Assembly: GCA_021324365.1 (NCBI GenBank)
Contig: JAJPJE010000023.1
Location: 1-35,473 of the forward strand
DNA: 35,473 nt
Source: Terriglobia bacterium
GTDB lineage: Bacteria; Acidobacteriota; Terriglobia; Terriglobales; Acidobacteriaceae
Direction of reading: 5' to 3'
Positions 1-35,473 of this stretch are shown piece by piece. Within the stretch, counting starts at the first letter, position 1, and every line of letters begins with the position of its first letter. The position numbers were made by a program, and so were the translations under genes. The notes beneath the pieces were generated by a model, which made no database searches, was not told where the DNA came from, and saw only the letters and a program-made list of their open reading frames with translations.

Positions 1-10
1 AAGGTGGGAG

Positions 11-252
11 AACTTCAGATGGGCTGACTTAGCTCAGAGAACCTGAAAGAGGAGAAGATGGTAACCAACTCTGTTGCCAGTCTATCACCTTTTGTACAAG
101 TTCAGCTGCCTCCTAGCTTGCTGATGGATTACGAACCGGTGCGGGCAACCTTGAGTTTTGACAAGCCGCCCAGATAAGCCTACGATGACAATTGAGTGAG
201 CAGTTTCTCTCCTCTTTCAGATTCCCTGAACTAAGTCAGCCCATCTGAAGTT
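11..252. repeat. MITE-like element with 44-bp terminal inverted repeats
   Basis: Positions 11-54 and 209-252 are reverse complements with 41 of 44 bases matching (mismatches opposite 221, 225 and 230). They flank a 154-bp core without a convincing ORF. The arms are far too long and too widely spaced for a terminator. A small non-autonomous transposable element or a paired-end remnant is the simplest reading. No clear target-site duplication is visible, and the left flank is cut by the window edge. A related single end occurs at 16266-16294. Confidence 0.6.
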
Positions 253-310
253 CCTTCCTCTTAGCTCGAACACCGGTGCGTTTCTTCTGCAGTCCGTGAA
301 AGGGCATAGT

Positions 311-766
311 ATGACGTCACCTCCGATTAAGACGGATGCGTCGCTTTTCTCTGAGGGAACGGTATTCATCCAGGAAGGCGTGATGTTGCCGGACGCGATG
401 CGCATCGACACAGCCAGCTACTCGCGCGGGTGGCAGGTAGTCACCAACGATCAGAGAACCTTCGACGCGAGCATAGCTGCGGCAGGCTGGAACTTCTTCT
501 TTACCGTGGGAAAGCTGGAGGGCATCGCCTTCGGGCGTTTGAATTCTCTCAATCTAAGCCGGGCCATGCGACGCATTCTGCGCCAGGTGAAGGAGCGAAA
601 CTTCAACGCCGTCCAGATAACTGGGATCAAGATCTTTAAGGCTCTGGGCCTCATTCGGTATGTACGAATCTCCGCTCATGCCCGTCACCTGCAAAAAAGT
701 AGCCAACTCGATACTGACCAGCAGCGGAAGATCGCGCAGGAACAGTCTGCCTGGGCCGTGGGTTAG
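311..766 (+). CDS. Hypothetical protein, 151 aa
   Basis: I do not recognise a family. The ATG at 311 is chosen because GAAAGGG lies about 7 nt upstream; an in-frame GTG at 296 is the alternative. The protein looks soluble, with no signal peptide or membrane segment. The middle contains a compact region (about residues 35-80) with aromatic and glycine residues. It is followed by a basic helical stretch rich in Arg and Lys (about 85-135) and a Gln-rich end. It sits 58 nt after the right arm of the MITE-like element, so that element may carry or disturb its promoter. The next gene starts 53 nt downstream on the same strand. Confidence 0.6.
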   Translation: MTSPPIKTDASLFSEGTVFIQEGVMLPDAMRIDTASYSRGWQVVTNDQRTFDASIAAAGWNFFFTVGKLEGIAFGRLNSLNLSRAMRRILRQVKERNFNAVQITGIKIFKALGLIRYVRISAHARHLQKSSQLDTDQQRKIAQEQSAWAVG

Positions 767-819
767 TTCGGAATGGTATCTCTGCACCGCAACACCAAAA
801 TGGAATCAAGGAGATTGTC

Positions 820-1170
820 ATGGGAACAATGATTTTGAAGTGCACAGCGATTCTGACTCTAGTGCTTGCTACTGCTCTGAATCCGACGCAAAACCTACAG
901 CTCTTACTTGGAATTGTAGTCTTTACAGCCGGAATAGCCGTAGCCGCCCAGGCGATGCGGGCGAAAAAGTATGTGTGGGCGGCAGTTTTCGCCGGCATGG
1001 CCCTATTTTTCAATCCGATCTTAGTGATCCAGTCGGCGTATTCCAGACATATTGCGTTCAACATCGCTTGTGTGGCGGCGTTCGCCTTGTCGTTATTCCT
1101 ACTCGAAAATCTTCCCCGGAAAACGGTTGCGTCGATCATCCACCAGAATTCCGATAGCGAGTCGTTATGA
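820..1170 (+). CDS. Small membrane protein, DUF6804-like
   Basis: This 116-residue protein has about four hydrophobic segments (roughly residues 5-20, 27-45, 52-72 and 80-96) and a polar tail. The segment reading WAAVFAGMALFFNP resembles the conserved core of the small DUF6804 membrane proteins, whose function is unknown. An AAGGAG ribosome site lies about 7 nt before the ATG. The stop overlaps the start of the next gene by 4 nt (ATGA), which suggests translational coupling. The family assignment comes from memory of the pattern and was not searched. Confidence 0.7.
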   Translation: MGTMILKCTAILTLVLATALNPTQNLQLLLGIVVFTAGIAVAAQAMRAKKYVWAAVFAGMALFFNPILVIQSAYSRHIAFNIACVAAFALSLFLLENLPRKTVASIIHQNSDSESL

Positions 1171-1643
1171 AGACGGCAGCTCTGTGGGTAACCCATCGAG
1201 GAACTCAGACCTTCGGGTCGGACGCACCCGCAGCGACGATACCGAACTTGCAAAGAATGTTGGAGTCTATCGTTATTTCGAATTGGAAGGACGTCATGCC
1301 TGAGATGCAAAAAGGAATGGTCGACGTGGAGTATCGCCTCGCTCCCGACCATTCGCTCGAATATTTAAGGCTATGGGCAAGTTCGCGCTGGGGATTCAGT
1401 GACTTGATCTGCCAATATTCGATGTTTTGGCATTGGTCGAGTTCGAAAGAAGTGACTTTCGGCCCGGGCTACGGATCCAAGCCTCTCGCAAAGGTTTTGG
1501 ATTACGTCATAAGGAATGCATCAACTTTCAGAGATACATCGGGGACTGCGAATGGATTGGTTCACATCTATCCTTCGACTGAAGGAGAACGTCAATCAGC
1601 CGATCGGTTCATTGCCTCTGCGCGCGGGCGGTCGGTCAGCTAG
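1167..1643 (+). CDS. Hypothetical protein, 158 aa
   Basis: Not recognised. It starts inside the stop of the membrane protein gene (ATGA overlap) and has no strong ribosome site of its own, so it is probably read by coupling. The centre (about residues 62-100) is rich in Trp, Tyr and Ser. The C-terminal third carries a short segment resembling a conserved fold core (LVHIYPSTEGERQSADRFI). A shorter version from the ATG at 1296 is possible. No export signal or membrane segment is seen. Confidence 0.5.
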   Translation: MKTAALWVTHRGTQTFGSDAPAATIPNLQRMLESIVISNWKDVMPEMQKGMVDVEYRLAPDHSLEYLRLWASSRWGFSDLICQYSMFWHWSSSKEVTFGPGYGSKPLAKVLDYVIRNASTFRDTSGTANGLVHIYPSTEGERQSADRFIASARGRSVS

Positions 1644-1733
1644 CGAAATCTATTGAACGACTTCTGGTTTTACAAATGAGCTTCTCTTGCGGCGCGAAGA
1701 AACATTTGTCTGTGGCGGAATCTATTACACCAT

Positions 1734-1958
1734 CTACGATGCCGTTACTTCCCAGTCAACCGGAGGAAACTGCCGGGTGGTACCACCCTTTTTCCTCGTG
1801 CTCTGACTTCGGCCGCACGACAGACACATTGCTCCCACCTGCCTGATATCTGTCTCTTTCGATATTTCATTTTCACGCACGGCAAGAGAGCCGGCTATAA
1901 CCGGGCCAGCGCACACCTCACAGGGGTAGGCACAAAGATGAAGATATTGTTTTCTCAC
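1734..1958 (-). CDS. Small zinc-ribbon protein
   Basis: This 74-residue protein has two CxxC pairs (C13/C16 in PCEVC and C45/C48 in MCLSCG) around a short linker. That is the usual zinc-ribbon layout. The motif ETDIRQVG before the second pair matches small acidobacterial proteins I recall, none of known function. I start it at a GTG (1958) because AGGA lies 5 nt upstream; the open frame extends to 2084, but that start is a TTG without a ribosome site. It probably binds Zn as a structural or nucleic-acid-binding unit. Its role is unknown. Confidence 0.55.
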   Translation of the reverse strand: MRKQYLHLCAYPCEVCAGPVIAGSLAVRENEISKETDIRQVGAMCLSCGRSQSTRKKGGTTRQFPPVDWEVTAS

Positions 1959-2183
1959 GGAAATCCTAGAGGCTCTTACAAAAGGTAAAGTTGGCAGTTC
2001 AAACTGTCTGTTCACAATTGCTCTGTTCCGGCGGCTTCTCCGACCAATGACGAGACGACTGAGGTACCTGGGAGTGTTTGGCAAATGTGCGCATTAACTT
2101 CAGGGGTCCCTCGGCAGAGTCGCACGTTCGGGCATAGCGGTACGACTGAAGCCACCCATTTTCAAGGGAATTTGAAATACGGC

Positions 2184-2384
2184 TCAATGACTCGGGGATC
2201 GTTCCAGAAACTCGCCGCATTCCAGGCAGTATGGCTGGTAACGCGAAGTGATCCGCCCGCAGAACGGGCACATTCTTTGCGAGCTACCGCGCCTATCCTC
2301 TGGCGTTAACAGCGCAACCAGGCGCGCGAACGAATAGGCAATCAAGTCGAGTCGCCGGCGAATGTATGAAGCGTTTGAATCCAT
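2184..2384 (-). CDS. Small zinc-ribbon protein
   Basis: This 66-residue protein ends in MCPFCGRITSRYQPYCLEC, giving CxxC pairs C39/C42 and C53/C56. The N-terminal half is a basic amphipathic helix. The ATG at 2384 is preceded by AAAGGA at a 9-nt spacing, which is preferred over an upstream in-frame start at 2408. It is transcribed away from the cysteine-repeat gene at 2686, with about 300 bp between them that hold a Crp/Fnr-like palindrome. The function is unknown. It is one of several small zinc-ribbon genes in this window. Confidence 0.6.
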   Translation of the reverse strand: MDSNASYIRRRLDLIAYSFARLVALLTPEDRRGSSQRMCPFCGRITSRYQPYCLECGEFLERSPSH

Positions 2385-2499
2385 GACCTGCAGTCCTTTG
2401 GATCGCAATTGCTAGCGTCGTTGGGCATAGGTATTGACGCTGTTGTAAACGGCCGAGATCCTCAGCACCTTCAGGATGCCATGGAAAACGGTGAGATTC

Positions 2500-2515
2500 T
2501 GAGTCAGATTGCTCA
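2500..2515. promoter_or_regulatory. Degenerate Crp/Fnr-like palindrome TGAGTC-N4-TGCTCA
   Basis: The right half equals the consensus of the perfect sites at 8852, 11937 and 15539; the left half has two mismatches. A good -10 hexamer, TATAAA (2539-2544), begins 31.5 bp from the centre on the plus strand, close to class II spacing. The likely target is the cysteine-repeat gene at 2686, which would then have a leader of about 135 nt. The surrounding 2385-2685 holds no gene I can support. Confidence 0.4.
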
Positions 2516-2685
2516 CTCTGGCCGTTGGACCTGACTTCTATAAACATTCTGACCATAGAAACTTTCGGAACAAGTGAGCACTTCAGACCAGCCCTCCTGC
2601 CTTGAACTAGGCCATGATCGATATATAGAAAAAGGGCCGCTTCCCACTGATTTGAAGCAATGTAATCACCAGAAAAGGTAGAAAT

Positions 2686-3558
2686 GTGAAAATGAATTTT
2701 CGGAAGGGTCTTTGGACTCAAATAGCCCTGCTCTGTCTGTCGCCCATTCTGCTATTCGCTCAGACCCCTGATCTTGCGAAGAACTTGTCCAATTGTCAGG
2801 ATGGCTACGAACCCTGCGATCGCGCGAAGCTAACGCCCGCGGAATTAGAGGCCGTGGCGCTCGCCGGCCACCTCCGGAACCTCTCGAACTGCCGAAGCGG
2901 ACTCGACACCTGTGATCATTCGAAGCTCAGCGAGCAGGAGGCCGCTGCATTGGCAGTCGCTGACCACCGGCGAAACCTTTCCTCGTGCAACGACGGAATA
3001 GAGCCCTGTGACCGCTCTAAGCTGACTCCCGCAGAAGCTCGTGAAGTTACGCAGTCGGAACGCCAACATAATCTTTACGCTTGTAAGAACGCAATCGGCG
3101 ACTGTGATCGGTCAAAGTTGACTCCGTCGGAAATCGCAGAAGTCGACGAAGCAAAGCGACAGAGTAATGTTTTCGATTGCGAGAACGGAACGGGATTGTG
3201 CGACTATTCCGCCCTGTCTCCTTCAGAAACGCGGGAGGTAAACGCGGCTGAATATCAGCGTAATGCTGACCATTGTGAAAACCATTGGGGCGAATGCGAC
3301 CACTCTAAACTTACTCCACGCGACGCGCGTCAAGTTGCCACGGCTGAACAACGGCGGAATTTTGCCGCGTGTAAGAGCGGAGAAGAAACCTGCGATTATT
3401 CGAAACTCACCCCTCCCGAAGCGAAGCAACTGGCAGACGCCGAACACAAGCGCAACTACACAGCTTGCCTGCTCGGTCATGGTTATTGCGATCTGAGTCG
3501 ACTTACCGCTGCAGAAGCAAAGGCAATTCCGTCTCCACAGGAACCCCTTGCGAAATAG
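2686..3558 (+). CDS. Secreted cysteine-repeat protein (eight 32-aa repeats)
   Basis: The protein has 290 residues. A signal peptide (about 1-25, basic start, hydrophobic core, cleavage near LFA-Q) is followed from residue 33 to the end by eight repeats. Repeats 1-7 are exactly 32 residues with no indels. The repeat pattern is N-x3-C-x6-C-D-x-S-K-L-[ST]-P-x-E followed by a charged helix. Each unit has two cysteines seven apart, so one disulfide or metal pair per repeat is likely. I know of no described function. The regular register suggests a solenoid or a chain of small modules in the periplasm or outside the cell. A GTG start is chosen because AAGG lies 7 nt upstream; an ATG follows at 2692. 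A Crp/Fnr-like site lies upstream, and a metallothionein gene starts 35 nt downstream. Confidence 0.85.
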   Translation: MKMNFRKGLWTQIALLCLSPILLFAQTPDLAKNLSNCQDGYEPCDRAKLTPAELEAVALAGHLRNLSNCRSGLDTCDHSKLSEQEAAALAVADHRRNLSSCNDGIEPCDRSKLTPAEAREVTQSERQHNLYACKNAIGDCDRSKLTPSEIAEVDEAKRQSNVFDCENGTGLCDYSALSPSETREVNAAEYQRNADHCENHWGECDHSKLTPRDARQVATAEQRRNFAACKSGEETCDYSKLTPPEAKQLADAEHKRNYTACLLGHGYCDLSRLTAAEAKAIPSPQEPLAK

Positions 3559-3593
3559 CGTCGCAGAAAGGTTAGCCTCGAGGTGGAACGAAC

Positions 3594-3752
3594 ATGTTAA
3601 GCATTAGGCATCACCGATGTGAGCACATTCCGTGCCGCTGCAGGGTGTCACTAGACGAGAAATACTGTAGTCAAGCCTGCAAAGAAGCGGGATCCGAAGA
3701 GGTTGAGATTGCATGCCAGTGTGCCCACGAACGGTGCCCGCTTATGTTCTAA
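3594..3752 (+). CDS. Short metallothionein-like protein
   Basis: This 52-residue ORF contains eight cysteines (C9, C14, C16, C25, C29, C41, C43, C48) in blocks CEHIPCRC, YCSQAC and CQCAHERC. The YCS-x2-C and C-x-C-x-H-x2-C blocks are the signature of bacterial (SmtA/BmtA type) metallothioneins, which bind Zn or Cd through cysteine and histidine clusters. The AGGTGG ribosome site lies about 8 nt before the ATG. It follows the cysteine-repeat gene by 35 nt on the same strand and could share its transcript. The usual family length is about 50-60 residues, so it appears complete. Confidence 0.8.
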   Translation: MLSIRHHRCEHIPCRCRVSLDEKYCSQACKEAGSEEVEIACQCAHERCPLMF

Positions 3753-4058
3753 ATATTCTAGCTTGGTAATCACACAAACACTCACCTACGACAGACAAGT
3801 CTATGAGCGAGAAATCTTGATGGAACGTCCTCTCAGAACTTTGCTCTACGAGCTCACTATTTCACCCATCATGCAGCTTATCCGTCGGATAAGAGCGGCA
3901 TTGTTTACTTGAACTGCGAAGAAGGTCGCGATTTGTGTGCCGGATGTGTAAATCACCACCCTAAAAAGCGACGCGAGCCCCTAGAGTGGAACTCGCGCCC
4001 TTCCCGTACGTTAGCCATTATGGGCTAACGCAAAGCTTCGCGGAAAAATTTATCGATC
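3753..4058. other. Intergenic, no supported gene
   Basis: This stretch lies between the metallothionein and the 3' end of the GH130 gene. I see no coding sequence I can support; a 69-codon frame at 3703-3912 lacks features and overlaps the metallothionein. It holds the probable terminator at 3962-3997 and a 7-bp stem (GTTAGCC/GGCTAAC, 4010-4029) just beyond the GH130 stop. Confidence 0.6.
3962..3997 (-). terminator. Probable rho-independent terminator of the GH130 operon
   Basis: Read on the minus strand, CGCGAG (3997-3992) pairs with CTCGCG (3977-3972) and is followed a few bases later by five T residues (3967-3963). It lies about 60 nt after the GH130 stop. Confidence 0.5.
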
Positions 4059-5051
4059 CTACAATCGCTGCCGGCGTTCGGCAGCCCCGTTTGCATCTAG
4101 CCACTGAAGCAAAGCGCGCACGCTCGTGCGAGCCAGAGCAATGGAGCAATCGGCGGCTCCGTAATACAGATTGATGGTGTCTCCGTCGGCGTCCATCGTG
4201 TATCCACACGGGAAGACCACATCATCGACGTCTCCATGTCGCTCGTACTCCGCTTCAGGGCCAAAGATCCAGGAATCTCCACGCAGCAAACTTTGTTCTG
4301 GTCGCTTAAGGTCGAAGAGTGCCAAGCCTAATCGATAGAGACAGCCCGAAGGTGTGTGGCGAACCCCGTGATAGAGCACAAGCCATCCCCTGGAAGTCTC
4401 GATAGGAGGGGGCGACATTCCGATCTTGTTGGCGTCCCACCAGGCCCCGCGGCGTGCTTCCAGCATCACCTTGTGACGACCCCAGTGACGCAGGTCTGGG
4501 GAATACGAAATCCACATATGAGCGCCTAACGCTGTCATGGGCCGGTGGATGAGAGCCCAGTACCCCTCTATCTTGTGCGGGAAGAGGGCGGCGTCTTTGT
4601 CATCGGGTGACATGATTACGCCGTATCGCTCGAAGCTGCGGAAGTCGTTGGTCAGCGCGAGCGAAACCCCTGGACCGCCACGAGAATAAGAGGTGTAGAT
4701 CACGGCGTATTGCTTCAGTTCTGGCACGTAGGTGATCCGAGGATCCTCAATGCCCCAGAGTTCTTCCGGGTAATGATCCGGGTCCGGCATCAGCGTGGGC
4801 ACGGGATCGATCTGCCATCCATCCACGCCGTTGTTGGAACGCGCAGCGCAAAGATGCGACAGGCCTCGACGATCTTCCACTCGGCAGAGCAGGAGAGTAG
4901 TTCCATCCTCGAGTCTTGTAGCGCCGGGGTTAAAAACGGTATTGATCGGATACGGCCAGCTTTTGCTGGTCAAGATTGGATTGGCGGGATGGCGATGTAG
5001 CAGTGGCGTGTCATCGTGCGCGCTTTCCATCGTTGCATTACTGGCGGTCAT
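4059..5051 (-). CDS. GH130 family glycosidase/phosphorylase
   Basis: This 330-residue protein fits the five-bladed beta-propeller GH130 family, which cleaves or phosphorolyses beta-mannosides. Visible motifs are NPGATRLEDGTTLLLCRVED (41-60), GIEDPRI (100-106) with the probable catalytic acid D103, the S-x-D-x-K-D-A-A-L-F-P blade (about 148-157), NKIGMSPPPIE (208-218) and LVLYHGV. I cannot decide between phosphorylase and hydrolase from memory. The ATG at 5051 overlaps the stop of the GT4 gene (ATGA), with GGAG about 5 nt before it; a longer frame to 5237 lies inside the GT4 gene and is rejected as the start. It is the last gene of a three-gene operon. The pairing suggests synthesis and turnover of a mannose-containing glycan. 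Confidence 0.88.
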   Translation of the reverse strand: MTASNATMESAHDDTPLLHRHPANPILTSKSWPYPINTVFNPGATRLEDGTTLLLCRVEDRRGLSHLCAARSNNGVDGWQIDPVPTLMPDPDHYPEELWGIEDPRITYVPELKQYAVIYTSYSRGGPGVSLALTNDFRSFERYGVIMSPDDKDAALFPHKIEGYWALIHRPMTALGAHMWISYSPDLRHWGRHKVMLEARRGAWWDANKIGMSPPPIETSRGWLVLYHGVRHTPSGCLYRLGLALFDLKRPEQSLLRGDSWIFGPEAEYERHGDVDDVVFPCGYTMDADGDTINLYYGAADCSIALARTSVRALLQWLDANGAAERRQRL

Positions 5052-7483
5052 TGGATCTCCGGAACATTCGGCGGGGTGACAAAAGTAGGCAAGCCGATTG
5101 ATGCTGCTTCGTGGGTGGTTTTCTTGATGTCCGTGTCTTCGAGAAGACGCATCTCCAGAAGCGCCATCAAGAACGAAAGCGTAGACTCGGCTCCCTGGTT
5201 CTCGTTGGCTCGGTCGGGGTGCAACCCATCGCGGCATCCGCCAGTGCTGGAGTCGTAGAGAACAATCTGCAAGTCATTGTCACCGAGGAACCAGTTGAAG
5301 GCTGACCATGCCTCTTTCATCCAGCGGTCATCTTGCGTTGCTCGATAGGCCTGCAAGCATGCAGAAACGACCGAGCCTGCTTCGACCGGTTGTTGATCGA
5401 AGCGTGCTTTTTCGCCGCCCTTGCGATAAAAACCTTGCGATCCGATAGGTACGAAGTGTCCTTTGCTTTCGCAACGCTGGACGGACACAAACCAGTCCAG
5501 AGATTCGAGGCCGGCAATCAGCATCGCTTTGTCTGAAGTGCGCGAGGCACACGCCAGGAGAGCCTGCGGCAAGCGTGCGTTGGAATACGCGAGGACGTCT
5601 TCGAACCAGTTCCATCCCGTCGAGCGACACGACGCATAGATGTCGAGCAGGCGATGCGCCATTTCATCTCTGGTTTGAAGAGCCGCACGATCGCCGGGAA
5701 ACGCGTCCAGATATTCCTGCAATCCAAGGGCAGCGAAGGCCCACGCTCGCGGGCTGCTGAAATTGCGCATCGCCGGAAGAGCCGATTCGAAGAGTCGGGC
5801 GGCGGTTCCTCTCAAACCCGGTGACTTCGAGCGCCCCAGAACCGTGCCCAAGGCCCACAACGCTCTTCCATGGCTGTCTTCGGATCCCTCAGACTCGAGC
5901 CACTGGCGCTCGTAGCTTAAGAAATTCCTAAAGCGCCTGGTCGCCGGATTGAAGGCATGCCACAAAAATGCCAAATAGCACGATGCCAGCTTGGCCGACT
6001 CGGAGGCCGCCGACATGCCAAGCTGCTCTACCAGGACCGCCACGATAAGCGCGCGAGCATTGTCGTCAGTGGCATAACCTTCTCGGTAATTTGGCACCGA
6101 AAATACTGCATGCTGCAGGAGTCCGGTGTGGTCGGTCATGCGGTGTAAATGATCGAGTTTCACCGGGGGCAGCCTGTCCAACGTTCTTTCGGCATTCAAG
6201 TCGGAGAACGCAATACGAGGGACCTGCATGCGATCGGAGCGTGCGCGTACGAAGGTGCTCATGTAGGACTGGGCGACCTTATTCCAGACCATGTCGCGGG
6301 CATACAGGTAAGCGCGTTTGCGCATGGCATGACGGGCCGCTTCATTGTCGAGCAACTCGATTGCAGCCTTGGCAATCGCCTTAGCATCGTCGAAAGGAAC
6401 CAGTACTCCACGATTATCGTCCAGCAACTCGGTAGCGTGCCAATAAGGGGTCGAAATGACTGCCTTGCCGGCGCCCAAGGCATACGCTAACGTTCCCGAT
6501 ACAACTTGCGCCTCGTGGCGATAAGGGGTGATGTAAATGTCGGCCGAACCGACGAATTGCGCCATCTCTTCCGGGCTGACGAACCGATTATGGAAGATGA
6601 CATTGCGCTCTACGCCAAGCTTTCGCGCCAGGGCCTGCAATTGAAGCCGATATTGATCGCCTTCGCGGCGCCGGATATGAGGGTGGGTTGCACCCGCGAT
6701 GACGTAAACGGCTTGTGGATGCCGGGCGATAATCTGCGGCAGGGCCTCAATTACCAGTTCGATTCCCTTGTTCGGCGACAACAATCCGAAGGTCAGCAGC
6801 ACAGTGTTGCCTTCGGTCCCGGAGGAGTCTTTGTAGTAGTTGGGGTCGCCGAAGGGCAGGTCGGGAACGCCGTGCGGGATAAGGTCAATCTTTTGTTCCG
6901 GAACGAGGAACACCTCCTGCATGAACCGCGCGGAGTGTTCGCTCATCACAATAAGACGATCGGAGAGTGCGGCAATTTCGCCCATCACCATTCGTTGATT
7001 TGCGTCGGGCTCGCGGAGAACTGTATGCAGAGTGGTCACTAGCGGCATCTTCAGCCGCCGCAGCAATCGCAAAATATGGTTACCCGCCGGACCTCCGAAA
7101 ATTCCATACTCATGCTGCAGGGAAACGAGGTCGACATTGCTGAAGTTAAGAAAGTCGGCAGCATCCTCGTAGGACGAGGGATCGCCCTCCATTAATTCAA
7201 AGCGAACGCGTGCCGGGTAGCCGTACTCTGACCCGGGATCGTTTACCGGCACAGCCAAGAGTTGGGCAGCGGCGTATTCTGCCCCGATAGCGTCGCATAG
7301 ATCCGTGGTGAACGTGGCGATTCCACATTGTCGCGGAAGGTAATTTCCAATCACCGCTATCCGGCTCGGGAGTGAAGCGCCGGTCCGCAGCCAAAGAGAA
7401 GCCGCAAGTTTCCCCGGAATCTTCGGAGTACGCATCTTCAAGCGAGTCAACGAGCTTTGTGGCGAGGCGTTTTGCACCGACAT
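5048..7483 (-). CDS. GT4 glycosyltransferase with C-terminal helical domain
   Basis: This 811-residue protein has two parts. Residues about 40-415 form a GT-B glycosyltransferase of family 4: the N-terminal Rossmann core has the glycine-rich loop NYLPRQCGIATF (48-59), the second domain opens with FGLLSPNKGIE (232-242), and the donor-site region has HEAQVVSGTLAYALGAGKAV (323-342). Residues about 440-811 form an all-helical domain with TDDNARA (472-478) that resembles an (alpha/alpha)6 toroid, as in glycosidase-like proteins. Sugar specificity is not visible; mannose is likely given the GH130 partner. The ATG at 7483 has GGAGAG 6 nt upstream. It lies 13 nt after the zinc-ribbon gene and overlaps the GH130 gene by 4 nt. 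Confidence 0.85.
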   Translation of the reverse strand: MSVQNASPQSSLTRLKMRTPKIPGKLAASLWLRTGASLPSRIAVIGNYLPRQCGIATFTTDLCDAIGAEYAAAQLLAVPVNDPGSEYGYPARVRFELMEGDPSSYEDAADFLNFSNVDLVSLQHEYGIFGGPAGNHILRLLRRLKMPLVTTLHTVLREPDANQRMVMGEIAALSDRLIVMSEHSARFMQEVFLVPEQKIDLIPHGVPDLPFGDPNYYKDSSGTEGNTVLLTFGLLSPNKGIELVIEALPQIIARHPQAVYVIAGATHPHIRRREGDQYRLQLQALARKLGVERNVIFHNRFVSPEEMAQFVGSADIYITPYRHEAQVVSGTLAYALGAGKAVISTPYWHATELLDDNRGVLVPFDDAKAIAKAAIELLDNEAARHAMRKRAYLYARDMVWNKVAQSYMSTFVRARSDRMQVPRIAFSDLNAERTLDRLPPVKLDHLHRMTDHTGLLQHAVFSVPNYREGYATDDNARALIVAVLVEQLGMSAASESAKLASCYLAFLWHAFNPATRRFRNFLSYERQWLESEGSEDSHGRALWALGTVLGRSKSPGLRGTAARLFESALPAMRNFSSPRAWAFAALGLQEYLDAFPGDRAALQTRDEMAHRLLDIYASCRSTGWNWFEDVLAYSNARLPQALLACASRTSDKAMLIAGLESLDWFVSVQRCESKGHFVPIGSQGFYRKGGEKARFDQQPVEAGSVVSACLQAYRATQDDRWMKEAWSAFNWFLGDNDLQIVLYDSSTGGCRDGLHPDRANENQGAESTLSFLMALLEMRLLEDTDIKKTTHEAASIGLPTFVTPPNVPEIQ

Positions 7484-7496
7484 TCCACTCTCCTGT

Positions 7497-7823
7497 CTAT
7501 TGTCCGGGTCGTCGTTCGTGGCGATCCGCTGTGTCCCGTGAATGGTCATGAATTTTATGGCTGGTCCAGTCGTTGACCATGGAATCGACGGCGTCACGCC
7601 CCAGCACGGCCCCCTTCCACCCGCAGTGTTCGCAAGCCAGTTCGAAAACCGAGTCATGTAGGTCGTCTTGGACTCCCTGCTCCTTGAATATCGAGGTGAT
7701 CAGTGGCCAGTTGCACGAGGAACACGCAAAAACTGCCGTTATCAGGTTTCGCGGCAAGGTACGCGTAAACCCAACGCCTCTACGAAACTCCTTCTCGCTG
7801 GTGCTCATCTTTCCCGTTGTCAT
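7497..7823 (-). CDS. Zinc-ribbon protein, first gene of the GT4/GH130 operon
   Basis: This 108-residue protein has C34/C37 (ACSSCNW) and C64/C67 (ACEHCGWKG), a four-cysteine zinc site with about 26 residues between the pairs. The tail (about 75-108) is charged and probably disordered. The ATG at 7823 has GGAG 7 nt upstream. The stop lies 13 nt before the GT4 start, so it is almost certainly cotranscribed with the carbohydrate genes. The function is unknown. A regulatory or scaffolding role is possible but not supported by any motif beyond the ribbon. Confidence 0.65.
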   Translation of the reverse strand: MTTGKMSTSEKEFRRGVGFTRTLPRNLITAVFACSSCNWPLITSIFKEQGVQDDLHDSVFELACEHCGWKGAVLGRDAVDSMVNDWTSHKIHDHSRDTADRHERRPGQ

Positions 7824-8005
7824 GGTAATCTCCTGATGCGGGCTGGAAATTTAATGCGGTAACGGCTGAAGTACCTCAGCTTATACGGTAGTACTGAGAC
7901 TGCTCAGCAGGTTAACGATCAGGAACACCAGCGCCGCGACCACAAGTGGTGGACAGATCAAAGCCGTTCTGCGTCTCGCCGTAAAGTCAAAACATCTTGC
8001 GTCGT

Positions 8006-8038
8006 GAGCGCCCGAGACCTGACATGCTTCGGGCGCTC
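8006..8038 (-). terminator. Stem-loop after the SYLF gene
   Basis: GAGCGCCCGA (8006-8015) and TCGGGCGCTC (8029-8038) form a perfect 10-bp stem with a 13-nt loop, 18 nt past the SYLF stop. The T-tract on the minus strand is weak (TTTTG about 13 nt later), so termination may be inefficient. Confidence 0.5.
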
Positions 8039-8055
8039 GCGCGCAATCTGACTAA

Positions 8056-8751
8056 CTACTTCCCGCTCTCCGCAACAGCTTGCGCTTTAGCGTTTTTGAC
8101 TGCATTTAAGAACGCGTCGGCCGACGCTGGCGCCGGGATCTTGCCCAAGAGTGCGGCCTTTGTAGTGACATGACGGCCGTAGATGGATTCCATGGAATCG
8201 TCATCGCGTCGAATCGATGCACCGGAGAGGGTCAATCCGGCAAAGGCGCCTTTGGCGCGAGAGTAAGTCAGTATTTCCGTGTCCAGCTTCCAATCTGTGT
8301 TGGCGGAGGCATGGCGGCCTACAGGTCCCGCGGCTGCCGAAGCATCTGCTCCCAACTGAAACTTGCTCGTCAGCAACTTGCGCATGCCCTTCTCGTTCTG
8401 GATGATCATGACCAGATCGACACCCTCGAGACCAATCTGTAACCCCCAGCTGCCACCCGTAATCGCGAAGAACGCTGGCGCGCTCCATCCGGTCGCAGTT
8501 CGGCATGTGGCGACGCCCCTGCCGTTCTCCGCTCCGAATACGAAACCGCCTTTGATCATGTGCGGCACCACGGCCACGCACTTTGCATGTTCCAGGACTT
8601 CTTCGGGAATTCCGTTGTCCGGGGCGGCCATGATTTCACGCAGAACTTTGCCTGCATTATCGAGGCGATCAGTCGACGATTCGAGATTGGACTCGGCCCA
8701 GCTCAAGCTTGCCAGGCTAAGTAACACAACCAACAACATCAGTTTCTTCAA
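8056..8751 (-). CDS. SYLF (Ysc84/DUF500) lipid-binding domain protein
   Basis: This 231-residue protein has a signal peptide (1-19, ending SWA) and one SYLF domain spanning almost the whole mature part. Typical SYLF segments are visible: AKCVAVVPHMIKGGFVFGAE near residues 56-75, GWSAPAFF with a following GGSWGLQIG, LGADASAAAGPVGRHA, and a late YSRAKGAFAGLTLSG. SYLF proteins bind phosphoinositides in eukaryotes; the bacterial secreted forms have no settled role. It is divergent from the Crp/Fnr gene at 8951. The palindrome at 8852-8867 lies between them, and a weak minus-strand hexamer, TAGTGT (8830-8825), sits 29.5 bp from its centre, so shared control is possible. Confidence 0.88.
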   Translation of the reverse strand: MKKLMLLVVLLSLASLSWAESNLESSTDRLDNAGKVLREIMAAPDNGIPEEVLEHAKCVAVVPHMIKGGFVFGAENGRGVATCRTATGWSAPAFFAITGGSWGLQIGLEGVDLVMIIQNEKGMRKLLTSKFQLGADASAAAGPVGRHASANTDWKLDTEILTYSRAKGAFAGLTLSGASIRRDDDSMESIYGRHVTTKAALLGKIPAPASADAFLNAVKNAKAQAVAESGK

Positions 8752-8851
8752 GCTTCACACCTTATTTTTTCTACCCCTGCGCGCTTTGTTTGGTATGCGT
8801 TTCTCGGCGCATGAGGTACTTCGTACACTACCGGGACTGCATGAAACCTTC

Positions 8852-8867
8852 TGAGCAAAAGTGCTCA
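8852..8867. promoter_or_regulatory. Crp/Fnr-like operator, perfect TGAGCA-N4-TGCTCA
   Basis: This is a perfect 6-4-6 palindrome (spacer AAAG). A strong -10 hexamer, TATACT (8890-8895), starts 30.5 bp from the centre on the plus strand. The centre is therefore near -42, as in class II Crp/Fnr activation, giving a predicted transcript start near 8902 and a leader of about 50 nt before the Crp/Fnr gene at 8951. The perfect copies at 11937 and 15539 support a shared operator. Confidence 0.7.
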
Positions 8868-8950
8868 CTCCGGTACTTAGGAAGTGGACTATACTTTCGG
8901 TAAGTCGGCGAGAACTTCGATTCCATCCCATCTCGTCCGAAGGGAAATCA

Positions 8951-9703
8951 ATGCCGGCTCAAAGTCACTCAGCATCGACCAAAAAAGGCCGGAAATCCCA
9001 CCATTCGCCAAACTTGGGTAAATTGGGTAAAGGGGATGCGGCACCTGATCGCACCGCCACAGCTGAAGCATTCGTTCCACGGCTGTTCTTGACAAAACTT
9101 AACTCGGGAAAGTCCAGCCAGGAGTACCAGAGCGGTGAGTCGGTGTTTGCCCAAGGCGATGCGGCGGACGCCGTGTTCTACATCGAGATCGGGAAAGTGA
9201 AGCTTACGGTAGTATCGAAGCGCGGCAAGGAGGCGGTAGTTGCGCTATTGCCCGAAGGGTCATTCTTCGGCGAAGGCTGTCTGGCAGGCCAACCGCTTCG
9301 CATGTCCACCGCCGGCTGCCTAGCGCGGAGCACCATCGTCCGCGTGGAGAAATCGTCGATGCTGGACCTGCTGCATCGCGAGCCGGAGTTTGCGGAACGG
9401 TTTTTATGCTACGTGCTTTCCCGAAACATTCGGATGGAAGCGGATCTGGTGGACCACCTTTTTAACTCCAGCGAGAAACGTCTGGCGCGCCTTTTGCTGC
9501 TGTTGGCCAACTTTGGGCAGGAGTCAAAACCGATTCCGGTAATCGCGAAAATGAGCCAGGAAACTTTAGCCGAAATGGTGGGCACCACTCGCTCGCGCGT
9601 GAGTTACTTTCTAAACCGATTCCGAGAATTGGGCTTTATTGATTACAACGGCGAGGGCATGCATATTCATAGTTCATTGATCAGCGTCGTGCTTCACGAC
9701 TAG
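8951..9703 (+). CDS. Crp/Fnr family transcription regulator (paralogue 1)
   Basis: This 250-residue protein has a basic, probably disordered N-terminal extension (1-40). Next comes a cyclic-nucleotide-binding-type beta-barrel (about 50-165; FAQGDAADAVFYIEIGKVKL, GSFFGEGCLAG), then a dimer helix and a C-terminal winged HTH with SQETLAEMVGTTRSRVSYF. The barrel has no cysteine cluster like Fnr, and its ligand is not evident. In the recognition helix, the Glu and Arg that E. coli CRP uses to read TGTGA appear replaced by Ser and Tyr, which fits a different operator. The ATG at 8951 follows AGGG by 6 nt; the frame runs back to 8861, inside the operator. It shares strong similarity with the gene at 14838. 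The upstream palindrome suggests autoregulation. Confidence 0.88.
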   Translation: MPAQSHSASTKKGRKSHHSPNLGKLGKGDAAPDRTATAEAFVPRLFLTKLNSGKSSQEYQSGESVFAQGDAADAVFYIEIGKVKLTVVSKRGKEAVVALLPEGSFFGEGCLAGQPLRMSTAGCLARSTIVRVEKSSMLDLLHREPEFAERFLCYVLSRNIRMEADLVDHLFNSSEKRLARLLLLLANFGQESKPIPVIAKMSQETLAEMVGTTRSRVSYFLNRFRELGFIDYNGEGMHIHSSLISVVLHD

Positions 9704-9758
9704 CGACGAGCAGACGCACCCCGACTCTGCCGACCGACCCAGCGATCCGTTGATGAGC

Positions 9759-10028
9759 CTATTCGTTGTGCTGTCGTACCACTGCTGACGACAAGCGGCG
9801 CTTTGAGTCCAGAACCCTCAGGAACAACATGAATAGAAGCAGCACCAATCCATTGGTGACAAGCGCCGAGTTAATCGAGATCGCGAACGGTAGCAGCGAA
9901 CTGAACACGCCGACGAAAGCGGTGGCTACGGGCACCCAAAGGAACGCAGCGCGTCGTTCCACGTAAGTGAGTATCGCAATAGCTACAGCCCAGATCGCCA
10001 ACATCAACACCACGACGGTCGTCGGCAC
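9759..10028 (-). CDS. Small integral membrane protein, 89 aa
   Basis: Three hydrophobic segments (about residues 3-22, 28-48 and 52-71) are followed by a basic tail with RVLDSKRR. The start is a GTG at 10028 with GAGG 5 nt upstream. No family is recognised. It is convergent with the Crp/Fnr gene, 55 nt away. The regular hydrophobicity and the ribosome site argue that it is real. Confidence 0.5.
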   Translation of the reverse strand: MPTTVVVLMLAIWAVAIAILTYVERRAAFLWVPVATAFVGVFSSLLPFAISINSALVTNGLVLLLFMLFLRVLDSKRRLSSAVVRQHNE

Positions 10029-10163
10029 AAAAACCTCGATTCACGGCCGCCCCCGCCGCGAACTTTAGCCAGGCGGAGAGATTGCCAGGATCAGTATCAG
10101 CAATTCGGCATCGGAGCGCTGATCAACATTGACCCTGTGGACAAAAGCCATCCTTCAGTAAAG

Positions 10164-10179
10164 TGAGCAAAATTGAACA
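10164..10179. promoter_or_regulatory. Crp/Fnr-like site TGAGCA-N4-TGAACA
   Basis: The left half is perfect and the right half has two mismatches (spacer AAAT). The hexamer TAAAGT (10201-10206, 4 of 6 to TATAAT) starts exactly 29.5 bp from the centre. This puts the centre at -41.5 of a start near 10213, about 27 nt before the GTG of the receiver gene at 10240. Confidence 0.55.
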
Positions 10180-10239
10180 TCCTGCAGCTCTGGATGCCGG
10201 TAAAGTTTCCGTAGTGATGGCAAAAGTGGGAGCCCGTCG

Positions 10240-10680
10240 GTGACTTCAAAAGGCAAACTTCTCTGCGTACATAGCGACATCGCCCAGCTGCAGCACCGTA
10301 AACTCTTGCTGGAAGAAAATGGATACATCGTAGCGACTGCGTGCTCGAAAGAAGATGCTGTAAGGCTGCTTAAGTCGGAGGCGATCGATGCAGTGGTGGT
10401 GGACTACATAGATGATTCGCTGTTTGTGCCTAAGCAAATTAAGCAGGTCCGACCAAGGGTGCAGATAGTCGTAGTGGCGAATAAGCTCGACCTTCCTGGC
10501 GCAGCAACCGATTCAGCTGATGCCCTGGTAGCGAGTTTCGATGGACCCCAGTTTCTATTGGATACCCTGCATTTTCTATTGCAGGTGAAACCGAATCAAC
10601 TACCAATAAATACCCAAAGCGATCGCCAACGTTTTGCCGACAGTATAGCCTCCGCCTGGAGAGACCGCGTCAGAAGATAG
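10240..10680 (+). CDS. Degenerate response-regulator receiver domain protein
   Basis: This 146-residue single-domain protein has the receiver beta-alpha pattern: LLCVHSD strand 1, then VVVDY with the candidate phosphoacceptor aspartate, then IVVVANK. Key sites are altered. The acidic pair of strand 1 is reduced to one Asp, the Thr/Ser of strand 4 appears to be Ala, and the conserved Lys is not in its usual place (ALVASFDGP). It may therefore be a phosphorylation-independent receiver. There is no output domain; the tail (about 115-146) is polar. The GTG start at 10240 has GGGAG 7 nt upstream. It lies 60 nt after a Crp/Fnr-like site. Confidence 0.7.
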   Translation: MTSKGKLLCVHSDIAQLQHRKLLLEENGYIVATACSKEDAVRLLKSEAIDAVVVDYIDDSLFVPKQIKQVRPRVQIVVVANKLDLPGAATDSADALVASFDGPQFLLDTLHFLLQVKPNQLPINTQSDRQRFADSIASAWRDRVRR

Positions 10681-10818
10681 CCTTTGATGAGGTGGTGCAT
10701 CTTCGATGACGGATTGACTCGCTGCCGAACTTTTGCACTGGCCCCACCGCGAATATTCCTTTCTCATTCTGGGGTGTTAGTCAAAACGCGTCACTCGATC
10801 CTGAGCGGGACCGCTTCC

Positions 10819-10834
10819 TGGTCACTTTTGACCA
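10819..10834. promoter_or_regulatory. Palindrome TGGTCA-N4-TGACCA
   Basis: A perfect 6-4-6 palindrome (spacer CTTT) with the same geometry as the TGAGCA sites but different bases at positions 3 and 4 of the half-site. A weak hexamer, AATGAT (10856-10861), starts 29.5 bp from the centre. The response regulator at 10917 begins 82 nt downstream. Most of its right half is repeated at 14768-14777. It may be bound by the second paralogue or another Crp/Fnr member. Confidence 0.5.
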
Positions 10835-10916
10835 GACGAGAGTTGCCGCATTTGCAATGATTCGGAACGTGGGGCCAGCTTAGCGGAAACTGCGTTGCTG
10901 GCCGAGGATATGTGCC

Positions 10917-11576
10917 ATGAACAACTTGTCGAAGCACCTGATTCTTGTCGTGGACGATGAAAAGAGAGTCCGCGAGAGTACGGCCCTCGTCCTCCGCTCT
11001 GGTGGATACGACGTTAATACCGCTGAAGATGGCTTCGATGCCCTGTTGCAGTTACGAAACGATCCGCTGCCGGAGGCCATCATCTCCGACCTGAACATGC
11101 CGCAAATGTCAGGATTCGAGTTTCTCTCCGTGGTGCGCCGTCGCTTTCCGGAAATAGCGGTCATAGCCATCAGCGGAGCTTACGAGTCCGGTGATCACGT
11201 CCCTGGTGGAATTATTGCAGACGCCTTCTATGCCAAGGGGCATCATCGTCCCGAGGAACTGTTGCGTACCCTCGCTGAGTTGATTCGAACCAGAGCGGAA
11301 CAAGCAGCACACCATCGTGAGCAACCTGCCCCTGTATGGATACCTCGCAATGGTAAAGATTCAAAGGGAGTGCCCTTCATCGTGCTGACCTGTACGCAGT
11401 GTCTGCGATCGTTTCCCTTGAGCATACCGCGAGAAGACGTTCACGAAGTCCAGGAGACACCCTGCCTATTCTGCTCAAGCCCAGTCCGCTATGTTATCGA
11501 CTTCTCCCTTGATGTGAAATCACCGACGTGGCACGAGCCGCAGGTTAAGGCGAATCGTGCCAAGTTGGGCCCCTAG
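10917..11576 (+). CDS. Response regulator with C-terminal four-cysteine domain (paralogue 1)
   Basis: This 219-residue protein begins with an intact receiver (about 5-125): acidic pair D13/D14, phosphoacceptor D58 in SDLNMP, S86 in the strand-4 position and K107. A linker (WIPRNGKDSKGVPF, 141-154) leads to a short domain with CxxC pairs C159/C162 and C183/C186 and the ending PVRYVIDFSL. That looks like a zinc ribbon. It is not a known DNA-binding output and could bind RNA, DNA or a partner. The ATG has GAGGA 7 nt upstream. A close paralogue lies at 12025. A palindrome at 10819 suggests Crp/Fnr-type control. Confidence 0.85.
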   Translation: MNNLSKHLILVVDDEKRVRESTALVLRSGGYDVNTAEDGFDALLQLRNDPLPEAIISDLNMPQMSGFEFLSVVRRRFPEIAVIAISGAYESGDHVPGGIIADAFYAKGHHRPEELLRTLAELIRTRAEQAAHHREQPAPVWIPRNGKDSKGVPFIVLTCTQCLRSFPLSIPREDVHEVQETPCLFCSSPVRYVIDFSLDVKSPTWHEPQVKANRAKLGP

Positions 11577-11645
11577 AAAAGAGCACGTGACACGTAAGCA
11601 TCGAGCACCACTCGATGGGTAAAGCTGATATCCGAAAGGTGAGCT

Positions 11646-11882
11646 ATGGAGTGCGCATTCGCTGACAGGTTAAGAAAAGTTGCCTTGGTCTCGATGACAT
11701 CTGAAATAAGGGCCCGCGACAAGCAGCGCGATTCACGGCCTAAGGAAACGGAGCGCAGTAGCCGCGGCGGACCCAACCTGCAAGCATTGCGGTCCAGAAC
11801 TGATCTGGACCGGAAAGCCCTTCAAGAGCACATCGCAAGTTGCATTCGATGCCGGGGTTGCGAACCACGTCCAGCTTTGTAG
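11646..11882 (+). CDS. Small ORF with HxxxCxxC motif
   Basis: This 78-residue ORF has AAAGGTGA just before its ATG. It is very polar and basic, and ends with ALQEHIASCIRCRGCE. The H-x3-C-x2-C element resembles the zinc-binding anti-sigma (zf-HC2) signature, but the N-terminal part of that domain is not visible and there is no membrane helix. It may be a small zinc protein or a fragment. It lies between the two response regulators, separated from the second by about 140 nt containing a perfect operator. Confidence 0.4.
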   Translation: MECAFADRLRKVALVSMTSEIRARDKQRDSRPKETERSSRGGPNLQALRSRTDLDRKALQEHIASCIRCRGCEPRPAL

Positions 11883-11936
11883 CCGCCCGATTCATCCGGA
11901 TTCAACCTAGTGCGGACGAGCGTGTTTGTAGCCGGG

Positions 11937-11952
11937 TGAGCAATATTGCTCA
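11937..11952. promoter_or_regulatory. Crp/Fnr-like operator, perfect TGAGCA-N4-TGCTCA
   Basis: A perfect palindrome (spacer ATAT), 72 nt before the response regulator at 12025. The hexamer CACAGT (11974-11979) at 29.5 bp is poor; TAAACA at 11981 is an alternative. The distance to the gene is similar to that of the sites at 8852 and 15539. Confidence 0.65.
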
Positions 11953-12024
11953 GTCACGAACTTACAAAGAGGCCACAGTGTAAACAGCTACTTTTGCGAC
12001 TAACGCAGAAGAGAAGTGCGGGCC

Positions 12025-12729
12025 ATGAGTAAAACATCAAATCGCAGAATTCTGGTGGTAGACGACCAGCCACGTATCCGCGAGGTCATGGCAGAGGTGT
12101 TGAGTGAGGCCGGGTACGAGGTCAACACCGCGGAACATGGTTTGGATGCTCTTTCGCTTCTGCGGAAGTTCACCCCGGAAGTCATCATCTCCGATCTGAA
12201 TATGCCTCTAATGTCAGGATTCGAACTGCTGTCGGTAGTGCGGCGTCGCTTCCCCGACATTCTCGTGATCGCAATGAGCGGCGCATACCAGTCGGGCGAC
12301 CACGTTCCGGGAGGAGTCGTCGCCGACGCATTCTTTCCGAAGGGCCGGCTGCAGATGGACGAGCTTCTGCTTGCGCTAGCAAATTTGATTCAAGCCAAGT
12401 CAGCGGGAGCGATCGACCATCAGCGGCAGTCGGCTCCCGTTTGGATACCGCGCAACGGCAAAGACTCGAATGGGGTTCCTTTCATCGTGCTAACCTGCAC
12501 GGACTGCCTGCAGTCTTTCCACTTGAGCGTACTCCAGGAAGAGGTCCAGGAAATTCAGGAAACCCGCTGTATTTTCTGTGAAACCCCGGTCAGATTCATC
12601 ATTGATTTCTCTCTCGCCGTTTCTTCACACAAAACAAATTCGGAGTTTTCGAGCAGCCGATTATTACCCGTTTCGGGCGCGACTTCTTACCAGTGGGTAA
12701 GGCAGCCTAAGGAAGAGCACAAGGCATGA
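12025..12729 (+). CDS. Response regulator with C-terminal four-cysteine domain (paralogue 2)
   Basis: This 234-residue protein has an intact receiver (D13/D14, D57, S85, K106), nearly superimposable on the protein at 10917; stretches such as SDLNMP and SGAYxSGDHVPGG are shared. The same linker (WIPRNGKDSNGVPF) precedes CxxC pairs C158/C161 and C182/C185 and RFIIDFSL. A 30-residue polar tail is added. I start at the ATG 12025; an in-frame GTG at 12016 is possible. The stop overlaps the STAS gene start by 4 nt, so the two are translationally coupled. A perfect operator lies 72 nt upstream. Confidence 0.85.
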   Translation: MSKTSNRRILVVDDQPRIREVMAEVLSEAGYEVNTAEHGLDALSLLRKFTPEVIISDLNMPLMSGFELLSVVRRRFPDILVIAMSGAYQSGDHVPGGVVADAFFPKGRLQMDELLLALANLIQAKSAGAIDHQRQSAPVWIPRNGKDSNGVPFIVLTCTDCLQSFHLSVLQEEVQEIQETRCIFCETPVRFIIDFSLAVSSHKTNSEFSSSRLLPVSGATSYQWVRQPKEEHKA

Positions 12730-13097
12730 CAATCGATTCACGCGCCGTCGATGGTGTGACCATTTTCGACCTGAACGGGCGAATCACGTTGGGGGAGGAC
12801 ACAGTGGCGTTCCGGAGTGCTATCGCAGGTCTCATCGCGGATGGCCGCAAGATGGTCCTGCTCAACCTGAATGGCGTTCCCTACATTGACAGTTCCGGTC
12901 TTGGGGAGCTTGTGGCTGCGTTCACCAGGGTTCGTGACTCAGGCGGAAAACTGAAGCTGCTCAATTTGTCGCCTAAGATCCGCACTCTGATGATGATTAC
13001 CAAACTAAACTCCGTGTTTGACGTTCAAGAAGACGAGACCGCCGCCATTCAGTCCTTCACGGTCGGTACTCCTCATGGTCTCAGCGGACAAAGCTGA
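12726..13097 (+). CDS. STAS domain protein (anti-sigma factor antagonist type)
   Basis: This 123-residue protein is a single STAS domain, as in SpoIIAA/RsbV: FDLNGRITLG (14-23) and the phosphorylation loop YIDSSGLGELV (53-63), with the serine pair S56/S57, one of which is the expected phosphosite. Family members release a sigma factor by binding its anti-sigma kinase when unphosphorylated. No kinase or phosphatase partner is seen nearby. Coupling to the response regulator (ATGA overlap) suggests the pair act together in a partner-switching pathway. The radical SAM gene starts 83 nt downstream. Confidence 0.88.
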   Translation: MTIDSRAVDGVTIFDLNGRITLGEDTVAFRSAIAGLIADGRKMVLLNLNGVPYIDSSGLGELVAAFTRVRDSGGKLKLLNLSPKIRTLMMITKLNSVFDVQEDETAAIQSFTVGTPHGLSGQS

Positions 13098-13180
13098 TCG
13101 CACTCCAACACGGACCTGAGCCTCTGTACGTTTAGCGCGCCGCGATATCAACACCTAACACTACACGAGGTCATCGGCAA

Positions 13181-14737
13181 ATGAGAGTTCACCTTGTTAA
13201 CCCGAGCGATGTTTCTTTCGGAACTGCCGTCATAACTCCGCGGTGGCTGTTCGTGATTGCCGCCGCTACTCCGAAATCGTTCGGCGACCCCGTCCTTGTG
13301 GACGAGACGCTGAGACAAATCGAGGCGGCCAACGTTCGCGAAGGCGACGTCTTGGGGATCAGCATCCACACAGGCAATGCGCTGCGTGGCTACGAGGTCG
13401 GCAGAATGGCCCGGAGTCGCGGCGCTTACGTAATCTTCGGAGGAATTCACGCGACGCTCTACCCCGAAGAAGCTCACGAACTCGGCGGTGCACATGCCGT
13501 GGTGAAGGGCGATGGAGATATGGTGTGGGCGACGGTACTCGACGACTGCGTGAATGGCGCTCCCAAGCCCATCTACCACGGTGGACGAATTGAGGCCTCC
13601 GCTTTCCTGCCCGCTCGCTGGGATTTGATCTCGCGTGAGTCTTACATGTGGGCATCTGTCCAGACGATTCGCGGATGCCCTAAGCATTGCTCCTTCTGTT
13701 CTGTGTGGAAGACAGACGGCCAGCGTCCGCGGCAGCGTGCCTCAGATGCAGTCGTGGAAGAGATCGTGGAATTGCGGCGACTTGGCTTCCGTTATATAGC
13801 GCTGGCCGACGATAATTTCTATCCGGTAAGTCTTACCGACTTGAAGTTGGCGGCCCGTCAAAGCCCTGAAAGATTTCAGGAACTTACTCGCATCCGTGCC
13901 GAACGCTTCGACCTGATGTGGCGCCTGTCGCAACTTCCTTCTGATACAGTCTTTTTCACGCAGATAACCATGGAGGCCGCGGAAGACCCTGAGTTCCTGG
14001 AAGCGATGAAAGCGGCACGCATCAAGGGTGCGCTTGTCGGCGTGGAGTCAGTCACTCCTGAAGGCTTGAAAGACGTGTACAAGGACTTCAATTCAGCTGG
14101 TGAGAACCTGGTTGAACGGCTGCAAACGTTCCGGCGCCATGGCGTTCACGTGCTCGGATCGTTCATCTTCGGGCTGCCGAGTGACCGACCAGACACCTTC
14201 AACGCTACTGTTTCTGTCGCGCAAAGGGCCGAGCTGACCTTTGCACAGTTTGTGATGTTGACTCCGTTTCCTGGCACGGTTGACTTTAAGAAATGGGAAG
14301 AAGGCCTTGGAGCTTCGGTTCCAGAAATAGCGGGCATACCAATTACGCGGCGCTGGCTGATTCCCCACGCGGTGCGACCAAAACTCTATATTCCGCACCC
14401 GGTTATGGCGGCCGAAGAAATCCGGGAACGCACCCAACAGGTTTGGGACCGCTACTACAGCTGGCGTTACATCTGGAAGCGCTCGACCTTCCTGAACTCG
14501 ATCAAGAGTCGCCTTGCCTTTCTGCTGATCTCCAGGATTTATCGTCACATGTACGCTGACACCGGCATAGCCAGCGACAGCGCTCGGATAACCTGGTCGA
14601 GCCGCTGGGCTCGCTGGTTAGCCCGACCGTGCCAAAAATTGTTTGCAGGTCGCCCCATGCCGCATCTTCAAGTACCACAAGCCGGATCTGAACTCGGAGG
14701 CGCAGTTGCCAACTGGCCCGCCGGTGCTGTTGGTTGA
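13181..14737 (+). CDS. B12-binding-type radical SAM protein
   Basis: This 518-residue protein has an N-terminal Rossmann-like cobalamin-binding-type domain (about 1-140; GISIHTGN, YVIFGGIHATLYPEEA) and no classical DxHxxG motif, so any cobalamin would bind base-off without histidine ligation. The radical SAM core starts with RGCPKHCSFC, giving the [4Fe-4S] cysteines C166, C170 and C173. It continues with LADDNFYPV, GVESVTPEGLKDVYKDFN and FGLPSDRPDTF. The architecture is that of hopanoid, lipid or methyltransferase B12 radical SAM enzymes. The C-terminal 100 residues are basic and aromatic, possibly for membrane or substrate contact. The substrate is unknown. GAGG lies about 10 nt before the ATG. 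Confidence 0.85.
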   Translation: MRVHLVNPSDVSFGTAVITPRWLFVIAAATPKSFGDPVLVDETLRQIEAANVREGDVLGISIHTGNALRGYEVGRMARSRGAYVIFGGIHATLYPEEAHELGGAHAVVKGDGDMVWATVLDDCVNGAPKPIYHGGRIEASAFLPARWDLISRESYMWASVQTIRGCPKHCSFCSVWKTDGQRPRQRASDAVVEEIVELRRLGFRYIALADDNFYPVSLTDLKLAARQSPERFQELTRIRAERFDLMWRLSQLPSDTVFFTQITMEAAEDPEFLEAMKAARIKGALVGVESVTPEGLKDVYKDFNSAGENLVERLQTFRRHGVHVLGSFIFGLPSDRPDTFNATVSVAQRAELTFAQFVMLTPFPGTVDFKKWEEGLGASVPEIAGIPITRRWLIPHAVRPKLYIPHPVMAAEEIRERTQQVWDRYYSWRYIWKRSTFLNSIKSRLAFLLISRIYRHMYADTGIASDSARITWSSRWARWLARPCQKLFAGRPMPHLQVPQAGSELGGAVANWPAGAVG

Positions 14738-14761
14738 TAACGGCTTGCTGCCTTTGGCACA

Positions 14762-14777
14762 TGATCCCTTTTGACCA
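14762..14777. promoter_or_regulatory. Degenerate palindrome TGATCC-N4-TGACCA
   Basis: It shares the ten bases CTTTTGACCA with the perfect palindrome at 10819; the left half has two mismatches. TAGGAT (14799-14804, 4 of 6 to TATAAT) starts exactly 29.5 bp from the centre. A start near 14811 is predicted, before the Crp/Fnr gene at 14838 (or its alternative ATG at 14820). Confidence 0.45.
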
Positions 14778-14837
14778 GCCCCTGCGCCATCGTCCCAGTA
14801 GGATTGAGTAGTTCATTCGATGCATCACTGGGCCATT

Positions 14838-15491
14838 ATGACAAAGGCAAATTCTAATGTTTTCGATCACCTGAATCTTTTCGAAAGGATTGGGAAGCAG
14901 GCCACCACGAGAGACTACAACAACCATGAGGCAATTTTCACGCAAGGCGAGCAGGCCGACGCGATGTTCTACGTGCAGAATGGTCACGTCAAGTTAACGG
15001 TGAAGTCTACAGGTGGGAAGAAAGCTGTGATCGCCATTCTGAAGCATGGTGATTTTTTTGGCGAGAGTTGTTTGGCGGAACACTCGCTGCGAACCTCCAC
15101 GGCATCGGCAATCCAATCCTCCACTGTCTCCAGAGTAAGACGGGCGACGATCATTCGAACCATCCAGCGACAGCCTACTTTTGCGAAGCTCTTTATCTCC
15201 TATCTGCTGTTTCGCGTTGCCAGGTTTCAAGATGAGTTCGTCGATCAGATCTTCAGCTCCAGCGAGAAGCGACTGGCCAGAATTCTCTTAATGCTGGCTG
15301 GCTTTGGGCAGCAAACGAATCCAGAGCCAGTCCTGCTGAAGGTGAGCCAGGAGACTTTAGCAGAAATGGTTGGTACCACCCGCTCGCGAGTAAGCTTTTT
15401 CATGAATCGCTTCCGGAAGCGGGGATTCATCGACTACAACGGCAGCTTGCGTGTGCACAAGTCTCTGCGAAACTTTCTGCTGCAAACCTAA
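14838..15491 (+). CDS. Crp/Fnr family transcription regulator (paralogue 2)
   Basis: This 217-residue protein lacks the long N-terminal extension of the paralogue at 8951 but shares the cNMP-type barrel (FTQGEQADAMFYVQNGHVKL, GDFFGESCLAE), the SSEKRLARILLMLAGFGQ hinge helix and an almost identical HTH, SQETLAEMVGTTRSRVSFF. The shared recognition helix predicts a shared or very similar operator. The start is uncertain: ATG 14838 and ATG 14820 are both in frame and neither has a strong ribosome site. Candidate operators lie before it (14762) and after it (15539). Confidence 0.87.
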   Translation: MTKANSNVFDHLNLFERIGKQATTRDYNNHEAIFTQGEQADAMFYVQNGHVKLTVKSTGGKKAVIAILKHGDFFGESCLAEHSLRTSTASAIQSSTVSRVRRATIIRTIQRQPTFAKLFISYLLFRVARFQDEFVDQIFSSSEKRLARILLMLAGFGQQTNPEPVLLKVSQETLAEMVGTTRSRVSFFMNRFRKRGFIDYNGSLRVHKSLRNFLLQT

Positions 15492-15538
15492 TTCTTAATC
15501 ATCCTTTTTTAAGAAGCTCGATGCGGGCAGACGTGGCC

Positions 15539-15554
15539 TGAGCACTATTGCTCA
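15539..15554. promoter_or_regulatory. Crp/Fnr-like operator, perfect TGAGCA-N4-TGCTCA
   Basis: A perfect palindrome (spacer CTAT), 48 nt after the second Crp/Fnr gene. TAGTTT (15576-15581, 3 of 6) starts 29.5 bp from the centre. The downstream genes are the small ORF at 15636 and the HTH protein at 15892. Confidence 0.65.
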
Positions 15555-15635
15555 GAAGCTTCGAGTTCCAACTGCTAGTTTGGGACATATAGCCGCGTAA
15601 GATCGCCTGGAGATAGGGAACCGGCCGGAGGTTAG

Positions 15636-15878
15636 ATGTCTGCACTTTTCAGTTTTCAAGTCAGCACGCTCTGGCAAGAGTGTTGTCGCAGGATGAACGT
15701 CAGGAGAACCAATCGCGAACGCGCAGGCGATCAGTCGCCATCCCGTGAACCAACTACTGAGCGCCTTCAGGAGGAAGAAGCTTGGTCACGAATGGATGAC
15801 GACGGAGCTCCGACGACCACAGCACCGGGCCGTAAGGGTACTTGGAGACAATCGATGGTTTCACGAAATAAGAAATAA
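15636..15878 (+). CDS. Small polar ORF, uncertain
   Basis: This 80-residue ORF starts 82 nt after a perfect operator and has GGAGG 4 nt before its ATG. The product is polar and of low complexity (charged residues, Thr, Pro), with no recognised domain. Another frame (15745-16116) overlaps it and runs into the HTH gene at 15892, so one of the two is not coding or the region is a leader. I keep it because of the operator and ribosome site, at low confidence. Confidence 0.35.
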   Translation: MSALFSFQVSTLWQECCRRMNVRRTNRERAGDQSPSREPTTERLQEEEAWSRMDDDGAPTTTAPGRKGTWRQSMVSRNKK

Positions 15879-15891
15879 AAGGAGCGGTGGC

Positions 15892-16116
15892 ATGCGTTGC
15901 CATTGGGAAAAACTCGGTGTACTTGGTCCTATTTATCGCTTAGTGAGCCAAGGACTCGACGATCGTGCCATTGCCGATCGGTTGAATATTCCTGAAGAAA
16001 TGGTTCAAGGCTGCATTGCTTGGTTGTTGCGCTTTCTGCCATGCCAAAGCCGTGAAGACCTGGTTCTAAGCATTTCAGCCAAACAAACTGGTAGATGGAT
16101 ATTGGGTGCGGCGTGA
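15892..16116 (+). CDS. LuxR-type HTH small protein
   Basis: This 74-residue protein is centred on LGPIYRLVSQGLDDRAIADR and a following LNIPEEMVQGCIAWLLRFL. The Q/EGLxDxxIAxxLN...VQ pattern is the LuxR/GerE recognition fold, with the usual arginine-rich contact replaced. AAAGGAG lies 7 nt before the ATG at 15892. The same frame is open back to 15745, so a longer form (123 aa, from the ATG at 15745) cannot be excluded. It lacks a receiver. It may be downstream of the perfect operator at 15539. Confidence 0.65.
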   Translation: MRCHWEKLGVLGPIYRLVSQGLDDRAIADRLNIPEEMVQGCIAWLLRFLPCQSREDLVLSISAKQTGRWILGAA

Positions 16117-16265
16117 CTTGCCTCATCAGGCACATGAGCACCTTGCGCGGATTCATGCACTCTGGAATAAAGTTTTCTTCGAGGCTACCTGCCGAACTTT
16201 TCGCGCACCTAACTTGTCAAACCAATATCTTGTTAGTGCCACTACTCATGTGGCGCGTTCAGGTT

Positions 16266-16294
16266 TTCTGATCTAAGTCGGTTCATCTGAAGTT
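16266..16294. repeat. Solo end related to the MITE-like inverted repeat
   Basis: It matches the right arm of the element at 11-252 (224-252) in 23 of 29 bases, including the last eight bases ATCTGAAG plus TT. No partner arm is visible within the preceding 200 nt. It lies upstream of the BON gene, in a 266-bp region without a gene. Confidence 0.45.
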
Positions 16295-16382
16295 CAATCC
16301 CTTAGAAAACGCAGTCGGATCGAAGCGCTGCGGACGACCTCTGTAGGCTCCCTTGGTTCGATCCAGATACAAGGAGAATTCC

Positions 16383-16808
16383 ATGAAAAAAGCTAGACGC
16401 GTGGCAACTTCGATGCTTGTCACCTTTGCATTTGTGGCCGCTGGCGGAGCAATGCTGCGGAGCCAGGCACAGACGCAGTCCTCGGGTACGAGCGGCGAGA
16501 ACATCTCCAGCGCGGACAACACCAAGATGAATGCGCAGGAGCGCGACAAGTACGCGCCAACCGCCGACCAACAAAGAGAGAATCGTTCAGACCGCGATAC
16601 CACGAAGCAGATTCGACAGTCCATCGTGGCCGATAAATCTCTATCGAGCTATGCGCACAACGTCAAAATCATTACTCAGAACGGTGCAGTCACTCTGAAA
16701 GGACCGGTGCGTTCGGACGATGAGAAGCGAGCGATCGAGGCCAAGGCAACCGAAGTCGCGGGCGAAAACAAGGTAACCAGCGAATTGAACATCAAACCGA
16801 AACAATAA
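16383..16808 (+). CDS. BON domain protein, secreted
   Basis: This 141-residue protein has a signal peptide (about 1-28), a Ser/Asp/Asn-rich linker (about 29-75) and a BON domain (about 76-139): TTKQIRQSIVADKSLSSYA, NVKIITQNGAVTLKGPVRSD, IEAKATEVAGENKVTSELNI. BON proteins such as OsmY act in the periplasm or at membranes under osmotic or envelope stress. GGAG lies 8 nt before the ATG. The YflT-like gene follows by 20 nt, so they probably form an operon. Confidence 0.88.
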   Translation: MKKARRVATSMLVTFAFVAAGGAMLRSQAQTQSSGTSGENISSADNTKMNAQERDKYAPTADQQRENRSDRDTTKQIRQSIVADKSLSSYAHNVKIITQNGAVTLKGPVRSDDEKRAIEAKATEVAGENKVTSELNIKPKQ

Positions 16809-16828
16809 AAAAGAAGAAGGAGAATCAC

Positions 16829-17383
16829 ATGGCAGCCTCAAAGACAGCAGTGTTTGGTATTTATCCGAATCGCACAAGCGTAGACGACGCGGTAGACGCG
16901 TTGAAGGACGCCGGTTTTAGGAACTCAGATATTTCCGTGCTCTTTCCCGAGACCACAGGAAGCAAAGATTTTGCTCACGAGAAAAACACCAAGGCTCCGG
17001 AAGGCGCCACGACCGGAGCAGGTACAGGAGCGGTCCTAGGCGGCGGACTGGGCTGGTTGGTTGGTATCGGTGCGCTTGCTATTCCGGGCCTGGGTCCCTT
17101 CATAGCCGCCGGTCCAATTATGGCCGCGCTTGCAGGAGCAGGGGTCGGTGGCGCAGTCGGTGGGCTTACGGGTGCCCTCGTCGGCATGGGAATCCCCGAG
17201 TACGAGGCGAAGCGGTACGAAGGCCGGGTCAAGGACGGCGGCATTCTGCTGTCGGTTCACTCTGACGACTCGCAATGGACGAAGAAGGCAAAAGAAATTC
17301 TGGAACGTACAGGGGCCCAGGATGTGTCTTCGACGGGTGAAGCGAGTGCCAGAAAGAGCACCGATACTCGCGAAGTCGCGTAA
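16829..17383 (+). CDS. YflT/GsP-17M-like protein with glycine-rich membrane hairpin
   Basis: This 184-residue protein begins with a ferredoxin-like GsP17M-type fold (VFGIYPNRTSVDDAVDALKD, about 8-27). Its middle (about 57-112) is a glycine-zipper hydrophobic stretch (GAGTGAVLGGGLGWLVG and following). It ends with RVKDGGILLSVHSDD and a polar tail. Such proteins are annotated as general stress protein 17M or DUF3341-like and probably sit in the inner membrane; the function is unknown. GAAGGAG lies about 8 nt before the ATG. It is cotranscribed with the BON gene. Confidence 0.8.
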   Translation: MAASKTAVFGIYPNRTSVDDAVDALKDAGFRNSDISVLFPETTGSKDFAHEKNTKAPEGATTGAGTGAVLGGGLGWLVGIGALAIPGLGPFIAAGPIMAALAGAGVGGAVGGLTGALVGMGIPEYEAKRYEGRVKDGGILLSVHSDDSQWTKKAKEILERTGAQDVSSTGEASARKSTDTREVA

Positions 17384-17402
17384 ACGGAGTCGCTTACTGC
17401 AC

Positions 17403-17426
17403 GCCCCGGCAAAGTACGGCCGGGGC
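17403..17426 (+). terminator. Stem-loop between stress genes
   Basis: GCCCCGG (17403-17409) pairs with CCGGGGC (17420-17426) across a 10-nt loop, 20 nt after the YflT-like stop, followed by TTCTCT. The weak T-tract suggests an attenuator or mRNA-stabilising hairpin rather than a full terminator. Confidence 0.4.
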
Positions 17427-17486
17427 TTCTCTGGGGCACACCCGCCATTCACAACTATTCGGATTAAAAGGAAAAAGGAGCACATC

Positions 17487-17744
17487 ATGCAGGAAAAAGT
17501 TCATAGCGGCGTTGCAGAAGATCGTTTTACGGGAGCGATTGAGTCGCAAACCTCAAAGATTCCAAGTTCCGGATACCTGGCAGCAGCGTTCGGAGCCATT
17601 ACGGCTTCAGCCATTCTGAAGATTGTAGGGAAAGACGATTGGGCGATCTTCGTCGGCCAGTGGCCAGCAGCATTTTTGCTCATGGGCGTTTACAACAAAA
17701 TGGTCAAGCAGCACGGCTCAGACGCTTACAGCAAAGCCGCCTAA
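17487..17744 (+). CDS. Small membrane-associated protein, 85 aa
   Basis: The ATG at 17487 has AAAGGAG 6 nt upstream; a longer frame back to 17130 is in another frame of the YflT gene and is rejected. The protein has two hydrophobic segments (about 29-46 and 52-68) and a polar start and end. The composition matches small conserved proteins that accompany BON/YflT-like stress genes in Acidobacteriota. The family is not named and the function is unknown. Confidence 0.65.
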   Translation: MQEKVHSGVAEDRFTGAIESQTSKIPSSGYLAAAFGAITASAILKIVGKDDWAIFVGQWPAAFLLMGVYNKMVKQHGSDAYSKAA

Positions 17745-17782
17745 AAACAACCATCACCAGTCTCACCCGTCAGTACCAAAAA

Positions 17783-17887
17783 GCCGCGGGTCTTCTTCAG
17801 AAGACGCTCGACGAAGAAAAGCAAACCGATCAGAAGCTAACCAAGCTCTCGATGAAGATCAATATCGAAGCAGAAAAAGCAGCTTAA
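17783..17887 (+). pseudogene. C-terminal remnant of a DUF892 (YciE/YciF) ferritin-like gene
   Basis: The frame from 17783 to the stop at 17885 reads AAGLLQKTLDEEKQTDQKL and continues for 16 residues. That matches the last helix of DUF892 ferritin-like stress proteins (consensus LLQ-TLDEEK-AD-KLTE). No upstream part of the domain is visible between the preceding gene's stop (17744) and this point. The remnant retains its own terminator. It looks like a deletion that fused the upstream gene's end to the tail of this one. Confidence 0.6.
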
Positions 17888-17905
17888 TGCTGCTGCGACT
17901 TTTGA

Positions 17906-17935
17906 CCTCAGGAATTCTTCCTGGGGTTTTCTTCT
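17906..17935 (+). terminator. Rho-independent terminator after the stress cluster
   Basis: CCTCAGGAA (17906-17914) pairs with TTCCTGGGG (17918-17926) through a 3-nt loop with one G-T wobble, followed by TTTTCTTCT. This is a classical terminator 18 nt past the DUF892 remnant. Confidence 0.8.
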
Positions 17936-18034
17936 GGCCGCGTGCTTCCCTCAGTTCGATGACGATGCCACTCTCGAATTCACAGGTTCACCGAAGTGAT
18001 CCGCATTCTACCTACAGGTTCAGGAGAAAAAATC

Positions 18035-18163
18035 ATGTATCACCATATTAAGAAGTTAATGTACGCCGTGAATGTTGGAGAAGCTGATCTACGGTTCAGA
18101 AACATGTTGCTCGAGCAATTTGGTGGAGCAAATCGCGATCGTTTGCAGATTCGTTATCTTTAA
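18035..18163 (+). pseudogene. N-terminal remnant of a manganese catalase gene
   Basis: The ATG at 18035 has GGAG about 9 nt upstream. The 42 codons read MYHHIKKLMYAVNVGEADLR and go on to FRNMLLEQFGGAN. That is the start of Mn-containing catalases (MYHHVKKLMY...DPRFGNMLLEQFGGANGE). After GGAN the frame diverges and stops at 18161-18163, so about 85 percent of the gene is missing. It is intact as a start site but has no catalytic residues. Confidence 0.75.
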
Positions 18164-18476
18164 TAATGCGCATCCATGATTGCTCATGGCATCCTACGTA
18201 ATGATGAGGACCGGCCATGAAACAGAATCAACTGTCCAAAGTAGAAGTCGAACGGTCACAGAAGCTGATAATTGACGCGCGTGAGGCAGGATATAGGTTT
18301 ATGAAAACGGAACTAGTTCTGGCTCGGACCTTCATCGAAGTTGCGCTAACGTATCACGATCCCGTGAGAATCGACCACAACTTCGATGACGCTCGGAAAG
18401 CGCTCATGGCGGTCGAACGTTTTGCTCAGCGACTAGACCTTCAAGATTGGCAAATTCGGGAGATCTCCTCTGAAGC

Positions 18477-18919
<443 letters not shown>

Positions 18920-19093
18920 GGCAATCACATTATGGCGCAACTCACCCCGTCAGTTCCAGAGGTGGCGTTTCAATGAATACGTTCTCACGAGACTGTCGTG
19001 TGGCATTCGCAGTACTTGGCGCGTGTTGGCGCTGGCTAACGCTGTATCTGCGTGTCATCATGGGGTCGAGTATCAACTCAACGAAGCCCCTGT

Positions 19094-19149
19094 GCCGCGC
19101 TTACGCCCAGCGCGTATCGAACGCCGCCCGGGGGCTTTGCTTTCAAGCG
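19094..19149. repeat. 55-bp dispersed repeat, copy 1
   Basis: It matches 20168-20221 over about 55 bp with roughly five differences and two one-base gaps (core GCGCGTATCGAACGCCG). It can fold a GC-rich stem followed by TTTGCTT. Both copies lie upstream of an HTH paralogue on the minus strand. The whole of 18920-19368 otherwise shows no supported gene. Confidence 0.6.
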
Positions 19150-19368
19150 TTGCTGCATTCTAGTTTGGTTTGCGGACGGAGAAAACTTCCCGAATCAACT
19201 GACCGCGAAGTCTCTCTTCCCGAAGCGCGGCTATCGCAAGGCGAAGGGATGCACCATTCACGGCGAGATTTCTGTTCAGCCTCGCATGTTCACAGACAAG
19301 TCTGTGTAGTCGGAGGCCATTGTCTTTCAATCGCACAACAACAGCGTGCATGTAATGACCGCCCACAA

Positions 19369-19779
19369 CTAAGATTTTCCGCTGGTGACCATGCTTTGAT
19401 GTAGCGCAACGATGTTCGCTGCCAGCCGCATCCGAGCCTCGTGGTGGGCAACAAGCAATTGGCGGTTACGGTCCCGCAACTCTTGGTGCTCTCTGATCGC
19501 CTGACGGACGCGGACGCATGTTTCAGAGGCTTGGGTACCTCGGCGTGCGAAGTTTTCGGTACTGTGTTTCTTCGCCTCAGTCGTCGGCGTGGAACGCAAC
19601 CAAGCATCTATTTCGTCGGAGATCGCGATCACTGAACTCCGAGATTTTGCGCGGGGACGACGCACCGGCAGTCCCAAATCTCGCTCCCAGCGTTGCGCCG
19701 TACGGATGCCACGCCCGAGATAATGGGCAAGTTCTTTCCAAGAGTTAAGGACGTTACCGGAAGTCGGTATGAGACTCAC
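19369..19779 (-). CDS. HTH protein, paralogue of the gene at 18659
   Basis: The start is a GTG at 19779 with GGAGAA 5 nt upstream. This 136-residue protein has an HTH domain (about 13-66; SWKELAHYLGRGIRTAQRWE, RDLGLPVRRPRAKSRSSV, DEIDAWL) followed by a helical tail (about 88-136; coiled-coil-like VRQAIREHQELRDRNRQL). The tail probably mediates dimerisation. The DNA target is unknown. A small ORF at 19822 precedes it by 42 nt and may be in the same transcript. Confidence 0.75.
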   Translation of the reverse strand: MSLIPTSGNVLNSWKELAHYLGRGIRTAQRWERDLGLPVRRPRAKSRSSVIAISDEIDAWLRSTPTTEAKKHSTENFARRGTQASETCVRVRQAIREHQELRDRNRQLLVAHHEARMRLAANIVALHQSMVTSGKS

Positions 19780-19821
19780 AAGCTTCTCCCTTGGCGGGAG
19801 AAGCCAGCCGTTCTTTGCGGT

Positions 19822-19947
19822 TTAGACGGCTCTCGCTACTGCGATTAAATCCTCATTAAGTGCTTTTTGCAAGATAATCCCGATACCATCAACAATCGCT
19901 CGGAGGAGTGTGCTTGAGCTAAGGCGGCTCACCAACCAATCGTCCAT
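19822..19947 (-). CDS. Small ORF, 41 aa
   Basis: ATG 19947 is preceded by GGAGGGG at about 8 nt. The product (MDDWLVSRLSSSTLLRAIVD onward) is one amphipathic helix, possibly a small leader or membrane-interacting peptide. It stops 42 nt before the HTH paralogue. I cannot assign a function, and it could be spurious. Confidence 0.35.
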   Translation of the reverse strand: MDDWLVSRLSSSTLLRAIVDGIGIILQKALNEDLIAVARAV

Positions 19948-20167
19948 TCCGTCTGCCCCTCCCCCAAGAGTACAGACGGAACTGGAATGCGCGCCCACAG
20001 AACCTTAATCACTGCGGCGCGGTGTGGATGGAGTATGTTGCCGATTATCAAATCCAAGTGAACGCCAAGGTGCGACATTACTCCCAATCAAATCCCATTT
20101 GCACCCATCTGACGTTGCACTCGGCGCATCCCACCAAAAGCCTATAGGCTCAGGCCCTTGGCCCCCG

Positions 20168-20221
20168 GCCGCGCTTGCGCCCGGCGCGTATCGAACGCCG
20201 TCGGGGGCTTTGCTTCAAGCC
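20168..20221. repeat. 55-bp dispersed repeat, copy 2
   Basis: Second copy of the repeat at 19094-19149, with the shared core GCGCGTATCGAACGCCG. It can form a stem with GCCCCCG and CGGGGGC ends, followed by TTTGCTT. Confidence 0.6.
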
Positions 20222-20272
20222 GTATCTCAAATTGAGGCAGATTGTGCGAGACTCGAAGCGTCCGAAAAGATG

Positions 20273-20575
20273 AAAGTTCGAAAATCGTCTGCTAGGGCCG
20301 ACCATTCGTTCTAAAACGACCTCATGTTGCTGAAAACGTTAGTTCAAAAATCTGATCACAAGTCAGCAAAGTTCTAAAATCGTCCTCCAGCCCCGACCAA
20401 TAAGATCTCCCATCCTCAGGCGGTTTCATTGCGCGAACAACCCGAAACTGCCGACCGCGAGCAGCCCAAGGGTGAAGCGCAGTCGCGCAGCGAATGCGCA
20501 AGAAAACGAATGCGAGGGGACGCAAGTTCCTGAGAACGAGCGCGTTCGGCAGTTCAAATCTGCCCGTCCCGACCA
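20273..20575. repeat. Three tRNA-3'-end-like sequences
   Basis: At 20273-20304, 20368-20399 and 20547-20575 the sequence resembles a T-arm followed by an acceptor strand and CCA. The third reads GGCAG-TTCAAAT-CTGCC (a perfect T-arm) and CGTCCCGA-CCA. The first two share 26 of 32 bases but have weak T-arms. No matching 5' tRNA half is present at the right distance, so these are fragments, like attachment-site leftovers. A proline-tRNA-type end (CCCGACCA) is the closest guess. Confidence 0.45.
20392..20470. repeat. 79-bp direct repeat, copy 1
   Basis: Identical over 79 bp to 20568-20646, beginning CCCGACCAATAAGATCTCCC. The period is 176 bp, and weaker similarity continues for about 25 bp beyond it. 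It starts in the CCA end of a tRNA-like fragment. Confidence 0.85.
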
Positions 20576-20646
20576 ATAAGATCTCCCATCCTCAGGCGGT
20601 TTCATTGCGCGAACAACCCGAAACTGCCGACCGCGAGCAGCCCAAG
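20568..20646. repeat. 79-bp direct repeat, copy 2
   Basis: Second copy of the repeat at 20392-20470, again starting at a tRNA-like CCA end. Confidence 0.85.
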
Positions 20647-20763
20647 AGTTAAGTGCAATCGCGCCCGAATTTCAGCTTTCGGGCAAGAAAAAGCCGCCAA
20701 TTCTTTGTTGAGTTCTAGTCCTCTCTTCTGATCTGCGTCCGTCTCAACTTTCGAGGACTTGCT

Positions 20764-21429
20764 TCAGCGTCGAGATGCGACAACTATCTCCGATGTGATT
20801 CCGAAGGAGACTACGGTTTTATGGTGTTCGATCGACCATTGATCGCTCGCCAACACGGATTGCAAATCCACCGGGCGACAGCCGCCCACCAATGCAGGTT
20901 TGTACGTCCAAACCCGTTCCCACAGAGCCGTGACAACTCTGGACAAGCCTGACATGCCCGGCGCCGAACTCACCAGGCACAGTGTTCCTCGCTCATTCAG
21001 AACGCGATGAGCCTCGACAAGAATTGCTGCTGCGTATTCGGGAGAGAGCAGGTCAAAGACATAGTTCGACACCAAGTGATCGAACTGCCCATCTCTTTCG
21101 GGCAGGCGAGCGGAGCCGTCGCTAAGTTTGACAATTGTGCGCTCTCCCCATTTAGACAGCCTTTGAGTTGCGAGTCTAGTCATGACCGGACTTACATCGA
21201 GGCCGACATAACGGCAGTCCGGCGAAACAACTCTCATTATCCTGTCGGCGAAGGCACCCGTTCCGCAGCCAAACTCCAGAATGGATTTTGCAGAGTGGAA
21301 CGCCGCGAGGCCCATTAGTTCCCGGATTGCGCTTCCTTCATAAAGGATCTGCCAGTCCTGAAAACGGCCTATCCGATCGTATACGTGACCTGCCTCTTGA
21401 GGCGTGAGGAATTGTCCAGAGCTAAACAC
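20764..21429 (-). CDS. Class I SAM-dependent methyltransferase
   Basis: This 221-residue protein has motif I ILEFGCGTGAFADRI (about 50-64), an acidic strand-2 end YVGLDVSP (about 73-80), a motif near FDHLVSNYVFDLLSP, and a short GTLCLVSSAPG strand-5 region. Substrate class is not evident. The start is a GTG at 21429 without a good ribosome site; no better upstream start is seen. It stands alone between the repeat region and the DUF4412-like gene. Confidence 0.78.
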   Translation of the reverse strand: MFSSGQFLTPQEAGHVYDRIGRFQDWQILYEGSAIRELMGLAAFHSAKSILEFGCGTGAFADRIMRVVSPDCRYVGLDVSPVMTRLATQRLSKWGERTIVKLSDGSARLPERDGQFDHLVSNYVFDLLSPEYAAAILVEAHRVLNERGTLCLVSSAPGMSGLSRVVTALWERVWTYKPALVGGCRPVDLQSVLASDQWSIEHHKTVVSFGITSEIVVASRR

Positions 21430-21577
21430 GCTGGAATTCTAGTGCTGCCCACTGCTTGCGAAAACCTCTTTCCAGGAGACACGTATCGTGCGGCGACTGC
21501 GGGCATATCGCAATGGCTCGAGCAGGGCTACGGCTTCGCTCGCTCGCCAAGAAACAATAAGAAATCAAGAAAGAACC

Positions 21578-21600
21578 GGGGCAGCCTTAGCGGCGGCCCC
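21578..21600 (-). terminator. Rho-independent terminator after the DUF4412-like gene
   Basis: GGGGCAGCC (21578-21586) pairs with GGCGGCCCC (21592-21600) with one internal mismatch and a 5-nt loop. On the minus strand it is followed by GGTTCTTTCTTGATTTC. It starts 10 nt past the gene's stop. Confidence 0.65.
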
Positions 21601-21609
21601 CGTTATGAC

Positions 21610-22806
21610 CTATTGCTGCTGCTGCATATTCTTCTGAATGTCTGCCTGCACTTTGGTGTAACCGGCGGGCACATCGAAGCGTGAGGAATCGAGTTTCGCG
21701 GACGAATATTTCGTCATCTCGGTCGTCGTTTCCATCAGCACTGCAAATTTCTGGTTGGCAGCTCCCTGCGCTTGATTCTGCGCCTGCGACTGCTGCTGAT
21801 CCTGTTGAGGTTGTTTCTTCTTGTGGTGGAAACCTCCGAAACCGCCAAGGCTGGTGGCCACATTGCCAAAACTTCCCATGTGGCTGCCGATATTGCTTTC
21901 CGCCTTATAAGCTGCGTCGTTTGCAGCGGTATTGGCAGCATTGTCGGCTGCTTTGCCGGCTAGATCGCCCGCACTGGGACCGTTCGAAGGCGGCAGAGGA
22001 GCCTCCGATGCCGAGGGTAATGGGCTACCGTCCGCAGTGGTTCCCATCCGCATCGTCTGCGAAACGGGCACTCCTTGCAGCTTGGACATCTCCTTGACCA
22101 TGTCCGACATGCCCGACATCATACCGGGCTGCATCGAAGGCATCGCGGATCGGAACTGCGGCAGCACACCGGCCATCATTTCTCCCATCTTGGCGGCAAA
22201 GCGTTCGTTGAATTCTTTTACTTCCTGATAGCCAGGAATTTCAGGCGCCATCCACATGTCGTTTGCGAGAGCGATGTTTCCTGTCTGGCCGCTCTGCTTG
22301 TCCTTTGCCTCCATGGTCATTTTCAGGATCGACTGTTTCGCTTCGAGTCCGGCCACGTCTTTGGTCGCGCCGGTATTGGTAACTTTGACATCGAATTTGA
22401 GATCCGGAGGCGGCGTATTGTTCTGCGGTTGCGCAGGCTGTTTTGCCGCCTGTTCCTGCTGGGCTTTCTTCAGGCCCTGTTCCATTGCTTGCTTCATTTC
22501 CTGGAAGGTAACGACCGTATAGGTGTGCTTGTCTGGATAGATCTCGGTAATGGTCTCCTTGTCCAGATCGATAATCTGCGTATTGTCGGGGCTGATACGA
22601 GCCATGCGGTTGCCCTTTACCAGCACGGTGGAAGTAATTGGATCGGTGATGCCGCGTGCCTGCTTGCTGAACGCTCCCGCGAATTTTGCCAGGCTTACAA
22701 TGGACCCGCCGGTGATTCTGCTGGTTTCGTCGTACTGAAAGTCAGCGAAGGCTGCACCAGACATCGCGAGACACAGCCCCATTACAAATGTGCTCCGAAA
22801 AGTCAT
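21610..22806 (-). CDS. Secreted DUF4412-like protein
   Basis: This 398-residue protein has a signal peptide (1-21, ending AFA). The mature N-terminal half (about 25-200) matches the DUF4412/LolA-like pattern (VLVKGNRMARISPDNTQIID, then TITEIYPDKHTYTVVTFQEM), proteins thought to carry or bind lipids or lipoproteins. The middle is Met/Pro/Gly-rich, and the end is a Gln-rich low-complexity stretch with a final QKFAVLMETTTEMT block. ATG 22806 is preceded by GGGGAG at 7 nt; an in-frame start at 22821 is less likely. The function is unknown. Confidence 0.72.
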   Translation of the reverse strand: MTFRSTFVMGLCLAMSGAAFADFQYDETSRITGGSIVSLAKFAGAFSKQARGITDPITSTVLVKGNRMARISPDNTQIIDLDKETITEIYPDKHTYTVVTFQEMKQAMEQGLKKAQQEQAAKQPAQPQNNTPPPDLKFDVKVTNTGATKDVAGLEAKQSILKMTMEAKDKQSGQTGNIALANDMWMAPEIPGYQEVKEFNERFAAKMGEMMAGVLPQFRSAMPSMQPGMMSGMSDMVKEMSKLQGVPVSQTMRMGTTADGSPLPSASEAPLPPSNGPSAGDLAGKAADNAANTAANDAAYKAESNIGSHMGSFGNVATSLGGFGGFHHKKKQPQQDQQQSQAQNQAQGAANQKFAVLMETTTEMTKYSSAKLDSSRFDVPAGYTKVQADIQKNMQQQQ

Positions 22807-23228
22807 GGATGATCTCCCCACAGTAGATTCGATTTTTCAGAAACGGTTCTACGAGCTTGCCGAAGGGTAATGGCGTAAATTCTACGGCTGAGTTACAGCA
22901 GCCGCACAAATTTATTCCTGCTACATTCCCGGCATCGATTTCACGCCCCTAAGCTAGTGAACAAAACGTGGTGAACGTTACAAACCTTCGCAAAAATCTG
23001 CTACCGCGGGTAAGGACGGGCTCTCGAATCGGCAATCATTCTCAGCCTTGTTTCGGTGGAGCGCCAATCAAACGGGCGGTTGTTTTGAAAGGGCCTCCTA
23101 GTGCTGCGAGCTGAGCCAACGTTTCGCGGAGGATGACATTTGTCATGGTGTGTTAATGACGCTGTACACTGTCTGGCCTGTGATGTCCACAGCGAAGATG
23201 CAGTTCACAAACCTTGTGAGGAGTGAGA
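22807..23228. other. Divergent intergenic region, no supported gene
   Basis: Between the DUF4412-like gene (minus) and the secreted TGTWKG protein (plus) I see no coding sequence, stem-loop or repeat that I can defend. Both genes presumably take their promoters from it. Confidence 0.6.
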
Positions 23229-23591
23229 ATGAGGAAAACAACTATCTTGGGTCTGCTCTGCATGCTGATTTTTGCCGGGTTGTGTCTCGCCGAGGAAGCG
23301 ACCGGTACCTGGAAGGGATCTTCGAATGAAGGAGACTGGGTTTTCAAGCTGAAATCCGAAGCAGGCAAAGTAACCGGAAACACCTACAGCATGGAAGGCA
23401 AGGAACTCCCAATTAAGGACGGCAAATTGGAAGGGAATAACATCTCTTTTGCCTTCGATACGGAGTGGCAGGGCCAACCGATTGGCCTGGTCTGCAAAGG
23501 GACCGTCAAGGGAGATTCGATGGCCCTCCACGTAGAGACGGACAATGGGGCCTGGGGAACGGATCTGGACTTGAAGCGCTCAGACAAATAG
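23229..23591 (+). CDS. Small secreted protein of the TGTWKG type
   Basis: This 120-residue protein has a signal peptide (1-21, ending CLA) and a small beta-rich mature part opening with TGTWKGSSNEGDWVFKLKSE. It later has GKELPIKDGKLEGNNISFAF and ends with TDLDLKR. This pattern is common in Acidobacteriota and Planctomycetes; its function is unknown. GAGGAG lies 5-6 nt before ATG 23229 (an in-frame GTG is at 23223). A possible terminator follows. Confidence 0.75.
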   Translation: MRKTTILGLLCMLIFAGLCLAEEATGTWKGSSNEGDWVFKLKSEAGKVTGNTYSMEGKELPIKDGKLEGNNISFAFDTEWQGQPIGLVCKGTVKGDSMALHVETDNGAWGTDLDLKRSDK

Positions 23592-23608
23592 ATCAGCAAC
23601 ACTCCACA

Positions 23609-23650
23609 TCTGCGCTGCGCAGAGGCCGCTTGGAACTCACGCAGCGCAGA
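23609..23650 (+). terminator. Long stem-loop after the secreted protein gene
   Basis: TCTGCGCTGCG (23609-23619) and CGCAGCGCAGA (23640-23650) are perfect 11-bp complements with a 20-nt loop, 18 nt past the stop. No T-tract follows, so it may act as a rho-assisted or stabilising structure. Confidence 0.45.
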
Positions 23651-23750
23651 ACTGCCTAAGCCGTTGAATTATGTTTGCGTTGCATACGGCCACTACCGCT
23701 CCGTTTGCATCTTCTAATTTACCTTTTTGTCATCATGGGGCCACGTTCAT

Positions 23751-23978
23751 ATGCAGCGCACGCACCGCAATAACTCTGAGTACATGCAGGTTGTCATGGA
23801 AGTTGTCTGCTGCCTGGTGAATCAGCTTCATCATCCGAAGCTATCGAGTCCTCGCGCTGAGGAGATCACCGCCTGGTTTCACCAGGTACAGCTTGAGGAA
23901 GTTGTACTGGCGATGACGACTCTCGAGACCAGGAAGCGAATTCCTCCGCAGAGTAAGCGGCCGGCAGAAGCCGACTGA
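23751..23978 (+). CDS. Hypothetical protein, 75 aa
   Basis: The ATG at 23751 is chosen over an upstream in-frame start at 23727. The ribosome site is weak. The product is helical and charged (EEITAWFHQVQLEEVVLAMT), with two adjacent cysteines and no recognised family. It lies 121 nt before the glucan phosphorylase. Whether it is real is uncertain. Confidence 0.4.
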   Translation: MQRTHRNNSEYMQVVMEVVCCLVNQLHHPKLSSPRAEEITAWFHQVQLEEVVLAMTTLETRKRIPPQSKRPAEAD

Positions 23979-24099
23979 GATACAAATGAAACTATGCCGT
24001 GGCGGGACTTTCCCGTATCGGCACCGAAAAGCTGCCGCCGGAGAGCCATTTCTCCGCACTGGTTCGCGGATCGCGCAACAATGCTCCGATAGGCTTTCT

Positions 24100-26694
24100 A
24101 TGCGCCCGGTACAAACATTCAGTGTAGTTCCACGAATTCCTTCCGAAATCGAACCCCTGCGAAGCCTCGCCTACAACCTCAGGTGGTGCTGGAGTCACGA
24201 CACCATCGAGTTGTTTCGGCGTCTTGATCGCGATCTGTGGGAGAAATCAGGGCACAACCCAACTCGCCTGCTCGGTGCCATTGAACAGCGCAAGCTGGAA
24301 GCGGCCGCCAGCGACGACGCGTTTGTTGCGCACATGCGCCGGGTCGTGGATCATCTCGAGACGTACATGGCCAGCCAGTCCACTTGGTTCCAGGGGGCTT
24401 GGAACGCCGCTTCCAATCCGCTGATTGCCTACTTCTCCGCCGAATTCGGTTTGACCGAGTGTCTTTCGATCTTTGCCGGAGGTCTGGGCATTCTCGCAGG
24501 CGATCACCTGAAGTCGGCCAGCGATCTTGGTGTGCCGCTGGTCGGCGTGGGGTTGCTCTATCAGCAGGGATACTTTCGCCAATACCTCAGTCAGTCGGGG
24601 TGGCAGCAGGAAGCCTACGAAGACAACGACTTTCACAACCTGCCGATTGCGTTGGTCACTGGTGAGGGCGGAACATCGCTGGAAGCGGAAGTGAAGCTCG
24701 CGGGCAGAACTGTGTTCGCGCAAATCTGGCGCGCACAGGTCGGCCGCATCCCATTGTTCCTGCTGGACACAAATTTCGCGAAAAACGAAAGGGCCGAAGA
24801 CCGCGACATTACCAATCAGCTTTACGGTGGCGATCGTGAGATGCGGATCCGCCAGGAAATTCTGCTGGGAATTGGCGGCTATCGTGCGCTGAAGGCCATG
24901 GGCCTTGCTCCCACCGTCTACCATATGAACGAAGGCCACTCTGCTTTTCTGGGATTGGAACATGTCCAGGCTTTAATGGAAGAACACCGCATCGGCTTCG
25001 CCGAAGCCAGCGAATTGGCTGCAGCCAGCCTTGTGTTTACCACGCACACTCCGGTCAAAGCCGGCCACGATTACTTTTCGGACGAGCAGATGAATCGGTA
25101 CTTCTCCGATACGGCACGGATGCTCGGTTTGTCGCAACCGGATTTTATGAATTTAGGTCGAGCCGACGGCACCGGCGAATTCTGCATGACCGTGCTGGCT
25201 CTGCGTCTGGCGTCGCGAGCGAATGGCGTAAGCAAATTGCACGGCGAAGTAAGCCGAACGATGTGGCAGTCATTGTGGCCGGAGGTGCCGGTCGAGGAAA
25301 TTCCGATTCACCACGTGACCAATGGCGTGCATTTCTGCAGTTGGATTTCGCTGGAAATGAATCAACTCTACGACCGTTACCTGGGTCCGCACTGGCGCGA
25401 AGAGCCGGCCAACGGCGATGTCTGGAGCGCTGCGAATTCGATTCCCGCGGAAGAGCTGTGGCGCACCCATGAGCGGCGGCGCGAGCGCATGGTTGGCTGG
25501 GCGCGTCACCGTGTTCGTGATCAGCGCATTCGACGAGGAGCGCTCCAGGCCGAGATCGAAGCCGCGGATGAGATTCTCGATCCGGATGCGTTGACCCTCG
25601 GATTTGCCAGGCGATTTGCGACCTATAAGCGCGCAACGCTGATCCTTCATGACATCGAACGACTCAGACGTTTGCTGACCGACCCCAAGCGTCCGATGCA
25701 ATTGATATTTGCCGGTAAAGCACATCCTCAGGATGATGCTGGTAAGGTCCTGATCCAGAAAATCACGGAAGTCAGTCGCGATCCGGAACTCGGACGCCGC
25801 ATCGTTTTCCTGGAAGATTACGACATGGCCGTGGCCCGCTATCTGGTCCAGGGCGTGGATGTGTGGTTGAATACGCCGCTGCGGCCGAATGAAGCCAGCG
25901 GGACCAGCGGGATGAAAGCAGCCGCCAACGGCGTGCTCAACCTGAGCACTCTGGACGGATGGTGGGACGAAGTTTGGCAAAATCCCACAATCCCGCATGA
26001 TATCGGTTGGGCCATCGGCCGTGGCGAAGCCTATCAGGACCTCACATATCAGGAACAGGTGGAGGCGGCTGCACTTTACGATCTTCTGGAACGAGACGTG
26101 ATCCCGACATTTTATGAACGCGGTGCCGATCGTATTCCCCGTAAATGGGTAGCACGGATGAAGAGTTGCATCGGCTCGCTCTGCCAGTTTGTGAATACTC
26201 ATCGAATGGTGAGCGACTATGTAACCAGGTACTACATCCCGTCGCACCAACACTTCCTCGCGCTGCAAGAAGACAGCGCCGCGCGTGCCCACGCATTGGC
26301 GGACGCGATGCAGCGCATCCGCCAGGAATGGCGAAACGTCACCGTTGGACGGATTGAAGAAGTGCCGTCGGGCACAGTCGCCGCGGCGCCCATTTGGGTT
26401 CGGGCGCACGTGCAACTCGGTAATCTCCGGCCTGAGGACGTCGTGGTCGAACTCTATATCGGGCGCATCGATCCACACGGCGAGATCGCCGAGGCCGACG
26501 CCATTGCTATGGATCCCGAGAACAATACCGGCGGCCAGTATATTTACGCGGTTGAAACTTCTCCCGCGGAAAGCGGATTGCATGGTTTCACCATTCGCGT
26601 GCGGCCAAATCATCCTGACCTTCCCGCCGCATTTGTTCCCGGCTTGATGACATGGGCGCACAGTTCGCGGGTTGTGATGGCGGCAACGCGCTAG
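24100..26694 (+). CDS. glgP: Alpha-glucan phosphorylase (GT35, DUF3417 type)
   Basis: This 864-residue protein removes glucose-1-phosphate from alpha-1,4-glucans using pyridoxal phosphate. An N-terminal DUF3417 domain (about 1-110; PLRSLAYNLRWCWSHDTIEL, then FRRLDRDLWE and NPTRLL) marks the short-type archaeal/bacterial group. The core follows, with SAEFGLTECLSIFAGGLG, the donor loop EASGTSGMKAAANG and the PLP-binding lysine at K606. A C-terminal region (about 770-864) with beta-rich sequence is also typical of this group. I start at ATG 24100, where the DUF3417 domain begins; the frame extends to 23986 but without family similarity. A stem-loop terminator follows. It connects with the carbohydrate operon at 4,059-7,823 only by theme. 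Confidence 0.9.
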   Translation: MRPVQTFSVVPRIPSEIEPLRSLAYNLRWCWSHDTIELFRRLDRDLWEKSGHNPTRLLGAIEQRKLEAAASDDAFVAHMRRVVDHLETYMASQSTWFQGAWNAASNPLIAYFSAEFGLTECLSIFAGGLGILAGDHLKSASDLGVPLVGVGLLYQQGYFRQYLSQSGWQQEAYEDNDFHNLPIALVTGEGGTSLEAEVKLAGRTVFAQIWRAQVGRIPLFLLDTNFAKNERAEDRDITNQLYGGDREMRIRQEILLGIGGYRALKAMGLAPTVYHMNEGHSAFLGLEHVQALMEEHRIGFAEASELAAASLVFTTHTPVKAGHDYFSDEQMNRYFSDTARMLGLSQPDFMNLGRADGTGEFCMTVLALRLASRANGVSKLHGEVSRTMWQSLWPEVPVEEIPIHHVTNGVHFCSWISLEMNQLYDRYLGPHWREEPANGDVWSAANSIPAEELWRTHERRRERMVGWARHRVRDQRIRRGALQAEIEAADEILDPDALTLGFARRFATYKRATLILHDIERLRRLLTDPKRPMQLIFAGKAHPQDDAGKVLIQKITEVSRDPELGRRIVFLEDYDMAVARYLVQGVDVWLNTPLRPNEASGTSGMKAAANGVLNLSTLDGWWDEVWQNPTIPHDIGWAIGRGEAYQDLTYQEQVEAAALYDLLERDVIPTFYERGADRIPRKWVARMKSCIGSLCQFVNTHRMVSDYVTRYYIPSHQHFLALQEDSAARAHALADAMQRIRQEWRNVTVGRIEEVPSGTVAAAPIWVRAHVQLGNLRPEDVVVELYIGRIDPHGEIAEADAIAMDPENNTGGQYIYAVETSPAESGLHGFTIRVRPNHPDLPAAFVPGLMTWAHSSRVVMAATR

Positions 26695-26711
26695 GAAAGA
26701 ATCGCAGCTGC

Positions 26712-26741
26712 AAGAAGCCTAGCCATTGCCGCAGGCTTCTT
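26712..26741 (+). terminator. Probable terminator after glgP
   Basis: AAGAAGCCT (26712-26720) and AGGCTTCTT (26733-26741) form a perfect 9-bp stem around a 12-nt loop, 18 nt past the glgP stop. The T-run is short, and it lies only 17 nt before mog. Confidence 0.5.
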
Positions 26742-26757
26742 CAGTACAATTTGTCGA

Positions 26758-27234
26758 ATGTCCTATACTGCCGCCGTTCTCACGATCAGCGACTCCAGTT
26801 TCCAGAGCAAGCGCCAGGACCTGAGTGGGCCGTTGCTGGTCCAGTCGCTCGCGGCGCATAAATTCCAGGTGACCATGACGGAAGTTGTGCCCGACGAGCA
26901 AAAGCAGATTGAGGCAGCGCTCATCCGCGCCTGCGAACAAACCCAACTGGTAATCACCACGGGCGGAACCGGAATCGCTCCCCGCGACATCACGCCCGAA
27001 GCGACACGCGCCGTTTGCGAGCGCATGGTGGATGGTCTTTCGGAGTACTTACGTTACAAGAGTTTTCCCGATAAGCCTTTTGCAGCGCTTAGCCGTGCGG
27101 TTTGCGGCACGCGGGGCACCTCGCTGATTGTTAACCTACCTGGAAATCCCCAGGGAGCCGCGAAGCTATTGGTGTATTTGCTGCCTATCGTTCCGCATGC
27201 GCTCGAACTCCTGCAGGGAAACACGGAACATTGA
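26758..27234 (+). CDS. mog: Molybdopterin adenylyltransferase
   Basis: This 158-residue protein matches the MoaB/Mog family of molybdenum-cofactor biosynthesis, which adenylates molybdopterin before metal insertion. Visible motifs are VLTISDSSF with SGP (residues 24-26 area), VITTGGTGIAPRDITPEATR and the late LPGNPQGA. The length is typical of the trimeric small family. No strong ribosome site is seen before ATG 26758. No other molybdenum-cofactor gene is in the window. Confidence 0.9.
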   Translation: MSYTAAVLTISDSSFQSKRQDLSGPLLVQSLAAHKFQVTMTEVVPDEQKQIEAALIRACEQTQLVITTGGTGIAPRDITPEATRAVCERMVDGLSEYLRYKSFPDKPFAALSRAVCGTRGTSLIVNLPGNPQGAAKLLVYLLPIVPHALELLQGNTEH

Positions 27235-27251
27235 GAGATTGGGAGTTCTAG

Positions 27252-27281
27252 TCATTGGGTGATTTATCAATTTCGTAATCT
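27252..27281. repeat. 30-bp intergenic repeat, copy 1
   Basis: It matches 34864-34893 in 26 of 30 bases (TCATT..GTGATTT..CAATTTCGTAATCT). It lies in an AT-rich spacer that also has repeated CAATG/CTCAATG words. Confidence 0.6.
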
Positions 27282-27415
27282 ACAGTTGGAGAACTTACAA
27301 AATTGCGAGATAGAGCAATCGCCCAATGGCACGATGGCTCAATGACACAAGGTCTCAATGATTCAATCCCGCAATGGCTCAATCCAAGCCCCTGCGTGTC
27401 AGTTAGAATTACTAT

Positions 27416-28066
27416 TTGCACTCTATAAAGCTTTTTCTCGCTAAGTATTCCGCCTGGATCGCGGCGATTCTGCAGCCACTCGGGCCGTGGGGTGTTCTCG
27501 TGGTCGCTGCCTTGGATGGTTCTTTTCTGGGGATGCCAATGGATTTCATCGTGGGCGGCTACGTCTACTACCATCGCGGCCTGTTCTGGCTCTACATCCT
27601 CATGGCTTCAGCGGGATCTGCGCTGGGAAGCCTGGTGATTTACGGCATCGGCTACAAGGGCGGAGAAGCGCTATTGCGAAAGCGCATGAATCCCGAACGC
27701 TTCGATCGTGTTCAGCAGAAATTCGACGATCACGAATTCCTCGCGCTGATGCTTCCTGCGATTCTGCCTCCGCCATCACCCTTCAAACTCTTCGTGCTGT
27801 CGGCAGCAGCTTTCGAGATGAACGTGCGCAAGTTCCTGCTGGCGATTTTTCTTGGGCGCGTGATTCGCTTTTCCATCCTCAGCGCGCTGGTCCTCTACTT
27901 TGGCCCGCACATCATGAGCGTAATGGGCGAGTTGTTCAAGCATCATCGCTGGGCAACGCTGGCAGTGGTTGCCGGGATTGTGCTTGTGCTGGTACTGGTT
28001 GGAAGAAGGCGCAATGGCCGACCGAGGGTCACCCCGTCACAAGGCAGCCAGGCTCCCGTCGCTTGA
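27416..28066 (+). CDS. VTT/DedA-like membrane protein (YqaA type)
   Basis: This 216-residue protein has about five hydrophobic segments, with a motif region WGVLVVAALDGSFLGMPMDF near the start and ILPPPSPFKLFVLSAAAFEM and a GR in the middle, typical of the VTT (DedA/YqaA) family, implicated in lipid or undecaprenyl-phosphate flipping in some members. The start is a TTG at 27416; no ATG occurs before the first membrane segment, and the ribosome site is weak, so the start is uncertain. A stem-loop separates it from the convergent gene. Confidence 0.8.
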   Translation: MHSIKLFLAKYSAWIAAILQPLGPWGVLVVAALDGSFLGMPMDFIVGGYVYYHRGLFWLYILMASAGSALGSLVIYGIGYKGGEALLRKRMNPERFDRVQQKFDDHEFLALMLPAILPPPSPFKLFVLSAAAFEMNVRKFLLAIFLGRVIRFSILSALVLYFGPHIMSVMGELFKHHRWATLAVVAGIVLVLVLVGRRRNGRPRVTPSQGSQAPVA

Positions 28067-28080
28067 GGTGAATGGTATTG

Positions 28081-28112
28081 CCCACACCTGTCTTCCCTCT
28101 GGCAGATGTGGG
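28081..28112. terminator. Bidirectional terminator-like stem between convergent genes
   Basis: CCCACACCTG (28081-28090) pairs with CAGATGTGGG (28103-28112) with one mismatch across a 12-nt loop. No T-tract is seen on either side. Confidence 0.45.
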
Positions 28113-28119
28113 ATGAAGG

Positions 28120-28662
28120 TTACACCGCGCGCTCGTGATCTGCAGTTTTGTGCAGGCTTGCGCTCAAAGCGCGTGCTGCAAGTGGCAAGCCGAAGAACAC
28201 GCCCGAGAAGAACAGGTCCCCGATCAGGTCGCGACGGAAGAACGGAAGGCCGGCTACATACGAGGCCATCAGGCCACTCCACGTCATCGGATACAGGTCG
28301 CGGTAGGTGAGCCACGAGGCGAAGTTGCTGAGCAGGAAAAAGGAAACTGCCAGAACCAGCGAGGCACCAATTACGCGTGCTACCGTGGTCTTATTGCGCA
28401 GCAATGTGCCGAACCAGATTGCCCCGGCGTACCACAAGATGCTGACCAGGTGGTCTGCGGTGAATGCATACTTGTAGACGAACAGGGTAAGCGCGAGATC
28501 CGTAGCGGCGAGAATTCCCACCGCCGCCCACCATTGCTTCCGCGGCCCTCGCGCGCCAAAGTACAGCAGGGACGCGCCCACTGCTGTCAGTGCGTATTGC
28601 CTTGTCAGAGCGCCAAACAAACGAACAGAAACGGCAAGCAACACAAACAGGTAAGCCAGCAT
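28120..28662 (-). CDS. DUF6580-like membrane protein
   Basis: This 180-residue protein has five to six hydrophobic segments with the motif FTADHLVSILWYAGAIWFGT and SNFASWLTYRDLYPMTWSGL. It resembles DUF6580 putative transport proteins (ECF S-component-like in shape). ATG 28662 follows GAGG by 5 nt; an in-frame GTG at 28668 overlaps the ribosome site. The cargo is unknown. Confidence 0.7.
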   Translation of the reverse strand: MLAYLFVLLAVSVRLFGALTRQYALTAVGASLLYFGARGPRKQWWAAVGILAATDLALTLFVYKYAFTADHLVSILWYAGAIWFGTLLRNKTTVARVIGASLVLAVSFFLLSNFASWLTYRDLYPMTWSGLMASYVAGLPFFRRDLIGDLFFSGVFFGLPLAARALSASLHKTADHERAV

Positions 28663-28790
28663 GTTCACCTCAGAACGAACATTGATTCTGCGGCGCAGGA
28701 CCGCAGGGCGTCAAGTGTGCGGTGGCCGTCGAATGTCAAAACTTCGTAAGCAATTGCGGTTACGACTGGTGCACTCGTCCCTTTCGCACC

Positions 28791-29858
28791 TCAATCCGGC
28801 CTTGCTGCGTCTCCCCACCACTCCCGAACCAGGTGCAACTTGTCGTCGAGCTGCACGGAGCCGCTCAAAACGTGCCGACCGGAATTCGGATACATGAACC
28901 GCAAATCCTGAAAATGCGCAAGGTAGCCGCTTTCAGGGGCAGAGAGTTGCTCCACTTCCACCAGGGGGTACTGCGCCCAGTCGAGATAAACGCGTCCCAG
29001 GTACGAAGACTTTGCTGCGACGCTCGCCGCTGTTTCTTGCGGCTTGTATCGTACTTGTGCAGTGTCGTGCGGATCGACTTCCGGTGTCAGGGAGTCAACC
29101 TGCATCTGTTCATAGAAGTCGTGGGTTTCAACCACGCCATACCAGGTAAAAAGAGTCAGCGGATACGGGTACGCACTCACGCGAACCGGTTCGGCGCCTT
29201 GATAGACATGAGCGTTCAACGCGGCGATCGCCTTTCGGTGCTGATAATCGCGAACACCCCAGACCACGACTACGCCGACGAGTGCGCAAATCGCTCCGGC
29301 ACGTCCTCGCGGCCCGCGACTCTTCGCGCCAATTTCCTCATTGATCAGCCGGAACAATGCCGGCAGAAGCAGTCCGCCGAGCAGTGCAGCGTAAAGTAGC
29401 GGTTCGAAGATAAAAACAATGTCCCACGAATACCACCGGTATGAGAACGGTTCGAACGGTCGCACGCCGTAGTTGTTTGTGAAATCGAGGAGTATATGGC
29501 TGAGGCCGGCGACAAGCGCGAAAACGTACAACAATCCCCAGCGCGGCTGGGTGGGATACCCGCGGCGCTTCAGCTTCTCGATGCGTGCCTGGGTTCTTTG
29601 CGGCGAGCGCATACGCACGCGGTGGATGATCCATACAACCAGCAGGACGAATGCGGCCACAAAGGGTATCCCGACGAATGTATGTGTGATCCCGCGATGA
29701 TGAGCGAAGCCGAAGACCGGCCCCTTGATGCGCGTGAAGATGTCGAGATCGGGCGCTTCAGCCGCAAGGGTCATGGTAAGCGTTGCGAGTGCGGTTTTGC
29801 GATTGAATCCCGCGCGGCCCATCGCGGCGCCGGTCAGAAAGTGTGTGATAGGTTCCAA
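28791..29858 (-). CDS. YdjM/DUF457-type membrane metal-dependent hydrolase
   Basis: This 355-residue protein starts with MEPITHFLTGAAMGRAGF and has PDLDIFTR, FAHHRGITHTF and the later LSHILLDFTNNYG, the His/Asp motifs of the LexA-binding inner-membrane hydrolase family. About five membrane segments follow, and the C-terminal half (about 210-355) is soluble and periplasmic or cytoplasmic. The start is a TTG at 29858, whose downstream sequence begins exactly at the conserved family N-terminus, with GAGG about 9 nt upstream. It follows the lipid kinase by 15 nt. Confidence 0.82.
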   Translation of the reverse strand: MEPITHFLTGAAMGRAGFNRKTALATLTMTLAAEAPDLDIFTRIKGPVFGFAHHRGITHTFVGIPFVAAFVLLVVWIIHRVRMRSPQRTQARIEKLKRRGYPTQPRWGLLYVFALVAGLSHILLDFTNNYGVRPFEPFSYRWYSWDIVFIFEPLLYAALLGGLLLPALFRLINEEIGAKSRGPRGRAGAICALVGVVVVWGVRDYQHRKAIAALNAHVYQGAEPVRVSAYPYPLTLFTWYGVVETHDFYEQMQVDSLTPEVDPHDTAQVRYKPQETAASVAAKSSYLGRVYLDWAQYPLVEVEQLSAPESGYLAHFQDLRFMYPNSGRHVLSGSVQLDDKLHLVREWWGDAARPD

Positions 29859-29873
29859 ATCTTGCTGGCCTCG

Positions 29874-30839
29874 TCAATTCTTCCGCACGGCCTGCGGCGT
29901 AAGCAACTGCACCGATTCGTCGGCGATTTCAATTTCTACAGGCAGTCCGCCTAACAGCTCGCCATCGGCTTCCGTATAAATGCGCAGCGATGCCGCCGAA
30001 CTTGCTTCTTCGATTTTGCGGCAACAAAGCGCGGTGCTATGTACCAGTTCAATATACCTGTCGTGCCACTCGCGTCCGAAGAGGCGGCTGGCAATGAATC
30101 GCAGATAGCGAAAGCGGCTTTTGGTTTTAAACAGGATAAGCTGCATGTCGGAGCGGTCGAGACCGGCGCCCGGTGCGAGCCGCTTGATGATCCCGCCAAA
30201 GTTATTCAGCCGTACCGCGAGCACCTGCGTCACGCGCTCCTTGCGTCGAGTGCCGTTCAGGTCTTGGAACTCGACTTCGAAAAACGGATACTTCTGCCGT
30301 CCCCACTGCCGGAAAGCTTCCAGGTAGTACCCCATCACGCCCAGCTGCTGTTTGGCGGCTGCCGCGAGCTGGTAAAACATTGCGGCATCCAGGCCGACTC
30401 CAGCCGCAAGAATGAAGAATCTACTGTCGTTCACGTTCGTAGACGAAAGATACGTAAGCTTTCCCAGCCGCACCGGACGTATACGGCTGTCGAGAGCCAA
30501 TCGCGCTGCGCGCAGCGGATCTCGCCCGAGGCCGAGATCGTTCGCCAGCGCATTCGCGGTACCCATGGGAATGACGCCCAGCGCAGTATCGGTTCCGGCC
30601 AGCGCCTGCAGAGCCTGGTGCACGGTGCCATCACCGCCGCAGGCCAAGACCGTATCGATCTCGGCAGAAACGGCGGACCGGACGGTAGCGGCCGCGGCAT
30701 TGGGCGTATCGGGGGTGACGATGTCTACCTCCACCCCGCCATGACGCAGCACATCACGCACCGATTCGATGGTGGCGATGCGCCGGCTATGGCGCTGACG
30801 TCCCGACTGGGGATTGTGCAGGAGTAAAACTTTACGCAT
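29874..30839 (-). CDS. YegS/diacylglycerol kinase-family lipid kinase
   Basis: This 321-residue protein has NPQSGR (9-14), the phosphate-binding CGGDGTVHQAL (about 67-77) and IPMGTANALANDLGL (about 90-104), the DAGK catalytic hallmarks. The C-terminal beta-sandwich extends from about 140 and includes YTEADGELLGGLPVEIEI near the end. It probably phosphorylates a diacylglycerol- or sphingoid-like lipid. ATG 30839; cotranscribed with the YdjM-type gene (15 nt) and probably with the DUF3592 gene (40 nt). Confidence 0.9.
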   Translation of the reverse strand: MRKVLLLHNPQSGRQRHSRRIATIESVRDVLRHGGVEVDIVTPDTPNAAAATVRSAVSAEIDTVLACGGDGTVHQALQALAGTDTALGVIPMGTANALANDLGLGRDPLRAARLALDSRIRPVRLGKLTYLSSTNVNDSRFFILAAGVGLDAAMFYQLAAAAKQQLGVMGYYLEAFRQWGRQKYPFFEVEFQDLNGTRRKERVTQVLAVRLNNFGGIIKRLAPGAGLDRSDMQLILFKTKSRFRYLRFIASRLFGREWHDRYIELVHSTALCCRKIEEASSAASLRIYTEADGELLGGLPVEIEIADESVQLLTPQAVRKN

Positions 30840-30879
30840 GAAAACGGGGCCGGGGACAGTGTACCCGAGGCACTGCCGC

Positions 30880-31368
30880 TCAGCCGATGCGAGGTATCAC
30901 GAGCATCAGCAATAGCCCACCAAGAAAGCATCCAGTACCGAGTTCGAGCAGCCTCACGACCGGCGAACTGCGGGCCAGCATGCCCTCAGAGAGCGCGATC
31001 CGGCCATTCTCGTCTGGACTGTAGAGGACTTGCACCTTGGATCCGGGAGGTTTCTCGTCCAGAGTCTTCTGCATCGCCTTGCGGTCGCTCATCTCGAATC
31101 CGGCGTTGGCGGTGGAATCGTAAATCGAATCACCCACTTTATAGCGAATCAGCCAACGCGCGCCGTACATGGTTCGATGGTGCAGAAACCGTTTGCCCTG
31201 GACCTCATAGACGTTGCCGCTCACGATTTCGCCGGTAGTGGTTGGCCAGCCTTTGGTGGACTTCATCTGGCTGTAGATCAGTAAACCGCCCGCGCCCAGA
31301 AAAAACATTCCCATCAGGACGGCGCCAACTCCGAGCAGACGTAAAAAATCGCGCAGACGTTCTGACAT
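30880..31368 (-). CDS. DUF3592 membrane protein
   Basis: This 162-residue protein has an N-terminal membrane segment (about 10-32), a DUF3592 periplasmic-type beta domain (about 38-125; TTTGEIVSGNVYE, RYKVGDSIYDS, PGSKVQVLYSPDE) and a second membrane segment near the end. The function is unknown. It starts the minus-strand lipid kinase operon and is divergent from ligA; about 100 bp separate the starts. Confidence 0.82.
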   Translation of the reverse strand: MSERLRDFLRLLGVGAVLMGMFFLGAGGLLIYSQMKSTKGWPTTTGEIVSGNVYEVQGKRFLHHRTMYGARWLIRYKVGDSIYDSTANAGFEMSDRKAMQKTLDEKPPGSKVQVLYSPDENGRIALSEGMLARSSPVVRLLELGTGCFLGGLLLMLVIPRIG

Positions 31369-31413
31369 AAGTAGCTGTCGCGATCATATCGCTTTCACCG
31401 CTCCTGCGCCTAG

Positions 31414-33501
<2,088 letters not shown>

Positions 33502-33705
33502 ACGCAAGTTCACGCAAATACATCCGAGCTCAGGTTCGCCGGCGCCGGGGACCGCAAGTCACTGATTGCAGATTTGATACTGGCGAGCTATGAGCGCGAG
33601 TTGCCGCCCGTGGCAGCTGCATGACAGGACTGTCATCCCTTGACTTACATCTCGCTTTTGAGTGCCCCGCATCTCTCTAGAGAAGCACTTCCAAAGGGAA
33701 CTCTG

Positions 33706-34167
33706 ATGAAGCAACTTGCGATCACAACCTGTCTCGCCCTGGTAATGGCATTGCTCTTGGCTGCGTGCGGCGGCAATACCAATAACAACAACGCCAACGT
33801 AAACGGAAACTGGACCGCCAACCTCACTGATCAAAATGGCAATCCGGTGTTCGCGTTTACAACGTCGCTGACGCAGAACAGCGACAACAGCATCACCGGC
33901 GCGAATCTGAATTTCACGACCAATAACGGCTGTTTCAGCAATGGTGCCACCGAGACTGGATCATTCGGTATGACCCGCAACTTCAACGGAAACGTTTCCG
34001 GCAGCTTCGGGCTGAACGTCACCGGGCCTTCGAGCGGCAACAGCGGAAACAATACGCTGAATCTAGCGGGAACGTTGAACAACAACACCATCAGCGGCAC
34101 GTGGACACTCACCGGCTTGCAGTCCGGCTGCACCGGATCCGGCAACTTCACCATGACGAAGATGTAG
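33706..34167 (+). CDS. Lipoprotein with Asn/Thr-rich beta repeats
   Basis: This 153-residue protein has a lipoprotein signal (lipobox LLAAC, lipidated cysteine near residue 21) and a mature part full of Asn, Thr, Gly and short beta-strand words (GNWTANLTD, SGTWTLTG). Such proteins are frequent in Acidobacteriota, with no assigned function. AGGGA lies about 7 nt before ATG 33706; an in-frame start at 33640 is rejected because it would put 22 residues before the signal. A strong stem-loop follows. Confidence 0.8.
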   Translation: MKQLAITTCLALVMALLLAACGGNTNNNNANVNGNWTANLTDQNGNPVFAFTTSLTQNSDNSITGANLNFTTNNGCFSNGATETGSFGMTRNFNGNVSGSFGLNVTGPSSGNSGNNTLNLAGTLNNNTISGTWTLTGLQSGCTGSGNFTMTKM

Positions 34168-34180
34168 CCGGTGGTCCAAA

Positions 34181-34207
34181 GGCGTGGAACCTGTGCAGTT
34201 CCACGCC
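34181..34207 (+). terminator. Perfect 10-bp stem after the lipoprotein
   Basis: GGCGTGGAAC (34181-34190) and GTTCCACGCC (34198-34207) form a perfect stem with a 7-nt loop. No T-tract follows. Confidence 0.5.
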
Positions 34208-34317
34208 GAAGCAACGCAGAACCAATCCAACGCGACTTAGCCAGCTCGCTCCTGATACACTTCTAATTTCGTCCAGCGCCCGCCGGAGCTGCTTTAGGAC
34301 GCCGGCCGCTTTTCTGC

Positions 34318-34854
34318 ATGAACGACGTCCGCCGCGGTTTGATTATCGTGAACACGGGTCCCGGCAAGGGCAAGACAACCGCTGCAATGGGAACTGCGTT
34401 GCGCGCCGTGGGAAATGGCTTGCGTGTGCTCATGCTGCAGTTCCTGAAAGGATCGTGGCATTACGGCGAACTGGATGCGGTAAAGGCCTTCGGCGATAAG
34501 TTTGTGATGAAGCAGATGGGGCGTGGCTTCGTGAAGGTCGGCGGAGCGGAAACTGACCCTGAAGACATTCGGCTTGTGGAAGAAGCCTGGGCCGAAGCGG
34601 AAAAGGCCATCTCTAGCGGCGAATGGGACCTGGTCATCCTCGACGAGATTAATTACGCCATCAGCTACGGCATGCTCGATCCTGCCAAGGTTGTTGCGGC
34701 GCTGAAGCGTAAGCCGGAAATGGTACATGTGATCTTGACCGGCCGGAATGCGCATCCGACAATCGTCGAGGTCGCGGACACGGTCACCGAGATGCGCGAA
34801 GTGAAGCACGCGTATCAGAAGGGAATCATGGCGCAACGGGGAATCGAGTACTGA
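34318..34854 (+). CDS. cobO: Corrinoid adenosyltransferase (BtuR/CobO type)
   Basis: This 178-residue protein transfers adenosyl from ATP to Co(I) corrinoid. It has the P-loop GPGKGKTT (14-21), LQFLKGSWHYGE, the acidic DLVILDEINYAI and the late LTGRNAHPTIVEVADTVTEM. The length is typical. It is the only cobalamin gene visible; the radical SAM protein at 13181 is a possible user of cobalamin, though far away. No cobalamin riboswitch is evident before it. Confidence 0.93.
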   Translation: MNDVRRGLIIVNTGPGKGKTTAAMGTALRAVGNGLRVLMLQFLKGSWHYGELDAVKAFGDKFVMKQMGRGFVKVGGAETDPEDIRLVEEAWAEAEKAISSGEWDLVILDEINYAISYGMLDPAKVVAALKRKPEMVHVILTGRNAHPTIVEVADTVTEMREVKHAYQKGIMAQRGIEY

Positions 34855-34863
34855 TTCATTTGG

Positions 34864-34893
34864 TCATTAAGTGATTTGGCAATTTCGTAATCT
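34864..34893. repeat. 30-bp intergenic repeat, copy 2
   Basis: Copy 2 of the repeat at 27252-27281 (26 of 30 bases). It is followed by GATTAC/AATTACC words between cobO and accD. Confidence 0.6.
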
Positions 34894-34961
34894 CAACCGA
34901 GCGAAGATTTCGGTTTTCAATTACCAGATTACAAATTACCCGATTACCAATTCTTAAAATT

Positions 34962-35473
34962 ATGGCTTGGTTTAAACGCGAATCCAGCACAGTTGACGCT
35001 TCGGGCGAAAAGAAAGTCCGCACCGAAGGACTCTGGGTCAAGTGCGACGACTGTCACAAGATCATCTGGAAAAGAGATCTCGATGCCAACCTGAATGTCT
35101 GCCCGAACTGCGGGCGTCACTTCCGCATCGATGCGCGCACCCGTCTGGCTCAGCTCTTTGATGGCGGCGAATACCAGGTCGAAGACGATAATCTCGTTAC
35201 TACCGATCCTTTAAAGTTCGTCGATCTAAAGGCATATTCGGATCGTTTGACGAAAGCGCAAAACGATACCGGCCTTTCCGACGCCATTATCAATGCGCGC
35301 GGTACCATCGAAGGACATCCCGCAATTATCAGCGCCATGGAGTATGCGTTTATTGGCGGCAGCATGGGGGCGGTTGTGGGTGAAGTCATCACTCGCGCGG
35401 TTGAAAAGGCCACCAATGAGCGCATTCCGCTGATCGTGATTTCTGCCTCTGGCGGCGCGCGCATGATGGAAGG
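34962..35473 (+). CDS. accD: Acetyl-CoA carboxylase carboxyltransferase beta subunit, 5' part
   Basis: The visible 170 codons begin MAWFKRESSTVDASGEKKVR. The zinc finger has C28, C31, C47 and C50 (WVKCDDCHK, NVCPNCGRHF), then the crotonase-like carboxyltransferase core opens (FVDLKAYSDRL, DAIINARGTIEGHPAIISAM, ISASGGARMME). The sequence runs off the window. It transfers carboxyl from biotin to acetyl-CoA with the alpha subunit, the first committed step of fatty acid synthesis. No Shine-Dalgarno is visible; TTAAAATT immediately precedes the ATG. Confidence 0.93.
   Translation, partial: MAWFKRESSTVDASGEKKVRTEGLWVKCDDCHKIIWKRDLDANLNVCPNCGRHFRIDARTRLAQLFDGGEYQVEDDNLVTTDPLKFVDLKAYSDRLTKAQNDTGLSDAIINARGTIEGHPAIISAMEYAFIGGSMGAVVGEVITRAVEKATNERIPLIVISASGGARMME

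Follow-up and report, generated by a model that had tools for sequence, protein, structure and literature searches.

Class II activators of the Crp type bind a site centred near -41.5, and a 16-bp site with outer TG/CA in that position is in keeping with Crp/Fnr proteins. The CRP box is TGTGA-N6-TCACA, the FNR-type box is TTGAT-N4-ATCAA, and in cAMP-dependent CRP residues of the C-helix contact the adenine. In PMC12531629, the base contacts of CRP are assigned to Arg180, Glu181 and Arg185. The window studied here, that is, the whole stretch of 35,473 nucleotides that was analysed, comes from a soil bacterium and contains an island with two genes for Crp/Fnr regulators, crp1 (8951–9703, plus strand), with cNMP-binding and HTH_Crp_2 domains, and its paralogue crp2 (14820–15491, plus strand; 47% identical to crp1), together with palindromes of the form TGAGCA-N4-TGCTCA. 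These palindromes are very probably the operator of a Crp/Fnr subfamily that includes both island paralogues, and would tie the island into a local, self-activating class II network. A preliminary description of the locus had in fact proposed the palindrome as a Crp/Fnr operator, and our analysis supports that proposal through exact sites found in the island only, co-occurrence with Crp, and conservation.

Both proteins match PF00027 and PF13545 above the cut-off, which places them in the Crp/Fnr superfamily, and a predicted twofold operator upstream of predicted promoters would be in keeping with that placement. The subfamily shares its two-domain fold and the class II position with E. coli CRP and M. 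tuberculosis CRP; the fold model of crp1 (9014–9703, pLDDT 85) found its best PDB matches in Tth CAP, GlxR, MtbCRP and NtcA, at a TM of about 0.5 and an rmsd of 11–14, so that the domain arrangement was not reproduced. The recognition helix reads GTTRSRV in 49 of 52 homologues and in both paralogues, so that the near-identity of the two helices claimed earlier stands, as does, so far as CRP is concerned, their divergence from known helices, which affects two of the three contacts. Aligned to M. tuberculosis CRP, onto which we take the E. coli residue numbering to be transferable, the Arg is kept, the Glu is replaced by Ser, and the Arg185 position is mostly Phe/Tyr, but also His, Ser, Asn or Lys. 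In the phosphate-binding cassette, the Glu and the Arg likewise align with M. tuberculosis CRP, but the C-helix residues that contact the adenine differ. An FNR-type iron-sulfur cluster is unlikely in the subfamily, because no invariant cysteine was seen in an alignment of 30 of the 52 homologues, all 30 drawn from those with a GTTRSRV helix.

Compared with the CRP box, the sites keep the outer TG/CA in register over 16 bp, but their inner half-site is AG, TT or GT followed by C, where CRP has TGA. FNR, FixK and DNR share with the subfamily the Crp/Fnr fold, the 4-base central spacing and class II activation at -41.5, the last being a prediction for the subfamily, whereas the operator differs from the FNR-type box. 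NtcA, one of the fold matches mentioned above, likewise has an operator with outer TG/CA but with inner bases unlike those found here, and no nitrogen-assimilation family is present among the 25 of 46 target families listed. A literature search, conducted mostly at the level of abstracts, returned no account of this operator, which may nevertheless have been described before.

The three perfect palindromes first reported at 8852, 11937 and 15539, and the degenerate copy at 10164, are all present in the window. In the 4,444,665-base genome, the exact 16-mer occurs three times, always inside the window, and its backwards control not at all; exact copies are therefore confined to the island, with no random scatter across the genome. 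Within the window alone, matches with up to three mismatches numbered 19 against 17.35 expected, which is no excess, and mismatch counting of this kind was dropped for lack of power in favour of exact and composite models. Genome-wide, matches with up to two mismatches were noisy (157 against 101 in the control, an excess of about 56), while the degenerate form TGDKCA-N4-TGMHCA gave 11 matches, 5 of them in the window, against 3 for its backwards control. The composite model was trained without the window and used with a threshold of 15, a score exceeded once in 1.52 Mb of strand-wise reversed sequence; it accepted nine sites in the window, five of them new with respect to the preliminary description. 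Outside the island we scored 17 loci (12 among the listed matches with up to two mismatches, and 5 new from the TGDKCA-N4-TGMHCA scan), and four passed the threshold (21.5, 17.8, 17.7 and 15.5), which is close to the number expected genome-wide from the null rate; the island thus stands out, although a regulon target may lie elsewhere. The site scoring 21.5, at position 5000 of contig 72, falls where a small reading frame on the minus strand begins and has a -10-like TAAGCT at offset 31, with no clear gene in that direction. A search of the window against Rfam returned zero matches.

The operator TGAGCAAAAGTGCTCA (8852–8867) lies between the gene for a Ysc84-domain protein (8056–8751, minus), its predicted leftward target, and crp1; it scores 26.4 both ways and is flanked by the -10 hexamers TAGTGT (8825–8830, minus, offset 29) and TATACT (8890–8895, plus, offset 30), and the same intergenic position is occupied in genome G015 (L083, L084). 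A hybrid operator, TGAGCAAAATTGAACA (10164–10179, plus; score 27.0; -10 TAAAGT at 10201–10206, offset 29), whose 16-mer recurs identically in L034, precedes its predicted target, a short receiver-like protein (10240–10680, plus) that at 23 bits falls under the Pfam cut-off of 30.2. The degenerate operator GGGTCAATGTTGATCA (10120–10135, minus; -10 GATACT at 10093–10098), the weakest accepted site with a score of 16.3, has as predicted target a small membrane-like protein with no Pfam match (9759–10028, minus). RR1 (10917–11576, plus), with a receiver domain and a CxxC-bearing C-terminus, is preceded by TGGTCACTTTTGACCA (10819–10834, plus; score 24.6; -10-like AATGAT at 10856–10861), and sites with a TGGTCA half also precede RR1 homologues in L082 and L088. 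The best score of the window, 29.6, belongs to TGAGCAATATTGCTCA (11937–11952, plus; -10-like CACAGT at 11974–11979, offset 29), upstream of a plus-strand unit that opens with the RR1 paralogue RR2 (12016–12729) and continues with a STAS-domain protein (12726–13097) and a B12-binding/radical SAM protein (13181–14737). The gene crp2 itself is preceded by the degenerate operator TGATCCCTTTTGACCA (14762–14777, plus; score 21.3; -10 TAGGAT at 14799–14804), and crp2-type genes with a close upstream site were also found in L082, L085, L086, L088 and L099. Just 3' of crp2 lies TGAGCACTATTGCTCA (15539–15554, plus; score 26.9; -10 TAGTTT at 15576–15581, offset 29), the target of which is likely the next unit, starting with an 80-aa ORF (15636–15878, plus); the site also precedes an HTH-like ORF (within 15745–16116; HTH judged by eye, no Pfam match).

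For the secreted-looking cysteine-repeat protein (2686–3558, plus), a degenerate site had been proposed at 2500 (TGAGTCAGATTGCTCA); that copy scores 14.2, in the minus orientation, and is under the threshold, whereas the gene does have a predicted site at 2575–2590 (TGAGCACTTCAGACCA, plus; degenerate; score 20.5; -10 CATGAT at 2613–2618). Another degenerate operator, AGAGCAATTGTGAACA (2009–2024, minus; score 21.7; -10 TACCTT at 1982–1987), stands upstream of a possible 74-aa CxxC protein (1734–1958, minus), the GTG start of which we infer. The sites at 2009, 2575, 10120, 10819 and 14762 are the five new ones. In line with the local network first suggested, which joined the regulators to response regulator, STAS, HTH and cysteine-repeat genes, sites thus precede both crp genes, three receiver proteins and others. 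Sites also recur before homologues of the island genes: in counts that take in 10 regions chosen for holding a site, a site is found before 8 of 13 homologues of the Ysc84-domain protein, 3 of 4 of the small membrane-like protein, 2 of 3 of the short receiver-like protein, 8 of 16 of RR1, both homologues of the 80-aa ORF and 2 of 3 of the cysteine-repeat protein, while an own site was seen for 1 of 2 STAS and 5 of 6 radical SAM homologues.

Among the 62 sites found, window and site-chosen regions included, 51 have a gene within 400 bp, and promoter geometry was analysed on the 34 that are flanked by a gene on just one side. A -10-like NA3NT at offset 29 or 30 from the centre was present on the gene side in 25 of the 34, and on the opposite side in 4; with the window and the site-chosen regions removed, the figures were 20/27 downstream and 3/27 upstream. 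The class II centring near -41.5 that had been proposed is hence borne out statistically, and the earlier claim of -10-like hexamers at the sites in the window holds (TAGTGT, TAAAGT, CACAGT and TAGTTT at offset 29, TATACT at 30). As far as sequence can tell, the sites would occupy the class II position, at about -41.5, overlapping the -35 region. A Crp dimer would read TGNNCA-N4-TGNNCA, with TGAGCA, TGTTCA or TGGTCA halves around an A/T-rich centre, and, once bound at -41.5 or sometimes -42.5, would presumably activate, rather than repress, the promoter to which the -10 hexamer belongs. Both paralogues may well use the same sites, and their targets in the island would be the two crp genes, the three receiver proteins, the STAS/radical SAM unit and the genes for the Ysc84, small membrane and cysteine-repeat proteins. 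Judged by these targets, the signal may be envelope or general stress.

Analysis of relatives supports TGAGCA-N4-TGCTCA as an operator, but as first defined it was too narrow, since TGAGCA, TGTTCA and TGGTCA halves mix freely. In a dyad-by-spacer count on a set of regions that took in the window and the 10 site-chosen regions, it was the commonest 6-mer dyad at spacers 0–14 (20 occurrences, the runner-up having 7, with runs of N disregarded), and the top 5-mer dyads at spacer 6 were TGAGC (33), TGTTC (9) and TGGTC (7), again with N runs aside; TGTGA, and with it the CRP box, was not among the top dyads listed. The dyads listed do not look like the FNR, FixK or NtcA boxes. The LexA-type box is GAAC-N4-GTTC, and a LexA-type reading was rejected on the opposite orientation of the half-sites relative to that box. 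In 41 Crp-homologue regions, a set without the window, the 10 site-chosen regions, L120 and L036 (which shares a contig with L088), dyads of the three halves numbered 46 in intergenic and 0 in coding sequence, against means of 0.13 and 0.27, respectively, for letter-permuted controls; some of the regions kept (from G009, G015, G022, G023 and G030) had been picked for a Crp gene plus an exact site, which affects at most 8 exact dyads of the 46. It is hardly credible, then, that the palindromes are repeats with no operator function, such as mobile-element ends or hairpins. The window does contain a 46-nt inverted repeat of the small-mobile-element type, at 10–253, but spacers, flanks and half-sites vary between the palindromes, they avoid coding sequence, and the -10-like hexamers keep to the gene side. 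Hybrid sites are also found on a Methylocapsa plasmid record that, when searched, held one Crp match, and for this reason hybrids may need no pair of heterodimerising paralogues.

Across 300 genomes of the bacterial family, the exact 16-mer tracks the Crp subfamily and its copy number, and not the neighbouring response regulator. With presence of Crp called by a crp1 query at E <= 1e-45, the 16-mer occurs in 94 of 170 genomes with Crp and in 17 of 130 without (Fisher p 2e-14, uncorrected for relatedness), leaving 76 of the 170 that lack it; copies per genome rise from 0.16 to 0.51, 0.88 and 1.8 with 0, 1, 2–3 and at least 4 Crp matches, respectively, while the backwards control stays at 0.06–0.15. 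Near the crp genes the density of composite sites falls from 0.51/kb within 1 kb to 0.06/kb at 9–12 kb. We find it quite improbable that a different regulator, such as a response regulator or the small HTH-like protein, binds the palindrome, with the Crp genes as mere targets. Such a regulator would agree with the frequency of receiver proteins as first gene behind sites (7 of 76 proteins scanned, out of 77 listed; the one omitted, L096:5537-6427, lies antisense to a crp gene) and with the absence of a composite site within 450 bp upstream of 30 of 49 crp genes. However, RR2-type genes fail to explain the sites, as the 16-mer is found in 52 of 91 genomes with Crp but no RR2 and in 1 of only 8 with RR2 but no Crp; Pfam detects a receiver domain but no DNA-binding domain in RR1 and RR2; and the 16-bp length, the outer TG/CA and the -41.5 position of the site agree with a Crp/Fnr protein.

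It is also unlikely that the sites belong to a third, distant Crp, encoded on contig 122, or to several Crps, with crp1 and crp2 not the main binders. This third protein is 35% identical and has the helix GTTRSRVNTFMN, and its recognition helix, GTTRSRVNTFMNRF, is near that of crp1 and crp2. No composite site lies in its 17 kb, though, which means that the helix alone fails to predict local sites and that the protein could still be the binder; the sites instead cluster around crp1- and crp2-type genes, and at an E of 1.4e-33 the third Crp misses the limit used for the 300-genome association.

With the palindrome taken as the operator of the crp1/crp2 subfamily, its pairing with Crp thins outside the family, in that a phylum-wide search found a strict or one-mismatch site at 3 of 16 loci. 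The same operators are nonetheless found beside Crp genes with the same helix on Bradyrhizobium japonicum and Methylocapsa plasmids. The composite scan gave one weak site (15.6) in Methylocystis and none in Bradyrhizobium sp. CB82, and the five matches on a Granulicella plasmid are at least 30 kb away from those of its annotated Crp genes that lie close to the locus searched. A more tentative idea, which we regard as possible but somewhat doubtful, is that a GTTRSRV-helix Crp, its own operator code and neighbouring stress-type genes form a portable module that resides on chromosomal islands and on plasmids and passes between Acidobacteriota and Alphaproteobacteria; if so, an arriving module would bring its own promoters and switch. 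The subfamily is common, with some genomes holding at least nine copies, and apparently unstudied. Knowing the operator and the promoter geometry would make the regulons of these proteins mappable and their transcription starts predictable, and a helix without two standard base contacts, paired with a new half-site, would offer a direct test of the Crp recognition code, with homologues in named Bradyrhizobium, Methylocapsa and Granulicella strains. In the plasmid records, members of the subfamily are named merely "Crp/Fnr family transcriptional regulator".

The three perfect TGAGCA-N4-TGCTCA palindromes (8852, 11937 and 15539) and the variant at 10164 are present in the window sequence as the preliminary description stated, and exact copies of this 16-mer are not scattered at random over the 4.44 Mb of the genome but are all confined to the window contig (3 of 3), with none found for the operator sequence reversed (the backwards control). 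The exact 16-mer occurs in 12 of 61 genomes, this one counted; in one relative (G015) two copies (L083, L084) fall between the homologues of Ysc84 and crp1, and another (L082) follows the crp2 homologue on its downstream side, each time arranged as in the window. In 605 intergenic stretches (239 kb), a set that takes in the window and 10 regions fetched for having a site, it was the commonest 6-mer dyad at spacers of 0 to 14 (n = 20; the runner-up, runs of N aside, had 7), and among 5-mer dyads with a spacer of 6, TGAGC-N6-GCTCA (33) was followed by TGTTC (9) and TGGTC (7). At the sequence level, the operator motif is broader than a single sequence: TGAGCA, TGTTCA and TGGTCA half-sites mix freely, as in TGAGCA-N4-TGAACA. 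In 41 Crp-homologue regions, from which the window and site-chosen regions were left out, dyads of these three half-sites numbered 46 in intergenic versus 0 in coding sequence, the latter being 2.7 times longer, while about 300 letter-permuted controls averaged 0.13 and 0.27, respectively, with an intergenic maximum of 1; exact TGAGCA dyads made up 8 of the 46, some already known when the regions were drawn.

Class II activators bind with their site centred at -41.5. Three-half-site dyads were oriented by the sole gene starting within 400 bp, for which 34 of 62 sites qualified and no promoter information was used. With an A followed by a T four bases further, as in the -10 hexamer, taken as the criterion, a -10-like fit was seen 29 bases from the site centre on 18 of the 34 downstream sides and at offset 30 on 9, versus 0 and 4 of the 34 upstream sides; because two sites match both offsets, the downstream fits represent 25 distinct sites. 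An offset of 29 for the hexamer corresponds to a site centred on -41.5, and the proposed class II placement is borne out statistically (25/34 downstream vs 4/34 upstream at offset 29 or 30; 20/27 vs 3/27 once two window and five site-chosen rows are removed). Hybrid sites with exactly one TGAGCA half are themselves oriented, with that half on the promoter-distal side in 13 of 16 one-sided cases, mostly from relatives, and on the proximal side in the other 3. A composite model that joins operator and -10, with the window kept out of its training, gave one match above the threshold of 15 in 1.52 Mb of reversed training loci, counted strand by strand, and nine distinct sites above it in the window (71 kb counted likewise): 11937, 10164, 15539, 8852, which exceeds 15 in both directions, 10819, 2009, 14762, 2575 and 10120. 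The degenerate site previously listed at 2500 fell under the threshold.

For conservation, a homologue was counted when an oriented composite site lay in the 450 bp before it; gene calls came from a purpose-written script that missed small genes, and many of the relatives compared are metagenome assemblies broken into short contigs. The anticipated conservation was found, since sites recur upstream of homologues of Ysc84 (8056-8751, minus strand; 8/13), the response regulator RR1 (10917-11576; 8/16), radical SAM (5/6), the small membrane protein behind 10120 (3/4), which lends support to this lowest of the nine window sites (score 16.3), the cysteine-repeat protein (2/3), the short receiver (2/3), an 80-aa ORF (2/2), glycosyltransferase (3/6), STAS (1/2), BON (1/2) and hyp1167 (1/4). 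No such site within 450 bp was seen for GH130 (0/7), GlyZ (0/2), hyp7497 (0/2), hyp296 (0/5) or mem820 (0/3). Because 19 of 49 crp genes carry an upstream site versus a base rate of 93 in 486 other genes of the compared regions, autoregulation would be common, though not universal.

In a set of 300 genomes from the same family, 94 of 170 with the Crp subfamily (a match to the crp1 query at E <= 1e-45) carried the 16-mer versus 17 of 130 without (Fisher p 2e-14, kinship ignored). The more Crp matches a genome has, the more copies it carries, 0.16 per genome at the low end and 1.8 at the high end; the backwards control stayed at 0.06-0.15, and totals were 189 sites versus 30 controls. The response regulator RR2 (12016-12729) does not account for this distribution, as the site is present in 52/91 genomes with Crp and no RR2 versus 1/8 with RR2 and no Crp, and in 16/122 with neither. 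Within 1 kb of the nearest crp the site density is 0.51 per kb; at a distance of 9-12 kb it has dropped to 0.06 per kb. Among the matches listed, TGAGCA-TTCC-TGCTCA or its reverse complement occurs in G121, G173, G244, G313 and G319, all of one genus (g35), where it may be an unrelated conserved sequence and background in the 300-genome count. In a phylum-wide search, a crp2 homologue at 1e-45 was present in 13 of 149 genomes, and 8 of 24 such loci (3 of 16 outside the bacterial family) had a strict or one-mismatch site.

The products of crp1 (8951-9703, plus strand) and crp2 (14820-15491, plus strand) each have cNMP-binding and Crp HTH domains, and the recognition helix GTTRSRV is found in 49 of 52 homologues. 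In an alignment with M. tuberculosis CRP, and with helix positions that we take to correspond to E. coli CRP residue numbers, the subfamily retains one of three base contacts of CRP, the Arg180 equivalent, whereas Glu181 is replaced by Ser and the Arg185 position is mostly Phe or Tyr. These three residues make the specific base contacts of CRP and are highly conserved across the tree, according to PMC12531629. The altered contact set would match the expectation for an altered inner half-site with an unaltered outer TG. No invariant cysteine was seen among 30 aligned members, and an FNR-type cluster is therefore unlikely. A third Crp of this genome has a similar helix; no local composite sites were found near it.

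On this sequence evidence, all of it comparative, the concentration of operators in the window island is clear. TGDKCA-N4-TGMHCA gave 11 matches in the genome, 5 of them in the window, versus 3 for the backwards control. Among 17 loci outside the island, selected by operator match, the composite score exceeded 15 in four, on contigs 72 (21.5), 123 (17.8), 118 (17.7) and 65 (15.5), and the extrapolated null, its rate based on a single null match, predicts about 6 chance matches on both strands of the whole genome. The sites on contigs 123, 118 and 65 each overlap an open frame of at least 185 codons, and that on contig 72 overlaps one of 123. A target outside the island may exist, contig 72 foremost: its candidate site TGTTCAATTTTGCACA (5000-5015; 1501-1516 of fetched region L125), with TAAGCT at offset 31, immediately precedes a small frame on the minus strand that begins near L125 1499, and its plus side is without a clear gene. 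Weak sites elsewhere in the genome are also possible, because two-mismatch matches number 157 versus 101 for the control.

The GTTRSRV helix is shared by plasmid homologues of Methylocapsa, Methylocystis and Bradyrhizobium japonicum (55-65% identity to crp1) and likewise of Granulicella and Acidisarcina. Six records from these lineages together gave 19 degenerate matches versus 0 backwards controls. In Bradyrhizobium p1S06B (572,704 bases), 5 of 6 matches fall inside the 17 kb surrounding the Crp genes, where their neighbours are CsbD, GlsB/YeaQ/YmgE and PRC-barrel genes; in pS11L-1, 2 of 3 lie within 2 kb of crp; the sole match of the Methylocapsa plasmid is about 80 bp upstream of crp; and 1 of 4 in Acidisarcina is within 1 kb of a crp. 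By contrast, in Granulicella at least 30 kb separates all 5 matches from the three annotated Crp genes of the fetched stretch, Methylocystis had no degenerate match and one weak composite site, and Bradyrhizobium strain CB82 had no site in 16.5 kb.

The first genes behind sites (76 proteins; 25 of 46 families listed) encode Crp (13), receiver (7), radical SAM (5), Ysc84 (4), B12-binding (4), OmpA (3) and DUF5670 (3) proteins, with one or two each for ice-binding, alcohol dehydrogenase, glycosyltransferase, PAS kinase and P-type ATPase; from these families and the plasmid neighbours, our guess is that the regulon serves envelope or general stress. The C-termini of RR1 and RR2, unnamed in Pfam, contain by eye paired CxxC motifs (CTQC...CLFC and CTDC...CIFC) and are perhaps a metal-binding output domain. 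The product of 2686-3558 looks secreted, with about eight cysteine-bearing repeats and homologues of about 50% identity in L085, L093 and L106, and a possible 74-aa protein with CxxC pairs (1734-1958, minus strand) has its GTG about 17 nt past the start site that operator 2009 predicts. About 15 CT dinucleotides in a row were seen by eye between small ORFs near 18678-18712. At 10-253, a 46-nt inverted repeat with arms 93% complementary and 152 nt apart resembles a non-autonomous mobile element of small size, and an end sequence partly like its own was noted by eye near 16265-16310.
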